Source of the DNA: Sphingorhabdus sp. M41
GTDB taxonomy: Bacteria > Pseudomonadota > Alphaproteobacteria > Sphingomonadales > Sphingomonadaceae
DNA: 64,000 bases
Reading direction: 5' to 3'
NCBI RefSeq assembly: GCF_001586275.1
Contig: NZ_CP014545.1
Span: 1,328,501 to 1,392,500 of the forward strand
How positions within the stretch are numbered: the first letter of the stretch is position 1; the number at the start of each line of letters is the position of its first letter. Positions 1 through 64,000 of the stretch are shown here, one piece after another. The position numbers were made by a program, and so were the translations under genes. The notes under the pieces are model-generated. The model worked only from the letters and a program-made list of their open reading frames with translations. It did no database searches and was not told the DNA's origin.

Positions 1-90
1 GGCATGGCTGTTCTCCGCTTTATTGCGACGGGAAGAATAGCTTAGTCCGTCGCGCTTTTCCAAGTCATAAAGAATAGGGGTTTTCGAAGG

Positions 91-98
91 TTAACTAT
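91..98 (+). promoter_or_regulatory. Possible CtrA half-site upstream of divL
   Basis: The octamer TTAACTAT lies 21 bases before the divL start and differs at one position from the CtrA half-site TTAACCAT known from Caulobacter. The rest of the first 118 bases shows no gene and no convincing -35/-10 pair. One mismatch in eight bases is weak evidence alone. It is noted because DivL acts in the CtrA pathway. Confidence 0.25.
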
Positions 99-118
99 CC
101 GTCTAATCGCAATAGTCA

Positions 119-2470
119 ATGTCGAGTGTTCCGGATCTCACTGCTGTAATTTTGGGCCTCATTCTTGCTGCCTGGCTCGGTGGTGCCGCTTGGGCAATTT
201 GGACGGGCCTGGCGATGAAGGCCAGGGCGGAGTCCACCTTGCGTCAATCCGGCAGATTGGGGCGATTGCTCGAAACATCTCCTGCTTTGCCACTGCTGGT
301 GCGATCAGACGGCAAATTGGAGGCTTCCCAACGGCTGATGCACTGGCTTGGTTTCGATCACCTGCCTGCGCATATTTCAGAATTGCACGAAGAATCCCGC
401 GGGATGATCCGACAGGATCTCGATGCTCTGATGAAGGATGTCAATCTTGCCCAAAAAACCGGAAACAGTTTTGTTCGGGCCATTAAAATTGTCGGTTCGG
501 ACAAGTCCCTGCTGATCCGTGGCGGACTGGCGGATCAGAAGATTGCCCCCAATGGCAGCGCTCTTTTATGGGTTTTTGATGCCACCGACAGCGAAGGGCA
601 GATAGCGAAGCTACGCGAGGAAAACGAAGCGGCACGCGCGGCATTTGATGCGCTCTCTGCCTTGATTGAGGCAGCGCCGGTTCCGATGTGGCACCGATCT
701 CCAGATTTGCGCCTGACATTGGTCAACAGCGCTTATGTTGCCGCTGTCGATGCCGCCAATGGCGAACAGGTGATTGCCAAGGGAATCGAGCTGGTGGAAC
801 CGGTCGATGGCTTCAGCCCGGCACATGCCGCGGCCCGTGCGCGGGATAGAGGTGAGCCACTCGAACGGATCGTTGCGACGACGGTGGGCGGTGAACGACG
901 CATGATGCAGGTGGTCGACGTGCCGCTGGGTAAGCCGGGCATTGCTGGCTATGCGATCGATATTCAGGAACTGGATGATGCGCGGCGGGAACAGCGACGT
1001 TTCGGTGAATCGCAGCGTGACATGCTCGACAAGATTTCCGCCGGCGTGGCCCAGTTTGGTCCGGACAAATCGCTGAGATTCTGCAATCTGCCGTTCCAGC
1101 GCATTTTTTCCATGCGTCGGCAATGGATAGCGGAGCGGCCGGAATTTCCGCGTGTTCTGGACCGCATGCGCGAAATGAACCGCCTTCCGGAGGTCCGTGA
1201 TTTTCCGGAATGGCGCGAAGAACGAACCGGCTGGTTTCAGGCCACCAGAGCAAGTGAGGAAAACTGGTTGCTGGCCGATGGTACCCACCTCAGGGTGCTC
1301 GCCAATCCGACACCGGACGGTGGATTGCTGGTCATTTTCGAAGACCGTACCGAACAGGTCCAGCTGGCGAGCGCCCGCGATACCTTGCTCAGGGTCAGGA
1401 CAGCGACGTTCGACAATCTGTTCGAGTCCCTCGCGGTGTTCGCAGCTGACGGCAAGCTGAACATCTGGAACCATCAATTTGCTAATAATTGGGGTCTCGA
1501 TGAAACCGACCTTAGCAAGCATCCGCGGGTGGATTCGCTGATGCAGAAAATGGCGGGGCAGTTGAAACAGCCAGCCCGCATTTCGGAAGTGCGGGAAATG
1601 GTGCGCAGCGCGACGACCGAGCGGCAGCAGAAGGGCGGACGTCTCAACTTCGCCGATGGCCGGCGGTTTGAATTTGCCGCGATTCCCTTGCCCGATGGCA
1701 ATGCGCTGTTCACCATGCTCGATATTTCGGACAGCTACCGGATCGAACAGGCGCTGCGCGAACGCAACGAGGCGCTGGTCGAGGCCGACTCGATAAAGGG
1801 CAGTTTCCTGTCCAACATGAGCTACGAATTCCGGACTCCGCTTACCTCCATCGGCGGTTTTGCGGAGCTTCTGGATCAGGGCATTGCCGGACCGCTGACC
1901 GATAAGGGCCACGAATATGTGCGCGCCATCCTGCAGTCGGTCAAACGTCTGGGCAACCAGATCGAAAATGTTCTCGATCTCAGCCAAAGCGAAGCCGGCG
2001 CGCTGCCGATAGCCAAGGAGAAGGTCAATCTGAAGAGGATGATCGAGGATATAGCGGGCCATTTCGCTGACGATGCTTCCGCCAAGGCGATCGGTGTGGA
2101 GTTGCAACTGGATGAGAAGCTTGGCTCGGCGATGGCTGACAAGAAAAGGCTGACCCAGGCCATTTCGCAAATTGTCGACAATGCGATCAAATATACCAAC
2201 GAAGGCGGGCGGTTGCTCATTCACGGATCCGGGGATGTGAAGCAGGCTCTGATCCACATATCGGACAATGGCCCCGGGATGACCGCCGGCGAGCAGTCCA
2301 AGGTCTTTGACAGTTTCGCCCGGTCTCGGGACCAGAAGGCCAATCAAAAAGCGGGCGGCCTCGGGCTACCGCTGGCGCGCCAGTTGGTCCGCGCCCATGG
2401 CGGTGACCTAACCCTGACCTCCGAACCCGGGCAGGGTACGCTGGTCACCCTGCATCTGCCGCGGCAATGA
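119..2470 (+). CDS. divL: DivL-type PAS/pseudo-histidine kinase (tyrosine in the H-box)
   Basis: A 783-residue membrane-anchored signalling protein. One transmembrane helix (about residues 8-32) is followed by several PAS-like segments, then a HisKA dimerisation helix and a HATPase_c domain. The H-box reads SNMSYEFRTPL, so the phospho-accepting histidine is replaced by Tyr569. The ATP-binding boxes look intact: N box near Asn688 (NAIKYT), DNGPGM from 716, and GGLGLPLARQL near the C-terminus. Tyrosine at this position, the length (Caulobacter DivL is about 770 residues) and the neighbouring tsaE identify DivL. In Caulobacter DivL modulates the CckA kinase and hence CtrA phosphorylation, acting as a regulator rather than a classical kinase. 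tsaE follows 4 bases after its stop, and the run continues through addA, so it probably heads an operon. Role in this organism is inferred from family knowledge. Confidence 0.9.
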   Translation: MSSVPDLTAVILGLILAAWLGGAAWAIWTGLAMKARAESTLRQSGRLGRLLETSPALPLLVRSDGKLEASQRLMHWLGFDHLPAHISELHEESRGMIRQDLDALMKDVNLAQKTGNSFVRAIKIVGSDKSLLIRGGLADQKIAPNGSALLWVFDATDSEGQIAKLREENEAARAAFDALSALIEAAPVPMWHRSPDLRLTLVNSAYVAAVDAANGEQVIAKGIELVEPVDGFSPAHAAARARDRGEPLERIVATTVGGERRMMQVVDVPLGKPGIAGYAIDIQELDDARREQRRFGESQRDMLDKISAGVAQFGPDKSLRFCNLPFQRIFSMRRQWIAERPEFPRVLDRMREMNRLPEVRDFPEWREERTGWFQATRASEENWLLADGTHLRVLANPTPDGGLLVIFEDRTEQVQLASARDTLLRVRTATFDNLFESLAVFAADGKLNIWNHQFANNWGLDETDLSKHPRVDSLMQKMAGQLKQPARISEVREMVRSATTERQQKGGRLNFADGRRFEFAAIPLPDGNALFTMLDISDSYRIEQALRERNEALVEADSIKGSFLSNMSYEFRTPLTSIGGFAELLDQGIAGPLTDKGHEYVRAILQSVKRLGNQIENVLDLSQSEAGALPIAKEKVNLKRMIEDIAGHFADDASAKAIGVELQLDEKLGSAMADKKRLTQAISQIVDNAIKYTNEGGRLLIHGSGDVKQALIHISDNGPGMTAGEQSKVFDSFARSRDQKANQKAGGLGLPLARQLVRAHGGDLTLTSEPGQGTLVTLHLPRQ

Positions 2471-2474
2471 GACA

Positions 2475-2921
2475 ATGCTGATATTGGAAAACGAGCAAGC
2501 GACCCTGGATGTCGGGCGGAAACTGGGCGCGCTGCTGCGGGCCGGGGACAAGATCGCGCTGCGGGGCACGCTGGGTGCCGGAAAAACGACATTGGCGAGA
2601 GGCATATTGCAGGGACTGGACTATGACGGGGAAGTGCCCAGTCCGACCTTCGCGATTGTCCAGCCCTATGAACCGCCCGAAACCAGGATCCCGGTCGCCC
2701 ATGTCGATCTCTACCGGATCGATGACCCGGAAGAAATTCCCGAACTCGGTCTGGAAGACGCGCTGGTCGATGGCGCCATGATCGTCGAATGGCCTGACCG
2801 GATGCCCGACAGTTTCTGGACGGATGCTCTCAATATTGAATTGGAAATTACCGGGGAGGGCAATCGTCGGTTGACTTGGACAGCCGGGGACGCTTGGAAC
2901 AAACGATGGCCACTGACATGA
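2475..2921 (+). CDS. tsaE: tRNA threonylcarbamoyladenosine biosynthesis ATPase TsaE
   Basis: A 148-residue P-loop ATPase of the TsaE (YjeE) family. It works with TsaB, TsaC and TsaD to make the t6A modification at position 37 of ANN-decoding tRNAs. The Walker A motif GTLGAGKT spans residues 31-38, and the family motif SPTF lies at 56-59. Length is normal for the family. It begins 4 bases after divL stops, and its end overlaps the start of the downstream kinase gene, so the genes are probably translationally coupled. The tsaE-amgK-murU order is, as I recall, common in alphaproteobacteria. Confidence 0.93.
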   Translation: MLILENEQATLDVGRKLGALLRAGDKIALRGTLGAGKTTLARGILQGLDYDGEVPSPTFAIVQPYEPPETRIPVAHVDLYRIDDPEEIPELGLEDALVDGAMIVEWPDRMPDSFWTDALNIELEITGEGNRRLTWTAGDAWNKRWPLT

Positions 2922-3904
2922 AACCGCCAGCAGCAGCGGCAGAATTTTTGACACAATATGGATGGCGCGATGCAGAACTGTCGCCGGTTGCGGGAGATGC
3001 GTCTTTCCGCCGCTATTTCCGCGTCCGTGACGGTGATCGCCGGGCCATATTGATGGATGCTCCCCCGCCGCATGAAGATCCGAAACCGTTTATCGCGATT
3101 GCCGAATATCTGGTCGGAGCCGGATTTGCCGCGCCCGAGATTTTCGCCCGCGATCTCGACCAGGGTTTGGTGCTGCTGGAGGATTTCGGAGACCAGCGGA
3201 TGCGCGAACATCTTGACGACCATCCGCAGGACGAGGACGCGATCTATCGTCGGGTGATTGATCTGCTCCGGGACCTGCACAAGGCACCGGCGGCGGCGCT
3301 GCCGCCCTATGACGAGGCGCAATATCTACGCGAAGCGAATTTGCTGACCGAATGGTATTGTCCGGCGCAGCAACTGGATGTCGATGCAGAGGGTTTCGAA
3401 GCGATCTGGCGGGGCATTCTCGCGCCCGTGATCGCGGCGCAATATCCGCCGGTCACGGTGATGCGCGACTATCACGCCGAGAATATCATGCTGCTGGATG
3501 ACGGCCGGCTCGGCCTGCTGGATTTCCAGGATGCTCTGATGGGCCATCCTGCCTATGATCTGGTCTCGATGTTGCAGGATGCCCGCCGCGATGTGCCGGA
3601 TGAACTGGAAGAGAATATGCTCGCATATTATCTCGCCGGTCATGACCAGGATGCGGCGGACGAATTTCGCCGCCATTATGCCATATTGGGCGCGCAGCGG
3701 AACACCAAGATCATCGGCATCTTCACGCGTCTCTGCATGCGGGACGGCAAGGCCCGCTATCTCGATTTCCTGCCGAGAATGTGGCGCCTGCTGGAGAAAG
3801 ATCTGCGTCATCCTGCGCTGCAACCGATGGCAGAATGGTTCGGCCGGAATATTCCGCACGAGGTCCGCAGCCGCCCGATGCCAGCAGCGAAAGCAGCCCA
3901 ATGA
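2906..3904 (+). CDS. amgK: N-acetylmuramate/N-acetylglucosamine 1-kinase AmgK
   Basis: A soluble kinase of the aminoglycoside phosphotransferase (APH) fold, about 332 residues. Catalytic motifs are DYHAENIMLL (the HxxN-type Brenner loop) and LGLLDFQDA (metal-binding aspartate), both typical of AmgK. AmgK phosphorylates MurNAc and GlcNAc at the anomeric position. MurU then makes UDP-MurNAc, bypassing de novo synthesis and giving fosfomycin tolerance in Pseudomonas putida. I chose ATG 2906 because GGAA precedes it. ATG 2918, which forms an ATGA overlap with the tsaE stop, is an alternative, as is 2876. The stop overlaps the murU start (ATGA). Function rests on motifs plus the adjacent murU. Confidence 0.88.
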   Translation: MATDMKPPAAAAEFLTQYGWRDAELSPVAGDASFRRYFRVRDGDRRAILMDAPPPHEDPKPFIAIAEYLVGAGFAAPEIFARDLDQGLVLLEDFGDQRMREHLDDHPQDEDAIYRRVIDLLRDLHKAPAAALPPYDEAQYLREANLLTEWYCPAQQLDVDAEGFEAIWRGILAPVIAAQYPPVTVMRDYHAENIMLLDDGRLGLLDFQDALMGHPAYDLVSMLQDARRDVPDELEENMLAYYLAGHDQDAADEFRRHYAILGAQRNTKIIGIFTRLCMRDGKARYLDFLPRMWRLLEKDLRHPALQPMAEWFGRNIPHEVRSRPMPAAKAAQ

Positions 3905-4617
3905 TCAAAGTCGACACCGCGATGATCATGGCGGCTGGACTTGGCAAACGCATGCGGCCGCTGACCGAAGCGCGGCCCAAGCCGTTGGTCGAGGTCGCCG
4001 GCAAGGCAATGATCGATCATTGTTTCGAAAAGCTTGTCGCAGCGGGAATAGGCAAGGCTGTGGTCAACGTGCATTATCTCGCCGACATGATGGAAGCGCA
4101 TCTGGCCGCCTTGCCTTATCCGATCGATATTCAGGTGTCCGACGAGCGGGCGCAGCTGCTGGAGACCGGCGGCGGACTGGTGCAGGCACAGCCGCTGATC
4201 GCGGAAGATATTTTCTTCTGCATCAACAGCGACAATCTATGGACCGATGGGCCAGCCAACAGCCTGCTGCAGCTGGCGGAAGCATGGGACGAGGACAGGA
4301 TGGACGCGCTGCTGCTGCTGATTGAGCGGGAGGCCGCTCACAATTATCAGGGCCATGGTGATTTCCATCTCGATGGCGAGCAGCGGATTTCGCGCAAGCT
4401 TCCCGACCAGAAGGCGCCGCTGATCTATTCGGGCATCCAGCTGATCTCGAAACGGCTGCTGCGCGATGCGCCCACCGGTCCTTTTTCAACCAATATCTTC
4501 TGGGAGCGCGCCATCGGCGAAGGTCGTCTGTTTGGCACAGTTCACCACGGCCAATGGTTCGAGGTCGGCTCGCCGCAAGCGATAGCGCCGACAGAAGCCG
4601 CGCTGGCGAATGTCTGA
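3901..4617 (+). CDS. murU: N-acetylmuramate alpha-1-phosphate uridylyltransferase MurU
   Basis: A 238-residue nucleotidyltransferase of the GT-A fold. The N-terminus carries the signature MAAGLGKRMRPLT followed by RPKPLVEV, the nucleotide- and metal-binding segment of sugar-1-phosphate nucleotidyltransferases. A downstream NSDNLW contains the catalytic aspartate region. MurU converts MurNAc-1-phosphate and UTP to UDP-MurNAc. The start at 3901 overlaps the amgK stop by an ATGA, and the end overlaps addB by 8 bases. Adjacency to amgK separates it from GlmU/RmlA-type relatives. A longer reading frame begins at 3781, but it would run deep into amgK and lacks support. Confidence 0.88.
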   Translation: MIKVDTAMIMAAGLGKRMRPLTEARPKPLVEVAGKAMIDHCFEKLVAAGIGKAVVNVHYLADMMEAHLAALPYPIDIQVSDERAQLLETGGGLVQAQPLIAEDIFFCINSDNLWTDGPANSLLQLAEAWDEDRMDALLLLIEREAAHNYQGHGDFHLDGEQRISRKLPDQKAPLIYSGIQLISKRLLRDAPTGPFSTNIFWERAIGEGRLFGTVHHGQWFEVGSPQAIAPTEAALANV

Positions 4618-7609
4618 CCGCCGCCGACCATCCATCTACAATATCGCCGCACACGGCGGTTTCGCTGATGCGCTGGCACAGGGACTGATCGACCGATTTG
4701 CCAAGGACGCCTTCGGGCTCGCCCGCGGCCTCGTCATCTTGCCCAACAACCGGGCGCAGCGCGCGCTGCAGGAAGCTTTTGTCCGGCTGAGCGAAGACGG
4801 GCTGTTGTTGCCGCAAATGGCGGTGATCGGCGATCTCGATCTGGACGAATCAATCGGTGTCGCGCTCGATTCCGGGGAATTGGCGCTCGATATTCCGGCC
4901 GCCGTCGATCCGATGGATCGCCTGCTCACGCTGGCGCAACTGATCCAGAAGGAAATCCGGCTGCGCGACGATGCCATATTGGCGAAGGATGCGCTGCGGC
5001 TGGCGCGCGAATTTGCCAGCACGCTCGACCAGCTGAATGTCGAGGAAATCTCGCTGGCCGACCTGATGAAGACTGAGCCAGAAAGTCTCGACCTGTCCAG
5101 CCACTGGCAGGATTCCTACCGCTTCTTCCTGATCATCGCCGAGAAATGGCGGCAGCAGCTGGAAAAATGGCAGCGGGTCGATCAGGCGGTGCGCCGCAAT
5201 GCCCTATTTGATCATATCGCGAAAAGCTGGAAGACCTCGCCGCCCGATCATTTCGTCGTCGCGGCCGGCATCACCACCTCCGCTCCGGCCATTGCCCGTT
5301 TTCTGGAAACCATATCCTTCATGCCCCAGGGGCTGGTGGTCTTGCCAGACCTCGACCTGATCATGCCGGACGAGGAATGGGAACTGCTCGGCCCGTTCCA
5401 GCCCGACCCGGACAGCGGTTACACAAAGCGCGCGCAGGAAACCCACCCGCAATATCATATGAAATTGCTGCTCGACCGCATGTCGATCGCGCGCGGCGAA
5501 ATCTTGCGCTGGCCGCGTACCGGCGAAAGCGGCGCGGCGGCCAGGCGCAGCCGGGCGCTGAGCAATGCCTTCGCGATCCCGAAACTGACGGTACGCTGGC
5601 AGACGCTGGACAGCAGCGAACGCAGCCTTGCCGGGGTGCAGACGGTCGAGGCGCGCAACAGCGCCGAGGAAGCCCAGATCATCGCCCTTCTGGCGCGCGA
5701 AGCACTGGAAGATCCGGATCAGCGGGTAGCAATTGTAACGCCGGACCGATCATTGGCGACCCGTATCTCGGCCCATCTGAAACGCTGGGAAATTCAGGTC
5801 GATGACACCGCTGGCCAGCCCTTGGCGAAACTGCCGGAAGGCGTTTTTTTCCTGAACCTGCTGGCTGCGGTCGCGGACGGTTTCCCGCCGGCGGAATTTC
5901 TAGCCTTGCTCAAACACCCGCTGGTGCAGCGCGGGGAAGGGCGGTTGCAATGGCTCGACCATGTCCGCAGGCTCGACCTGCTGCTGCGCGGCCCGCGCCC
6001 GGCACCGGGACTGGCGGGCATTGACGCGCTGCTGAAGGCCGAGAATCACCGGACAAAGAAATTGCGCGCCGCCATCACGCCATGGTGGCAATCGGTGCGC
6101 ACGATGTTCGAGCCGATGGAAAGTCTCTTCGCCTCTTCGCTCGACTGGCCCAAGCTTCTCGACCAGCTGAGGCAATTGGCCGAAAATTTGACCGAGGGCG
6201 CGATCTGGGCCGGTCCGGGCGGCCGGGAACTGGCCGACCTGCTGGCGAAGCTGCAGATTCGCGCGGAAATGGGACCGATCCGCATCAAGGCAAATGAACT
6301 GCCCGGCTATTTCGAGACCCTGATGGCCGATATTTCTGTTCGTCCGCCTTATGGCGGCCATCCTCGGATCGCGCTTTACGGTTTGCTGGAAGCGCGGCTG
6401 CAACAGTCGGAACTGGTGATCTGCTGCGGCCTCAACGAGGGCAGCTGGCCGCAGGCGATTACGCCCGATCCGTGGCTCGCGCCGATGATCCGCAAATCGC
6501 TCGGCCTGCCGGCGCAGGAGCGGCAAATCGGTCTTTCCGCGCACGATCTGGTCGGCGCAATGGGAGCGAGGAAGGTCATCCTCTCCCGGGCGCACCGGGA
6601 TGATTCCGGTCCCGCCATTGCTTCGCGTTTCCTGCTCCGGCTGAAGGGCATGTGCGGCGACAATCTGAAGGAACATCCGCAGGCCCGAGCCTGGTTGTCC
6701 GCTATCGACCAGCCGGAAAGCGAACCCGCGCCCTATGTCCGTCCAGCGCCCCTGCCGAGCAGGGAACAGCGCCTTATTCCTATTTCGGTCACTCAGGTCG
6801 ATAGCCTGATCGCCGATCCCTATTCCTTCTATGCGAAGAAGATCATGGGATTTGCCGCGCTCGACATGATCGACGCCGACCCGAGCGCGGCCTGGCGCGG
6901 GACCGTCATTCACGACATTCTCGACCAATGGGCGAGAGAGGATGATTATGCGCCGGCGGCGTTGCGCAAACGGGCGCAGGCATTTCTCAATGATCCCGGC
7001 CTGCACCCGCTGATGCGCAGCCTGTGGGCGCCGCGCCTGCTGGAAGGGCTGGACTGGATCGCCGCTACGCTGGCGGAGGGTCGCAAGACGGGCCGCGAAC
7101 CGCTGGCCTCGGAAATTTACGGCAAGGCCGAGATTGCTGGTGTCGAACTGTCCGGCATCGCCGACCGCATCGACCGGATGCCCGATGGCGGTATCGCGAT
7201 TGTCGACTACAAGACCGGCGGTGCGCCGAGCAACAAGGCGGTGGCCGAGGGCTATAATCTGCAGCTTGGCCTGCTGGCTGCCATCGCCGAACTCGGCGGG
7301 TTCAAGGATATTGAAGGTGAGGCGGTTGCCTTCGAATATTGGTCGCTGGCGAAAAAGGGCGGCACCGACGATTTCGGCTATATCCGCTCGCCCGCAAAGG
7401 GACGCGGCGAGAATATCATCCCGGCGGACGCGATGGTCGACCATGCCGTCGCCCGGTTCAACGAGGCCGCCGATCAATATCTGAAGGGCAGCGAGCCGAT
7501 GACCGCCAAGCTGCATCCGGAATATGCCCGCTACGCCGATTATGACCAGCTGATGCGGCTCGAGGAATGGTACGGTCGTGCACCGGCAGAAATGGCTGAC
7601 GATGAGTAG
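4610..7609 (+). CDS. addB: Double-strand break repair helicase-nuclease subunit AddB
   Basis: A 999-residue AddB subunit of the AddAB helicase-nuclease, which processes double-strand ends for RecA loading. The C-terminal third is a PD-(D/E)XK nuclease of the RecB family: AWRGTVIHDILDQW holds the conserved histidine, GIADRIDRMPDGG and IAIVDYKTGG the catalytic Asp and D-x-K, and YNLQLGLLA the QxxxY-like motif. The N-terminal part is an inactivated helicase-like scaffold. The Bacillus-type cysteine cluster that holds an iron-sulfur centre is not visible at the C-terminus, so this looks like the alphaproteobacterial form. It overlaps murU by 8 bases, and addA starts just before its stop, so the two subunits are translationally coupled. 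Confidence 0.93.
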   Translation: MSDRRRPSIYNIAAHGGFADALAQGLIDRFAKDAFGLARGLVILPNNRAQRALQEAFVRLSEDGLLLPQMAVIGDLDLDESIGVALDSGELALDIPAAVDPMDRLLTLAQLIQKEIRLRDDAILAKDALRLAREFASTLDQLNVEEISLADLMKTEPESLDLSSHWQDSYRFFLIIAEKWRQQLEKWQRVDQAVRRNALFDHIAKSWKTSPPDHFVVAAGITTSAPAIARFLETISFMPQGLVVLPDLDLIMPDEEWELLGPFQPDPDSGYTKRAQETHPQYHMKLLLDRMSIARGEILRWPRTGESGAAARRSRALSNAFAIPKLTVRWQTLDSSERSLAGVQTVEARNSAEEAQIIALLAREALEDPDQRVAIVTPDRSLATRISAHLKRWEIQVDDTAGQPLAKLPEGVFFLNLLAAVADGFPPAEFLALLKHPLVQRGEGRLQWLDHVRRLDLLLRGPRPAPGLAGIDALLKAENHRTKKLRAAITPWWQSVRTMFEPMESLFASSLDWPKLLDQLRQLAENLTEGAIWAGPGGRELADLLAKLQIRAEMGPIRIKANELPGYFETLMADISVRPPYGGHPRIALYGLLEARLQQSELVICCGLNEGSWPQAITPDPWLAPMIRKSLGLPAQERQIGLSAHDLVGAMGARKVILSRAHRDDSGPAIASRFLLRLKGMCGDNLKEHPQARAWLSAIDQPESEPAPYVRPAPLPSREQRLIPISVTQVDSLIADPYSFYAKKIMGFAALDMIDADPSAAWRGTVIHDILDQWAREDDYAPAALRKRAQAFLNDPGLHPLMRSLWAPRLLEGLDWIAATLAEGRKTGREPLASEIYGKAEIAGVELSGIADRIDRMPDGGIAIVDYKTGGAPSNKAVAEGYNLQLGLLAAIAELGGFKDIEGEAVAFEYWSLAKKGGTDDFGYIRSPAKGRGENIIPADAMVDHAVARFNEAADQYLKGSEPMTAKLHPEYARYADYDQLMRLEEWYGRAPAEMADDE

Positions 7610-10600
7610 CGCCAAGCCAAAAATCTTTCCGCTCAAGGACCGGCAGATCGATGCGGTTGAGCCTGATGCCCACATCTGGCTCAGCGCATCGGCGGGCACC
7701 GGCAAGACCCAGGTCCTGACCGCGCGGGTATTTCGCCTGCTGCTGACCGAAAAGGTCGATCCCGAACATATTCTCTGCCTGACCTTCACCAAGGCCGGCG
7801 CGGCGGAAATGGCGGAACGGATCAACCGGCAACTGGCCGCCTGGGTGCGGATGGATGATGTCAGGCTGGCCAGCGACCTTGCTGCAATCGGCGCATCGAC
7901 CGGACCGGAAACCAGAGATCGCGCGCGGACCTTGTTTGCCCGCGTGCTCGATGCGCAAGGTGGTGGCCTCAGGATCATGACCATCCACGGCTTCTGCCAG
8001 TCCTTGCTTGCCTCTTTTCCGGAGGAGGCCGGTATCGCCTCTATGTTCAAGCCGATTGAGGCGCGCGACCAGAAAATTTTGGCGCGCGAGGCGCTGGGTG
8101 ATCTGTTGCTCGACGAGGAACAGGCCAGGCGTCCGCAGATCATCGAGGCGATCCAGCGCCTGAGCGTCCGGATGGGCGAAGAGGCGACCGAGCATTTTCT
8201 GATGGCCTGCGCGGCCAAGGCCGATGCGATGGAGGGACTGCCCTCTGGTATATTGCCGTTCGTCCGCGGGCTGCTCGGTCTGCCGATTGACGGCGATGCG
8301 CAGTCGTGGCTGGCGGATCGTTGCAGCGACGAAGCGATCGACCTCCGCGCGATCACCCTGTTGCGCGATGCAATGGCAGAAGCTGGCGGCAAGAAGGAAC
8401 AGGAGCGGCAACTGGCGATTCGCCTGTGGCTGACCCTCAATCCGCAGGAACGCGCTGCCGCCCTGCCGGATGTCCATCTGGCCTGGGCGACCAAGACCAC
8501 CGGCGCGCCGCCCAAACCCACAAAGGGCCTACTCAGAGCCCTGCCGGACTATGATTTCATCGCCGGATCGCTGTTCGAATGGAGCAACGGCCTGCTCGAA
8601 AAGGCGGTGCTGTTCGAATATGCCGATCTGTTCGCAGGTGCCTTACAGGCCGGGCAGGCTTTCTACCATCGCTACGCTGACGCCAAGAAATTGCACGGCG
8701 TTGTCGACTTTGACGACATGATCCGGATGACCGCCCGGCTCTTGCAGAAAAGCGATATGGCGGCCTGGATCCGCTACAAGCTCGACCAGCGCACCGATCA
8801 CATCTTGATCGACGAGGCGCAGGACACCAATGTCGCGCAATGGGATATTGTCCGGGCGCTGGCTGGTGAATTTTTTGCCGGCATGGGCGTGGAGCCCGAA
8901 CGGCACCGGACATTGTTCACCGTCGGCGATTTCAAACAGGCGATCTTCGGATTTCAGGGCACTAGTCCGCATAATTATGCCAATGCGCGAACCGAGTTTT
9001 TCGCTCTGGCAGAGGCATCGGAAAAGCCGTTCGGCGACCTGTCGCTGGATCGCAGTTTCCGTTCCACACCGCCGATATTGAAGGTTGTCGATGCAACGCT
9101 GGAACAGCTTAGCCACGAGCAACTGGGTCTCGACGAGAAAATCCCCGATCATCGCAGCAATTATCTCGACTCCAGCGGCAGCGTGACTTTGTGGAAGCCG
9201 ATCGCCAACACCAGCGACGGTGATGACGAGGATGAGGAGTCCTGGGCCAGCGAGGAAAAACGGGTCTTCGCCCAGCAGCTGGCGGTGCAGATCAAGCAAT
9301 GGCTGTCGCCGGAAAACCCGCTTTGGCTGGATCGTCAAAACCGGGCGCTGCAACCCAAGGATATATTGATATTGGTGAGCAAGCGCGACGAGCTGAGCGC
9401 GCTGATCGTCGCTCGCCTGTTTGCCGAAAAGGTTCCGGTCGCCGGGATCGACCGTATCCGCCTGAACCAGCCGCTGGTGGTGCAGGATATGCTCGCGGCC
9501 ATCCGCTTCGTGCTGCAGCCCAATGATGATCTCAATCTCGCTAGCTTGCTGGTCTCGCCTTTGCTCGGCTGGACGCAAGAGGGTCTGCTAGCGCGTGGTC
9601 ATCGCGGCAAGGCCAATGGCGAGAAGAGCCTCTGGAAATTTCTGCGCCGGCAGGACGGGCTGGGCGAACAGATAAAGCCGTTGCAGCAATTGCTGGCGAT
9701 GGCCGATTTCAACACGCCTTACCAATTTCTCGAAACGATCTTGTCCGGCCCGATGCAGGGCAGGCGCAAATTGTTGTCCCGGCTTAGCCATGCGGCGGTC
9801 GACCCGCTCGACGAATTGCTGGCGACCGCCCTGGCCTTTGAGCGGGACCATATCCCGACCTTGCAAGGGTTCCTGGACTGGTTCGACCGCGGTGATGTCG
9901 AAATCAAGCGCGAGCAGGTCGAGGGCGGCAATGAAGTGCGGCTGATGACCGTGCACGGCGCGAAGGGCTTGCAGGCGCCTTTGGTGATCCTTGCCAATGC
10001 GACTTTCGATCCGGCGAGCAAGAAAAGCGGCGGTTTCAGCATCAAACTGGGCGAGGGGACCGATCGCGAACGGGAATATCCGGTGGTGCCGGTCCGCAAG
10101 GCCGAGCGCGTCGGCATATTGGCCGAACATGCGGCCTATGCCGACAAGGTTGCGATGGAAGAACATTGGCGGCTGCTCTACGTCGCGATGACCCGGGCGG
10201 AAGAACATCTGGTGGTGGCGGGTGTTCTCGGACCCAGAGCGAATGGCGAAGTGCCGGAACTAAGCTGGTATGGCGCGATCGAGCGCGGCCTGACGACCTT
10301 GGGCAGCGAATGGCGCGAAGACCCGGACTGGTTCGCGGTGCGCGAATATCGGACGGAGAGCCGGAACAGGCCCGCGACACCATCTGTCATCGACGATGGT
10401 AGCGACCATGGTGCTGGAAAAGCACCGCCGCCGGACTGGCTATTTCGGCCGGCACCGGAAGAATCGCGCCCGCCGCGACCCCTGACTCCATCGCATCTTG
10501 GCCCCGATGATGCCAGCAACCCGCCGCCGGATCTGACCATGCGCGATGCTGCCGAACGAGGCATATTGCTGCACAGCCTGTTCCAGCGATTGCCCAATAT

Positions 10601-11054
10601 CGTGCCGGATCGCCGGATGGATGTCGCCGACCGCTGGCTGGAAAAGCAGAAGCAGATCGCCGATCCTGCTCGCCGTGCAGAGATTATCACGACGGTTCTG
10701 GCGGTCATGGACAATCCGGTCTGGTCCGCTCTTTTTGCACCGGAAAGTCTCGCAGAAGCGCCGATAGCCGCGGTGGTCGGCGAACATGTCATCTCCGGCA
10801 CGGTCGACCGCTTGCTGATCACCGATGATTATATCTATGTCGTCGATTTCAAGACCGGCCGCAGGGTTCCCGACGATGCCGAACAGGCGCCCGTCGCCTA
10901 TCTGCGCCAGATGGCGGCCTATGTCGCCGCGCTGGAAAAAATCTTCCCGGATCGCCCGATCAAGGCCGGTCTGCTCTACTCGCACGGTCCGCAAATGCTG
11001 GAACTTTCCCCGGATCTGATCGACCGGCACAAGCCCGGCTTTGAGCCGATATGA
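7602..11054 (+). CDS. addA: Double-strand break repair helicase AddA
   Basis: An approximately 1150-residue UvrD/RecB-type helicase with a C-terminal nuclease, partner of AddB. Visible motifs in order: Walker A SAGTGKT (about residues 30-36), LIDEAQDT (Walker B), VGDFKQAIFGFQG (motif III), MTVHGAKGLQAPLVIL (motif V), LLYVAMTRAEEHL (motif VI), then nuclease motifs ERGILLHSLFQ, GTVDRLL and YVVDFKTGR. I chose ATG 7602, which overlaps the addB stop, over a GTG at 7578. It ends 75 bases before trxA. Both AddA and AddB retain nuclease motifs, matching a dual-nuclease AddAB enzyme. Confidence 0.95.
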   Translation: MSSAKPKIFPLKDRQIDAVEPDAHIWLSASAGTGKTQVLTARVFRLLLTEKVDPEHILCLTFTKAGAAEMAERINRQLAAWVRMDDVRLASDLAAIGASTGPETRDRARTLFARVLDAQGGGLRIMTIHGFCQSLLASFPEEAGIASMFKPIEARDQKILAREALGDLLLDEEQARRPQIIEAIQRLSVRMGEEATEHFLMACAAKADAMEGLPSGILPFVRGLLGLPIDGDAQSWLADRCSDEAIDLRAITLLRDAMAEAGGKKEQERQLAIRLWLTLNPQERAAALPDVHLAWATKTTGAPPKPTKGLLRALPDYDFIAGSLFEWSNGLLEKAVLFEYADLFAGALQAGQAFYHRYADAKKLHGVVDFDDMIRMTARLLQKSDMAAWIRYKLDQRTDHILIDEAQDTNVAQWDIVRALAGEFFAGMGVEPERHRTLFTVGDFKQAIFGFQGTSPHNYANARTEFFALAEASEKPFGDLSLDRSFRSTPPILKVVDATLEQLSHEQLGLDEKIPDHRSNYLDSSGSVTLWKPIANTSDGDDEDEESWASEEKRVFAQQLAVQIKQWLSPENPLWLDRQNRALQPKDILILVSKRDELSALIVARLFAEKVPVAGIDRIRLNQPLVVQDMLAAIRFVLQPNDDLNLASLLVSPLLGWTQEGLLARGHRGKANGEKSLWKFLRRQDGLGEQIKPLQQLLAMADFNTPYQFLETILSGPMQGRRKLLSRLSHAAVDPLDELLATALAFERDHIPTLQGFLDWFDRGDVEIKREQVEGGNEVRLMTVHGAKGLQAPLVILANATFDPASKKSGGFSIKLGEGTDREREYPVVPVRKAERVGILAEHAAYADKVAMEEHWRLLYVAMTRAEEHLVVAGVLGPRANGEVPELSWYGAIERGLTTLGSEWREDPDWFAVREYRTESRNRPATPSVIDDGSDHGAGKAPPPDWLFRPAPEESRPPRPLTPSHLGPDDASNPPPDLTMRDAAERGILLHSLFQRLPNIVPDRRMDVADRWLEKQKQIADPARRAEIITTVLAVMDNPVWSALFAPESLAEAPIAAVVGEHVISGTVDRLLITDDYIYVVDFKTGRRVPDDAEQAPVAYLRQMAAYVAALEKIFPDRPIKAGLLYSHGPQMLELSPDLIDRHKPGFEPI

Positions 11055-11075
11055 AAATCCTTTCCGCTACTGCGC

Positions 11076-11104
11076 TTGAGCAGCGGCGCGACCATACCTA
11101 AATA
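11076..11104 (+). promoter_or_regulatory. Candidate promoter for trxA
   Basis: TTGAGC (11076-11081) and TAAATA (11099-11104) are separated by 17 bases, giving a housekeeping-type promoter about 25 bases upstream of the trxA start. A GGAG ribosome-binding site follows. An imperfect hairpin (11064-11086) overlaps the -35 box but has no T-run, so it is not a convincing terminator for addA. Confidence 0.4.
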
Positions 11105-11129
11105 GGGTTAGAACAATTGGAGATTCGTT

Positions 11130-11456
11130 ATGGCTACCAAAGCAATTACCGACGCAAGTTTTGAAGGCGATGTCCTGAAGGCTGACGGCCCCGTGCTCGT
11201 CGATTTCTGGGCAGAATGGTGCGGCCCCTGCAAGATGATCGGCCCCGCGCTCGAAGAAATCAGCGATGAACTGGCCGGAAAGGTGACCATTGCCAAGCTT
11301 AATATCGACGACAGCCCGGATGCGCCGGCGAAATATGGCGTACGCGGCATTCCGACCATGATCCTGTTCAACAACGGCGTTCCGGTTGAAACCAAGGTTG
11401 GCGCGGCTCCAAAAAGCCAGCTGAAAACCTGGCTCGAATCCAGCCTGCCTGCCTAA
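11130..11456 (+). CDS. trxA: Thioredoxin 1 (TrxA)
   Basis: A 108-residue cytoplasmic thioredoxin. The redox-active motif WCGPCK places the catalytic cysteines at residues 31 and 34, and the cis-proline segment GIPTM is present. Length and sequence are canonical. A GGAG ribosome-binding site precedes the ATG, and a candidate promoter lies just upstream, so it may be transcribed independently of addA. Its TAA stop overlaps the stop codon of the convergent inositol-phosphatase-like gene in the tetramer CTAA, leaving no room for an intergenic terminator. Confidence 0.97.
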
Positions 11457-12259
11457 GGTTTAAAAATATCCCCGAGCCGCTCGGCTGCCTCGCCCCAGAG
11501 TTTCGGTGATGAGGCGCCGAGCAGGCCTTTCCTACGGTCTGCGGGGCGATAATCAGAACCGTCCCAGCGTGCGCATTTTCCGCCAGCTTCGTTGAGGAAT
11601 AACACGCCCGACGCATGGTCCCACGGCAGAGTCCGCTGAAATACCGAAATATGATTGCTTCCCTGCACAAGCCGCGGATATTGTTCTGCGGCACAGCGCG
11701 GAATGTCGACAATTTCGTAAAAAGGTCCGGCAGCGGCCAATAATGTTTCCCGCTCTTCGGAAGTCATGAACCCCGTGGCCAGCGCCGCAACCGGTCTTTC
11801 CGGATGATCTTCCGGAACGGTGACCCGATCTCCATTGATGAAAGCGCCACCATTTTTATCGGCATGGCAGATGCGCCCGGTCAACGGGTCGTAGAGCCAG
11901 CCGGCAACGGTTTCATTCTGCTCGACCAGGGCTATCATGATCCCGAAAGGCGGCCGTCCGGCGGCATAATTTCCGGTCCCGTCGATCGGATCAATGATGC
12001 AGACCTGACCATCGGCCAGTTGATCCAGCACCGCTTCATCGGTGGCAAAGGCTTCCTCGCCGACGATCTTGGTTTCCGGGAGCAGCGCAGAGAGCACCCC
12101 GGCAATATATTCCTCGCTGAGATGGTCCGCAACAGTGACCAGATCTCCCGGCGTTTTTTCGTCAACCTGATGCGATTTCAGATTCTGGTAATAGGGCATA
12201 ACAATATCGCGCGACGCGTTTTCGATTATGTCGAGAACGGGCTGATAGAGGGAATGCAT
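11453..12259 (-). CDS. Inositol-monophosphatase-family phosphatase (possibly histidinol-phosphatase)
   Basis: A 268-residue magnesium-dependent phosphatase of the IMPase/FBPase superfamily. Metal-binding motifs are clear: [15 protein letters not shown] and [15 protein letters not shown]. Members include SuhB, CysQ and HisN-type histidinol-phosphatase, and motifs alone do not fix the substrate. It starts 4 bases after argJ ends, with a GGAG Shine-Dalgarno inside the 3' end of argJ, so the two form an operon. That favours a metabolic phosphatase, perhaps HisN-like, over SuhB. Its stop overlaps the trxA stop on the other strand. Confidence 0.8.
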
Positions 12260-12263
12260 GCGC

Positions 12264-13493
12264 CTAGCTCCTGTAATCCGCGTTGATATCGATATAACCG
12301 TGGGTCAAATCGCAGGTCCAGACCGTTGCCCTGCCATTGCCCAGCCCAATGTCGACCGCGATGTCGATCTCGCTGCCCTTGAGATGCGCCGCCACCGGCG
12401 CTTCGTCATAATTCGGCACGACCAGCCCGTCGCGGGCCACGGTGACGCCGCCGAAGCTGATCGCCAGCAGGTCGCGGTTGGCCGGCTCACCGGCCTTGCC
12501 GACGGCCATGACGACGCGCCCCCAATTGGCGTCCTCGCCGGCAATGGCGGTCTTGACGAGCGGCGAGTTGGCGATCGAGAGGGCAATGCGCTTGGCGCTG
12601 CCGTCACTGTCCGCTCCGGTTACCGCAATTTCGATAAATTTGCTCGCGCCTTCGCCATCGCGGACCACCAGATGCGCCATCTGCATGCACAGATCGGCGA
12701 GCGCCGCCTGAAAGGCATCGGCACCAGCGTCATCGAATGACGTCAGGGCAGGGGCTATGTTCTGGCCGGTGGCAATGGCCAGCACTGTATCGCTGGTCGA
12801 TGTATCGCTGTCGACGGTGATGCAGTTGAAGCTTTTTGCCGTCGCCGCGCTCAGCATCCGCTGCAGCAGGCCGGCATCAACCGTCGCATCGGTAAAAATA
12901 TAGCCGAGCATCGTCGCCATATCGGGGGCGATCATGCCGGAACCCTTGATAATCCCGTTGAGATGGACGGTCTGGCCGCCAATGATCGCGCTTGTCGTCG
13001 CCATTTTCGGGAAAGTATCGGTAGTCATAATCGTTGCCGCCGCGTCTTTCCAGCTGCAGGGCTCAGCTTCGAACACAGCTTTCAGGCCCGCTTCGGCCTT
13101 GTCCTGGGGCAGGGGCACGCCGATCACCCCTGTCGAGGAAACGAATATCTCATGCTCGGTGCATCCGAGATGAGCCGAGGCCAGTGATAATATTTTCTGC
13201 ACCGCCGCCATGCCCCGCGCACCGGTAAAGGCATTGGCATTGCCAGCGTTGACGACCAGGCCGCGCGCCTTGCCGCCGTGGAGGGCTTCCCGGCAATATT
13301 CGACTTCCGGGGAAGGGCATTTACTCTGGGTCAGCACCCCGGCGACCGACGTACCCGCAGCCAGTTCGACAAAGGTCAGGTCGCAGCGATCCCAATCCTT
13401 ATATTGCGCACGCGCTATGCGACGGGTGACGCCTGCAATTTCGGGTAAAACTGGATATTGGGCGGGCGCCAGAGGCGAAAGTTTGTCGGACAC
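12264..13493 (-). CDS. argJ: Bifunctional ornithine acetyltransferase/N-acetylglutamate synthase ArgJ
   Basis: A 409-residue ArgJ of the cyclic arginine pathway, transferring acetyl from N-acetylornithine to glutamate and, in bifunctional forms, from acetyl-CoA. It is made as a precursor that self-cleaves before a nucleophilic threonine. Here the site is in APDMATML, with the threonine at about residue 194. TTDTFPK and KGSGMIAPDM are other family signatures. The start codon is GTG at 13493, preceded by an AAGG-type ribosome-binding site. The IMPase-family gene follows after 4 bases. A forward promoter for the secA leader appears to overlap its first codons. Confidence 0.93.
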   Translation of the reverse strand: MSDKLSPLAPAQYPVLPEIAGVTRRIARAQYKDWDRCDLTFVELAAGTSVAGVLTQSKCPSPEVEYCREALHGGKARGLVVNAGNANAFTGARGMAAVQKILSLASAHLGCTEHEIFVSSTGVIGVPLPQDKAEAGLKAVFEAEPCSWKDAAATIMTTDTFPKMATTSAIIGGQTVHLNGIIKGSGMIAPDMATMLGYIFTDATVDAGLLQRMLSAATAKSFNCITVDSDTSTSDTVLAIATGQNIAPALTSFDDAGADAFQAALADLCMQMAHLVVRDGEGASKFIEIAVTGADSDGSAKRIALSIANSPLVKTAIAGEDANWGRVVMAVGKAGEPANRDLLAISFGGVTVARDGLVVPNYDEAPVAAHLKGSEIDIAVDIGLGNGRATVWTCDLTHGYIDINADYRS

Positions 13494-13511
13494 TTAACTT
13501 GCCTTTATATT
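13483..13511 (+). promoter_or_regulatory. Candidate promoter for the small ORF upstream of secA
   Basis: TTGTCG (13483-13488) and TATATT (13506-13511) are 17 bases apart, which suits a sigma-70 promoter. Transcription would begin near 13518 and read a roughly 35-base leader into the secreted small protein. The -35 box overlaps the first codons of the divergent argJ. Confidence 0.35.
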
Positions 13512-13552
13512 ATGTTTTGATAGAACGCGCTGATATTGACGAGGCCTTGTCC

Positions 13553-13879
13553 ATGAACGCATATTTTGCAAGTTTTATGTTGCTGCTATTCAACGCTGTC
13601 GGCCTCGCCGTGCCTGCGTCGGCAGCGGCTGCGGAACGCATGGTGCCCGAACTGGAAAGCGCCGCCAATCTGTCTGAATCCGCAGTCGCGGGGCCATCTG
13701 CACTTGTCGAAACGGCAAGGCTCGGATCATCGGATCATCCGTTCTGCGCTACAGTGAAAGCCTGCCTTTCCAAGTCACGCCTCGCAGTCAGAACCGGCAG
13801 CATGAGACCAGTGTGGGCCGTCGTTGCGATACGCAGCGAAGTTGGCGACAAGCTGGAGCATGAAGAAGGCGCGCCCTAG
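13553..13879 (+). CDS. Small predicted secreted protein upstream of secA (SecM-like position)
   Basis: A 108-residue protein of no recognised family. The first 24 or so residues form a signal peptide: a hydrophobic core (FASFMLLLFNAVGLAV) and an Ala-rich cleavage region (PASAAAA). The mature part is about 85 residues and contains two cysteines (FCATVKAC). ATG 13553 is preceded by GAGG with 8-base spacing, better than the GTG/TTG-type starts upstream at 13499. It ends 104 bases before secA on the same strand. A secretable short ORF here recalls SecM of enterobacteria, whose translation arrest controls secA. No known arrest motif (such as the SecM FxxxxWIxxxxGIRAGP or RAPP) is present, so the analogy is positional. 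It could also be an ordinary periplasmic protein. Confidence 0.6.
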   Translation: MNAYFASFMLLLFNAVGLAVPASAAAAERMVPELESAANLSESAVAGPSALVETARLGSSDHPFCATVKACLSKSRLAVRTGSMRPVWAVVAIRSEVGDKLEHEEGAP

Positions 13880-13888
13880 CGCCCTTCT
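13864..13888 (+). promoter_or_regulatory. Stem-loop spanning the stop codon of the small ORF
   Basis: AGAAGG (13864-13869) pairs with CCTTCT (13883-13888), extended by CGC/GCG across a single bulged C at 13882, around a six-base loop. The stop codon of the small ORF (13877-13879) lies inside the structure. There is no T-run, so it does not look like a terminator. It may affect translation or processing of the secA transcript. Confidence 0.4.
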
Positions 13889-13940
13889 CGGCCTTGCCGC
13901 TATTGAATGGCAAGCGATTCCCCCTAAATTCATCCTGTTC

Positions 13941-13958
13941 CCGGCTTTGATTGGCCGG
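13941..13958 (+). promoter_or_regulatory. Second stem-loop before the secA ribosome-binding site
   Basis: CCGGC (13941-13945) and GCCGG (13954-13958) form a five-pair GC stem with an eight-base loop. It sits 14 bases upstream of the secA Shine-Dalgarno (TTGGAAA, 13973-13979). Its short stem makes it modest evidence alone. It is listed because it lies in the leader between the secreted ORF and secA. Confidence 0.3.
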
Positions 13959-13983
13959 AAAAAATCTATAAATTGGAAATGTC

Positions 13984-16725
13984 ATGCTCGGCAATATAGC
14001 CAAATCCATCTTCGGGTCAGCCAATGACCGCTATGTGAAATCCATGCAGAAAGTGGTTGATGCGGTCAACGCATTTGAACCAGCGATCGAAGTTCTGTCG
14101 GATGAAGAACTTGCGGCGAAAACGCCCTATTTCAAGGAACGGGTCGCCGGCGGTGAATCGCTCGACGACATTTTGCCGGAAGCTTTTGCGGTCGTGCGGG
14201 AAGCTGCGAAGCGGGCTTTGGGTCAGCGCCATTATGATGTGCAGTTGATCGGCGGTATCGTGCTCCATCGCGGCGAAATCGCCGAAATGCGCACCGGTGA
14301 AGGTAAAACCCTGGTCGCGACGCTTGCCTGTTACCTCAATGCAATCGACGGCAAGGGCGTGCACGTTGTCACCGTCAACGACTATCTCGCCCGCCGCGAT
14401 GCGGAATGGATGAGCCAGGTCTATAATTTCCTCGGCCTGGAAGTCGGCGTGATCGTGCCGAATCTCGGCGAAGACAAGCGCCGGGCAGCCTATGCTGCCG
14501 ATATTACTTACGGCACCAACAATGAATTCGGCTTCGACTATCTGCGCGACAATATGAAGCACGAGCGGGCCCAGATGGTCCAGCGGCCGTTCAACTTCGC
14601 GATTGTCGACGAGGTCGATTCGATCCTGATCGACGAAGCCCGGACGCCGCTGATCATTTCAGGACCGACCGATGACAAGTCCGATCTCTATTTGCAGGTC
14701 AACGCGGTGGTCCAGAATATCACCGAAGAAGATTATGAAAAAGACGAGAAATCGCGCAATATTTCGCTGACCGAAGAGGGCACGGAAAAGGCGGAACGCC
14801 TGCTCGAAGAGGCCGGTCTGCTGGTCGGCGACAATCTCTATGATTTCGAAAATACCCAGGTCGTCCATCACCTCAACCAGGCGTTGATGGCCAATGTCAT
14901 GCGCAAGCGCGACACCGACTATATCGTCAAGGATGGCAAGGTCATCATCATCGATGAATTTACCGGCCGGATGATGGACGGACGGCGCTGGTCAAACGGT
15001 CTGCACCAGGCAGTCGAGGCCAAGGAAGGCGTTCAGATCGAGCCCGAAAACCAGACCATGGCGTCGATTACCTTCCAGAATTATTTCCGCATGTATCCCA
15101 AATTGTCCGGCATGACCGGCACCGCGGAAACCGAAGCGGCGGAATTCTTCGAAATCTACAAGATGAACGTCGTTACCATCCCGACCAACAAGCCGGTCCT
15201 GCGGATCGACGAGAATGACGAATTCTACAAGAATACGCTCGACAAATTTGCCGCCATTGCAAAAACCGTCAAGGAACATAGCGACAAGGGGCAGCCCGTT
15301 CTGGTCGGTACGGTTTCGATCGAAAAATCGGAACTGCTCTCCGACTTTCTGAACAAGGAAGGCGTCGTGCACAATGTTCTCAACGCCCGATTCCACGAAC
15401 AGGAAGCGCATATCGTGGCGCAGGCCGGTTCTCCCGGGGCGGTCACAATCGCGACCAACATGGCGGGCCGCGGTACCGATATTCAGCTCGGCGGCAATAT
15501 CGATTTCAGGATCGAGGAAGAGCTGGGCGACATGGAAGAGGGGCCGGAAAGAGACAAGGCCATCGCCAAGATCGAGGAAGAAGTGCGGGCATTGCGCGCA
15601 ACGGTGAGAGAGGCGGGCGGTCTGTTCGTTCTCGGCACCGAACGGCATGAAAGCCGCCGGATTGATAACCAGCTGCGCGGCCGCTCCGGTCGTCAGGGTG
15701 ATCCGGGCCTCAGCCGCTTCTATCTCTGTCTCGAAGATGATCTGCTGCGTATCTTTGGGACCGAAACGATGTTCGCCAAGATGATGAACAAGAATCTCGA
15801 GGACGGCGAGGCAATCGGTGGCAAATGGCTGTCCAAAGCCATTGAAACGGCACAGAAAAAGGTCGAGGCGCGCAATTACGAAGCGCGCAAGCAGGTCGTT
15901 GAATATGATGACGTGATGAATGACCAGCGCAAGGTTATCTACGAGCAGCGCTCGGAAATCATGGATGCGGAAACAGTTGGCGATGTGGTCGAAGACATGC
16001 GGCACGAAACCGTCAACGCGATGGTTGCCGATGCCTGCCCGCCGGGCAGCTATCCTGAACAATGGGATATTGAAGGTCTCAAGACTCGCGTTCAGGACGT
16101 GCTCAACCTCACGCCGGATTTCGACAGCTGGCTGCAGGAAGACGCGGTCGAGCCCGAGATGATCGAGACCCGGATCGCCGAAATGGCCGATGCCGATTTT
16201 GCTGCGAAAAAAGCTCAGGTCGACGCTGAAAAACCTGGCGTTTGGGAAGATATCGAAAAATCGATCCTGCTCGAATTGCTCGACCATCACTGGAAAGAGC
16301 ATCTCGCCACCCTGGATGCGCTGCGTCAGGTCGTTTTCCTGCGTGCCTATGCCCAGAAAAAACCGCTCGACGAATATAAGCAGGAAGCGTTCGGCCTGTT
16401 CGAGCGGATGCTGGAAATCATCCGCGAAGGCGTGACCAAGACCATCGCGATCAGCCAGTTCAACCAGCCGGAAGAGCTTGTCGTACCCGACCTGCCGGAG
16501 CTGCCGGACTTCCTGACCACCCATATCGATCCGTTGACCGGCGAAGATAACAGCAATGATATCGACGGCGGCACTTTGGGGACAGTTTCAACCGCTTTGC
16601 CGCCACGGCAATCGGGACAGCTGGACAATCCGAATGACGCGTTTGACGGCAGCAAGGTCAGCCGCAACGCGCCTTGTCCCTGTGGTTCGGGCCGAAAATA
16701 CAAGCATTGTCACGGCAAATTTTGA
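13984..16725 (+). CDS. secA: Preprotein translocase ATPase SecA
   Basis: A 913-residue SecA motor that drives preproteins through SecYEG at the inner membrane. Visible features: Walker A MRTGEGKT (residues 102-109), [16 protein letters not shown] (Walker B and preprotein cross-linking entry), [14 protein letters not shown] (helicase motif V) and a variable acidic linker. The C-terminal SEC-C zinc-binding tail [16 protein letters not shown] binds SecB and phospholipid. Length is normal. GGAA precedes the ATG. The preceding small secreted ORF and stem-loops may form a regulatory leader. The permease gene follows 32 bases later. Confidence 0.97.
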
Positions 16726-16757
16726 TCTGAAACGTCGGCGGCCAGGCGGGAACTGAG

Positions 16758-17525
16758 ATGGGTTTTTCAATTCTCGGCCTGGCGCTGCTGTTTGCGCTAA
16801 CAGCGGCGCTCTACGCCAGCGTCGGATTTGGCGGCGGCTCCACCTATATCGCCCTGCTGGCGCTGGCCGCGCTCGATTATCGGGCGCTGCCGGTCATTGC
16901 TCTATTGTGCAATATCATCGTCGTGACCGGCGGGACCATCCGTTTCCAGTCACGCGGCCTGATCGACTGGGTAAAAATCTCGCCGATTTTGCTATTATCC
17001 GTGCCGGCCGCCTGGCTCGGCGGCCGCATGGTCCTGGAACAGGACAGTTTCATGCTGCTGCTCGGCCTGTCGCTGGCGGCTGCGAGCATATTGCTGATCA
17101 TCGAGCCTTTCATCAAACGGGCAGGGGACAGCGCTCCCGATGGGCAATGGACAGACCACAGGCTATTCGCCCCCGCCGTCGGCTCCGGTATAGGCTTTCT
17201 ATCCGGCATGGTCGGCATCGGCGGCGGAATCTTCCTCGCCCCGATCCTGCTGCTCTCCCGCTGGGCCGACAGCCGCCGGATCGCCGCCACCGCCAGCGTG
17301 TTCATCCTGGTCAACTCAATCGCCGGTCTGGCTGGGCAATTGATGAAATCCGGATGGAGCAGCGGCAGCGAGGCAATTTTTGCCTATTGGCCGCTGTTCC
17401 TCGGCGTGCTGCTCGGCGGGCAGGTCGGCAGCATATTGGCCAGCAAGGCACTGCCGGAGATTTGGATCAGGCGACTGACGGCCTTGCTGATTTTATATGT
17501 AGCCGTGAGAATTTTATGGGTTTGA
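16758..17525 (+). CDS. TauE/SafE-family membrane permease
   Basis: A 255-residue polytopic inner-membrane protein with about eight hydrophobic segments. The duplicated glycine-rich motifs GFGGGSTYIALL near the N-terminus and GIGGGIFLAPILL in the middle are typical of the TauE/SafE (DUF81) family. Family members have been linked to export or uptake of sulfite, sulfoacetate and related organosulfur or organic anions, but the substrate cannot be read from sequence. It lies 32 bases downstream of secA on the same strand, perhaps by read-through, with no functional link evident. Confidence 0.85.
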   Translation: MGFSILGLALLFALTAALYASVGFGGGSTYIALLALAALDYRALPVIALLCNIIVVTGGTIRFQSRGLIDWVKISPILLLSVPAAWLGGRMVLEQDSFMLLLGLSLAAASILLIIEPFIKRAGDSAPDGQWTDHRLFAPAVGSGIGFLSGMVGIGGGIFLAPILLLSRWADSRRIAATASVFILVNSIAGLAGQLMKSGWSSGSEAIFAYWPLFLGVLLGGQVGSILASKALPEIWIRRLTALLILYVAVRILWV

Positions 17526-18147
17526 AACATGATGCCTGTTGCAGCGTTCGCGCTTTCGCTTGGCCGAAGCTATTGCTGGGACAGTCTGCTGAAATTGCCT
17601 TTCTTCCTAGTCCGTTGGGATGAAGGTGGCGGGACCGCAGAGCATTACAACTCAATGTCGGAACACCCACATCCCAATGCATCTAGCCGCCTGCGCTGAC
17701 AGTTGCGCGGCAAGATTTCCTATCCTTCTCCCGCTGGGGAGAAGGCGCAATCATCATTGGCAAGGCGCTGTCCTATACCGACCGGAATCGTTTATCGTCT
17801 TCACTGGCGTCTTGCCCCGGTCAGGACAGGCGCTTTGACAATATGCATTTGACCATGTCTCTGCCGTACGCCCGCATAGATTAAGCTGATCGATTGCCAG
17901 AGCGGGTTGAAAGGTTACACTCGCCGCACGGTTCGCGGCGCAAAAAGCTAGGACATCCGCGTTTTTGGGACAAAGGTCGCGGAAAATAAAACCGGTCTTT
18001 GCTGTCAAGTTTCCGATACGAGTCCTGTGGATTCAGGTTGCCGCGATCATCCGCCAAAGCCCTGCTTTCCTGCAACATCCTGATTCTGATAAACCGATGC
18101 CGTTTCTTGAACGCGCCAAAAAAATGCGGTTAAGATTTAATTGACGC
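17526..18147 (+). other. 622-base gap with no convincing gene
   Basis: Short open frames on both strands here (65-85 codons) lack ribosome-binding sites, family motifs or compositional support. The only clear structure is a perfect dyad at 17724-17745, listed separately. The right end is AT-rich (GGTTAAGATTTAATTG near 18127-18142) and probably contains the promoter of the following diguanylate cyclase gene. I could not place a clear -35/-10 pair. No RNA gene was recognised. Confidence 0.6.
17724..17745. repeat. Short perfect hairpin, REP-like
   Basis: CCTTCTCCC and GGGAGAAGG form a nine-pair perfect stem around a four-base loop. Dyads of this CTTCTCCC...GGGAGAAG type are scattered between genes in many sphingomonad genomes, as far as I recall. 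There is only one copy in this window, so repetitiveness cannot be shown here. No T-run follows on either strand, arguing against an intrinsic terminator. Confidence 0.5.
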
Positions 18148-19323
18148 ATGGCTGTTAGACAGGGTCCGATGTCTGAGAATTCCGGCTTTCATATCCAAAC
18201 GGTGATCATATTGGCGATCTTTGCGCTGGTATTCGGGCTCATCTATTTTTTCAACAAGCGCCAGCCATTTTCCGGATGGGTCGCGATCGGCTATTCGGCG
18301 GCTTTGATGGGCTATGTGATCGATAGCACGCGGACACCCTCGACTCATATCGCCTTCATATTCGTTTCGACCGCCATGTTCTGGATATTCAGCCTGGCTA
18401 TTGCAAAGGCGATTTATGTCAGGTGCAATGCGGCTTTCCCGAATATTCTGGTAGGTCTTATTCTATCATCGGCTGTCACAGGCTTCACAGTGCTCACCTT
18501 TTTTGCTCCGGATATTTCCATACGATCGGTTCTGGTCAGCGTAGTTGCAGGCATTCTTCTGGCCTTGTGTCTGCCTCCCTTGTGGAAGGCGGGAGGGAGG
18601 GTGATAGACGGAGCCTTGTTCGGAGTGATCGCAACGGTGGCCACCACGTTCGTCGTTCGAGTCGCGGTTGTCTATTCGCTTCATGGTCTGACGCTGACCG
18701 AGCAAAGCTATTCGCAATCAACCTACGCTTGGATATTCCATTTCACGAGCGGCATCTGCGCTCTGGCCCTCGCAGTGGTGCTTTTATACGCCGCCGGGCT
18801 CGACATGATTTGGCATTTCCACGGGCAATCCAACCGGGATCCGTTGACGGGACTGCTAAACAGGCGTGGGTTGAAGGGGCTCTTCAAAACCTCCACGGTT
18901 CGGAGTCAGGACAGCATAAATATACGGTCGGTCATTCTTTTCGACATCGACCATTTCAAGCGGGTTAACGATCAATATGGGCATGCTGCGGGCGACAAGG
19001 TTCTGCAAAGAATCGCAAAAACGGCATCCGGCCTTTGCCAGAACCAAGGTCAGGTAGCCCGAACCGGTGGCGAGGAATTTGCAATTCTGACCGACTGGAT
19101 CCCGATCGAAACCGCACAGCTGCTGGCACAGCATATCTGTGATTCGCTGCGGTTCATTGCCCACCCCGAACTGGATGCGGATCACAAGGTTACCGCGAGT
19201 TTCGGCCTGGCGGTCCTAACTGATGCCGATTCTCTTCATGATGCGATGGATCGGGCGGACCAGGCGTTATATCATGCCAAGAGAAACGGTCGCAATCAGG
19301 TCGCGCTCGCCAAGGTTGCGTGA
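18148..19323 (+). CDS. Membrane-bound diguanylate cyclase (7TM-GGDEF)
   Basis: A 391-residue protein with about seven transmembrane helices in its first 230 residues and a C-terminal GGDEF domain. The catalytic motif is GGEEF at residues 307-311, with DPLTGLLNRRG at the domain start and FDIDHFKRVNDQYGH for metal and nucleotide binding. It should synthesise cyclic-di-GMP from GTP. No RxxD inhibitory site is present five residues before GGEEF, so product inhibition may be absent. A second start, ATG 18169, is preceded by AGGG and may be the real one, removing seven residues. The ligand sensed by the membrane part is unknown. Confidence 0.88.
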   Translation: MAVRQGPMSENSGFHIQTVIILAIFALVFGLIYFFNKRQPFSGWVAIGYSAALMGYVIDSTRTPSTHIAFIFVSTAMFWIFSLAIAKAIYVRCNAAFPNILVGLILSSAVTGFTVLTFFAPDISIRSVLVSVVAGILLALCLPPLWKAGGRVIDGALFGVIATVATTFVVRVAVVYSLHGLTLTEQSYSQSTYAWIFHFTSGICALALAVVLLYAAGLDMIWHFHGQSNRDPLTGLLNRRGLKGLFKTSTVRSQDSINIRSVILFDIDHFKRVNDQYGHAAGDKVLQRIAKTASGLCQNQGQVARTGGEEFAILTDWIPIETAQLLAQHICDSLRFIAHPELDADHKVTASFGLAVLTDADSLHDAMDRADQALYHAKRNGRNQVALAKVA

Positions 19324-19477
19324 TCCAGGGACACTATAATCACCCGCCAGCTTTCCTACGTTGGCCTAACCGTGAAAGTTCCGCTTCAAGACGGGTCAAC
19401 GCCTTAATAATCTCGCTTGGGGCAGATCGCTAATCCTCAGATCAGCCGGATTCTGTGAAATATGGAACCATGGAAAA

Positions 19478-19552
19478 TGGCTCCCCGAGTTGGATTCGAA
19501 CCAACGGCCATTCGATTAACAGTCGAATGCTCTACCACTGAGCTATCGGGGA
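19478..19552 (-). tRNA. tRNA-Asn (anticodon GTT)
   Basis: Read on the minus strand, the gene begins TCCCCGA and ends TCGGGGA-G-CCA, so the acceptor stem pairs fully and CCA is encoded. The D arm is AGCTCAGTGGTAGAGC. The anticodon stem ATTCGA/TCGAAT holds the loop CTGTTAA, with anticodon GTT for asparagine. The T arm is TTGGTTCGAATCCAA. Length is 75 bases. It lies 74 bases downstream of nadK on the same strand. TsaE, encoded elsewhere in the window, contributes to t6A modification of this tRNA class. Confidence 0.96.
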
Positions 19553-19626
19553 ACATGCTCGATTCTCGACCGAGCCTTTCATGGTGAAGCGCGCCTATAA
19601 CAATGTCATTTGCGTCCCGCAAGTCA

Positions 19627-20400
19627 TCAAACGACAAATTGTTCCATAGCGATGCGATCGTCGAGCGCATGTTCCGGGTCGAACAGCATGGTCAGCGACT
19701 GGCTGCGGTCGATTGCCACCTTGACGCAGCTGACATCGCGGACTTCCTGCTGGTCGCCAACCGCGCTAACCGGCCGTTTTTCGGGGTTAAGCACTCGGAT
19801 GGTAATCTCCATCTTGTCTGGCAATATGGCACCTTTCCAGCGTCTTGGCCGAAACGGGCTGATCGGAGTCAGGGCAAGGAGATTGCAGGTGAGCGGAAGA
19901 ATCGGACCGTTGGCGGACAGATTATAGGCGGTGGAGCCAGCGGGTGTCGCAATCAGCACACCGTCGCAAACGAGCTCTTCCATCATGATCCGGCCATTGA
20001 TCTCAATCTCGAGCTTTGCCGTTTGCCGGGTTTCGCGCAAAAGCGAAACTTCGTTGATCGCGGGCAGGGTGAAGCTGGCCCCGGAAATGGTTTCAACCTC
20101 CATTTTGAGCGGCTTGACTTTGAAAGCCCGAGCTTTGGTCAATCGCTCGTGTAGGTCTTCCAGATGCCAGTTGTTCATCAGGAAGCCAACCGTGCCCAGA
20201 TTCATGCCATAGACCGGCATGATCTTCCGGCGATTGAGCATTTGATGAAGTGTTTGCAACATGAAGCCGTCACCGCCCAGAACCACGGCCTGGTCGGCTT
20301 GTTCTACCGGCACCCAATCGATCAGCGATTTAAGCTTTTCGGCGGCCTCTTGCGCCGGCGGCGTAGGCGACACGATCAGTGCCCATTTCTTGTTGCTCAT
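19627..20400 (-). CDS. nadK: NAD kinase
   Basis: A 257-residue ATP-NAD kinase that makes NADP. Signature motifs are GGDGFMLQTLH (the GGDG nucleotide-phosphate site, near residue 42) and TPAGSTAYNLSANGPI (NAD-binding region). The family tail ALTPISPFRPRRW is present. Length fits the short proteobacterial NadK. Its start overlaps the moaA stop in an ATGA, so moaA and nadK form an operon. A tRNA-Asn gene follows downstream. No odd residues are seen. Confidence 0.95.
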   Translation of the reverse strand: MSNKKWALIVSPTPPAQEAAEKLKSLIDWVPVEQADQAVVLGGDGFMLQTLHQMLNRRKIMPVYGMNLGTVGFLMNNWHLEDLHERLTKARAFKVKPLKMEVETISGASFTLPAINEVSLLRETRQTAKLEIEINGRIMMEELVCDGVLIATPAGSTAYNLSANGPILPLTCNLLALTPISPFRPRRWKGAILPDKMEITIRVLNPEKRPVSAVGDQQEVRDVSCVKVAIDRSQSLTMLFDPEHALDDRIAMEQFVV

Positions 20401-21383
20401 CCGCCCGTGACGTTCATGTGACGCTCCAATATCTCTGCGGACCCATCGAGCTGCGCATTGAAATCATGGCGCTGCGGTTTGAGCTTTAGAGCCTGCTGGA
20501 GCAGTTGGTCAACGGCAGCGATGCCATCCTTCCGGACAGCCGCGCGCAAATCGACATGTGCGTTATGGCCAAGGCACATGAATATCTTGCCATCGGTCGT
20601 CAGGCGCAACCGGTTGCAATCATCGCAGAAATTATTGCTGAGCGGCGTGATCAGACCCAGTCGCAGGCCGAGCGGTTCAACCGATACATAGCGCGCAGGG
20701 CCGGAGCTGCGATGGGGAATCGGAAGGATCGTATAATGGTCCCGCAACGGTGTCAGAAATTCATCGGCGGAAATATGGGCCAGTTTGCGATCAGCCCCGA
20801 CATCGCCCAAGGGCATGCTCTCGATAATCGTCAGATCATGTCCCTGTTCTGCGCAATATTCGGCCATCGGCAGAAGATCCGCCTCATTGAAATCGCGAAC
20901 CGCGACCATGTTGATCTTGACCCGGATACCCGCTTCCCTGGCGGCCTTTATGCCATCCAGCACAACGTTCACATCGGCGCCGCGGGTGATCTCGGAAAAG
21001 CGTGCGGCGTCGAGTGTGTCCATACTGACATTGATCCGCTGCACGCCATGACCTGCAAGATGGTCGGCATATTCGGTCAGCAGGGACCCGTTGGTGGTCA
21101 GCGTCAGTTCTTCCAGCTCTCCCGACGCCACCTTTCTGCCGAGCCGCTGGATAACGTCCTTCATATCCCGTCTTACCAGCGGTTCGCCGCCGGTCAGCCG
21201 GATTTTACGGATGCCGTGCCCGATGAACCGTTCCGCAATAAGCGTGATCTCTTCCAGTGTCAGCAGCTCCGACCTGGGCATGAAAGTCATCTTCTCCGAC
21301 ATGCAATATTGGCAGCGGAAATTGCATCGATCAGTGACCGAAATACGGAGATAATCAATTTTGCGTCCGAAACCGTCTTGCAT
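20397..21383 (-). CDS. moaA: GTP 3',8-cyclase MoaA (molybdenum cofactor biosynthesis)
   Basis: A radical-SAM enzyme of about 328 residues that starts molybdopterin synthesis by converting GTP to 3',8-cyclo-GTP. The N-terminal cluster motif is CNFRCQYC. The C-terminal cluster is CDDC followed 13 residues later by a third cysteine in FMCLG. The protein ends in Gly-Gly, the essential MoaA tail. ATG 21383 is favoured because GAGG lies six bases upstream. An in-frame ATG at 21395 would add RRP-containing residues with no ribosome-binding site. It is cotranscribed with nadK; no other moa genes are present in the window. Confidence 0.94.
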   Translation of the reverse strand: MQDGFGRKIDYLRISVTDRCNFRCQYCMSEKMTFMPRSELLTLEEITLIAERFIGHGIRKIRLTGGEPLVRRDMKDVIQRLGRKVASGELEELTLTTNGSLLTEYADHLAGHGVQRINVSMDTLDAARFSEITRGADVNVVLDGIKAAREAGIRVKINMVAVRDFNEADLLPMAEYCAEQGHDLTIIESMPLGDVGADRKLAHISADEFLTPLRDHYTILPIPHRSSGPARYVSVEPLGLRLGLITPLSNNFCDDCNRLRLTTDGKIFMCLGHNAHVDLRAAVRKDGIAAVDQLLQQALKLKPQRHDFNAQLDGSAEILERHMNVTGG

Positions 21384-21493
21384 TGGGCGCCTCATGTTGA
21401 TTCAATGCTATAGGGCTAGCGTTTTCCGGATAGGCAAGCAACGCCCTATAAAGGTTTTCCTGCTACGGAAAAAGATAGGCATTCGTCGTAAAA

Positions 21494-23566
21494 TTGGCGG
21501 TCCGGCTATGCAAACCAAGGAGGTTTAAGGTCCAAGAATCATCTATCTCGACTGTGCGTCCGGTTGAATTCAGAAACCTGTTCCTGCTTTCGTTTCACGA
21601 GCGTGATTCGCTGGCCGCTGAAATTGCGTCTTTCGGCTGGCGAGTCCATTCAGCCCGCAGACTGCACAATCTGAGCGCCCGTTTTTTTTCCGCCGGAGCG
21701 ATGATCGCGGTGATCGATATCCGTCAAGCCGAACAGGAAGGCCTGAAAGCGATTGTAGATCTTTCACGCACGGCAACCGAAAGCGGAATTGCGATATTGG
21801 CATTGGTCGACAGCAACCAAAAGCGGGAGGTGATCGCACAATGTTTTGACTCAGGCGCGACCCATTATCTGGATTTTGCCGATTCCGGTGCGAACCTCGA
21901 CCAGTCAATCAACTATGCCTATCGCTATGTCGAAAATTTCAGAGGTGGCGCCGAACGGGCTAGTCATGAGCAATCCTTGCTGACATTTGCGGATTTGCAA
22001 TGGTCGATGACCTTGGACTCCATCAAGGGATACTGGATAAGCGATAGCCTGCTGGCAGCAGCTGGAGAGATTGATTTCAGGCAATATCCCATGACCGGCA
22101 TCTACCGTGCGCTATCGCATGAAGAGCAAAAGCGCGTGCGAGGGGCCATGGGCCGTCTGCGCGATGGTGCCAGGCAGGCGGCGGTGCCACACCGGTTCAA
22201 TGGCCGGGCGGTCATCCATCACTTGCACGAAGCAGATGGCCGGATTTCAGGCAGAATTGAATATCTCGCGAACAACGAGGAAGTGGATGACTGGACCGGG
22301 CGGGATCTGCTTTCCGGTTTGCGGAATACGGCATCGGCCCGCACGTGGATTCGGAAGAAGCTGGAAGCTGGAAGCCAATTGACGCTCATTGCGATCGGCA
22401 TCAAGAACTTCCGGATGATCAACGCCGCATTCGGACGAAACGCCGGGGACCAGTTGCTACGGATTGTCGGGCACAGGCTCATGGATCAAACGCAGCGTCA
22501 ATATGCAGGCCCGCACCTGGTCGCGCGTCTCGATGGCCAGAATTTTCTGGTCGCGCTGGCTAATATTCAGAAAAGCGAAGTTTCAGCTTTTGCCAACGAC
22601 TTGATCAGCAACATTTTTGATGACTTGCAACTGGAGGGGCGACCGATCAATCCTGTCGCCCGGGTAGGGGTCGCGATCGGGAACAGCGATTCCAGCGAGA
22701 ATACATTGATCAGAAAGGCGGTTCTGGCGCTTGCGGAAGCGACCGCCGCAGATGCTCTGCCGATCAATTTCAGTACTGTTTCGGAAGCGGATGTGCATCT
22801 CGAAGAAATATTGGAAGATCAATTGCCCGGGGCAATGGGCCGCGGTGAGATCGTAATCGCCTTTCAACCACAAATCAAAGTCGAAACCGGTGAGCTTTCT
22901 GGCGCAGAAGCCTTGGCGCGGTGGGAGCATCCCGAATACGGGCTGTTGGGCGCCTCCACTCTGTTCGCCGTCGCCGAACGGGCCGGGGTGATGGAGTCTC
23001 TCTCGACCCAGATTCACAAACAGGCTTTGACACTGGCGGCCGGTTGGCCGGCAAGTCTAGGGTTTCTAAGACTTTCATTGAATGTCACGGCAGGCGATTT
23101 GGCAGCAAAAACATTTGTCGATGATATGCTGGGGCAGGTCGACGCTGCCGGTTTTGAGCCGAGTCATCTGACTCTGGAAATCACAGAGTCCGAATTGATC
23201 GGTAATTTATCCGCTTCGGCGAACAAATTGCACCGATTGCGGAGGGCGGGCATTTGCATAGCGATTGACGATTTCGGCACAGGTTACAGCAGCCTGTCTT
23301 ATCTCAAGCAATTACCGGTAGACTATTTGAAGATCGATAGCGGGCTGACCGGTGATATGAGCGGATCACCCAAGGACCAGGTTGTCGTGCGCTCGATAAT
23401 CGACATGGCGCATAGCCTTGATCTCAGTGTGATTGCCGAGGGCATCGAAACTGAATCCCAACTCGATATCCTCGCAGAACAGGGCTGTGAATTTTTTCAG
23501 GGTTTCCTGCGGTCCGGACCGCTTTCCCCAGACGAATTTGAAGCTTTCGCCCTGCGCAGCAATTAA
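21494..23566 (+). CDS. Degenerate-GGDEF/EAL cyclic-di-GMP phosphodiesterase with REC-like N-terminus
   Basis: A protein of up to 690 residues without membrane segments. About residues 25-140 look like a receiver-type fold. A GGDEF-like domain follows, whose signature is degraded to DGQNF, so cyclase activity is unlikely. The C-terminal EAL domain looks active: EALARW, LSLNVTAGDL, EITESEL, IDDFGTGYSSL, DYLKID and AEGIETE all hold the expected metal and catalytic residues. It should hydrolyse cyclic-di-GMP, perhaps with GTP as activator at the GGDEF-like site. The start is uncertain. TTG 21494 opens the frame, yet a perfect AAGGAGG lies inside it (21517-21523), and the next GTG (21554) is 30 bases further on. 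Its stop overlaps the mfd stop (TTAA). Confidence 0.85.
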   Translation: MAVRLCKPRRFKVQESSISTVRPVEFRNLFLLSFHERDSLAAEIASFGWRVHSARRLHNLSARFFSAGAMIAVIDIRQAEQEGLKAIVDLSRTATESGIAILALVDSNQKREVIAQCFDSGATHYLDFADSGANLDQSINYAYRYVENFRGGAERASHEQSLLTFADLQWSMTLDSIKGYWISDSLLAAAGEIDFRQYPMTGIYRALSHEEQKRVRGAMGRLRDGARQAAVPHRFNGRAVIHHLHEADGRISGRIEYLANNEEVDDWTGRDLLSGLRNTASARTWIRKKLEAGSQLTLIAIGIKNFRMINAAFGRNAGDQLLRIVGHRLMDQTQRQYAGPHLVARLDGQNFLVALANIQKSEVSAFANDLISNIFDDLQLEGRPINPVARVGVAIGNSDSSENTLIRKAVLALAEATAADALPINFSTVSEADVHLEEILEDQLPGAMGRGEIVIAFQPQIKVETGELSGAEALARWEHPEYGLLGASTLFAVAERAGVMESLSTQIHKQALTLAAGWPASLGFLRLSLNVTAGDLAAKTFVDDMLGQVDAAGFEPSHLTLEITESELIGNLSASANKLHRLRRAGICIAIDDFGTGYSSLSYLKQLPVDYLKIDSGLTGDMSGSPKDQVVVRSIIDMAHSLDLSVIAEGIETESQLDILAEQGCEFFQGFLRSGPLSPDEFEAFALRSN

Positions 23567-26500
23567 GCGGTCACTCGTTGCGCCAGTTTCGATAGTCCTG
23601 TCGTCAATTGTGTGAGCCCATGCAGACGGGACTTGGGATCACGCCACTTGCGTTCGATGAACAATTTATTGTCCGGACGGATTTTCGCGGTTCCCTTGAG
23701 GCGGTCGACATAATCGAGCAGACCCTGAACATTCGGAAAACTGTCATTGTGGAAGGTGACCAGGGCACCGCGCGGCCCCATCTCGATTTTCGCTATTCGT
23801 GCCTTCACGCAATTCATTTTGATATGCATAAGCTTGAGCAGATTGTCGGTCTGGATCGGCAGATCGCCGAACCGGTCGATCATTTCCGCAGCGAAGGATT
23901 CGATTTCCGGGAGCGTTTTGAGACCGTTCATGCGGCGATAAAGCCCCATTCGGAGTGAAAGGTCGGGGACGTAGGCCTCCGGTATCAGGATCGGAGCATC
24001 GACCGTGATCTGTGGAGAGAAACTGTCGGTTGGCATTGGTAAGCCAGAACCTTTGGCCTTCGCTTCCAATATCGCGTCTTCCAGCATCGACTGGTACAAT
24101 TCAAACCCGACTTCCTTGATATGGCCGGATTGCTCATCGCCCAGCAAGTTGCCGGCGCCGCGGATATCGAGATCGTGGCTGGCGAGCTCGAAACCGGCAC
24201 CAAGGCTATCGAGATCGCCCAAAATTTTGAGCCGTTTCTCCGCCTTTTCGGTAATTATCCGGTCCTTTGGCGTGACCATATAGGCATAAGCGCGGGTTTT
24301 TGATCGTCCCACACGGCCTCTGAGTTGATAGAGCTGGGCGAGGCCAAAGCGATCGGCGCGGTGAATGATCAGCGTGTTGGCGCTGGGAATGTCGAGGCCA
24401 CTTTCTACAATCGTTGTCGACAACAAGACATCATATTTGCGGTCATAAAATGCGGACATCCGCTCTTCCACAGTCGCCGGGGCCATTTGGCCATGCGCTA
24501 CGACATAGGTCAATTCGGTCGCATGCTTCTTGAGGAAATCCTCGATGTCGGGAAGATCCGCGATACGCGGGACAACTATGAACGACTGGCCTCCCCGATA
24601 ATGCTCCCGCAACAGCGCCTCGCGCAGTGGAACAGGATCCCACGGCATAACATAAGTACGCACGGCCAATCGGTCGACAGGCGGAGTCTGGATGACGGAT
24701 AGTTCGCGCATACCGGTCATCGCCATCTGCAATGTCCGCGGGATAGGCGTGGCGGTGAGGGTCAGGACATGGACGTCCGCCTTCATTGCCTTGAGGCGTT
24801 CCTTGTGGGTGACGCCAAAACGTTGCTCTTCATCAATGATGATCAGGCCGAGTCGCTGGAATTCAATCGATTTGGCTAGCAGTGCATGCGTGCCAATGAC
24901 AATGTCGACTTCGCCGCTGGTCAGACCTTCTTTGGTTTTCTTCGCTTCTGCTGGCGTAACCAGTCGTGATAGCCGACCAATCTTTACGGGAAAGGGCCGG
25001 AAACGTTCTTCGAAATTGTTGAAATGCTGCCTAGCCAGAAGGGTTGTGGGAGCGATTATTGCGACTTGCATACCCGCCATTGCAGCGGCAAAGGCGGCGC
25101 GCATCGCGACCTCCGTCTTGCCAAAACCGACGTCGCCGCAGACCAGGCGGTCCATTGCCTTTCCGGACGCCATATCGCCGAGCACCTCTTCGATTGCCTG
25201 CTGCTGATCGTCGGTTTCCTGATAAGGGAAGCGATCTGCAAATCCGGCCATTTCACTGGCTTCGACGCGGGTAGGTGTTGCCGGTTGCAAAGCGCGTGCC
25301 GCAGCGGTTCTCAGCAGCTCATGAGCAATTGCCCGGATGCGTTCCTTCAGCTTCGATTTGCGCCTTTGCCAGGCTTCGCCACCGAGCCGGTCCAGCACAA
25401 CACTGTCCCCGCCTTCACCATAGCGACTGAGGACGTCAATATTCTCGACCGGTACATAAAGCTTGTCGCCACCGGCATATTTGAGGTGGACACAATCATG
25501 CGGACTTGTACCTACCGGGATCGAAACAATGCCTTCATAAAGACCGACGCCATGTTCGAGATGGACGACGAGGTCGCCCTGACTGAGCGCTGACAATTCT
25601 TCGATGAAGGCATCGCTGCTTTTGCGACGCTTGGATTTGCGGACCAGACGGTCTCCGAAAATATCCTGTTCGGTGAGTAACGAAAGTTCGTCTGACCGGA
25701 ATCCGGAAGACAAGGGCAATATTGTCAGGGCTATTGCAGGCGCAGCCGAGAGGCAGGAGTCCCAGTCGTCACAAAGCACTGCACCTTTGACGTCATGGTC
25801 TTTGAGCAAGTCAAAGATGCGCGCGCGCGAACCTTTGCTATAGCTGGCGACTATGGCGGTGGTTCCGGATTTTGTCAGACTGTTGAGATGGCCGCTCAAA
25901 GCCTGATAGATATTCTCATTGCGCGCTCGCTCCGGAGAAAAATCGCGCGGCGACGACACCGACATTGACATGACGGTTTCAGATTCGGGTTCGTCAAATT
26001 CGCTCAATATGTGGATTGGCGCATCATCCTCGCGGGACCGCCATTCATCTGCTGTCAGGTAAAGCATTTCTGGTGGCAGCGGGCGGTAGCTAGACAGATT
26101 GGCCTTGTCGGCTTCAACTCGGTTCTTGTGATAGTCTGCAATGGCAGCAAATTGCGCTTCTGCTGCCGCGGAACCGGCTGCATCCCGTAGAATTAGCGAA
26201 TCTGCTTCCAAATAATCGAAAATCGTAGCCAGCCGGTCTTCGAGAAGCGGCAGCCAATGCTCCATGCCCGCCAATCGGCGTCCATCCGAGATCGATTGAT
26301 AGAGAGCATCGCCTGTCGAAACGGCACCGAATAAATCCCGATAGCGGGTACGGAAGCGGGTGATGCTATCGGCGTCTAGCAGGAACTCCGATACCGGAAG
26401 CAGATCGAGCCCGTCTATGTTGCCTACCGTACGTTGGTCTGCAGGATCGAACTGCCGCAAGCTCTCTACCTCGTCACCGAAAAGGTCTATTCGGATGGGT

Positions 26501-27033
26501 AGCTCGGCACCTGGCGGAAATAGATCGATCAACCCACCGCGGGCCGCAAATTCGCCGCTGTCGGCTACAGTGTCTACCCGGACGAAGCCGTTTGCATAGA
26601 GGAAAGATATCAGTTTTTCCTGTTCAACAATCGTGCCGGGTGCGAGTCGGGTGACAAACTCCTTGATTCGTGAGGGTGTCAGCACCCGCTGGGTTATCGC
26701 GTTGACTGTTGTGACCACCAATTGCGCGCCGGTGAACGGCATGGCCAACTTGGACAGCGCCGCAAGCCGGTCCGAAGTGGTATGTAGCGCCGGGGATGCC
26801 CGATCATAAGGAAGGCAGTCCCAAGCGGGGAATTCGATAATCTCCAGCTCTGGTGCAAAAAAACGGGCAGCTTCGACAATAGCGCTCATCGCCGCATCAT
26901 CGGTAGCAATGAACATCGTACGGCGACCGGAATGGACCGCCATTTCTGACAGAAACAGAGGGCGATAGCCGGTTGGCACACCGGCTAGCGTCATGCCTTT
27001 TTCTGAGGACAATAATTTATCTAGATAAGACAC
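23563..27033 (-). CDS. mfd: Transcription-repair coupling factor Mfd
   Basis: A 1156-residue Mfd translocase that removes RNA polymerase stalled at lesions and recruits UvrA. The order is normal: an N-terminal UvrB-like homology region, an RNA-polymerase-interacting domain around GDLVVHLEHGVGLYEG, then RecG-like helicase motifs GDVGFGKTEVAMRAA (Walker A near residue 633), IIDEEQRFGV (DEEQ box), LTATPIPRTL, and YQLRGRVGRS. A TRCF C-terminal domain completes it. It lies 32 bases downstream of sdhE on the same strand. Its TAA overlaps the stop of the convergent EAL gene, leaving no terminator space. Confidence 0.96.
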   Translation of the reverse strand: MSYLDKLLSSEKGMTLAGVPTGYRPLFLSEMAVHSGRRTMFIATDDAAMSAIVEAARFFAPELEIIEFPAWDCLPYDRASPALHTTSDRLAALSKLAMPFTGAQLVVTTVNAITQRVLTPSRIKEFVTRLAPGTIVEQEKLISFLYANGFVRVDTVADSGEFAARGGLIDLFPPGAELPIRIDLFGDEVESLRQFDPADQRTVGNIDGLDLLPVSEFLLDADSITRFRTRYRDLFGAVSTGDALYQSISDGRRLAGMEHWLPLLEDRLATIFDYLEADSLILRDAAGSAAAEAQFAAIADYHKNRVEADKANLSSYRPLPPEMLYLTADEWRSREDDAPIHILSEFDEPESETVMSMSVSSPRDFSPERARNENIYQALSGHLNSLTKSGTTAIVASYSKGSRARIFDLLKDHDVKGAVLCDDWDSCLSAAPAIALTILPLSSGFRSDELSLLTEQDIFGDRLVRKSKRRKSSDAFIEELSALSQGDLVVHLEHGVGLYEGIVSIPVGTSPHDCVHLKYAGGDKLYVPVENIDVLSRYGEGGDSVVLDRLGGEAWQRRKSKLKERIRAIAHELLRTAAARALQPATPTRVEASEMAGFADRFPYQETDDQQQAIEEVLGDMASGKAMDRLVCGDVGFGKTEVAMRAAFAAAMAGMQVAIIAPTTLLARQHFNNFEERFRPFPVKIGRLSRLVTPAEAKKTKEGLTSGEVDIVIGTHALLAKSIEFQRLGLIIIDEEQRFGVTHKERLKAMKADVHVLTLTATPIPRTLQMAMTGMRELSVIQTPPVDRLAVRTYVMPWDPVPLREALLREHYRGGQSFIVVPRIADLPDIEDFLKKHATELTYVVAHGQMAPATVEERMSAFYDRKYDVLLSTTIVESGLDIPSANTLIIHRADRFGLAQLYQLRGRVGRSKTRAYAYMVTPKDRIITEKAEKRLKILGDLDSLGAGFELASHDLDIRGAGNLLGDEQSGHIKEVGFELYQSMLEDAILEAKAKGSGLPMPTDSFSPQITVDAPILIPEAYVPDLSLRMGLYRRMNGLKTLPEIESFAAEMIDRFGDLPIQTDNLLKLMHIKMNCVKARIAKIEMGPRGALVTFHNDSFPNVQGLLDYVDRLKGTAKIRPDNKLFIERKWRDPKSRLHGLTQLTTGLSKLAQRVTA

Positions 27034-27065
27034 TCAAAATCGCTTCTGGATATAGGACAGGAATA

Positions 27066-27332
27066 TTATTTCGTTGCATCGATATAGTCGAGTTGCTGCA
27101 TGTTCGCCATTTCCGGCCCGTCAAAAGCCGGAGGAACAGGCAGTGTCCCAATCGCCCAGGCCATGACATCCACGTCATCTTCGACGAGCAGCCTCTCGAA
27201 CCAGTCCAATTCCTTGTCGGACCAGTCCTGGCTATAGCGATCAAAAAAACCGCCTATCAAAAAGTCGGCTTCACGTGTTCCGCGATGCCAGGCGCGAAAT
27301 TGCAGCCGTTTCAGCCTTGTTTCGCGATCCAT
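27066..27332 (-). CDS. sdhE: FAD assembly factor SdhE
   Basis: An 88-residue protein of the SdhE/SDHAF2 (DUF339) family, which helps attach FAD covalently to the succinate dehydrogenase flavoprotein. The signature RGTREADFLIG contains the conserved RGxxE. A GGAG ribosome-binding site precedes the ATG. It heads a two-gene unit with mfd and is divergent from recG, separated by 59 bases; this recG/sdhE/mfd arrangement is a familiar alphaproteobacterial order. Confidence 0.93.
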   Translation of the reverse strand: MDRETRLKRLQFRAWHRGTREADFLIGGFFDRYSQDWSDKELDWFERLLVEDDVDVMAWAIGTLPVPPAFDGPEMANMQQLDYIDATK

Positions 27333-27350
27333 ATTTGTTGCTCCAACTTG

Positions 27351-27369
27351 GCTGGCATAATGAGCCAGC
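27351..27369. promoter_or_regulatory. Dyad in the divergent sdhE/recG promoter region
   Basis: GCTGGC and GCCAGC flank ATAATGA, a perfect six-base inverted repeat centred between the two start codons. A TATAAA at 27375-27380 could be the recG -10 box. The dyad may be an operator or just a chance hairpin; only its position supports a role. Confidence 0.3.
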
Positions 27370-27391
27370 GACGGTATAAAGGCGGATAGAC

Positions 27392-29449
27392 ATGCGGCCC
27401 GAGATACTCAATCCATTATTTGGCGAAACCCAGTCGCTCAAAGGCGTCGGCAAGGTGCTGGTCAAGCCGCTCGAGAAGCTGCGACTGACCCGCGTCAAGG
27501 ATCTGCTCTACCATCAACCGAGCTACTGGATGCACCGCAAACGCGTCGAGGAACTGGATGAAATCGATGTTGGTGAGACGATCATCGTTGAGGTGACGCC
27601 GGTCGACTATCGCACAGGCGGTCCGCGCAGCCCCCTGCGGGTCCACGCCACCGACAAGGCTGGCAATTATATCAGCCTGACCTTTTTCGGACGGAACCCG
27701 GGCTGGCCCAAGAAATTACTGCCGCTGGGCGAGCCCAAGGTCATTTCCGGAAAGCTCGAACGTTATGGTGATGAGTTGCAGATGGTCCATCCTGACCAGG
27801 TGCTCGACCCCGGACAGGGGGACGACATCGCGCTTCTGGAACCAATTTATCCATTGGCCGACGGGCTCGGCAATGTACGGATGAAGCAGTTGGTCGGGCA
27901 GGCGCTGGCGCTTGCTCCATCCCTGCCGGAATGGATCGAACCGAGCCAGCTGGCTGCGAAAAACTGGAAGAGTTGGAAGGATAGCATCGTCGCGCTTCAT
28001 CGCGACGAAAGCGAAAATAGCAGTGACAGGCTCGCCTATGACGAAGTATTTGCCAACCAGCTCGCCTTCATGCTGGTGCGCGCCAGCAACCGGAGCAAGA
28101 AAGGTATCCCTATTCAAGGTGATGGCAGGCTTCGCGATCAGTTGAAGCTGCCGTTCGAGCTGACCAATGCCCAGAAGCGCTGCATTACCGAAATTGAGGG
28201 CGATCTTGCGCAAAGCGCACCGATGTTGCGGTTGCTTCAGGGTGATGTCGGATCGGGAAAGACGCTGGTGGCGCTAATGGCGCTGCTGTCAGCGGTGGAA
28301 GCGGGATACCAAGGCGCTTTTCTCGCCCCGACTGAAATATTGGCACGTCAACATTTTCAAGGTCTGCAGAAATTACTAACCGGTTTGCCGGTGAACATTG
28401 CCATATTGACCGGGCGCGACAAGGGCAAGATTCGCGAGGCGACACTAATGGGTCTGATGGACGGGTCCATCAACATCCTGATAGGGACCCACGCGATTTT
28501 TCAAGAGCATGTCCGGTACAAGAATCTCGCGGTGGCCGTTATTGATGAACAGCATAAGTTCGGTGTTTCGCAGCGCCTCATGCTGACCCAGAAAGCCGAT
28601 CGCACACCGCATTTGCTGGCGATGACCGCCACACCCATCCCGCGAACCCTGACGCTCAGTCAATATGGAGAAATGGATGTCTCCCGTATTGACGAGCTCC
28701 CTCCTGGACGCCAATCCATTGATACCAGCGTGATTTCCGATGCACGCTTGCCGGATGTAGTGGAAGGGTTGGCTCGCCATATAGCTTCTGGCGGCCAGGC
28801 CTACTGGGTTTGTCCCTTGATCGACGAAAGCGAAAAAAGCGATCTTGCTGCGGCAGAAGACCGGGCTTCCGCCCTGAAGGTGCGGTTTGGCGATCAGGTC
28901 GGTCTGGTGCATGGCCGGATGAAGGGGCCCGAGAAAGACTTGGTGATGGGGCGCTTTCAGCGTGATGAAATCAAGATCCTCGTTGCCACTACGGTTATCG
29001 AAGTCGGGGTGGATGTACCCAATGCCAGTCTTATGATCATCGAAGCGGCAGATCGCTTTGGATTAGCCCAGTTACACCAGCTCCGCGGCCGCGTAGGGCG
29101 GGGAAGCGTCAAATCCAACTGCCTGTTGATTCGCGGTGAGACATTGAGCGAAACGGCGCGCGCCCGACTTACCCTGATGCGCGAGACGAATGATGGCTTC
29201 CGGATCGCGGAAGAAGATCTTCGATTGCGCGGGGCAGGGGAATTATTGGGGACGCGTCAATCGGGGGATGCCGGCTTTCGCATTGCCACACCGGCGCAAG
29301 TCAGTGATTTTATCGGAGCAGCTACTGATGATGCACGGCTGTTGCTTGACCGCGATGGTGGTTTGGCGAGCGAAAGAGGGCAGGCGGCGCGGATCGCGCT
29401 TTACCTGTTCGAGCGCGATTGGGGCGTCAGTCTGTTGCGAAGCGGATAA
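27392..29449 (+). CDS. recG: ATP-dependent DNA helicase RecG
   Basis: A 685-residue RecG that regresses stalled replication forks and remodels branched DNA. The N-terminal wedge/OB domain covers roughly the first 170 residues. Helicase motifs are GDVGSGKT (residues 284-291), IGTHAIFQ, IDEQHKFGV (DEQH box), MTATPIPRTL, and HQLRGRVGRG with the RecG TRG-like tail. Length is typical. A purine-rich AAAGGCGGA precedes the ATG. It ends three bases before the convergent PilZ gene stop. Confidence 0.95.
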   Translation: MRPEILNPLFGETQSLKGVGKVLVKPLEKLRLTRVKDLLYHQPSYWMHRKRVEELDEIDVGETIIVEVTPVDYRTGGPRSPLRVHATDKAGNYISLTFFGRNPGWPKKLLPLGEPKVISGKLERYGDELQMVHPDQVLDPGQGDDIALLEPIYPLADGLGNVRMKQLVGQALALAPSLPEWIEPSQLAAKNWKSWKDSIVALHRDESENSSDRLAYDEVFANQLAFMLVRASNRSKKGIPIQGDGRLRDQLKLPFELTNAQKRCITEIEGDLAQSAPMLRLLQGDVGSGKTLVALMALLSAVEAGYQGAFLAPTEILARQHFQGLQKLLTGLPVNIAILTGRDKGKIREATLMGLMDGSINILIGTHAIFQEHVRYKNLAVAVIDEQHKFGVSQRLMLTQKADRTPHLLAMTATPIPRTLTLSQYGEMDVSRIDELPPGRQSIDTSVISDARLPDVVEGLARHIASGGQAYWVCPLIDESEKSDLAAAEDRASALKVRFGDQVGLVHGRMKGPEKDLVMGRFQRDEIKILVATTVIEVGVDVPNASLMIIEAADRFGLAQLHQLRGRVGRGSVKSNCLLIRGETLSETARARLTLMRETNDGFRIAEEDLRLRGAGELLGTRQSGDAGFRIATPAQVSDFIGAATDDARLLLDRDGGLASERGQAARIALYLFERDWGVSLLRSG

Positions 29450-29452
29450 AGC

Positions 29453-29770
29453 CTAGATACCGTTGATTTTGTCTAGCATCGCATAGAAATCTGGTTCTCG
29501 GATCACCCGCTCGAACGTAAATCCTTGGCGTCCTTGATGAGACCAAGCAAGATGGGCTTCGATACGCCCGGCAACAGGTAGGTGAACGATTACCCGGTCT
29601 CCCTTTTCCCTGTCGATCGAGGCAGCGAGCATCATGCCGTTGGCGGAAATATTGGCGATGCGTACACGGATTTCCTGATGAGGATGATATTCGCAAATGG
29701 TCTCAAAATCGATCGAAAAACGCGTGGCGCGGCGTATATCACATACTGTTTGAGGTGGTGGGCCGGTCAT
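29453..29770 (-). CDS. PilZ-domain cyclic-di-GMP-binding protein
   Basis: A 105-residue single-domain PilZ protein. The two binding motifs are visible: RRATRF (RxxxR) near residue 12 and NISANGMML (D/NxSxxG) about 35 residues later. Such proteins bind cyclic-di-GMP and regulate a partner by contact; the partner is not evident. ATG 29770 is chosen because GGAG lies about ten bases upstream; a TTG 36 bases further out lacks support. Two other cyclic-di-GMP genes lie within 12 kb. Confidence 0.85.
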   Translation of the reverse strand: MTGPPPQTVCDIRRATRFSIDFETICEYHPHQEIRVRIANISANGMMLAASIDREKGDRVIVHLPVAGRIEAHLAWSHQGRQGFTFERVIREPDFYAMLDKINGI

Positions 29771-29865
29771 CCGCAGCGAGCTCCGTGAATTGGTACCTCG
29801 CCACAATAATCAAAGATCGAGAATAAAAGGTAAATGCTGGTTAGCAGGTGAGGTCAGGCCAACAA

Positions 29866-31095
29866 TCAGGATTTTCTGAGTAGACCATGCTTCTTTTTCC
29901 CTGCGGAAATCTTCAGGTCATGGTCGAAAATGGAAACCATGAATCCGGCGTCTTTGACGGGCTGATCATCAATTCGGGCGCCGCCGCCCGCAACCAGCCG
30001 TTTCGCTTCTCCTTTGGATGTACAGAATCCAATTCCAACCAAGGCATCGAGAAGCGAAATCGGATTTTCTGCTGTCTCAAATACAGGCAAATCGCCGCCT
30101 GCAGCGCCCTGTTCGAAGGTCTGCTGCGCTGTTTTGGCGGCGTCGCTTGCAGCGCTTTGTCCATGGGCCATTGCTGTCGCAGCATCAGCCAAGACTTTCT
30201 TTGCTTCGTTGATCTCGGAGCCTTGCAGGCATTCCAGCCGCGCAATCTCTTTCAGATCAATATCGGTGAAAAGTCTCATGAACTTGCCCACGTCCCGATC
30301 GTCGGTGTTTCGCCAGAATTGCCAGTAATCGTAAGGCGAAAGCCGGTCTGCATTCAGCCAGATAGCACCATCCACGGACTTGCCCATTTTGGAACCGTCA
30401 GCCTTGGTGATCAGAGGGGTGGTGACACCGTATAGCTCGGCACCGTCAACCCTGCGGCCAAGCTCGATCCCGTTTACGATATTGCCCCATTGATCCGAAC
30501 CACCAAGCTGCAATTGGCAGCCATAATTCCGAGACAGTTCTAGAAAATCATAGGCTTGCAGGATCATATAGTTGAATTCGAGAAAGGTCAGCGGTTGTTC
30601 CCGTTCCAATCTGAGTTTGACAGAGTCAAAGGTCAGCATACGATTGATGGTGAAGTGACGCCCGATATCCCGCAGGAAGGGGATATATTTCAGCTCGCCC
30701 AGCCAGTCATTATTGTTGACCATCACCGCATCGGTGGGACCGTCACCAAATGTCAAAAAATTCTCGAAACTGTCCCGGATTTTGGCAAAATTTGACGCAA
30801 TTCCGTCATCATCCAGCAATTTGCGCATCTCGTCTTTGCCGGAAGGATCGCCCACCTTGGTGGTGCCGCCGCCCATCAGAACGATCGGTTTGTGGCCCGC
30901 CTGCTGCAGCCGACGAAGAAGCATGATCTGGACCAGGTTCCCGACGTGAAGGGAATCGGCGGTGACATCAAATCCGATATAGCCGGGAATGATGCTCTTC
31001 GTGGCGAGAGAATCCAACGCTTCGGCATCGGTTAACTGGTGGATATAGCCGCGATCATTGAGTAGACGCAGGAGATCAGATTGATAATGGGTCAT
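29866..31095 (-). CDS. tyrS: Tyrosyl-tRNA synthetase
   Basis: A 409-residue class I aminoacyl-tRNA synthetase that charges tRNA-Tyr. The HIGH-type motif is HVGN at residues 50-53, and the KMSKS-type motif is KMGKS at 236-240. [22 protein letters not shown] is represented by the family segments QAYDFLEL and LGGSDQWGN. The C-terminal S4-like RNA-binding region ends in a basic KKKHG tail. The start at ATG 31095 gives the usual TyrS N-terminus; an upstream frame to 31179 would overlap the divergent gene and is unlikely. Confidence 0.95.
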
Positions 31096-31133
31096 GGACT
31101 GGTGCGTTACATGGGGACAACGAAAGTCGCAAT

Positions 31134-31679
31134 ATGCGTTTGAACTTGCAAAGCCATCCCGTGACGCCGGTAACGGCAATCGATAAGATTACGGTCGAAT
31201 GGTCGATGTCGGAGACCGGCACGATATGGTTGCGATATCATGCAGAGGGAAATGTTGAAGAAGTCAGCCTGCCGGTTGATCTGGATCAGTCGCGACGGAT
31301 GGATGGTCTCTGGCAGAATACCTGTTTCGAACTTTTCCTCGGTGAACCGGGAGCCGAAAGATATTGCGAGTTCAACTTTTCACCTTCCGGCAACTGGGCC
31401 GCCTATATTTTCGACCGCTATCGTGACGGGATGGGTCAGCTCCCGATGTCTGAAGCACCCGAAATATACATGGATTTCAGCGATACCCATATGGCTCTCG
31501 AAGCCACTCTGCAATTGCCCGATATCTGGATGGCGAATGAACTTGATGCGGGCCTGTCGGCGGTTATTGAAACGCAAGATGGAGCGAAATCACTCTGGGC
31601 TTTGGCGCATCCCGCCGCTAGGCCGGATTTCCACCACCGGGATGGTTTTACGCTCAAAATGGAGGCAGCGGAACGTTGA
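31134..31679 (+). CDS. DOMON-like domain protein partnered with NamZ
   Basis: A 181-residue protein without signal peptide or membrane segments. Its beta-rich pattern, with [37 protein letters not shown] and a C-terminal [11 protein letters not shown], resembles the DOMON-like domain found in bacterial proteins sometimes associated with cell-wall genes. DOMON domains bind haem or sugars; the ligand here is unknown. Its TGA overlaps the ATG of the following NamZ-type gene (TGATG), so the two are translationally coupled and probably work together. It is divergent from tyrS. The family call is from memory of motif pattern and moderately certain. Confidence 0.65.
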
Positions 31680-32875
31680 TGAAATTCGGAATAGACAGAC
31701 TGATCGAGGACGCCGACCTGCGCCGGCCTTTGGTGGGAAAGCGAGTCGCGTTGCTGGCTCATCCGGCTTCGGTGACACGCGATCTAGTACATAGTCTGGA
31801 CGCATTATCAGCTCTCGATGATATCAACCTGACCGCTGCCTTCGGGCCACAACATGGCCTGCGCGGTGACAAGCAGGACAATATGATCGAGTCGCCCGAT
31901 TTCAACGACCCGGTCCACAATATTCCGGTTTTCAGTCTCTATGGTGAGGTCCGTCGCCCAACGGCTCAATCGATGAAAACATTCGATGTTGTACTGATCG
32001 ACCTTCAGGATCTCGGGTGTCGGATCTACACCTTCATCACCACCTTGCGCTACATGCTGGAAGCCGCTGCAGAGCACGGCAAGACAGTCTGGGTGCTGGA
32101 CCGCCCCAATCCTGCGGGCAGGCCGGTAGAGGGCACGCTGCTGGAAGAAGGCTGGGAAAGTTTTGTCGGGGCAGGGCCGATGCCTATGCGCCACGGGCTG
32201 ACAATGGGCGAAATGGGGCGCTGGATGGTGAGCCATTTTAACCTCGACGTCGATTACAAGGTTATCGAAATGCAGGGGTGGCAGCCGGAAGGGGCCGGAT
32301 TTGGCTGGCCGACAGATCGTATCTGGATCAATCCGAGCCCCAACGCTCCAAACGTCAATATGGCGAGGGCTTATGCCGGCACGGTAATGCTGGAAGGGAC
32401 TAATTTGTCCGAGGGGCGGGGAACGACCCGGCCATTGGAGCTTTTCGGCGCCCCGGATATCGATGCGCGAGCGGTGATCGCGGAAATGCGGCGAAAAGCG
32501 CCGCAATGGCTGGATGGTTGTATATTGCGGGAGATCTGGTTCGAACCGACTTTTCACAAATATCAGGGTCAGTTGTGTAACGGGGTCCAGATCCATGCCG
32601 AGGGCCGCGCTTATGATCACCAGTCTTTCAGACCCTGGCGGCTTCAGGCGCTGGCGCTGAAAGCAATCGGGAAACTCTACCCCGGCTATGAGCTGTGGCG
32701 CGATTTTCCTTATGAATATGAGGAAGACAAGCTGGCTTTCGACGTCATTAATGGGGGAGCGGCCTTGCGGCAGTGGATCGAGAACGAATCAACAAATGCG
32801 AATGATCTGGAAGCAATCGCAGCGCCGGATGAAAAATCGTGGGGCGAGATATCAGGACAATATTGCCTCTATTAA
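31679..32875 (+). CDS. namZ: Exo-beta-N-acetylmuramidase, NamZ/DUF1343 family
   Basis: A 398-residue DUF1343 (GH171) protein. Conserved segments are FGPQHGLRG, VFSLYG, DLQDLGCRIYTF, VLDRPNPAG, LTMGEMGRW and EGTNLSEGRGTTRPLE. Characterised NamZ enzymes release N-acetylmuramic acid from the non-reducing end of peptidoglycan fragments. Bacillus NamZ is secreted, but here the N-terminus ([18 protein letters not shown]) shows no signal peptide, so a cytoplasmic enzyme is likely. ATG 31679 is used; a TTG lies one codon earlier. The product MurNAc would be a direct substrate for AmgK, encoded 28 kb upstream. Confidence 0.83.
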   Translation: MKFGIDRLIEDADLRRPLVGKRVALLAHPASVTRDLVHSLDALSALDDINLTAAFGPQHGLRGDKQDNMIESPDFNDPVHNIPVFSLYGEVRRPTAQSMKTFDVVLIDLQDLGCRIYTFITTLRYMLEAAAEHGKTVWVLDRPNPAGRPVEGTLLEEGWESFVGAGPMPMRHGLTMGEMGRWMVSHFNLDVDYKVIEMQGWQPEGAGFGWPTDRIWINPSPNAPNVNMARAYAGTVMLEGTNLSEGRGTTRPLELFGAPDIDARAVIAEMRRKAPQWLDGCILREIWFEPTFHKYQGQLCNGVQIHAEGRAYDHQSFRPWRLQALALKAIGKLYPGYELWRDFPYEYEEDKLAFDVINGGAALRQWIENESTNANDLEAIAAPDEKSWGEISGQYCLY

Positions 32876-32933
32876 ATATGCTGCACTGCAACATATTTAT
32901 TGCATTCGCCCTCATATCTGATAATTGCCCCCC

Positions 32934-33236
32934 ATGTTACCGAGCAAAGAATTTTTTGAAGGCGTTGCACTGAAAAAATGTGTGGCTGCGACTTATAATA
33001 ATACGACGTTCAAACTGGCGCCGCATATTCTTTATACGCGCCATGACGAAATGTATGTCGATGCCGTGCCGATCGAGAAAGACGGACAGCCGCCGCGGGA
33101 GATAAAACTCGGTACTTTCAAGCTTTCTGGCCTGAAGGATGTCCGGGTCGAGGACTTGCATTTTGAGAAGTCCGAAATTTTTGAGCCGGCAGCCGAAAAA
33201 TATGATGGCACTACATTGCTGGCGATTGAAGGCTGA
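32934..33236 (+). CDS. Uncharacterised 100-residue protein, weakly WYL-like
   Basis: A small soluble protein starting at ATG 32934. I do not recognise the family with certainty. The middle (KLAPHILYTRHDEMYVDAV, then EIKLGTFKLSGLKDVRV) has the strand pattern of a stand-alone WYL-type ligand-binding domain, including the P-x-x-L/Y and basic-phenylalanine features. The match is loose. It follows namZ by 58 bases on the same strand and ends three bases before the convergent VWA gene stop. No membrane or signal segments are seen. Confidence 0.55.
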   Translation: MLPSKEFFEGVALKKCVAATYNNTTFKLAPHILYTRHDEMYVDAVPIEKDGQPPREIKLGTFKLSGLKDVRVEDLHFEKSEIFEPAAEKYDGTTLLAIEG

Positions 33237-33239
33237 GGC

Positions 33240-34421
33240 TCAACCCTGCTTGCGGGTCAATTCTTTCATCGCATCACTCAGGCCGTCAACCGTCAGCGGG
33301 TACATCCGGTCATTCATCAGTTCACGGATAATCTTGACGCTTTGGGAATAGCCCCATTGCTTTTCCGGCACTGGATTGAGCCAGGCTGCAGCGGGATAGG
33401 TATTGGTTAGTCGCTGCAACCAGGTCACCCCGGCTTCTTCATTAAAATGTTCGACAGAGCCGCCCGGATGGGTGATTTCATAGGGACTCATCGACGCGTC
33501 TCCGACAAAGATCAGCTTATAGTCGTGGCCATATTTATGGAGCACATCCCAGGTGTTGGTGCGCTCGGAAAAGCGACGGCGATTGTCTTTCCACAGGCCT
33601 TCATAGGGGCAGTTGTGAAAATAGAAAAACTCGAGATTCTTGAACTCGGTGGTCGCCGCGCTGAACAATTCTTCGCATAGCTTGATGAACGGATCCATCG
33701 AACCGCCGACGTCGAGAAACAATAGCAGCTTCACCGCATTATGCCGTTCCGGGCGCATGTGGATGTCGAGCCAACCCTGTTTCGCCGTGCCGTTGATTGT
33801 CCGGTCGATGTCAAGCTCGTCGGCAGCACCTTCGCGGGCAAATTTGCGCAGGCGCCGGAGCGCGACCTTGATATTGCGCGTTCCCAGCAGCTTGGTGTTG
33901 TCGAGATTCTGGAACTCGCGCTTGTCCCAGACCTTGATCGCCTTTTTCTGGCCGCCTTCGCCGCCAATACGGACGCCTTCGGGATTATAGCCTGAATTGC
34001 CGTAAGGTGAGGTGCCGCCCGTACCGATCCACTTGCTACCGCCCTCATGTCGCTTTTGCTGTTCTTCGAGACGCTCTTTCAGCGTCTTCATAATCTCGTC
34101 CCAGCTGCCGAGAGAATTGATCTTTTCCATTTCCTCTTCGGACAGATATTTCTCCGCGACTGCTTTCAGCCAGTCGAGAGGGATATCTTCTTCCTGAGTG
34201 CCATAAGACGATTCTATGCCCTTGAAGACTTTCGAGAAAACCTGGTCAAAGCGGTCGAGCAGACCCTCATCTTTTACAAAGGTGGCTCGGGAAAGATAAT
34301 AGAATTCCTCCGGATTCCGCTGGATGACGTCCTTTTGGAGCGCCTCGAGCAGAACCAGATGTTCCTTGAGCGAAGCCGAAATGCCAGCCGCCCTGAGTTC
34401 GTCCATGAAGTTAAAGAACAT
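33240..34421 (-). CDS. VWA-domain protein (CoxE-like) partnered with MoxR ATPase
   Basis: A 393-residue protein with a C-terminal von Willebrand A-like domain. The metal-site motif is LFLDVGGSMDPF, a DxGGS variant of DxSxS. Further signatures are FKNLEFFYFHNC and LIFVGDASMSPYEI. No membrane segments are present. Proteins of this type are encoded next to MoxR AAA+ ATPases and act with them as a chaperone pair for metal-cofactor insertion or enzyme maturation. Here the MoxR gene lies 15 bases upstream on the same strand. The client is unknown. Confidence 0.85.
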   Translation of the reverse strand: MFFNFMDELRAAGISASLKEHLVLLEALQKDVIQRNPEEFYYLSRATFVKDEGLLDRFDQVFSKVFKGIESSYGTQEEDIPLDWLKAVAEKYLSEEEMEKINSLGSWDEIMKTLKERLEEQQKRHEGGSKWIGTGGTSPYGNSGYNPEGVRIGGEGGQKKAIKVWDKREFQNLDNTKLLGTRNIKVALRRLRKFAREGAADELDIDRTINGTAKQGWLDIHMRPERHNAVKLLLFLDVGGSMDPFIKLCEELFSAATTEFKNLEFFYFHNCPYEGLWKDNRRRFSERTNTWDVLHKYGHDYKLIFVGDASMSPYEITHPGGSVEHFNEEAGVTWLQRLTNTYPAAAWLNPVPEKQWGYSQSVKIIRELMNDRMYPLTVDGLSDAMKELTRKQG

Positions 34422-34436
34422 CGTATCTGCCTTTGC

Positions 34437-35282
34437 TTAGCGCGCTTCGCGTTTCGCCATGAAGGCAAGGCGTTCGAACAGCATCACGTCCTGCTCGTTC
34501 TTGAGCAGCGCACCATGCAATGGCGGAATCGCTTTGCTGCTGTCGTTCGATTGCAGGGCTTCGAGCGGCATGTCCTCGTTGAGAATCAATTTCAGCCAGT
34601 CCAGCAATTCGCTGGTGCTCGGTTTCTTTTTTAGGCCCGGGACGTCGCGGACATCGTAGAAAATGTCCATTGCCTTTTTGACCAATATGCCTTGGATGTC
34701 AGGGAAATGAACGTTGATGATTTCCTGCATCGTCTCGCGATCCGGGAATTTGATATAGTGGAAGAAGCAGCGGCGAAGGAAGGCGTCAGGCAGCTCTTTT
34801 TCGTTGTTTGAGGTGATGATCACAATGGGGCGTTCGACCGCCTTGATCGTCTCTTTCGTTTCGTAGACATGAAACTCCATGCGGTCGAGTTCCTGCAGAA
34901 GATCGTTCGGGAACTCGATGTCCGCTTTGTCTATTTCGTCGATCAGCAGCACGGGCAGTTCGGGAGCGGTAAACGCCTCCCATAGCTTCCCCTTGCGGAT
35001 ATAGTTGGAAATATCATGTACGCGTTCGTCGCCGAGTTGGCCGTCGCGGAGACGGGCTACCGCGTCATATTCGTATAGGCCCTGATGCGCCTTGGTGGTG
35101 GATTTAACGTTCCACTCAATCAACGGTGTGCCCATGGCTTTGGCAATTTCATAGGCAAGAACTGTTTTGCCGGTGCCGGGCTCGCCTTTGACCAGCAGAG
35201 GACGCCGGAGGGTCATGGCGGCATTGACCGCAACCTTCAGATCATCGGTTGCAACATAGTCCTGGGTACCGTCAAAACGCAT
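34437..35282 (-). CDS. MoxR-family AAA+ ATPase
   Basis: A 281-residue AAA+ ATPase. Walker A is GEPGTGKTVLAYEIA, Walker B is VLLIDEIDKAD, and the sensor region is IVITSNNEKELPDAFLRRC. It is cytosolic, with no other domain. It is the first gene of an operon with the VWA protein. MoxR/VWA pairs remodel or activate partner complexes in an ATP-dependent way. Nothing nearby obviously encodes the client. The upstream gap (35283-35388) contains the imperfect dyad TTAATCATTTAGTTAA at 35349-35364, possibly promoter-related. Confidence 0.9.
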   Translation of the reverse strand: MRFDGTQDYVATDDLKVAVNAAMTLRRPLLVKGEPGTGKTVLAYEIAKAMGTPLIEWNVKSTTKAHQGLYEYDAVARLRDGQLGDERVHDISNYIRKGKLWEAFTAPELPVLLIDEIDKADIEFPNDLLQELDRMEFHVYETKETIKAVERPIVIITSNNEKELPDAFLRRCFFHYIKFPDRETMQEIINVHFPDIQGILVKKAMDIFYDVRDVPGLKKKPSTSELLDWLKLILNEDMPLEALQSNDSSKAIPPLHGALLKNEQDVMLFERLAFMAKREAR

Positions 35283-35388
35283 GATTTTCTATTCCTTGCC
35301 GTGAACATCAAAGCAAAGGCGATAGGGAAAACACCCATTCTAGGCAAGTTAATCATTTAGTTAAGTTCGTCGGGACCTGACGGAACAA

Positions 35389-36096
35389 TTAGCGGGACAG
35401 GCGAGTGTTTCTGCGCGCTTCCAGTAGTTGCCAAAGACCCCGATGCTGGTTGAGCAATTGTTCGGCGCCAAAATTCAATGCCCGTTCCAGAGCAGGAGTT
35501 TGAGCGAGGCGGTCGTTGAGATCGGCGGTTTTTTCTACGCTTGGCAGAATCGATGAGCGCGCCTCAACGCCGACTCGCAATGCGATCTGTTCCAGAATAT
35601 ATCTGATGTGATGCCAGTCCGTAACCAGTGCGATAGCGGCACCGATAGCGCATCCGCTGCGATCGGACTGGGACAGCATTTCCAGTGCCTTTCGCTGACC
35701 GAGAACTGCGGAGTTGCTTTGATCGTCCAGGCTAACACCGGAAATCGGTCCTGCGGCGACGGTCAGCTTGGTCAGAAAGGCCCGTTCGGCAGCAAAGCCG
35801 CCGGTCGCCTGAACCAGCCATTCCCGTGCAGCATCATCGGCCGTCTTGGTCGCGGCTTGATCAATCACGCCGGGATGGCGTCCGTGCAGAACGCACATGA
35901 AATGCGCAATATCCGCGAGGTCTGCACCGGACAAAGCTGAAAAGTCTTCAGTCATAAGGCGGACATAAGGGGCCGAATCGCTGCCAAGCGTGCCAATCTG
36001 GCCAGCAAAACCTGACGGTGTCACCAATTGTGCATTTTGTCCTAGCATCGCGTTTCCGATATCCGAATAGGGTTGCGAAAATGCATCGAGCATCAT
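35389..36096 (-). CDS. Uncharacterised protein, 235 residues
   Basis: A soluble, largely helical protein with no signal peptide or membrane helix. I do not recognise its family. Visible features are a mid-protein segment HFMCVLHGRHPGVID and a C-terminal helical region ending LLEARRNTRLSR. Two adjacent ATG codons open the frame. A perfect 14-base palindrome (36101-36114) lies five bases upstream of the start. It follows rpoD by about 95 bases on the same strand and may be cotranscribed or have its own promoter. Confidence 0.7.
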   Translation of the reverse strand: MMLDAFSQPYSDIGNAMLGQNAQLVTPSGFAGQIGTLGSDSAPYVRLMTEDFSALSGADLADIAHFMCVLHGRHPGVIDQAATKTADDAAREWLVQATGGFAAERAFLTKLTVAAGPISGVSLDDQSNSAVLGQRKALEMLSQSDRSGCAIGAAIALVTDWHHIRYILEQIALRVGVEARSSILPSVEKTADLNDRLAQTPALERALNFGAEQLLNQHRGLWQLLEARRNTRLSR

Positions 36097-36191
36097 CGTC
36101 TATATTCGAATATAACGGCGATACCTAAAGACTAGGTTTACCGGCTGTTAGGGATTTACAAACCATAGCTGTCCGCCTTGCGGTGGCGAGT

Positions 36192-38204
36192 TTATTGATC
36201 CAGAAAACTGCGCATCTTGCGACTGCGGCTCGGATGCTTAAGCTTGCGCAATGCTTTGGCTTCAATCTGCCGAATACGTTCGCGCGTGACGCTGAATTGT
36301 TGTCCAACTTCTTCGAGCGTGTGATCGGTGTTCATGCCGATCCCGAAGCGCATGCGAAGCACACGTTCTTCTCGAGGTGTCAGGCTGGCCAATACGCGAG
36401 TCACGGTTTCTTTCAGATTGGCCTGGATCGCGGCATCCACCGGAATGATCGCATTTTTATCTTCAATGAAGTCACCGAGATGCGAATCTTCCTCGTCACC
36501 AATTGGCGTTTCGAGCGAAATCGGCTCCTTGGCGATTTTCATCACCTTGCGCACTTTTTCCAGCGGCATGGACAGGCGTTCGGCCATTTCTTCCGGAGTC
36601 GGCTCGCGGCCCTGTTCATGAAGGAACTGACGGCTGGTGCGGACCAGCTTGTTGATCGTCTCGATCATGTGGACCGGAATACGGATGGTCCGCGCCTGAT
36701 CGGCAATCGAGCGCGTGATTGCCTGACGAATCCACCAGGTTGCGTAGGTGCTGAACTTATAGCCGCGGCGATATTCGAACTTGTCGACCGCTTTCATCAG
36801 GCCGATATTGCCTTCCTGAATGAGATCGAGGAACTGCAGGCCGCGATTTGTGTATTTCTTGGCGATCGAAATCACGAGGCGGAGATTGGCCTCGACCATT
36901 TCCTTCTTGGCGATTCGTGCTTCGCGTTCGCCCTTCTGGACCATGTTGACGATCCGGCGGAATTCGACCAGCGAAGTGCCGGTGGCATTGGCGATATCGG
37001 AAATTTCTGCGCGAATGCGATCAACGGCTTCCGCTTCTTTTTCGACAAATGCGGCCCATTTCTTGTCGGTCTTGGCCATGCTCGCCAGCCAGTTATCGTC
37101 GAGTTCGTTACCGACATAGCTTTCCAGAAAGGCGCGGCGCGGGACCTTGTGGCGTTCGGCCAGGCGAAGCATTTGCCCGCCGAGTGTCGTCAGCCGGCGA
37201 TTGAACGAGTAAAGCTGGTCGACCAGAAACTCGATTTTATTGGCATGAAATTGCACGCTTTCGACCAAAGCGGTCAGTTCTTCGCGCAAATTATGATATT
37301 TATTCTCGGAAGATGTCGGGAAATCCTTGCCCGCTGCCAGAGAATCCAGTCGGATCGTCTGCAGTTTCGAGAATTTCTTGAACACCGAGGTAATCAGCGC
37401 GAATTTTTCAAGCGCCTCAGGTTTCAGGGCTTCTTCCATCTGGGCGAGCGAGAGAGTATTGTCTTCCTCTTCCTCCTCGACAACCCGCTTGGTGCGGCGT
37501 TCGGTCAGTTCGGCTTCATCATCATCTTCGCCATCGGCCGATTCTTCATCCTCGACTTCGTCATCATCCTTGAACGATGGGCCAGCGGTCTTCTCGCTGA
37601 TTTCGCCATCATCGTCATCTTCGGCTTCTTCGAGGTTCTCCGGAACAGGATCCTTGGAGAGCATGGCATCAAGGTCGAGAATCTCGCGCAGCTGCATCTC
37701 GCCGTCGTTGAGCGCCGTCGACCATTCGATGATTGCGTTGAAGGTGGTCGGGCTTTCGCAAAGCCCCCAGATCATCGTGTCGCGGCCTGCTTCGATGCGC
37801 TTTGCAATCGCGATTTCGCCTTCGCGGCTGAGCAATTCCACGGCGCCCATTTCGCGCAAATACATGCGTACCGGGTCGTCGGTCCGGTCGGCGGTCGCTT
37901 TCTTGGGAGCGGCGGCAGCGGATTTCTTGTCCTTGTCCTTGCCGTCAATGGATTCGACTTCTTCGCCGGCCAGTTCTTCGGCGGCTTCCTCGTCATTCTC
38001 GACAATCCGGACGCCCATTTCGGAGATCGCCGACATGACGTCTTCAATCTGCTCGTTCTGGTCCTGGGGCAGGGCTTCGTTCAGCTCGTCTATCGTGAGA
38101 TAGCCGCGCTTTTTACCTTGAGCGATCAGTTTCTTGATGGCGCTATCATTGAGATCGATCAACGGTTCGTCTTCGGCTTTGGTGTTTTTTGCTTTACTTG
38201 CCAA
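36192..38204 (-). CDS. rpoD: RNA polymerase primary sigma factor RpoD (sigma-70)
   Basis: A 670-residue housekeeping sigma factor. In order: region 1.1, region 1.2 ([16 protein letters not shown]), a non-conserved insert, region 2 ([21 protein letters not shown] then [17 protein letters not shown]), region 3, and region 4 ([11 protein letters not shown], then [19 protein letters not shown]). The insert after region 1.2 contains very acidic runs rich in Asp and Glu, common in alphaproteobacterial RpoD. It follows dnaG by 23 bases, forming the classical dnaG-rpoD unit. rpsU is absent from this locus. Confidence 0.97.
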
Positions 38205-38227
38205 TGGCTCAGGCCCCTAATTTAAAA

Positions 38228-40096
38228 CTACACTGCATCGTCGATCTGGGTCAGTTCGACCAATCGCTCATGAAATAACTGCTTCGCTTCGCGAAGGCGC
38301 TGCTGCTCGGCATAACTTTCTTCCGTAAGATCGTCCTGCACTCGCCTCGTTGCCTCTGCCAGAGCCGCTTCCAATCCGGGGCGCGCCGTCACCACTTTTA
38401 TCGCTTCTGCCAAATCCCGATGCGCCCGTTCGATCAAAAGCGAAGGGGCATCGTCTGGCAGCTTGCGGTTGAAAGTGAAATTCAGCGCGTCGGCCCGTAA
38501 CAGCCCTTTTGCGACATTATAACAATCTGTCTTCTCCAATATGGTAAGAAGGCCGTGCATATCAAGCGTTTCTTTGCGCATTGCCGCATTGATCAATTCG
38601 CTGAGCAATAGCTGTAACTGCGAATCGGCAAGCTTGATCGCGCTGAGTTCTTCAAAATGCCCGGATATCCGGCAGGGATGACGGATCAGGCCACCCAAAA
38701 TGCCCTTGGCAATCTGCAGATCATAGCCCTCGATCAAAAAGGTCTTGGTGTCCTCCAGCGGTTTGTAAGAGACGAATTTCGATGGGAATTTGCGATTATT
38801 ATTCTGCTGGCGCCTGGCTTCGGGGCGACTATCCCGCTGGGCAAAAAAGGCGGCTTGATAGCGTTCGTCAAAAGCCTGCCGGTAATGCCGGGCAATATCC
38901 TGATCGGCGATATCGCGCACATGGTCGGACAGACGCTTTTTCAGGCCGGCCTTGGTTTCCGGTGTGTTGAGCGGCTCGGCGTCATATTCCACCTGCCAGA
39001 TCTTGTCGTCGAGCATCTGCGGCCTGGCGATCAGGGCGGCAAAGGCATGAGCGCCGTCGGAGCGGATCAGGTCATCGGGGTCCTGTCCCGCGGGCAGGGA
39101 AATGAAGTTCAGGCTGTGCGAGGGGCGCAATATCGGCAGCGCTCGCAAGGCGGCGCGCATGGCAGCTTTCTGACCCGCATTGTCGCCGTCAAAGCAGAGT
39201 ATCGGTGCCTCGACCATTTTCCAGATACGTTCGATCTGATGTTCGGTCAGCGCGGTGCCGAGCGGGGCGACGACGTCGTTGAACCCGGCCTGCGCCAAGG
39301 CGATGGCGTCCATATAGCCTTCTACCACCAAGATCCGGCCGGTCTGGCGGGAAGCGGGAGAGGCCTTGTCGAGATTGTAGAGCGTGCGGCCCTTGTCGAA
39401 CAACGGCGTGTCGGGGGAGTTGAGATATTTCGGCTCGCCGTCACCCAATATCCGGCCGCCAAAAGCAATGACCCGGCCGCGTGGGTCGCGGATCGGGATC
39501 ATCAGGCGGCCGCGGAACCGGTCATAGGGCTCCTTGTCATCGACCTTGATCAGCAGGCCGGCCTCGATCAGCTGGTCCATGCCGTGTCTGGACAGCGCGT
39601 CCTTGAGCCTTCCGCGGGAATTGGGAGCGAAACCAAAGCCGAACTCGCGGATCGTGTTTTCCGATATGCCGCGATTTTTCAGATATTCCCGTGCCCCAGC
39701 GCCCTCGGTGCTGTTGAATTGCTCGACAAACCAGTCCTGCGCCGCGGCCATAACGTCATGCAGGGTTGCCCGCACCTCCTGCCGCTGCGCCGCGCGGGGA
39801 TCGGGGGCAGGGACTTCCATCTGCGCCTCGGCGGCGAGGTCCTTGACCGCGTCCATGAAGCCCAGCCCGCGCTGTTCGGTCATCCAGCTGATCGCGTCAC
39901 CATGGGCGCCGCAGCCGAAGCAATGGTAGAAGCCCTTTTCGTCATTGATCGTGAAGCTGGGCGATTTCTCGTTATGAAAGGGGCAGCAGGCCTTATATTC
40001 GCGACCGGCCTTCTGGATCTTTACGGTGCGCCCGATCAGCGTCGACAGGGTGACGCGCGATCGCAGTTCTTCGAGCCATTGCGGGGTGAGGGTCAT
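38228..40096 (-). CDS. dnaG: DNA primase DnaG
   Basis: A 622-residue primase that synthesises RNA primers at the replication fork. The N-terminal zinc-binding domain has C38-x2-H41 and C59-x2-C62 (in CPFHNEKSPSF and FYHCFGCGAHGD). The Toprim catalytic region is seen in RILVVEGYMDAIALAQAG and ILCFDGDNAGQKAA. The C-terminal DnaB-binding domain is divergent. Its ATG overlaps the stop of the upstream GIY-YIG gene (ATGA). A palindromic repeat ends 13 bases upstream of the start, so initiation signals for dnaG lie within inserted DNA. Confidence 0.96.
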   Translation of the reverse strand: MTLTPQWLEELRSRVTLSTLIGRTVKIQKAGREYKACCPFHNEKSPSFTINDEKGFYHCFGCGAHGDAISWMTEQRGLGFMDAVKDLAAEAQMEVPAPDPRAAQRQEVRATLHDVMAAAQDWFVEQFNSTEGAGAREYLKNRGISENTIREFGFGFAPNSRGRLKDALSRHGMDQLIEAGLLIKVDDKEPYDRFRGRLMIPIRDPRGRVIAFGGRILGDGEPKYLNSPDTPLFDKGRTLYNLDKASPASRQTGRILVVEGYMDAIALAQAGFNDVVAPLGTALTEHQIERIWKMVEAPILCFDGDNAGQKAAMRAALRALPILRPSHSLNFISLPAGQDPDDLIRSDGAHAFAALIARPQMLDDKIWQVEYDAEPLNTPETKAGLKKRLSDHVRDIADQDIARHYRQAFDERYQAAFFAQRDSRPEARRQQNNNRKFPSKFVSYKPLEDTKTFLIEGYDLQIAKGILGGLIRHPCRISGHFEELSAIKLADSQLQLLLSELINAAMRKETLDMHGLLTILEKTDCYNVAKGLLRADALNFTFNRKLPDDAPSLLIERAHRDLAEAIKVVTARPGLEAALAEATRRVQDDLTEESYAEQQRLREAKQLFHERLVELTQIDDAV

Positions 40097-40467
40097 TCTG
40101 AAATCTCGGTGTCTCGACTACGCTCGACACGAACGGCGTTTTGGGCGCCGCTCTCTCCGTTCGTCTCGAGCGAAGTCGAGAGACGTTCTGTCGGAGGCTT
40201 CGCAAAATAGGACAATTTTTTCCAGTCACCTGCGATTAGAGCGCGCTTTTTGGCTTGGGACCATTTCTTGACTGTTAATTCGGCTGACAAAGCCTCTTCT
40301 CGAGTCGGGAAAGACTCCGACCACACCAATTCTATTGGTCGGCGCTGGCTCGTAAACTTACAATATCCACCGCTGCCATGTTCAGCCACCCGGCGTTCCA
40401 AATCATCCGTGTGACCGGTGTAGAACTTACCATCTGCACATAACAGCATGTAGGTCCAAAAGGCCAA
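40093..40467 (-). CDS. GIY-YIG nuclease-domain protein with a repeat-encoded tail
   Basis: A 124-residue single-domain GIY-YIG protein (UPF0213/YhbQ-like). The core has TYMLLCADGKFYTGHT (GIY and YIG strands, here YML and YTG), the catalytic-type arginine helix LERRVAEH and the glutamate in EALSAELTVKKW. The normal family end comes at IAGDWKKLSYFAK. The following 34 or so residues, including RLSTSLETNGE and VRVERSRDTEI, are translated from two inverted palindromic repeats. It sits between yqeY and dnaG in an otherwise standard operon, and its stop overlaps the dnaG start. A third repeat copy lies just upstream of its start. It looks like a mobile unit; nuclease activity is not proven. Confidence 0.85.
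   Translation of the reverse strand: MAFWTYMLLCADGKFYTGHTDDLERRVAEHGSGGYCKFTSQRRPIELVWSESFPTREEALSAELTVKKWSQAKKRALIAGDWKKLSYFAKPPTERLSTSLETNGESGAQNAVRVERSRDTEISE
40109..40136 (+). repeat. Palindromic repeat, copy 1 (forward)
   Basis: A 28-base element beginning GTGTCTCGAC and ending CTCGACACGAACGG, with internal TCGA dyad symmetry. It matches copy 3 at all but one position. It encodes part of the GIY-YIG protein tail on the minus strand, and its left end lies 13 bases from the dnaG start codon. Confidence 0.85.
40157..40185 (-). repeat. Palindromic repeat, copy 2 (inverted)
   Basis: Begins CCGTTCGTCTCGAG and is close to the reverse complement of copy 1, so copies 1 and 2 form an inverted pair around a 20-base spacer. 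CCGTTCGT pairs with ACGAACGG of copy 1. This paired arrangement is like REPIN/BIME elements, which fold as a long hairpin when single-stranded. Confidence 0.85.
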
Positions 40468-40482
40468 TTACGCTTCTCCCGG

Positions 40483-40510
40483 GTGTCTCGACTTCGCTCG
40501 ACACGAACGG
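40483..40510 (+). repeat. Palindromic repeat, copy 3, with a degenerate neighbour
   Basis: A 28-base copy in the same orientation as copy 1, 15 bases upstream of the GIY-YIG start codon. A decayed copy (AAGTCGCTCGATACGAACA, 40517-40535 region) follows it. With copies 1 and 2 it brackets the GIY-YIG gene. Confidence 0.85.
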
Positions 40511-40547
40511 ACAGAAGTCGCTCGATACGAACAACCTGTATTCAGTG

Positions 40548-41000
40548 TCACGAAAGCGCCGCCTTCACCAGTGCGCTGGCCTTGCTCATGTCGATTTCGG
40601 TGCCGTGGCGTTTCTTCAGTTCGCCCATCACGCGGCCCATGTCCTTCATGCCGTCGGCGCCGAGTTCGGTCTTGATACCATCGATCAGGGCAGCGGTTTC
40701 TTCCTCGTTCAATTGCGCCGGGAGAAATTCCTCGATCACCGCCAGTTCCAGTTTTTCCGCTGCGGCGAGCTCGGTGCGGCCACCGGATTCGAACATGTCG
40801 ATCGATTCGCGGCGCTGCTTGGCCATTTTTTGCAGCACGTCGATCAGGATCGCATCATCGTCGCGCGCATCTTCCTTGGTGCGCAGTTCGATGTCCTTGT
40901 CCTTGATCTTCGCCAATATGCTGCGGGTCGCGGCGGTGCGATCCTTGTCACCGGCCTTCATGGCGGCAATTTGCGCGGCTTTCACGGTGTCGCGAATCAT
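40548..41000 (-). CDS. GatB/YqeY domain protein
   Basis: A 150-residue helical protein of the YqeY family, homologous to the tRNA-binding tail domain of GatB. Family features are the N-terminal MIRDTVKAAQIAAMKAGDK, RTAATRSILAKIKDKDIE, and the C-terminal GMKDMGRVMGELKKRHG. ATG 41000 is favoured because GAGG lies six bases upstream and it gives the usual family N-terminus; ATGs at 41012 and 41036 are alternatives. The function is poorly defined. In alphaproteobacteria it typically precedes dnaG; here the GIY-YIG unit separates them. Confidence 0.88.
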   Translation of the reverse strand: MIRDTVKAAQIAAMKAGDKDRTAATRSILAKIKDKDIELRTKEDARDDDAILIDVLQKMAKQRRESIDMFESGGRTELAAAEKLELAVIEEFLPAQLNEEETAALIDGIKTELGADGMKDMGRVMGELKKRHGTEIDMSKASALVKAALS

Positions 41001-41067
41001 GGCGTCCCTCATATTTTTGGAGTAAGCGACCACCATAGCGGGAAGATAATTTTTTTCATAGATTGTG

Positions 41068-41085
41068 AGACCAGAAATCTGGTTC
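41068..41085 (+). promoter_or_regulatory. Hairpin in the carA leader
   Basis: ACCAGA (41070-41075) and TCTGGT (41078-41083) are perfectly complementary, extendable by AG/CT across one bulged T. It lies about 50 bases upstream of carA. No T-run follows and no leader peptide was recognised, so attenuation is not supported. It could be an operator between divergent yqeY and carA. Confidence 0.3.
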
Positions 41086-41133
41086 TAGGTCCCATGAAAT
41101 TTTGCGCCTCAAACGGACCCAAAGGAACAGCCC

Positions 41134-42336
41134 ATGACCGATGCCCATAATCCCGCCGCTCCCGAGGGTGCAACAGGGATATTGGTGTTGGCCGATGGCA
41201 CGATCATCTGGGGCAGGGGCTTTGGCGCGACCGGTTCTGCGGTCGGTGAAGTCTGCTTCAACACCGCGATGACCGGCTATCAGGAAGTGATGACCGACCC
41301 CAGCTATGCCGGGCAGATCGTGACCTTCACCTTTCCCCATATCGGCAATGTCGGCACCAATGAAGATGATGTCGAGGCGGACAGCCCGCACGCCCTGGGC
41401 TGTATCGTCCGCGAGGATATTACCGCACCGTCCAGTTTCCGTGACCAGAAGCCGTTTGACCAGTGGATGGCGGAACAGGGCCGGATCGGAATTTCCGGTG
41501 TGGATACAAGGGCTTTGACCCGGCGGATCCGCGAAGCGGGGGCGCCCAATGCGGTTATCGCTCATGATCCCGAGGGCAAGTTTGATATCGACGAGCTGCT
41601 CGGCAAGGCGCGGGCCTGGGCGGGGCTGGAAGGCATGGATCTGGCCAAGGAAGTGACCGGGCACCAGACGCATTTATGGGACAAGGGTGGTCTGTGGCGG
41701 CTGGGTCATGGCTATGCGCCATTGGAAGAATTGGAAGCATCTTCGTCGCGGCCGCATGTGGTGGCGATCGATTATGGCGCGAAGCGCAATATCTTCAGAA
41801 ATCTTGTGAAGGCTGGCGCAAAAGTCACTGTGGTTCCTGCTGAAACTTCTTATGAAGAAATCATGGCGTTGAAGCCGGCGGGCGTGTTTCTGTCCAATGG
41901 CCCCGGCGATCCGGCGGCGACAGGCGAATATGCGGTCCCGGTGATCAAGAAGTTGCTGGAGGCGGATATCCCGCTGTTCGGCATTTGCCTTGGCCACCAG
42001 ATGCTCGCTCTCGCGGCGGGCGCCAAGACCGTGAAAATGCACCAGGGCCATCGCGGTGCCAATCATCCGGTGCAGCGGATCGGCGGCGGCTGGGCCGAGA
42101 CCGAAGGTCTGGTCGAGATCACCAGCATGAACCACGGTTTTGCGGTGGACAGCGAGACGCTGCCCGACACTATTCACGAAACCCACAAGAGCCTGTTCGA
42201 CGGCAGCAACTGCGGCATCGAGATCATCGGCAAACGCGCCTTCGGCGTGCAATATCACCCCGAGGCCAGTCCGGGGCCGCAGGACAGTTTCTATCTGTTC
42301 GAGAAATTTGTTTCATTGATCGAAAGTAGAAATTGA
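41134..42336 (+). CDS. carA: Carbamoyl phosphate synthase small subunit CarA
   Basis: A 400-residue glutamine amidotransferase subunit that supplies ammonia to CarB for arginine and pyrimidine synthesis. The class I amidotransferase domain has FGICLGHQML with the nucleophile at Cys285, and FGVQYHPEASPG with the catalytic His and Glu. An AAGGA ribosome-binding site precedes the ATG. Its TGA overlaps the start of an unrelated accessory gene (TGATG). The partner carB lies 1.8 kb downstream, beyond four accessory genes, unlike the usual adjacent carAB arrangement. Confidence 0.96.
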   Translation: MTDAHNPAAPEGATGILVLADGTIIWGRGFGATGSAVGEVCFNTAMTGYQEVMTDPSYAGQIVTFTFPHIGNVGTNEDDVEADSPHALGCIVREDITAPSSFRDQKPFDQWMAEQGRIGISGVDTRALTRRIREAGAPNAVIAHDPEGKFDIDELLGKARAWAGLEGMDLAKEVTGHQTHLWDKGGLWRLGHGYAPLEELEASSSRPHVVAIDYGAKRNIFRNLVKAGAKVTVVPAETSYEEIMALKPAGVFLSNGPGDPAATGEYAVPVIKKLLEADIPLFGICLGHQMLALAAGAKTVKMHQGHRGANHPVQRIGGGWAETEGLVEITSMNHGFAVDSETLPDTIHETHKSLFDGSNCGIEIIGKRAFGVQYHPEASPGPQDSFYLFEKFVSLIESRN

Positions 42337-42941
42337 TGATTTCATTTAATGCAGCCCAAGATTTGGTTTTAACAGCATTGTACATTCGAGAGTATGAGAG
42401 CGATGATGCTTTCAGTGCCACGATTGATGATGTGAAGGAAGCAATCGGCGGTGGATTGTCTAAGGTTTTCCTGCTGCGGGTAGTCGATCATCTCGTCGAA
42501 AAGAACTTACTTGAAAGCGACTATGACGAAGATATTGACGTGATGAAGTATTGGCTTAAAGCTAACGGAATTCAGGCTGCTGAGGTCGTCGTTAATGAAC
42601 AAAAGAATGAAGGCGGTGTTATCTCGATTCCGGCAGCAGATAGGATCGTGCAGTTAAACGACAATCAGTTTAATGATTTGCATGAAAAACTGTCAGAAAT
42701 AATTTCAACTTTAGATAACGGGTCCAATGCGATCGGCGCTGAGCTTGGTGATTCCCGAGTTCGGCTCAAATCAGAGATTGAAGCAGGGTCGACTTTGATT
42801 AACGCTAAATCTGTGCGGTTGAGCGCACTGTTTGCTGTTCTGATCAAACCATTGAAATTCCTCTCGGAAAAATTTTCTGGTGCAGCAATCGGAGAATTGG
42901 CCAAGAAGTTGGTCAGTGAAATTTTGAAGTTGATAGCATAA
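42336..42941 (+). CDS. Uncharacterised accessory protein between carA and carB
   Basis: A 201-residue protein with no recognised family. The first 65 or so residues look like a small helical, possibly winged-helix domain (DLVLTALYIREY, then FLLRVVDHLVEKNLL). A linker and a long helical region follow, and the C-terminus (LFAVLIKPLKFLSEKF, then ELAKKLVSEILKLIA) is amphipathic. Base composition is visibly more AT-rich than the flanking car genes, suggesting transfer. Its ATG overlaps the carA stop, so it is translated as part of the carA message. The function is unknown; the helix pattern would suit a small effector or regulator, but that is speculation. Confidence 0.7.
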   Translation: MISFNAAQDLVLTALYIREYESDDAFSATIDDVKEAIGGGLSKVFLLRVVDHLVEKNLLESDYDEDIDVMKYWLKANGIQAAEVVVNEQKNEGGVISIPAADRIVQLNDNQFNDLHEKLSEIISTLDNGSNAIGAELGDSRVRLKSEIEAGSTLINAKSVRLSALFAVLIKPLKFLSEKFSGAAIGELAKKLVSEILKLIA

Positions 42942-42991
42942 GTGTCCACAACAACTGACATAACCACAATCCTGATTGGAGGCCATAGCCA

Positions 42992-43369
42992 ATGAGCGGC
43001 CCGATTGATCCAGCGCATCTTGCCGAAGAATGGGCAATTGATGACGAAATCCTGCAAAATATGGCAGCGGGCGGCGATTTGTCGCATGTTGTGCGCGAAA
43101 TTAACGTGCAATTTGTCGGGGCGGTTGCCGATCTCAACAAGCTGAAGAATGACGCGGCCAAATGGGGTTTTCGCTCGGCGCTGGTGTCCAACGAGGATGA
43201 CGAGTGGGTGATCGAACTGCAGATTGACCTCGACACCAAGCGCGAGACGATCCGCGAGCTGACCCGCAAATGCCTCGAGATCGAAAGCGAATATGACATC
43301 GACCATGATGGTTGGGGCTGCTTCGCCTGTAACGAAAATGGCGAAATTTCTGACGAGAATCCGGCGTGA
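42992..43369 (+). CDS. RraB-domain protein (ribonuclease E inhibitor-like)
   Basis: A 125-residue acidic protein with the RraB fold pattern: DLNKLKNDAAKWGFR, then a central WVIELQIDLDT, then YDIDHDGWGCF. The ending matches the family signature YDGWG. In E. coli RraB binds RNase E and modulates mRNA decay; in other bacteria the role is not established. It lies 50 bases after the accessory gene and in the same orientation as carA. No membrane segments are present. The symbol is withheld because orthology with E. coli rraB is unproven. Confidence 0.75.
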   Translation: MSGPIDPAHLAEEWAIDDEILQNMAAGGDLSHVVREINVQFVGAVADLNKLKNDAAKWGFRSALVSNEDDEWVIELQIDLDTKRETIRELTRKCLEIESEYDIDHDGWGCFACNENGEISDENPA

Positions 43370-43441
43370 TGGTTCAAAGAGCTGACATAAATTCTGCTCT
43401 TGCTATCGGCGCAGGCCGAATATTTCCTCCGTCGTCCACTT

Positions 43442-43855
43442 TCATTCGGCCCACGGATCAATCACGGCAATCCCGGCAAAGGCAAAATCTTTCGCGTTCC
43501 GCGTTGCAATCGCGGCTTCATTCGCAATGGCCTGAGCGGCAATCATCGCATCCATCACGCCGGTATCAAGGCCTTCGAGGCGGATCTCGTTCGCCAGGAG
43601 GCCGTAAGCAGAAGCACATTTACGATCATAATCCAGCACGCGATCAGAAAACTCTGTTTCAAGGCGCTGGTACCAGCTCAGCATCAACTGCTTTTTCTGC
43701 CCGTCGTCCATTTTGCAGACGCCATAGAGCATCTCCGACAGCACGATTGAGGACAGCAGTACTTCAGTTTCATGATCGACAAACCATCGTTTCACGCGCT
43801 GATTGCCTTGTGCGTGCGATATCTCGCGCCACACGTTGGTATCTACAATTATCAC
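43442..43855 (-). CDS. PIN-domain toxin of a type II toxin-antitoxin pair (FitB/VapC-like)
   Basis: A 137-residue PIN-domain ribonuclease. The four acidic residues expected at the metal site are present: D5 (MIIVDTNV), E41 (LSEMLYG), D102 (VMDAMIAA) and D123 (RNAKDF). Toxins of this class cleave RNA, often tRNA, until blocked by their antitoxin. The start is GTG, overlapping the antitoxin stop by four bases (GTGA). It is on the strand opposite to carA and carB. All catalytic residues are intact, so it is probably functional. Confidence 0.9.
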   Translation of the reverse strand: MIIVDTNVWREISHAQGNQRVKRWFVDHETEVLLSSIVLSEMLYGVCKMDDGQKKQLMLSWYQRLETEFSDRVLDYDRKCASAYGLLANEIRLEGLDTGVMDAMIAAQAIANEAAIATRNAKDFAFAGIAVIDPWAE

Positions 43856-44121
43856 GGGAATTCAGGGTCCGGAATGCCCTTGTCTCGGGACGGGATGGCC
43901 GGAGGGGCGACGTCCGGAGCGATACGGATGAGATATTCGGCCCGGTTCTCTCCCACTTTCTTGTCCGGAAGTTCATCAGACGAACGCCGCTTTTTTGGGC
44001 CATAGGTTCGTTCAATCAGCGCGCGCAGTTCGGCCTCGACCGAGCGCCCCTCTCTGGCCGCGACTTCTCGCAGCGACTGTTTGGTCGCATCGTCGATTTT
44101 TCTGATCGTTACACTACCCAT
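43852..44121 (-). CDS. FitA-like ribbon-helix-helix antitoxin
   Basis: An 89-residue antitoxin. The N-terminal MGSVTIRKIDDATKQSLREV forms the ribbon and first helix of a ribbon-helix-helix DNA-binding domain, and the helix EGRSVEAELRALIERT follows. The C-terminal tail is extended and proline-rich, as expected for a segment that plugs the PIN active site. It overlaps the toxin start. A near-perfect dyad lies 12 bases upstream of its ATG and is the likely autoregulatory operator. Confidence 0.85.
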   Translation of the reverse strand: MGSVTIRKIDDATKQSLREVAAREGRSVEAELRALIERTYGPKKRRSSDELPDKKVGENRAEYLIRIAPDVAPPAIPSRDKGIPDPEFP

Positions 44122-44133
44122 GATCTTTCACCA

Positions 44134-44163
44134 ATTGATTGCAATGCAGTCAATGTAATCAAT
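44134..44163. promoter_or_regulatory. Operator-like dyad upstream of the toxin-antitoxin pair
   Basis: ATTGATT (44134-44140) and AATCAAT (44157-44163) are perfect inverted heptamers with further partial symmetry inside. The dyad sits 12 bases from the antitoxin start and 16 bases from the carB start. FitA-type antitoxins bind such dyads to repress their own promoter. Binding here could also affect entry into carB. Confidence 0.55.
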
Positions 44164-44179
44164 GATTGCAAAATAGTCT

Positions 44180-47515
<3,336 letters not shown>

Positions 47516-47629
47516 TTTTCCGACATTTTGTCACACTGCGGGCGCTCCTTCCAAGCGGGGCGCCGGAAAACTGTTTTAGACGCTGCACGGCTGAAATCGG
47601 CAGCGTATCAGTAAGGAAAGGCCAAAATA

Positions 47630-48103
47630 ATGGCTGTTGAAAAAGTACCAATGCTCGCCGAAGGCCATGCCAAGATGGAAGCCGAACTCAAGGCGCTGAA
47701 GCTGGAGCGTCCGATCATTGTCGACGCGATCGAGACCGCGCGGGCCCATGGCGATCTATCGGAAAATGCCGAATATCATGCCGCCAAGGAACGTCAGGGC
47801 CAGGTCGAAGCGACCATTGGCGATCTTGAGGACAAGCTTTCCCGCGCCCAGGTCATCGATCCGAAGACCCTGTCCGGCGACAAGGCCGTATTCGGTGCGA
47901 CGCTGACCTTGCTCGACGAGAATGACAAGCCGGTGAAATATCAGCTGGTCGGCCAGGCGGAAGCCGATGCCAAGTCCGGCAAGATTAGCTATAATTCGCC
48001 GATTGGCCGGGCCCTGATCGGTCGCAGTGTCGGCGACGATATCGAAGTGACGGTACCGTCCGGCGACAAATATTTCCTGCTCGAGAAGATTGAGTTCATC
48101 TAG
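47630..48103 (+). CDS. greA: Transcription elongation factor GreA
   Basis: A 157-residue GreA that rescues backtracked RNA polymerase by stimulating transcript cleavage. The N-terminal coiled coil carries [20 protein letters not shown] with the acidic tip residues that reach the active site. The C-terminal FKBP-like domain has [18 protein letters not shown] precedes the ATG. It follows carB by 114 bases. The gap holds GC-rich imperfect symmetry (47540-47570) but no clear T-run terminator. The rhomboid gene begins five bases after its stop. Confidence 0.96.
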
Positions 48104-48108
48104 CGGCG

Positions 48109-48750
48109 ATGAACATGCCCGCCGGAAAGCTGACCAACGGCCTGATCATCGCCAATGTCGTGATCTATCTGCTGATCTGGATTTTTGGCTGGCAGCAGGA
48201 AGCGGTGCTGCGCGGCGGGATGTTTCCGATCCGGCTGAGCGGCGAAGCGCTTGATCTGACCGCTTATGGCTGGCTGGTGCCGGCCTGGCTGACGCCGCTT
48301 TCCTCTGCCTTTTTGCACAGCGGATTGCTCCATCTGAGTTTCAACATGTTGATGCTGCTGTTTTGTGGCCGCTTTGTCGAGCAGGCGATGGGCGCGCAGC
48401 TGACGGCAGTTCTCTATGTGGTGGGCGCTTATGCTGCGGCTTTTGCGCAATATATTGTCGAGAGTGATTCCATGATCCCGATGATCGGCGCAAGCGGCGC
48501 GATTTCAGCGATATTGGGAGCATATGCCTTGTTATTCGCCCGCAACCGGGTTGATTCGGTGGGGCCGATACCCGGCCATGTCGTCCGCATCGTCTGGCTG
48601 ACGCTGGCATGGGTCGGGATCCAGCTGATGATCGGCGTTGCGACCAGCGGCAATCTGCAGGGAATCGCGATTTTTGCGCATATCGGCGGATTTGTCGCCG
48701 GTCTGCTGCTCACCAGGCCCTTGCTCGGATGGCGTTTCCGCAGCGCTTAA
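48109..48750 (+). CDS. Rhomboid-family intramembrane serine protease
   Basis: A 213-residue polytopic inner-membrane protein with about six helices. The catalytic serine is Ser129 in IGASGAISAILG, and the catalytic histidine is His191 in FAHIGGFVAG. The HLSFNM loop motif is present (HSGLLHLSFNMLML). It should cleave substrates within their transmembrane segments; none is known here. It lies five bases after greA. Its stop codon overlaps that of the convergent DUF4170 gene (TTAA). Confidence 0.9.
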   Translation: MNMPAGKLTNGLIIANVVIYLLIWIFGWQQEAVLRGGMFPIRLSGEALDLTAYGWLVPAWLTPLSSAFLHSGLLHLSFNMLMLLFCGRFVEQAMGAQLTAVLYVVGAYAAAFAQYIVESDSMIPMIGASGAISAILGAYALLFARNRVDSVGPIPGHVVRIVWLTLAWVGIQLMIGVATSGNLQGIAIFAHIGGFVAGLLLTRPLLGWRFRSA

Positions 48751-48983
48751 TCTTCGAGCGGTACGTCTGGCTCCAGCAGCTTGTGCAGATGGACGACAAC
48801 ATATTTCATCTCGGCATCATCGACCGTCATCTGGGCTTTTGAGCGCCAGGCGTCCTCGGCTTCCTCATAGTCAGGATAGACACCGACCAGATCCATCTTG
48901 TCGAGATTGACAAATTCCACGCCGCGCGGGTCCTTGACCCGTCCGCCCATGACCAGATGAATTTTGCTGCGTTGTTCGCTCAT
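48747..48983 (-). CDS. DUF4170 family protein
   Basis: A 78-residue soluble protein of a family conserved in alphaproteobacteria (DUF4170) with no assigned function. Visible features are IHLVMGGRVKDPRGVEF and a tyrosine- and tryptophan-containing middle, VGVYPDYEEAEDAWRSKAQ. It is the last gene of a five-gene minus-strand operon, and its start overlaps the preceding gene's stop (ATGA). Its stop overlaps that of rhomboid. Confidence 0.82.
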   Translation of the reverse strand: MSEQRSKIHLVMGGRVKDPRGVEFVNLDKMDLVGVYPDYEEAEDAWRSKAQMTVDDAEMKYVVVHLHKLLEPDVPLED

Positions 48984-49519
48984 TTTTTGCCCTGATGTTC
49001 GTCTTTCACCGCATCTTGTGCTGCGGCCATCGCGCTCTTAGCAGCCTCGATCGCTTTGCCAAACAGATCTTTGAACTGAGCGCGCATATTGTCATTGCTC
49101 AGACCCAGCTCGCCAATCTGGTCGCGGCTGGCATCCTTGGCGGCCTGATAAGCGGTTCTTGCGGTTTCGTTGATCTTGCGACCGGCGCCGCCGACATATT
49201 TGCCTTCGGCTTTGCTCTTGGGCAGCAGGGCGCCGATGAGGATACCCAGAACGGCGCCCCCGGCAACAATCGCCAGCGGGCTGTTGGTCAAGGTTTCTTC
49301 GGATTTGGCCACGGCCTTTTTCGCCGCATCTCTGGTCGCCGTGACGCTCTCGACGGCCTTTTCGCGGCCTTCGCCAAGCAAGGCCGCGGCGCGCGCCTTG
49401 CTTTCGGACATTTTCTCACGGGCGACGATAGTGCTTTCGGTCGCGATTTCCTTTGCCGTTTCGAGCCGTTCCCGGGATGCTGCGCGGGCTTTATCGATAT
49501 TGTCGGTCAGCTTGTTCAT
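48980..49519 (-). CDS. Coiled-coil membrane protein with glycine-zipper anchor (ElaB/YqjD-like)
   Basis: A 179-residue protein. The first 80 residues form a charged alanine-rich helix (TAKEIATESTIVAREKMSE). One hydrophobic segment with a glycine zipper follows (LAIVAGGAVLGILIGALL, about 83-100), then a second charged amphipathic helix. This layout is like DUF883/ElaB or YtxH proteins, membrane-anchored helical proteins of stress and stationary phase. Orthology is not certain. It lies between a similar gene and DUF4170 in the same operon. Confidence 0.68.
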   Translation of the reverse strand: MNKLTDNIDKARAASRERLETAKEIATESTIVAREKMSESKARAAALLGEGREKAVESVTATRDAAKKAVAKSEETLTNSPLAIVAGGAVLGILIGALLPKSKAEGKYVGGAGRKINETARTAYQAAKDASRDQIGELGLSNDNMRAQFKDLFGKAIEAAKSAMAAAQDAVKDEHQGKK

Positions 49520-49522
49520 AGT

Positions 49523-49849
49523 CTATTCCTCCGTTTGATCCGGCTCGGACATTTTGCGGTTGGCGATAAGCTTGGCAATCGGTTTGCGCATCGCGATCAG
49601 GGTCGCGGTCGCGGCAACCGTGGCGGTGAGGCCGGGATTGGCCCTGATTCCGTCGACAGCGCTCATGCCGGCTTTGCGGACCCGGTTCGCCGCCTTGGTC
49701 TTTGCCTCGGTCATCAGATTGGACGGTTTCAAACGTATCCTGGCCGCTGCCGTATCCCTTTTGAGATTGGCGCGGGCCTGGTCCCGGTCCATCGCAAGCG
49801 TACGCAGGCTGAATATTTCGTCATTATTTCGCGGCATCATCACTCTCAT
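49523..49849 (-). CDS. Small basic membrane-associated protein (DUF3618-like)
   Basis: A 108-residue basic protein. A heptad-rich N-terminal part, AMDRDQARANLKRDTAAARI, precedes one moderately hydrophobic segment (PGLTATVAATATLIAM) near residue 75. The pattern resembles DUF3618, but the match is weak. The start overlaps the upstream holin-like gene stop (ATGA). Neighbours suggest a role at the inner membrane. Confidence 0.6.
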   Translation of the reverse strand: MRVMMPRNNDEIFSLRTLAMDRDQARANLKRDTAAARIRLKPSNLMTEAKTKAANRVRKAGMSAVDGIRANPGLTATVAATATLIAMRKPIAKLIANRKMSEPDQTEE

Positions 49850-50256
49850 GCATCATGTTCATCCAGCGGCAGCTTTCGCGCCCGTTTGACCGCCATGTTC
49901 ATGGTGATCACGGCAATCAGCAGCGCTGAGCCGGTCACGATGGCGGTTGCTGCCACAGGGCCAAGATAATGTGACAATATTAGCAAAAGGCCAAGAATCA
50001 AGGCAATGATTGCCGTGGTCGCGAATATGATCGCGATCCCGAACAGTGTCAAAAGCCGCTTGGTAGCGAGCATGTTGATGGACAATTTGGCGCGATAATA
50101 TTCGATTTCGGCATGGGCCAGCAGGCGCACATCCTCGATCAGGCCAGCGACCTGCGATGTCAGAGTTTTCGCTTCAATGTCGTCAGCTGCAGAGCCTGCG
50201 GCTGCGCCGGTTTCAAACTCGTCATCCAAAACTGGAATTTCCTTGTCCTGCAACAT
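49846..50256 (-). CDS. YqjE-like phage-holin-superfamily membrane protein
   Basis: A 136-residue protein with an acidic N-terminus, a helix ending YYRAKLSINMLATKR, and two closely spaced transmembrane helices (about 68-90 and 97-118; IIALILGLLLIL and AIVTGSALLIAVIT). This is the arrangement of YqjE and holin-3-like proteins (DUF1469 type). In E. coli yqjE sits next to yqjD and elaB-type genes; the same type of neighbours is found here. No phage genes are nearby, so this is not a prophage remnant. Confidence 0.75.
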   Translation of the reverse strand: MLQDKEIPVLDDEFETGAAAGSAADDIEAKTLTSQVAGLIEDVRLLAHAEIEYYRAKLSINMLATKRLLTLFGIAIIFATTAIIALILGLLLILSHYLGPVAATAIVTGSALLIAVITMNMAVKRARKLPLDEHDA

Positions 50257-50291
50257 CCGTCACCCGTTGATATGGTGACGCCATGCTACAC

Positions 50292-50825
50292 TCATGCGTC
50301 GCTATCATCCATCCCTGATTTGATCAGACGGGATAACAGGAATCCGACGACGGCTGCTGCGCCAATGGCCACTGCCGGGCTTTTGCGGACGTAGCCGCGC
50401 GCGTCCTCGACCATTTCATCAATTTCCTTGGAATTGAGCTTCTCCGCGAAAGACGATACGGCGTCTGCGGCCGAACGGGCATAATCGCCATATTTCTCAC
50501 CAACATTATCGTCGATGGTCTTGGCGCTATCCTCGATCATCTTGCTCAGATTTTCAATGGCGGTGCCGGTGCGTTCCTTGCCCTGCGTGGCGGCGGATTT
50601 GGCTTTGGTCAGCGCGCGATCCTTGAAATCACTTGTGCTTTCGGTCTTTCGCGCAGCCGCTTTGGTGGCGCCGGCTTTCAACGGAGCAGCTTTTTGGGCC
50701 TTGGTGGTGCGGACTTCAGAAGTGTCTTTTGCAGGAGCCTTCCTGGCAGCGGTTTTCTTCGCGGCGGGCTTTTTTGCCGCAGCTTTTGCCGGCGTTTTTC
50801 CGGTTGGTTTCTTGACTTCTGCCAT
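50292..50825 (-). CDS. Lys/Ala-rich histone-H1-like, membrane-anchored DUF883-type protein
   Basis: A 177-residue protein with two parts. Residues 1-65 are a strongly basic tail of Lys, Ala and Pro repeats (KTPAKAAAKKPAAKKTAARK), as in bacterial histone H1-like and ribosome-associated proteins. Residues 66-150 are a charged helix (RALTKAKSAATQGKERTG). The C-terminus has a hydrophobic glycine-rich segment (PAVAIGAAAVVGFLLSRL) that should insert in the inner membrane. The combination could tether DNA or ribosomes to the membrane, as YqjD does in E. coli. ATG 50825 has AAGGAA eight bases upstream; the TTG at 50831 is weaker. It heads the operon. Confidence 0.75.
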   Translation of the reverse strand: MAEVKKPTGKTPAKAAAKKPAAKKTAARKAPAKDTSEVRTTKAQKAAPLKAGATKAAARKTESTSDFKDRALTKAKSAATQGKERTGTAIENLSKMIEDSAKTIDDNVGEKYGDYARSAADAVSSFAEKLNSKEIDEMVEDARGYVRKSPAVAIGAAAVVGFLLSRLIKSGMDDSDA

Positions 50826-50928
50826 GATCAATATTCCTTCTTAAATGTGCCTCTAGCCAATATTCTACAAACGCAAAGCGTTGCCAATATTATTCCCTTA
50901 TACTCGAAATGGGAACATATGCTTTTGA

Positions 50929-52305
<1,377 letters not shown>

Positions 52306-52406
52306 TCGCCGGTTCCTCGCTATTGCGGGGCATTTGGGCGCTGAACTGCCAAAATGGGTATTAAGCCTCTTGCCAGCGAATCACTTTTCTGATTCAAGGC
52401 TGTTCT

Positions 52407-52718
52407 ATGGCGCAACGCGAAAAAATCACTGATCTGATAAGAGCGGCCCTCGGGCCGGGATTTGCGTTGATGACTCTTCTTGCCATCGCCGGCTATGCCG
52501 TGCTCGGGCCAACCGGGATCTTGGCCTGGGGCGACTATCAGGCACAGCTGGAGATGCGCGGGATTGAGTTGGCCAAGCTGGAAAGCGAGCGCGCCGCCCT
52601 GAAAAACAGGGTGCAGTTGCTTGATCCAAAAGGCGCTGACCCGGATTTGATCGGCGAATTGCTGCGCAAGAAAGTCAACGTCGTTCATCCTGACGAGATT
52701 ATCGTCCCGCTGAAATAG
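52407..52718 (+). CDS. ftsB: FtsB/DivIC-family septum formation protein
   Basis: A 103-residue bitopic membrane protein. A transmembrane helix at about 18-40 (PGFALMTLLAIAGYAVLG) is followed by a coiled coil (KLESERAALKNRVQLL) and a short periplasmic tail with PDLIGELLRKKV. This is the FtsB/DivIC layout, a divisome component that works with FtsL and FtsQ. The position between eno and pdhA matches other alphaproteobacteria. Residue similarity is modest, as is usual for the family. It begins 101 bases after eno. Confidence 0.85.
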   Translation: MAQREKITDLIRAALGPGFALMTLLAIAGYAVLGPTGILAWGDYQAQLEMRGIELAKLESERAALKNRVQLLDPKGADPDLIGELLRKKVNVVHPDEIIVPLK

Positions 52719-52836
52719 CCTATGGCTGTCTCAAGTCATTACCGCAGTTATTTAATCGCTCACTGAACCTAAGTACTTGGGTAACCGAACGGTTTTGGCT
52801 ATGCAATTTTCTAGTCAAAAAAAGGATTCCGCTCGC

Positions 52837-53922
52837 GTGGCAAAAGCTCCCCAGAAAACCGCCCCAGCCAAAAAAACCCCGGCGCCGAAACGCGCCCCAG
52901 CCAAGGCCAAGAGAACCGTGCATTCTACAGGCGGGTTCAAGGCACCGATTTACAGCGCGACCAAAGCGGAGATGCTCGATTTTTATGAGCAGATGCTGCT
53001 TATCCGCCGGTTCGAGGAAAAAGCAGGGCAGCTATACGGCCTTGGCCTTATCGGTGGTTTCTGCCATCTCTATATTGGCCAGGAAGCGGTCGTGACCGGT
53101 CTGCAATCTGCGATCAACCCCGGCAAGGACAGCGTCATCACCGGTTATCGCGACCATGGTCATATGCTGGCATGCGGGATCGACCCGAATATTGTGATGG
53201 CCGAGCTCACCGGTCGCGCTTCCGGTATTTCGAAAGGCAAGGGCGGCTCGATGCACATGTTCTCGGTCGAGCATGGATTCTATGGTGGCCATGGCATCGT
53301 CGGTGCGCAGGTCTCGCTCGGCACCGGTCTGGCCTTCGCTCACAAGTATAAGGAGGACGGTGGAGTCTGTCTGGCCTATTTCGGTGACGGCGCTTCCAAC
53401 CAGGGGCAGGTCTACGAAAGCTTCAACATGGCCGAGCTCTGGCAGCTGCCGGTGATTTTCGTGATCGAGAATAACCAATATGCGATGGGCACGAGCGTCA
53501 ACCGCTCGTCCGCCGAGGACCAGCTCTACCGCCGCGGCGAAAGCTTTCGCATTCCCGGCGTGCAGGTCGACGGCATGGATGTGCTGGCGGTTCGCGGTGC
53601 GGTCGAGGAAGTCCTGAAGGACGTGCGGGGCGGTGGCGGTCCGGTATTGATGGAGCTGAAAACCTATCGCTATCGCGGTCACTCGATGTCCGACCCGGCC
53701 AAATATCGCAGCCGTGACGAGGTTCAGGACGTGCGTGAAAAATCCGATCCGATCGAGCGTCTGAAAGCGGCCTTGCTGAAAAAGGGCGTCAAGGAAGAGG
53801 ATCTGAAAGCGCTGGACAAGAAGGTTCGCAAGACGGTGATGGAAGCGGCAGACTTTGCCGAGGAATCGCCGGAACCGGATCTGTCCGAACTTTATACCAA
53901 CGTGCTGGTGGAGCAATATTGA
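52837..53922 (+). CDS. pdhA: Pyruvate dehydrogenase E1 component subunit alpha
   Basis: A subunit of about 361 residues that binds thiamine diphosphate with PdhB and decarboxylates pyruvate. The cofactor motif [20 protein letters not shown], followed by [11 protein letters not shown], is intact. [16 protein letters not shown] contains the phosphorylation-loop region of the family. The first 30 residues are a basic Ala/Pro/Lys-rich tail. GTG 52837 is preferred because AAGGA lies about ten bases upstream; ATG 52801 or TTG 52777 are alternatives. Its TGA overlaps the pdhB ATG (TGATG). No pdhC gene follows, so E2 must be encoded elsewhere. Confidence 0.93.
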
Positions 53923-55304
53923 TGGCGATCCAACTGAAAATGCCCGCCCTGTCGCCGACCATGGAAGAAGGCACATTGGCCAAATGGTTCGTCAAGGAAG
54001 GCGATGAAGTCAGCTCCGGCGACATCTTGGCGGAAATTGAAACCGACAAGGCAACGATGGAATTCGAAGCCGTTGATGAAGGCGTGATCACGAAAATTCT
54101 GGTCGAAGCCGGAACCGACGAAGTTGCGGTTGGCACAGTGATTGCCGAAATGGCCGGCGAAGATGAAGAGACCGGTCCGGTAGCCGAAGCGGCACCGCCG
54201 AGCGCAGCGAAAGAGGAATCCAAGCCCGAGCCGGTGGAAGCAGCAAAGCCTGAAATCATGGAAGCAGCTCCACCCGCCCCGATATCGCGGGCTGATGATC
54301 CATCCGTTCCTGCCGGCACCGCATTGTCCTCACTCACGGTGCGTGAAGCCTTGCGCGACGCCATGGCAGAGGAAATGCGCAAGGACGAAACGGTCTTTGT
54401 AATGGGCGAGGAAGTCGCCGAATATCAGGGCGCGTACAAGGTTACGCAGGGCCTGCTCGAGGAATTTGGTCCCAAGCGGGTGATCGATACGCCGATTACC
54501 GAACATGGATTTGCCGGCATTGGTGCCGGTGCGGCGATGGGCGGATTGAAACCGATTGTCGAATTCATGACCTTCAACTTTGCGATGCAGGCGATCGACC
54601 AGATCATCAATTCGGCAGCCAAAACCAATTATATGTCCGGCGGCCAGATGCGCTGCCCGATCGTCTTCCGCGGCCCCAATGGTGCAGCATCGCGCGTGGG
54701 TGCGCAGCACAGCCAGAATTATGGTCCCTGGTATGCGGCGGTTCCCGGCCTGATCGTTATTGCGCCTTATGATGCTGCGGACGCCAAAGGCTTACTCAAA
54801 GCGGCAATTCAGACCCCCGACCCGGTCGTGTTTCTGGAAAACGAGCTGCTGTACGGACGGTCGTTCGACATACCGGAGATCGAGGATTACACGCTGCCTA
54901 TCGGCAAGGCGCGGATCATGCGCGAAGGCAGTGATGTCACGATTGTCAGCTATTCGATCGGTGTCGGTCTGGCACTGGAAGCCGCAGACAATCTGGCAGG
55001 TGAGGGCATTGAAGCGGAAGTCATTGATCTGCGTACGCTGCGACCGCTGGATACGGAAACCGTTCTGAAAAGTCTCGCCAAGACGAACCGGATGGTGGTG
55101 GCTGAAGAAGGCTGGCCGACCTGTTCGATTTCGAGCGAAATCGTAGCGCTATGCATGGAGCAGGGCTTCGACGATCTCGACGCTCCGGTGATGCGGGTGA
55201 CCAACGAGGATGTTCCGCTGCCTTATGCGGCCAATCTGGAGAAGGCGGCTCTTCTCGACAGCGCACGGATCATCGCGGCGGTTAAGAAAGTCTGCTATCG
55301 ATAA
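53922..55304 (+). CDS. pdhB: Pyruvate dehydrogenase E1 component subunit beta with N-terminal lipoyl domain
   Basis: A 460-residue subunit. Residues 1-80 form a lipoyl domain with the acceptor lysine K43 in [13 protein letters not shown], an unusual place for a lipoyl domain but typical of alphaproteobacteria. A Pro/Ala/Glu-rich linker (about 85-125) leads to the transketolase-like E1 beta domain: [18 protein letters not shown], then [18 protein letters not shown], and [15 protein letters not shown]. The C-terminal domain has [13 protein letters not shown]. It forms the E1 heterotetramer with PdhA. It is the last gene in the unit; the TadE-type genes beyond are convergent. Confidence 0.94.
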
Positions 55305-55326
55305 GGTCCTGATATTCCAGAGCGGT

Positions 55327-56031
55327 CTAGCTGATACTATTATATAGGTCGCAACGGGAAACTGGATCACTGCCAGTTTGGTTATAGACTTGCGTCAAAT
55401 CTCGACGATCACGGACGTTGAAGGCGCCTCGTGTGGTTATCGTCCGCGTGCTTGTAAAGTTGCTCGATATCAATGGCTGATAGTCGTAAGCAATTTCTAC
55501 AAAGATAACCGCCTGATCGGCAGGGGCGGTTACTTTGGCACCCGCGGGACCCATTCCGTCTGTTGGGCGTGACGGGGAGTTCTCCCCCTCGGTCCCATAG
55601 CTTGAGACATGAGCCTTTTTGCCTTTGCATCTCTGCCAGCTGATATATTGATCGCCATCGCTATGCCTTTGGAGGCTGCTTATAATGATCCGCCCGTGTT
55701 CAAGTATATCGATAGTGCTACCCGCCTGACGTTGCGCGCCTACGAACAAATCATTGATGTCATTTTCGTAGATTTTCTTGGCAGACAAGAGCGAGCCTTC
55801 GCCGATACGGGACGCATTGTCGGCCGCATGCATGGAAACCTGGTTCACACGCATTCTCACCATCGCAACATTGGCGACTTCTGCGCCATACATTCCCACA
55901 CCCATTAAAATAGGGAGGGAATAGGCCAGCTCAATGAGCGCAAGGCCGCTCGTATTGACTGCGAGGGCAGACAATGTCCGTTTGATAAATTTGCACGATT
56001 TTAGCCCGCTGAGCTTTTTGCTTAGGTACAA
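55327..56031 (-). CDS. TadE-like pseudopilin protein
   Basis: A 234-residue protein with one N-terminal membrane helix (about residues 28-52). GLALIELAYSLPILMGVG is a TadE-type motif with the glutamate expected in prepilin-like processing sites. The remaining 180 residues would be periplasmic and hold two Cys pairs. The start is TTG 56031 with GGAGG nine bases upstream, a strong ribosome-binding site that supports the TTG. It overlaps the preceding TadE gene by ten bases. Family call is on the helix pattern and operon. Confidence 0.72.
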   Translation of the reverse strand: MYLSKKLSGLKSCKFIKRTLSALAVNTSGLALIELAYSLPILMGVGMYGAEVANVAMVRMRVNQVSMHAADNASRIGEGSLLSAKKIYENDINDLFVGAQRQAGSTIDILEHGRIIISSLQRHSDGDQYISWQRCKGKKAHVSSYGTEGENSPSRPTDGMGPAGAKVTAPADQAVIFVEIAYDYQPLISSNFTSTRTITTRGAFNVRDRRDLTQVYNQTGSDPVSRCDLYNSIS

Positions 56032-56630
56032 TTTTTGATCCCTCCGCGTGCGGATTGTTCACCGAATGGCTGGTTCCTTAAAACCGTACTGGCTTCAATC
56101 ACTTCATCCTGCGGCAGCCCAATCATTTCCGCCATCGGGAACAGCCGTGGATAGGTAACTGTGACGGTATACAGTACCGCATCTTTTGCATTGCCCTGAC
56201 CGGCAGCGCCTCTGTCAGCGTCCCAACTGTCGTTGCCATTCAGGTCGTCATAAGGTTCGCCATCATTGCATTCACCGTCATTATTGGTGTCGGTAAAATC
56301 TTCTGGTTTCGCGATATCCGAGAAATCACTGTAATTTCGCCGTTCGAAATCAAAATTTGAAATCGGTTCTTCTTGAATCACCGGCAACATCAATGTCTTC
56401 ACGCGATCATCAATGGCGCTGGCATTTGCTGCGCCATCGTCAAGGCTGGCATCGCGGGCAGCCTTCTGGATCGAGCCCTGCAGAATCGCAGTCGCGTAAA
56501 TGCGATGCCCGATATCCAGCATGCCCATTATCAAAAGGATCAGCACGGGTGCAACGAGCGCGAATTCGACCAGCGCTGCACCGACATCATCCCTTTTGAG
56601 GGCGCGTAGCTTGTTCAGAAACTGCGGCAT
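56022..56630 (-). CDS. TadE-family pseudopilin with aspartate/asparagine-rich loop
   Basis: A 202-residue protein. The N-terminal membrane helix, DDVGAALVEFALVAPVLILL, shows the TadE/prepilin pattern with the +5-type glutamate after the glycine. Residues 120-155 form an acidic loop rich in D-x-N-x-D-G motifs (DTNNDGECNDGEPYDDLNG), like calcium-binding loops. ATG 56630 overlaps the TadG stop (ATGA), giving the start; an upstream frame is unlikely. TadE pseudopilins assist Flp/Tad pilus assembly. No flp or cpa genes are in the window. Confidence 0.82.
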   Translation of the reverse strand: MPQFLNKLRALKRDDVGAALVEFALVAPVLILLIMGMLDIGHRIYATAILQGSIQKAARDASLDDGAANASAIDDRVKTLMLPVIQEEPISNFDFERRNYSDFSDIAKPEDFTDTNNDGECNDGEPYDDLNGNDSWDADRGAAGQGNAKDAVLYTVTVTYPRLFPMAEMIGLPQDEVIEASTVLRNQPFGEQSARGGIKNCT

Positions 56631-58693
56631 CAGTTGGTCAGTCGCAGTTGCGAGATGTCGTTCGCGATGGAGCGGAAATTGGCCAGCAATTCCGCGCTGT
56701 TGCTGGCGTTGTAGAATTTTCCGGAAGTCGCACAATTGCGCAAATTGGTGATCGAGCTTGAGCTCACACCATTACCAAAGGATACCACCCAAAGCGTGAT
56801 ATTCTGGTTTTTGATGGCGCTGCACATTGCCAGGAAGCGGCTGTTTACCTGTGTTTCGAGTGTCGAATCTGATGGCGCGCTACTCGTGGAAGTTCTGCGG
56901 CGATCATACCATTCTACTCCATAAGAAGTATATTGTGTATTGCTCGTCACCGTGTCGCCATCGGTCATGAAAATCAGGTGGCGGTCAATGGTGCCGCCGG
57001 TTTCCGACGCAGCATTTTCTGAGCCGAAGATCCCCACAGGCGTAAGAAAACGAGCGCCCCAGATTAATCCGATATCGTGATAAGTGCTGCCGATGGCATC
57101 AAGACTGTCAAGATAGCTGTCAAAATCGGCGGGATTGTCCCAGCGCTGCAGTTTGCGCGCTTCGGACGCACAGGTATAGCTGAAATTTCTGTATAACGTA
57201 TTTGAATTAGAAACGGTCGAGTTGGTCCGATCGTTGGTGCTTCCATTATATCGGGCCCAGACGGCGTCATACAGCAGCGGTCCCCATTGCGTGGCAGGAT
57301 CACCGGTGGTCGGCACCCGATTGATATCCAGGTCATATGCGGCCGTGGGTATCGGATCGAAGTTTGTGGTCCTCACAGTTTGCCGTTCTTCGATACAGCC
57401 ATCCCAAGTTATGCCGGTATCCAGTCCCTGGTTGCCGACCGGCAGGTCGACCGAATTGTTCCATGACGAACCGCCTGCTTTCAGCCCGCTGACATTATGC
57501 TCAACCGGCATATAATCATAATGGGAAAAGACCTGTTGCTGTTCGTAAACCGGCGAGTTGACTTGCCGATATTCCCGTCGCTCTACGAGGTCGCGGGTCC
57601 GAAGCTCAATGCGGCAGCGGTCCCACCTGCTGTTATAGTCGGTGCTATAATCGTAACGAATGCCGTCGACATCCTTGAACCAACGGGTGATCTGTTCGCC
57701 CCCGGAGGTCCAGCTATATTCACCATATTTCGGGCCTTCACTTCCAGACATGTCATCATAGTCGTTGGGCTGAAGATCGTCGCAGGCGCGCGAGTTGCGC
57801 ACGTTATAATGTGTGTCAACAGTTTCTGTGCGGCTCCAGCGGTCATCGAAATAATAGCTGCTGCCGTAAAGATAAGGCGTTCCCGCCGTATAATCGACAA
57901 CTACATTTTCCAACCTAGTCCGTGCCACGCGCGATTGATAGGTCCATCGGTCCGCCAGAAAATCATTGGGCAGCAGTTTGCCGACGTTGACATTGGTGCT
58001 GTACGGCATGAAGCCGAAGCGCAGATGTGCGGTATTGGCGCTGCCCGCTGCCGGTGTCGATCCGCAATCTTCGCTGCTGTTTCTTTTCGCCAATGTCTCG
58101 TAGAAACATTTGACCGCCGAGCGCAGCCCTTTGATCCTGGCATTGGAAGCTTCGACATTGCCATTATTACCGCAATAGGAGGTTCCGGTATCCGGGCAGT
58201 TCATCGACCCGGTCGTGTCCAGAACGAACATGACGTCGGTATTGGGAATGCTCATCGAGGCATCGCATTCGACGGCGACGCTTTTGGTGCCGAAGCCGAA
58301 CATCTGCATTACGGCCATGTCGAGTTTCACCGATGCGGTGCCAGTGACGGTCCCGGCATTTTCGGAAAATGTAGACGTTCCTTCATAGGACCCAAAGGCG
58401 TCGGTATCGAAATTCGCCTTGAACATATTCTGGGCTGCCGTGTTGGCCGCATTGTTGTTCGCGGTCCAGCTGCCACTGCTCATTTGACGTCGCCCGGCAA
58501 GGGCTCCGGCATCGCACGCCTGCTGCAAACGCGTCTGCACCAGATAGATGCGACTGACATCAACACCGCCACCAATCATCGCGGCAAGCGGAAAGAGAGC
58601 CATGCCGGCCATCGCAAGCGTGTTACCAGCGGTATTGGTACGCAACTCCTGCAAAAATGACCTTGCAGATTTCATCTTGTTGCTGTCAAACAT
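56630..58693 (-). CDS. TadG-like protein with von Willebrand A domain
   Basis: A 687-residue protein with an N-terminal Tad-type membrane helix (NTLAMAGMALFPLAAMIGGG) and a periplasmic VWA domain. The metal-site motif is FVLDTTGSMN, with D159-x-T-x-S163. A long Tyr/Asp/Asn/Arg-rich insert (about 240-420) interrupts the domain, and the second half of the VWA fold follows (HLIFMTDGDTVTSN and LWVVSFGNGVSSSSI). TadG/VWA proteins are linked to Tad pilus assembly and surface attachment. It is the first gene of a three-gene unit and lies 100 bases from a CtrA-like box. Confidence 0.85.
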   Translation of the reverse strand: MFDSNKMKSARSFLQELRTNTAGNTLAMAGMALFPLAAMIGGGVDVSRIYLVQTRLQQACDAGALAGRRQMSSGSWTANNNAANTAAQNMFKANFDTDAFGSYEGTSTFSENAGTVTGTASVKLDMAVMQMFGFGTKSVAVECDASMSIPNTDVMFVLDTTGSMNCPDTGTSYCGNNGNVEASNARIKGLRSAVKCFYETLAKRNSSEDCGSTPAAGSANTAHLRFGFMPYSTNVNVGKLLPNDFLADRWTYQSRVARTRLENVVVDYTAGTPYLYGSSYYFDDRWSRTETVDTHYNVRNSRACDDLQPNDYDDMSGSEGPKYGEYSWTSGGEQITRWFKDVDGIRYDYSTDYNSRWDRCRIELRTRDLVERREYRQVNSPVYEQQQVFSHYDYMPVEHNVSGLKAGGSSWNNSVDLPVGNQGLDTGITWDGCIEERQTVRTTNFDPIPTAAYDLDINRVPTTGDPATQWGPLLYDAVWARYNGSTNDRTNSTVSNSNTLYRNFSYTCASEARKLQRWDNPADFDSYLDSLDAIGSTYHDIGLIWGARFLTPVGIFGSENAASETGGTIDRHLIFMTDGDTVTSNTQYTSYGVEWYDRRRTSTSSAPSDSTLETQVNSRFLAMCSAIKNQNITLWVVSFGNGVSSSSITNLRNCATSGKFYNASNSAELLANFRSIANDISQLRLTN

Positions 58694-58793
58694 TCCGTAG
58701 CCCTTGATCTGTGCGACGATAATTGCGCCGATAAATTTCTTTTCGGTCTGCCTGATAGGGAAAAAAGGGTTAGGGACGGCGCAATAGGCTTGG

Positions 58794-58808
58794 TTAACGC
58801 GACGTTTA
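58794..58808 (-). promoter_or_regulatory. Near-consensus CtrA box between tadG-like gene and the NDUFAF6-like gene
   Basis: The sequence is TTAA-N7-TTTA on the plus strand, one base from the TTAA-N7-TTAA CtrA consensus of Caulobacter. On the minus strand TTAACCAA extends the half-site and is one mismatch from TTAACCAT. It lies about 100 bases upstream of the TadG-like start codon. CtrA controls pilus genes in Caulobacter, so regulation of this unit is plausible but unproven. Confidence 0.45.
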
Positions 58809-58839
58809 CCTTGATTTCGGGCGGAAAAGCGTTGACGTC

Positions 58840-59517
58840 ATGTCCATGTCTGACACGGTTTTACAACTCGAGCCATTGCACAGGTTAGTTCTGGCCTATG
58901 CAAGGCAAAAGGACCGCTCTCGGTACGCGATGCTATTCGCGCTCGATGCCCGCTTCGCGGAGGTTATCCGCTCGACATCGGAAATATTGATCGGACAGAT
59001 GCGGTTAACCTGGTGGCGGGATATATTAACCAAGCCGGCAGCAGATCGTCCGGCGGGCGAACCGCTGGTCGAGCACATCAATATTTTCGAGGAGAAGGGT
59101 GAGAGCCTGGCTCCGCTTTTGGTCCTGCTGGATGGATGGGAAGCGATGCTCGATGATTTTCCCTGGGAGGATCGTCAGTTTGACAATTATGCCGAAGCCC
59201 GTGGCGGCGGAACATTCGAATTTGCTCTGGCGGGTGGAAAATCGCTGAGCGAAGAGCAGGCGGAGCTGGGCAGGGCCTGGGCCTTGTGGGACTTTGCCCG
59301 CCATTGTTCGGACGCAAATATGCGGCACTCCGCGTTCGAGCGCTGTACGGAGATTGTGGCATCCCGGCCGCAGCCCGATTTTGACAGAAGCGGACGACCG
59401 CTCTCAATCCTCTGCAAACTGATGATTCGCGATGTTAGGAAGGGCCAATTGACTGCCGATCTCTATAATCCTGCCAGCGCCGCACGGATAATCTGGCACG
59501 GGATATCTGGTCACTAG
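58840..59517 (+). CDS. Squalene/phytoene synthase-fold protein, NDUFAF6-like
   Basis: A 225-residue protein with the isoprenoid synthase fold of the squalene/phytoene synthase family. RYAMLFALDARFAEV, STSEILIGQMRLTWWRD and QFDNYAEARGGGTFEF resemble NDUFAF6, a complex I assembly factor. The two DxxxD magnesium motifs of real synthases are not present, so catalysis of prenyl condensation is unlikely. It is short for the family (synthases are usually 280 or more). ATG 58840 or 58846 could start it. It shares its upstream region with the divergent tad genes. Confidence 0.78.
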   Translation: MSMSDTVLQLEPLHRLVLAYARQKDRSRYAMLFALDARFAEVIRSTSEILIGQMRLTWWRDILTKPAADRPAGEPLVEHINIFEEKGESLAPLLVLLDGWEAMLDDFPWEDRQFDNYAEARGGGTFEFALAGGKSLSEEQAELGRAWALWDFARHCSDANMRHSAFERCTEIVASRPQPDFDRSGRPLSILCKLMIRDVRKGQLTADLYNPASAARIIWHGISGH

Positions 59518-59548
59518 ACCGACAGTCGCTGATCTGCGGATTTGGCTG

Positions 59549-60016
59549 ATGAAGAAATTTGCCGCCGGTGCTGCCGGTATATTGTTATTGCTGACGGCCG
59601 GTCTGTTCCTGTGGATTGGTGCACAGGGGCAGGATGTTCCCATTCCCGAAGCACCACCACCGCCAGAACCGGCTGACCCCGAGAGCTTGCCGGAAGCGGA
59701 GCTGGATGCGCAAACGGTGGGTCCTGCACCGCCAACGCCGCCGAAAGCCTATAAGGCGTCCCGCGAAGAAATGCGGTTCAACCGCTATGACCGCAATCGC
59801 GACGAGATTATCACGCGTCTCGAGATGATGAGCAGTCGCACCGATTCGTTCCGGAAGCTCGACAAGGACGGCAATAATCTACTGACGTTCGAGGAATGGG
59901 CGGTTGCCACCAGTGACCGCTTTGCCGGAGCGGATGCCAACGGCAATGGCCAGCTGACCCGCACGGAATTTCGCACGACGCGACCCAAGCGTAGTGCGCC
60001 GCGGTGCAAATGCTAG
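59549..60016 (+). CDS. EF-hand calcium-binding protein, envelope-anchored
   Basis: A 155-residue protein. An N-terminal hydrophobic segment (AAGILLLLTAGLFLWIGA) is a signal peptide or membrane anchor. A proline-rich stretch (PIPEAPPPPEPADPE) follows, then EF-hand loops: DRNRDEIITRLE (about 80-91), DKDGNNLLTFEE (about 104-115), and DANGNGQLTRTE (about 128-139). The second and third are canonical; the first is less complete. The function is unknown. It begins 31 bases after the NDUFAF6-like gene and ends 9 bases before the convergent trmFO. Confidence 0.85.
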   Translation: MKKFAAGAAGILLLLTAGLFLWIGAQGQDVPIPEAPPPPEPADPESLPEAELDAQTVGPAPPTPPKAYKASREEMRFNRYDRNRDEIITRLEMMSSRTDSFRKLDKDGNNLLTFEEWAVATSDRFAGADANGNGQLTRTEFRTTRPKRSAPRCKC

Positions 60017-60025
60017 GCGCAGGGC

Positions 60026-61378
60026 TTAAGCGAGTTGCAGGCCCTGTGCCGACAAAGGTTGCAGCCACTGGGCGAAATCTTCCCGGGCGCGCTTGGTATA
60101 AGCTTCCTTGCGTTCCTTCTTCTTGATCCGCTGTTCGAAGGGAGGGAATAGCCCGAAATTGACGTTCATCGGCTGATAGTCGCGCGCATCGGCGCCGCCG
60201 GTAATATGCGACAGCAACGCGCCAAATGCCGTGGTCTGCGGCGGCAGGGTGAAGGGTTCGCCGCGGATTTCCGCAGCGACCATCCGGCCAACCATCAATC
60301 CGACCGCCGAACTTTCGACATAGCCCTCGCAGCCGGTTATCTGGCCGGCGAAACGGATATGCGGCGCTTTCTTCAGGCGCAGCTCCTTGTCGAGCAGCTT
60401 GGGCGCGTTGATGAAGGTGTTACGGTGGAGGCCACCCATGCGCGCGAACTCGGCATTTTCCAGACCGGGAATGGATTTGAGCAGATCAGCCTGCGCGCCA
60501 TATTTGAGCTTGGTCTGGAATCCGACCATGTTCCAGAGCGTGCCGAGTGCATTATCCTGACGGAGCTGGACCACTGCATATTCGCTCTGGCCCGTGTGGG
60601 CGTTGGTCAGGCCGACCGGCTTCATCGGACCGAAGCGCAATGTTTCAGGACCGCGCGAGGCCATCACTTCAATCGGCATACAGCCTTCGAAATAGGGGGT
60701 GTCCTTTTCCCATTGCTTGAAGTCGGTTTTATCGCCGTCGAGCAGTCCCTGGATGAACGCTTCATATTGATCGCGATCCATCGGGCAATTGATATAATCC
60801 TTGCCATCGCCTTCCGGTCCGACCTTGTCCCAGCGCGACTGCATCCAGGCGATGTCCATGTTGATGCTGTCTTTATAGACGATCGGGGCAATGGCATCGA
60901 AAAAGGCGAGCGAATCCTCGCCGGTGGCAGCGCCGATGCTTTCTGCGAGCGTCATGGCGGTGAGCGGGCCGGTAGCGACGATGGTCAGTCCGCTTTCGGG
61001 CAGCTGGTCAATCCGCTCGCGGACAATTTCGATATTGGGATGTTCGCTGAGCCGCTTGGTTACGCCTTCCGAGAAATGATCACGGTCGACGGCCAGCGCC
61101 GAGCCGGCGGGCAGGCGGTGCTTGTCGCCTTCGCCGATGATGATCGAATTGAGATCGCGCATTTCCTGATGGAGCAGGCCGACGGCATTTTTCTCTGCGT
61201 CATCGGAGCGGAAGCTGTTCGAGCAGACAAGTTCGGCCAGACCCTCTGTCTGATGGGCAGGTGTCATTTCGCCGCTGCCCCGCATCTCGGAAAGGCGCAC
61301 TTTTATGCCCTGTTCCGCGAGTTGCCATGCTGCTTCCGACCCGGCGAGTCCGCCACCGATAATATGTACATCTGTCAT
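60026..61378 (-). CDS. trmFO: Methylenetetrahydrofolate-tRNA-(uracil-5-)-methyltransferase TrmFO
   Basis: A 450-residue FAD- and folate-dependent enzyme that methylates U54 in tRNA. The N-terminal nucleotide-binding motif is [19 protein letters not shown], and later signatures are [19 protein letters not shown] and YNCPMD-like [12 protein letters not shown]. The C-terminal [18 protein letters not shown] is a GidA/TrmFO-class motif. The start at ATG 61378 gives a normal N-terminus; the frame extends to 61426 without support. TrmFO is common in alphaproteobacteria, which often lack TrmA. Confidence 0.93.
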
Positions 61379-61475
61379 GCGCGCCTTACTGTTGTGGTAA
61401 GGCCCTAATGTCAATCTGGCAGTCACGCTCTTTGCGTGTTAGAGGCGAATCCGACGTGGGGGAGACAATATTCCG

Positions 61476-62165
61476 ATGAAAAGCGCATTTGCCGAAAACA
61501 GACCATTTCTGCTGCTCAGCCTGCTGTTCGGCATCAGCTATTATTTTGCCTGCGTCCTGAACAATCCGGAACTTCCGGAACCGCTGATTGTCGTCTGGAA
61601 GGGTCTCGGAGTCAGCTTTCTGGCGATTTACGCCCTGATCCGGCTGCACCGTCTGGACGGCAAAATTGTCGGAGCGATCATGGCATTTGGTGCGATCGGC
61701 GACATGACCCTGGAATATGACATGCGGATCGGTGCCGGAGCGTTTCTCATTGGCCATCTTGTCGCAATCGGCTTCTATTCCCGCTATCGTCGCCACAAAC
61801 TGGGTCTGAGCCAGAAGATATTTGCGATTCTTCTGGTGCCGCTGTCGGTATTGATTGCATGGGCATTGCCTTCCAACAGGGGCGACGCATTGACCATCGC
61901 AATCTACTGTCTGTCGGTGGCGGCGATGGCGTCCATGGCGTGGACCAGCCGTTTCTCCCGCTACCAGGTCGGTGCGGGAGCGATTCTGTTTCTCGTTTCA
62001 GACCTGCTGATATTTGCGCGGATGGGCCCGATGGAAACCAGCATCATACCGACATTGCTGGTCTGGCCTTTCTATTATTTCGGTCAGTTCATGATCGCGA
62101 CGGGAATTGTCAGAACACTAAGGCACGAAATGGCAGCGGACAGCGCCGACCCGGTTCACGCCTGA
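61476..62165 (+). CDS. YhhN-family membrane protein (lysoplasmalogenase-like)
   Basis: A 229-residue polytopic inner-membrane protein with about eight hydrophobic helices. The conserved family motif is FGAIGDMTLEYD, and FLVSDLLIFARMGP holds the second aspartate motif. Characterised members (TMEM86 and a Legionella lysoplasmalogenase) cleave vinyl-ether lipids, but the bacterial substrate is often unknown. It is divergent from trmFO. Its end overlaps the convergent TauD-like gene by ten bases. Confidence 0.83.
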   Translation: MKSAFAENRPFLLLSLLFGISYYFACVLNNPELPEPLIVVWKGLGVSFLAIYALIRLHRLDGKIVGAIMAFGAIGDMTLEYDMRIGAGAFLIGHLVAIGFYSRYRRHKLGLSQKIFAILLVPLSVLIAWALPSNRGDALTIAIYCLSVAAMASMAWTSRFSRYQVGAGAILFLVSDLLIFARMGPMETSIIPTLLVWPFYYFGQFMIATGIVRTLRHEMAADSADPVHA

Positions 62166-62992
62166 TAAGCGGCTATAGTGGTCCGGTGAAGCAACCGGTC
62201 ATGCCCGTCATAGCCGCCGGTCGCGCAATGCAGGACAGAACGATTGTCCCACATGACCAGCATATTCGGCTGCCATTGGTGGCGATAGACAAATTCGTCG
62301 CGGCTTTGCCAGGCATATAGTTGCTGCAGCAGGGGCAGGGCCTCTTCCTGCGCCATGCCTTCAAAGCCTATTATATAGCCGAGGCAGCTGAACAGTCCGG
62401 GGCGTCCGGTTTCCGGATGTTCGCGGATCAGCGGATGGGTCTGGGTCTCGCGGGCGGACTCATCGGGACGGATCGCCATGCTGCGCCCCTCGTCCTTTTC
62501 GCCATAGGCGCCGTCGGGAGCGTAGGCCATTTGCGCGCTGTGAATCGCGACAAGGCCTTCATATTTTTCCCGCATTTCCGGCGGCATCGCATCGAGCGCT
62601 GCATGTTGATTGGCGAATAATGTGTCGCCGCCGACAGGGGGAATGGTGATGCCCAGCAGACAGGTTCCCGCTGGCGGACGGGCCTGAAAGCTCCAGTCGC
62701 TGTGCCAGTTCTCGGCGAACAACGGCGATTTCTCGTCTGCATCGCGCCGGATGGCTGCAATATGCTGACGGCCCTCAATCGGATCGAAAAACGGGTCAAG
62801 GCCGAAGGCGCCGAAATATTGGGTAAACCGCTCCAGATCGTCATCATTCATGGCCTGGTCCGGGAAGGACAGCACATGATGTTGCAGCCAGGCAGAGCGG
62901 ATTTGGCCAATATCGTCAGCGGAAAGCGGCTGTGTCAGGTCGATACCCGTCACCTCGGCTCCGCAGGCTTGCCCGGATGGTGTGACCTTCAT
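62156..62992 (-). CDS. TauD/TfdA-family alpha-ketoglutarate-dependent dioxygenase
   Basis: A 278-residue non-haem iron dioxygenase. The iron-binding triad is H97-x-D99 (in ENWHSDWSF) and H255 (in SVLHCATGGY), with R270 for 2-oxoglutarate, positions close to E. coli TauD (H99, D101, H255, R270). Substrate is not fixed by these motifs; TauD acts on taurine, TfdA on phenoxyacetates. A TauE/SafE permease occurs 45 kb away, but not in the same operon. Function beyond the family is unknown. Confidence 0.88.
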   Translation of the reverse strand: MKVTPSGQACGAEVTGIDLTQPLSADDIGQIRSAWLQHHVLSFPDQAMNDDDLERFTQYFGAFGLDPFFDPIEGRQHIAAIRRDADEKSPLFAENWHSDWSFQARPPAGTCLLGITIPPVGGDTLFANQHAALDAMPPEMREKYEGLVAIHSAQMAYAPDGAYGEKDEGRSMAIRPDESARETQTHPLIREHPETGRPGLFSCLGYIIGFEGMAQEEALPLLQQLYAWQSRDEFVYRHQWQPNMLVMWDNRSVLHCATGGYDGHDRLLHRTTIAAYQA

Positions 62993-63016
62993 CAGCTTTC
63001 CCCTCGATATTATTCT

Positions 63017-63042
63017 CGTTCGTGCGGAGCCTGTCGACGCAC
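63017..63042 (-). repeat. Palindromic repeat (second family), copy a, inverted
   Basis: Begins CGTTCGTGCGGAG and continues to TGTCGACGCAC. It is an imperfect reverse complement of copy b, 18 bases away, with about five mismatches in 26. It lies between the TauD-like start and the gyrA end. Confidence 0.75.
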
Positions 63043-63060
63043 CTCTTTCTGGTGGGAGGC

Positions 63061-63087
63061 GTCCTTCGACAAGCTCAGGACGAACGG
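63061..63087 (+). repeat. Palindromic repeat (second family), copy b, forward
   Basis: GTCCTTCGACAAGC followed by TCAGGACGAACGG, with GTCCT/AGGAC symmetry inside. It ends 7 bases from the gyrA stop codon. With copy a it can form a long hairpin. The GACGAACGG end is shared with the family near dnaG, suggesting related elements. Confidence 0.75.
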
Positions 63088-63094
63088 TATTGGA

Positions 63095-64000
63095 TCATTC
63101 GGCTGAATCGTCCGGTTCATCCGTTATTGCCACATCGCCGTCCGAAACGCCCTGATCGACCATTTCCTCGACCACGGCTTCTTCGGCTTCGTTTTCCGGC
63201 TCTTCTTCCTCGTCAATCTTGGCAGCGCCGACGACATGTTCGCCCTTGGCGACGTCGAACAATTTGACGCCCGAGCTGTTCCGTCCAATCACCCGCATAT
63301 CCGCTACTTTCATGCGGATCAGCTTTGCCTGGTCGGTGACCAGCATGACCTGCTCGTCGTCCGATGCCCGGAAGCTGGCAACGACCGTGCCATTGCGCTT
63401 GATATTGTCGATGTTGAGAATGCCCTGACCGCCGCGGCCCGACTGGCGATATTCATAAGCGCTCGAGCGCTTGCCATAGCCATTGGCGCAGACGGTGAGG
63501 ATGAAATCCTCGGTCTCGCTGAATTCGGCCATGCGTTCGGCGGACAGTTCGGGAGCGTTCTCATTGTCCTTCCACGGAGCGGCCTTGAGATACTGGTCGC
63601 GTTCCTCGGTCGAAGCTTCGAAACCGCGCAGGACCGACAGCGAGATGACTTCGTCATCGCCCTTCAGCGCAATACCGCGGACACCGGTGGATGTCCGGCT
63701 CTGGAAAGAGCGCACGGCATCACCGGCGAAGCGGATGGCCTTGCCGTTCTTGGTTGCGAGCAGGACATCGTCATTGTCGGTCAGCAATTCGACGCCGATC
63801 AGGCGATCATCGCTGCCTTCGTCAAATTTCATCGCGAATTTGCCATTGGAAGGCACGTTGGTGAAACTGTCCATGCTGTTGCGCCGGACGCCGCCTTTGG
63901 CAGTGGCGAACATCACGTGCAGCGCCGCCCATTCCGCCTCGTCTTCGGGCAATGGCAAGACCGTCGAAATTACTTCCCCGTCCGCCAGCGGCAGCAGGTT
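63095..64000 (-). CDS. gyrA: DNA gyrase subunit A, C-terminal part
   Basis: A partial gene that begins beyond the window's right end; the visible 301 residues are the C-terminal beta-propeller. Blade repeats are visible (NLLPLADGEVIS, VMFATAKGGVRRN, DDVLLATKNGKAIRF, FILTVCANGYGKRS, VMLVTDQAKLIRMK). The GyrA-box equivalent is QSGRGGQGI. The end is an acidic tail (DEEEEPENEAEEAVVEEM), typical of GyrA. The stop is TGA at 63095-63097. The catalytic tyrosine region lies outside the window. Confidence 0.95.
   Translation of the reverse strand, partial: NLLPLADGEVISTVLPLPEDEAEWAALHVMFATAKGGVRRNSMDSFTNVPSNGKFAMKFDEGSDDRLIGVELLTDNDDVLLATKNGKAIRFAGDAVRSFQSRTSTGVRGIALKGDDEVISLSVLRGFEASTEERDQYLKAAPWKDNENAPELSAERMAEFSETEDFILTVCANGYGKRSSAYEYRQSGRGGQGILNIDNIKRNGTVVASFRASDDEQVMLVTDQAKLIRMKVADMRVIGRNSSGVKLFDVAKGEHVVGAAKIDEEEEPENEAEEAVVEEMVDQGVSDGDVAITDEPDDSAE

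Follow-up and report, generated by a model that had tools for sequence, protein, structure and literature searches.

The GIY-YIG gene and its repeats between yqeY and dnaG

The window, which is the whole stretch of 64,000 nucleotides analysed from Sphingorhabdus sp. M41, carries a single-domain GIY-YIG nuclease gene between yqeY and dnaG. The first-pass annotation had placed such a gene here, and it was confirmed by the open reading frame and by matches to PF01541, PF09424 and TIGR01391. Three copies of the repeat that it had described around the gene, here named REP-A, were also recovered. The features of the locus are as follows.

38228-40096, minus strand: dnaG (TIGR01391)
40093-40467, minus strand: single-domain GIY-YIG nuclease gene with a TTG start, ORF of 124 amino acids
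40096-40197, minus strand: 34-residue C-terminal tail of the GIY-YIG ORF, encoded for the most part by the two REP-A copies on the dnaG side
40108-40136, plus strand: third REP-A copy, adjoining dnaG
40157-40184, minus strand: REP-A copy downstream of the GIY-YIG domain, its tag facing away from the gene
40482-40510, plus strand: REP-A copy upstream of the GIY-YIG gene, its tag CCGTTC facing away from the gene
about 40512-40532, strand not given: degenerate REP-A fragment lying between the upstream copy and yqeY, read by eye
40548-41036, minus strand: yqeY (PF09424), the upstream neighbour

Residues 3-74 of the protein form the GIY-YIG domain (PF01541, E 4.4e-18), and this match and the conserved motif residues place it in the GIY-YIG nuclease superfamily. 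The motif residues Y, Y, G, R, H and E, which we take to be the catalytic positions, were found in 111, 113, 113, 113, 113 and 112 of 113 relatives, respectively. The dN/dS value of the domain was about 0.08-0.11 in comparison with four relatives. As judged from the sequences, the domain is under purifying selection and its motif residues are intact. The constraint on the C-terminal tail appears looser (dN 0.13-0.15 and dS 0.24, from two relatives over a short stretch). The claim that inverted repeat copies encode about 34 C-terminal residues was borne out by the sequence, as was the overlap of the ORF stop (40095-40093) with the dnaG ATG (40096-40094) in the form ATGA. The NCBIfam search with the protein gave no match up to E 0.001. 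An anti-phage defence gene or a phage gene was ruled out by the lack of any PADLOC or PHROG match up to the same E value.

The REP-A copies at the locus are 91-97% alike in two comparisons. There are 43 sites in the genome within 3 mismatches, and the reversed pattern gives none. The Poisson probability of three copies within 800 bp of one gene was 1.8e-7 genome-wide, and 1.7e-4 when all copies were restricted to intergenic DNA, taken as 10% of the genome. The earlier description as a 28-base palindromic repeat needs a correction. The palindrome of one 28-29 nt copy is imperfect, and its folding is not better than that of its shuffles (z 0.18 to 0.67), which rules out that each copy is a stable hairpin alone. 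The inverted pair of 40108-40136 and 40157-40184 folds as one long hairpin (z -5.75). A known RNA family was also ruled out, since twelve loci searched against Rfam at the gathering threshold gave no match. The copies at 40157-40184 and 40482-40510 frame the GIY-YIG domain with their tags outward. One inverted layout, again with tags outward, was counted by eye in 18 of the 19 REP-A pairs of this genome, and in 45 of 57 cases the GIY-YIG gene is itself framed by copies with outward tags. Gene cassettes and dispersed repeat pairs thus mostly have one common layout, namely two inverted copies with the conserved tags outward.

Occupancy of the yqeY-dnaG slot

The slot was surveyed in 140 of 148 genomes with yqeY (G097, G127, G117, G039, G115, G057, G043 and G072 were left out), and dnaG was not found beside yqeY in six of them, leaving 134. 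A GIY-YIG gene occupies the slot in 17 of the 134 genomes, spread over 15 genera, and in 21 of a set of 68 loci. In the named collection, the four loci closest to this one (L006-L009) have the same gene between yqeY and dnaG. The annotation had read the gene as an insertion. A recent insertion is not supported because the slot position is common to 15 genera, and the yqeY-dnaG copy is an old resident that is patchily kept. A second long-kept site of the REP-A gene is glyA-trmJ. The annotation had also named as counter-evidence a situation in which all close relatives carry the gene here and repeats elsewhere are unrelated to it. Instead, two genomes of the same genus lack the gene in the slot (REP-A copies: 19 in G083 and none in G141, against 43 in G000), and the repeats elsewhere depend on the gene. 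The REP-A copies were 43 with an occupied slot versus 0 with an unoccupied one (p 1.5e-10). Four of the 17 occupied slots lie in genomes with fewer than 10 REP-A copies; one of these four, G114, has zero REP-A copies and B-like slot repeats. None of the 117 unoccupied gaps holds REP-A, and 13 of these gaps are in genomes with at least 10 copies. A DUF559 nuclease gene occupies the same slot in 13 other genomes, usually with its own palindrome.

GIY-YIG is a classic fold of homing nucleases, and free-standing GIY-YIG homing endonucleases share with the present protein the catalytic fold and a stand-alone gene that may move. The gene could accordingly be a selfish homing-type element, inserted through repair after it has cleaved unoccupied sites. 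In that case, the repeats would mark either the ends of the element or the sequence that it recognises, and the dispersed copies would be homing products that failed or degenerated. Short yqeY-dnaG junctions, with 41 of the 117 unoccupied gaps below 60 bp, do exist beside occupied ones, and the unoccupied congener G088 probably retains a trace of the slot repeat. However, homing should leave many copies of the gene at a single target and only a few repeats that lack it. Here, repeat pairs without a gene are more numerous than genes, with the 43 REP-A sites set against one REP-A-flanked gene of four. Homing of this type is considered quite improbable.

Repeat flanks, protein clades and copy number

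All four single-domain GIY-YIG genes of the source genome are flanked on both sides, each by a different palindromic repeat family, and the UvrC locus of the genome has none of the four families. The survey was extended to the bacterial family, where 306 single-domain matches were counted across 149 genomes as PF01541 matches minus one UvrC, assumed for each genome. From these, 113 genes were taken, consisting of the four of the source genome, 29 further loci and the next 80 by E-value, which leaves 193 outside; three of the 113 (L119, L161 and L164) have a single stop in their frame. A repeat on both flanks at a level of at least 22 was found in 87 of the 113, a level reached by less than 1% of control windows taken from a 66-locus set and not from the 113. 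In that set of relatives from Alphaproteobacteria, Bacteroidota and others (68 loci minus L059 and L068, which lie at a contig edge), 59 of 66 reached at least the 99th percentile of 1980 controls in flank sharing. The observation at yqeY-dnaG is therefore one case of a general pattern among small one-domain GIY-YIG genes in many bacteria. Two expectations of the annotation were upheld by these data. Repeats are far denser near GIY-YIG genes than farther off, and similar genes that share one repeat are found at different sites, the 29 loci of type B lying in 19 gene contexts (17 contexts for G and 11 for T). With regard to plasmid-borne cassettes, 36 plasmid records contained relatives at E 1e-5, all below 60% identity.

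The type of repeat follows the protein. Labelling of the 113 loci gave one label at 94, none at 18 and two at 1, with label G being a loose motif and the label of L095 (group I) probably due to chance. The labels change 23 times on the protein tree versus a shuffled mean of 67, and 0 of 200 shuffles were as low, although near-copies inflate this clustering and phylogeny was only partly controlled. A search up to 300 bp from the gene for tagged CGTC hairpins with a perfect stem of at least 7 bp was positive for 40 of 59 group II genes versus 0 of 54 group I genes, the other 19 of group II being unmatched by this strict pattern. Their density around group II genes was 2.40/kb versus 0.044/kb farther away, and each of two examples folds by itself (z -4.6 and -4.1). 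REP-A lies near 17 and REP-B near 24 of the 54 group I genes, and both near 0 of the 59 in group II. At the sequence level, the repeat type is seen to track the protein phylogeny.

The expected tie between copy number and gene presence also held. The copy number of the four counted families correlated with the number of single-domain genes (rho 0.61, 149 genomes). Genomes with the matching gene had a median of 37.5 REP-A copies versus 0 in those without it (p 1.6e-9), and the REP-B values were 27.5 versus 1 (p 1.5e-6). Within genera, 12 of 13 pairs were higher with the matching gene and one was a tie; all four families taken together gave 28 contrasts up, 10 down and 6 tied. Some congeners differ from 0 to dozens of copies. 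Off-diagonal links were also seen, REP-B being higher with a G-flanked gene (26 vs 2, p 0.0023) and with an A-flanked gene (24 vs 2, p 0.028). Repeats without the gene occur as well, as 4 of the 42 family genomes lacking any single-domain gene hold at least 10 (115 in G119). Thirteen genomes with at least 3 genes have fewer than 10 copies of the four families, and these may hold families outside those counted. The class-wide support for the pairing is weaker, with rho 0.30, shared flanks at 11 of 27 loci (of all 27, four are truncated by a contig edge), CGTC hairpins beside only 4 of the 27, and at least 10 repeats in 4 of 95 genomes without a single-domain gene.

REPs are mostly intergenic, and the repeats could have been spread by a RAYT or an IS while the GIY-YIG gene is a bystander in intergenic DNA rich in repeats. 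Genomes with Y1 transposases (PF01797, matched in 24 of 149 family genomes) do have more repeats, at a median of 24 vs 3 (p 0.006). However, the source genome has no PF01797 match, and the gene-repeat association is unchanged in the 125 genomes without a Y1 match (rho 0.60). RAYT was therefore rejected as the driver. Among the 62 repeat-rich genomes, 13 have a Y1 transposase and 58 have a single-domain GIY-YIG gene. A bystander gene would not lead one to expect clade-matched repeats, nor 117 gene-less yqeY-dnaG gaps free of REP-A even in repeat-rich genomes. Such a passive role is more improbable still than homing.

A probable partnership of a GIY-YIG nuclease with a REP family

The GIY-YIG enzyme is a strong candidate partner of this class of mini-repeats because the genes lie between their own repeats and carriers have far more of them. 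The gene probably encodes a nuclease dedicated to one REP family, as part of a two-part system working like RAYT-REPIN with a different enzyme. The first-pass annotation had proposed this partner in place of RAYT. Density, multiple sites and copy number favour the pairing, and mobilisation of the repeats by the enzyme is what we infer. The enzyme would recognise the tag and hairpin of a repeat pair in single-stranded or cruciform DNA and would nick at the tag, CCGTTC in the source genome and CGTC in the sister group. The pair, or a copy of it, would then reach a new site, with the joining done by host repair or replication. A covalent DNA intermediate is not known for GIY-YIG enzymes. In this reading, the complete form would be the uncommon gene cassette, from which the gene-less dispersed pairs would derive. 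The REP-A gene itself mostly remains at its two old sites while its repeats spread.

Alternatively, the protein could be a domesticated enzyme that trims or cuts repeat cruciforms and lagging-strand hairpins in the service of genome maintenance or gene regulation, with no spreading, the repeats being kept as useful together with it. Purifying selection on the domain and the long-kept sites at yqeY-dnaG and glyA-trmJ agree with this, and REPIN persistence models, in the available part of PMC8049555, favour a benefit to the host. However, domestication alone leaves unexplained the tags-outward layout common to cassettes and dispersed pairs, the many gene contexts of types B, G and T, and the jumps in copy number between some congeners. 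It is rated as rather unlikely.

RAYT-REPIN systems, or REPtrons, were reportedly described by Nunvar in 2010. As far as the available text of Bertels and Rainey (2011, PMC3116915) goes, they resemble the present system in a gene flanked on both sides by its own REPs, in REPs dispersed mainly as inverted pairs, and in repeat families matched to enzyme clades; here the copy number is gene-dependent as well. They differ in their Y1/HUH tyrosine transposase, in place of which the present protein matches PF01541 only, and in the tag, which is GTAG there and CCGTTC or CGTC here; transposition in the present system is putative. The available part of Di Nocera, De Gregorio and Rocco (2013, PMC3733652) describes a CGTC-tagged REP superfamily, including dRS3 of Neisseria and RPE-4/RPE-6 of Rickettsia, apparently without a dedicated transposase, and that part makes no mention of GIY. 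The group II repeats fit this superfamily by their CGTC/TGTC tag followed by a hairpin (a CCTC tag also being admitted), and the listed examples mostly share its AT-starting stem, 4-5 nt loop and CCA-like tail. REP-A, with the tag CCGTTC and an imperfect stem, falls outside it as a related but distinct class. A candidate, matched clade by clade, is now offered for the enzyme, if any, that moves CGTC-tagged REPs, a question left by that text.

If the proposed partnership is true, populations of REP-type repeats came about together with two or more unrelated families of enzymes. It is possible, and is put forward tentatively, that single-domain GIY-YIG enzymes are a second, phylum-crossing REP-spreading class with chemistry unlike that of RAYTs, behind the CGTC superfamily and related Bacteroidota repeats, and that DUF559 with CCCTCCC palindromes is a third, parallel class. 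Nuclease plus palindrome would therefore be a general way for bacterial mini-repeats to persist. The repeats write themselves into operons (dnaG, trmJ), and the system can therefore remodel the termini and linkers of important gene products. The partnership would also assign a function to a common group of small proteins whose sole annotation is 'GIY-YIG nuclease family protein'. The closest solved relatives by sequence are UPF0213-type single-domain GIY-YIG proteins, BH0048 (PDB 1zg2, E 1.3e-16) and EF2693 (PDB 1ywl, E 2.2e-15), both named hypothetical proteins.

The GIY-YIG gene between yqeY and dnaG

The gap between yqeY and dnaG (the slot) holds a single-domain GIY-YIG gene and copies of a palindromic repeat, REP-A, whose short conserved end (the tag) is CCGTTC.

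Features of the slot (window coordinates)
40093-40467, - strand: gene for a single-domain GIY-YIG protein of 124 residues, between yqeY and dnaG
40108-40136, + strand: REP-A copy, from repeat comparison
40157-40184, - strand: REP-A copy, from repeat comparison
40482-40510, + strand: REP-A copy, from repeat comparison
about 40512-40532, strand not given: degenerate REP-A fragment, read by eye from the sequence

The first-pass annotation described repeats that encode the tail of the protein and reach the dnaG start. Both points were confirmed: the last 34 codons traverse the two dnaG-side REP-A copies, and the stop codon overlaps the dnaG ATG. The nearest named relative among the matches listed was Parasphingorhabdus flavimaris (88% identity).

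The slot was surveyed in 140 of 148 genomes with yqeY, and dnaG adjoined yqeY in 134. A GIY-YIG gene occupied the slot in 17 of these 134 genomes, from 15 genera. REP-A (up to 4 mismatches) was found in all 17 occupied gaps, including that of G114, which has a single such site and the repeat label B. It was absent from the 117 gaps without the gene, though 13 of those genomes carry at least 10 REP-A copies elsewhere, compared with 13 of the 17 occupied genomes. The genome-wide REP-A median was 43 with a slot gene versus 0 without (p = 1.5e-10). When occupied and unoccupied slots were compared within a genus, REP-A was higher with the gene in 12 of 13 cases and the other was 0-0 (ten informative genera, sign test p = 0.002). 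The gap is shorter than 60 bp by estimate in 41 of the 117 genomes, so that, set against these, the cassette counts as an insertion. The insertion proposed earlier holds in this relative sense; the cassette itself is old and patchily kept. That it is a homing-type gene is improbable in our estimation. In G088 (L279), the gap measures 56 bp, has no gene, and contains what resembles the first half of the repeat in the slots of its congeners G001 and G145; this may be the scar of a deletion.

Of the 117 gaps without GIY-YIG, 13 contain a DUF559 nuclease gene (e.g. L187, L191, L229, L266, and L288), as called by an HMM made with three of the same 13 proteins, two being confirmed as PF04480. By raw pattern count, 11 of the 13 genes have a CCCTCCC...GGGAGGG palindrome on both sides; L210 has a single copy and L216 none by pattern. 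In four genera, one species has GIY-YIG with REP-A and another has DUF559 (G120/G048, G037/G113, G138/G076, and G106/G026). DUF559 and its palindrome may constitute a second nuclease-repeat system. Among the matches listed, titles and abstract openings gave no link of DUF559 to palindromic repeats.

Repeat families and copy number

The 3.34-Mb genome has five PF01541 matches, one of which is UvrC. Each of the remaining four genes is bracketed by one repeat family, the other three families being absent within 400 bp.

Repeat families of this genome: copies on either side of the GIY-YIG gene within 400 bp; genome-wide pattern count; sequence
REP-A: 2 and 1; 43; tag CCGTTC
REP-B: 2 and 3; 109; CCTTCGACAAGCTCAGGACGAACGG
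REP-C: 1 and 2; 15; CGTCATTGCGAG...GCAATCCAG
REP-D: 2 and 2; 27; TGCTCCGCACTTGATGCGGAGC

None of the four families occurs in the 3.2-kb UvrC stretch, and the two sides of the UvrC domain show no notable similarity over the stretches compared (scores 9 and 11). Backward-pattern controls gave 0 matches in this genome for all four families; over 149 genomes, REP-B and REP-D each gave single matches in two genomes. An inverted REP-B pair is located at window 63016-63087, about 22 kb from the window's only PF01541 match. REP-D, whose gene is L004 (G000:C1:2382912-2383372), is a near-perfect palindrome with 27 copies here, 21 in one congener, and at most 7 in every other genome among the 149. Judged by these pattern counts, it is a young, genus-level repeat family.

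Copy number tracks the gene, a relation that the first-pass annotation had proposed to test. Over 149 genomes, the more single-domain genes a genome has, the higher its total of copies of the four families tends to be (rho 0.61, p = 1.3e-16). The median was 0 copies in the 42 gene-less genomes (4 with at least 10) and 13 in the 107 genomes with a gene (58 with at least 10). Within genera, 28 contrasts fitted the hypothesis, 10 opposed it, and 6 tied. The dependence is largely family-specific. The 18 genomes that have an A-flanked gene had a REP-A median of 37.5, versus 0 in the 89 other GIY-YIG genomes (p = 1.6e-9), and the REP-B median was 27.5 in 26 genomes with a B-flanked gene versus 1 in 81 others (p = 1.5e-6). 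REP-A was not raised alongside genes flanked by repeat types B, G (a loose motif), or T (p = 0.27, 0.73, and 0.91); the strongest off-diagonal link joined REP-B to G-flanked genes (26 vs 2, p = 0.0023). Some genomes, such as G066 and G090, have many genes yet few of the four repeats. G119 is repeat-rich without the gene (115 repeats, 78 REP-B and 37 REP-C; no PF01541 match beyond one) and may have lost the enzymes recently.

The gene could be a bystander of repeats moved by another enzyme such as a RAYT, the Y1 transposase of REPs, since repeats are more numerous where a Y1 transposase is present (median 24 vs 3 without). However, only 13 of the 62 repeat-rich genomes have a Y1 transposase whereas 58 have a single-domain GIY-YIG gene, and a Y1 (RAYT-type) match was absent from this genome. 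The bystander reading is accordingly very improbable.

At class level the figures are weaker. The correlation between one CGTC pattern and extra GIY-YIG genes was only weak (193 genomes, rho 0.30), and at least 10 CGTC copies were present in 15 of the 98 genomes that have extra genes versus 4 of the 95 that lack them (Fisher p = 0.014). Among the best-scoring 27 new class loci (four cut at contig edges), flank repeats scored at least 22 in 11, and CGTC hairpins were nearby in 4 (0.43 per kb vs 0.116 farther off). Therefore, some single-domain GIY-YIG genes are not of the repeat-paired kind.

Flanks, layout, and protein groups

A protein-based scan of named genomes gave 68 loci, 66 with enough flank. 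The 350-bp upstream and downstream flanks were compared, and 59 of 66 shared a repeat at or above the 99th percentile (21.6, from 1980 control windows of the same loci); L025, L031, L035, L036, L055, L063, and L070 fell under it. The loci come from Sphingomonadales, many Bacteroidota, a gammaproteobacterium (L021), and MAGs of Pseudolabrys (L039) and Fibrobacteria (L043). Repeat sequences vary from locus to locus, but a CCGT/CGTC-like end is common to many by eye. In a second set, loci picked by domain score only from 149 genomes of the window's family, 113 of 306 single-domain matches were examined; the flank score was at least 19 in 94 and at least 22 in 87. At L041-L069 (mostly Bacteroidota), the flanks are mostly long direct repeats with alignment scores up to about 181 and with TTCGAG...TATCGAGAA elements, often after CGTCA. 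Their layout differs from the inverted pairs of sphingomonads.

By hand count, 18 of 19 REP-A pairs less than 100 bp apart in this genome are inverted with tags outward, the sole exception being the pair on the dnaG side of the window gene. Cassettes mostly have the same layout. Among 94 single-label loci, 57 have the matching repeat on both sides, and the nearest copies are both tag-outward in 45 of these, where random orientation predicts one in four. Outward to inward, the nearest repeats count 55 to 13 upstream and 54 to 10 downstream. Dispersed pairs therefore resemble cassettes that lack the gene. Single REP-A copies folded no better than shuffles, and the pair folded better (z -5.75); two CGTC copies each folded alone (z -4.6 and -4.1).

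The protein clades match the repeat classes. The domain tree divided 113 domains into group I (54) and group II (59) by a branch with SH-aLRT 100. Of the 59 group II genes, 40 have a perfect hairpin tagged CGTC, TGTC, or CCTC within 300 bp, compared with 0 of the 54 group I genes; hairpin density near group II genes is 2.40 per kb, versus 0.044 per kb at distances above 700 bp. Within 300 bp, REP-A accompanies 17 and REP-B 24 of the 54 group I genes, and neither accompanies any of the 59 group II genes. Examples typical of the group II repeats are CGTCATTCCCGCGCAGGCGGGAATCCAG and CGTCATGCTGAACTTGTTTCAGCATCCAT. On this tree of 91 columns, with 56 of 110 inner branches open and near-copies inflating the clustering, the finer labels are seen to follow the proteins: 23 label changes (unlabelled as its own state) versus a shuffled mean of 67.1, with 0 of 200 shuffles as low, and 10 changes among the 94 single-label loci. 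Counting contexts as groups of similar neighbouring ORFs, label B has 29 loci in 19 contexts, G 30 in 17, T 17 in 11, and A 18 in only 2.

Possible action of the enzyme

The GIY-YIG motif positions are conserved. Purifying selection acts on the domain of the window gene (dN/dS 0.08-0.11 in comparisons with four relatives), and constraint is weaker on the tail that the repeats encode (dN 0.13-0.15, dS 0.24 in comparisons with two relatives). The enzyme would recognise the tag plus hairpin, its nicking would start repeat movement, and host functions would complete it; we consider this scheme, taken whole, fairly probable. A domesticated nuclease that processes the repeats is an unlikely alternative.

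In the excerpts seen, Di Nocera et al. 2013 (PMC3733652) defined the CGTC REPs, for which a dedicated transposase is apparently absent; the word GIY does not occur in that paper. REPINs are inverted REP doublets related to RAYTs, according to the portion seen of Bertels and Rainey 2011 (PMC3116915). Of two papers citing Di Nocera, PMC12306157 (2025) lacks 'RAYT', 'nuclease', 'transposase', and GIY-YIG by word search, and PMC6006769 lacks GIY. In PMC10928387 and PMC7318869, GIY-YIG, palindromic, and a rayt-word occur once each by word search. Among the matches listed, titles and abstract openings gave no paper linking GIY-YIG genes (including UPF0213/COG2827/YhbQ) to REPs, most subscription journals and bioRxiv being outside this scope.

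In an 18-locus context cluster between L075 and L122, the GIY-YIG gene adjoins a serine hydroxymethyltransferase gene (L076, L079, L081, and L085 read). In these four, the GIY-YIG frame is open through a partly repeat-like linker into a SpoU-family (TrmJ-like) methyltransferase (Pfam for L079 only), and thus a fused protein may be made.
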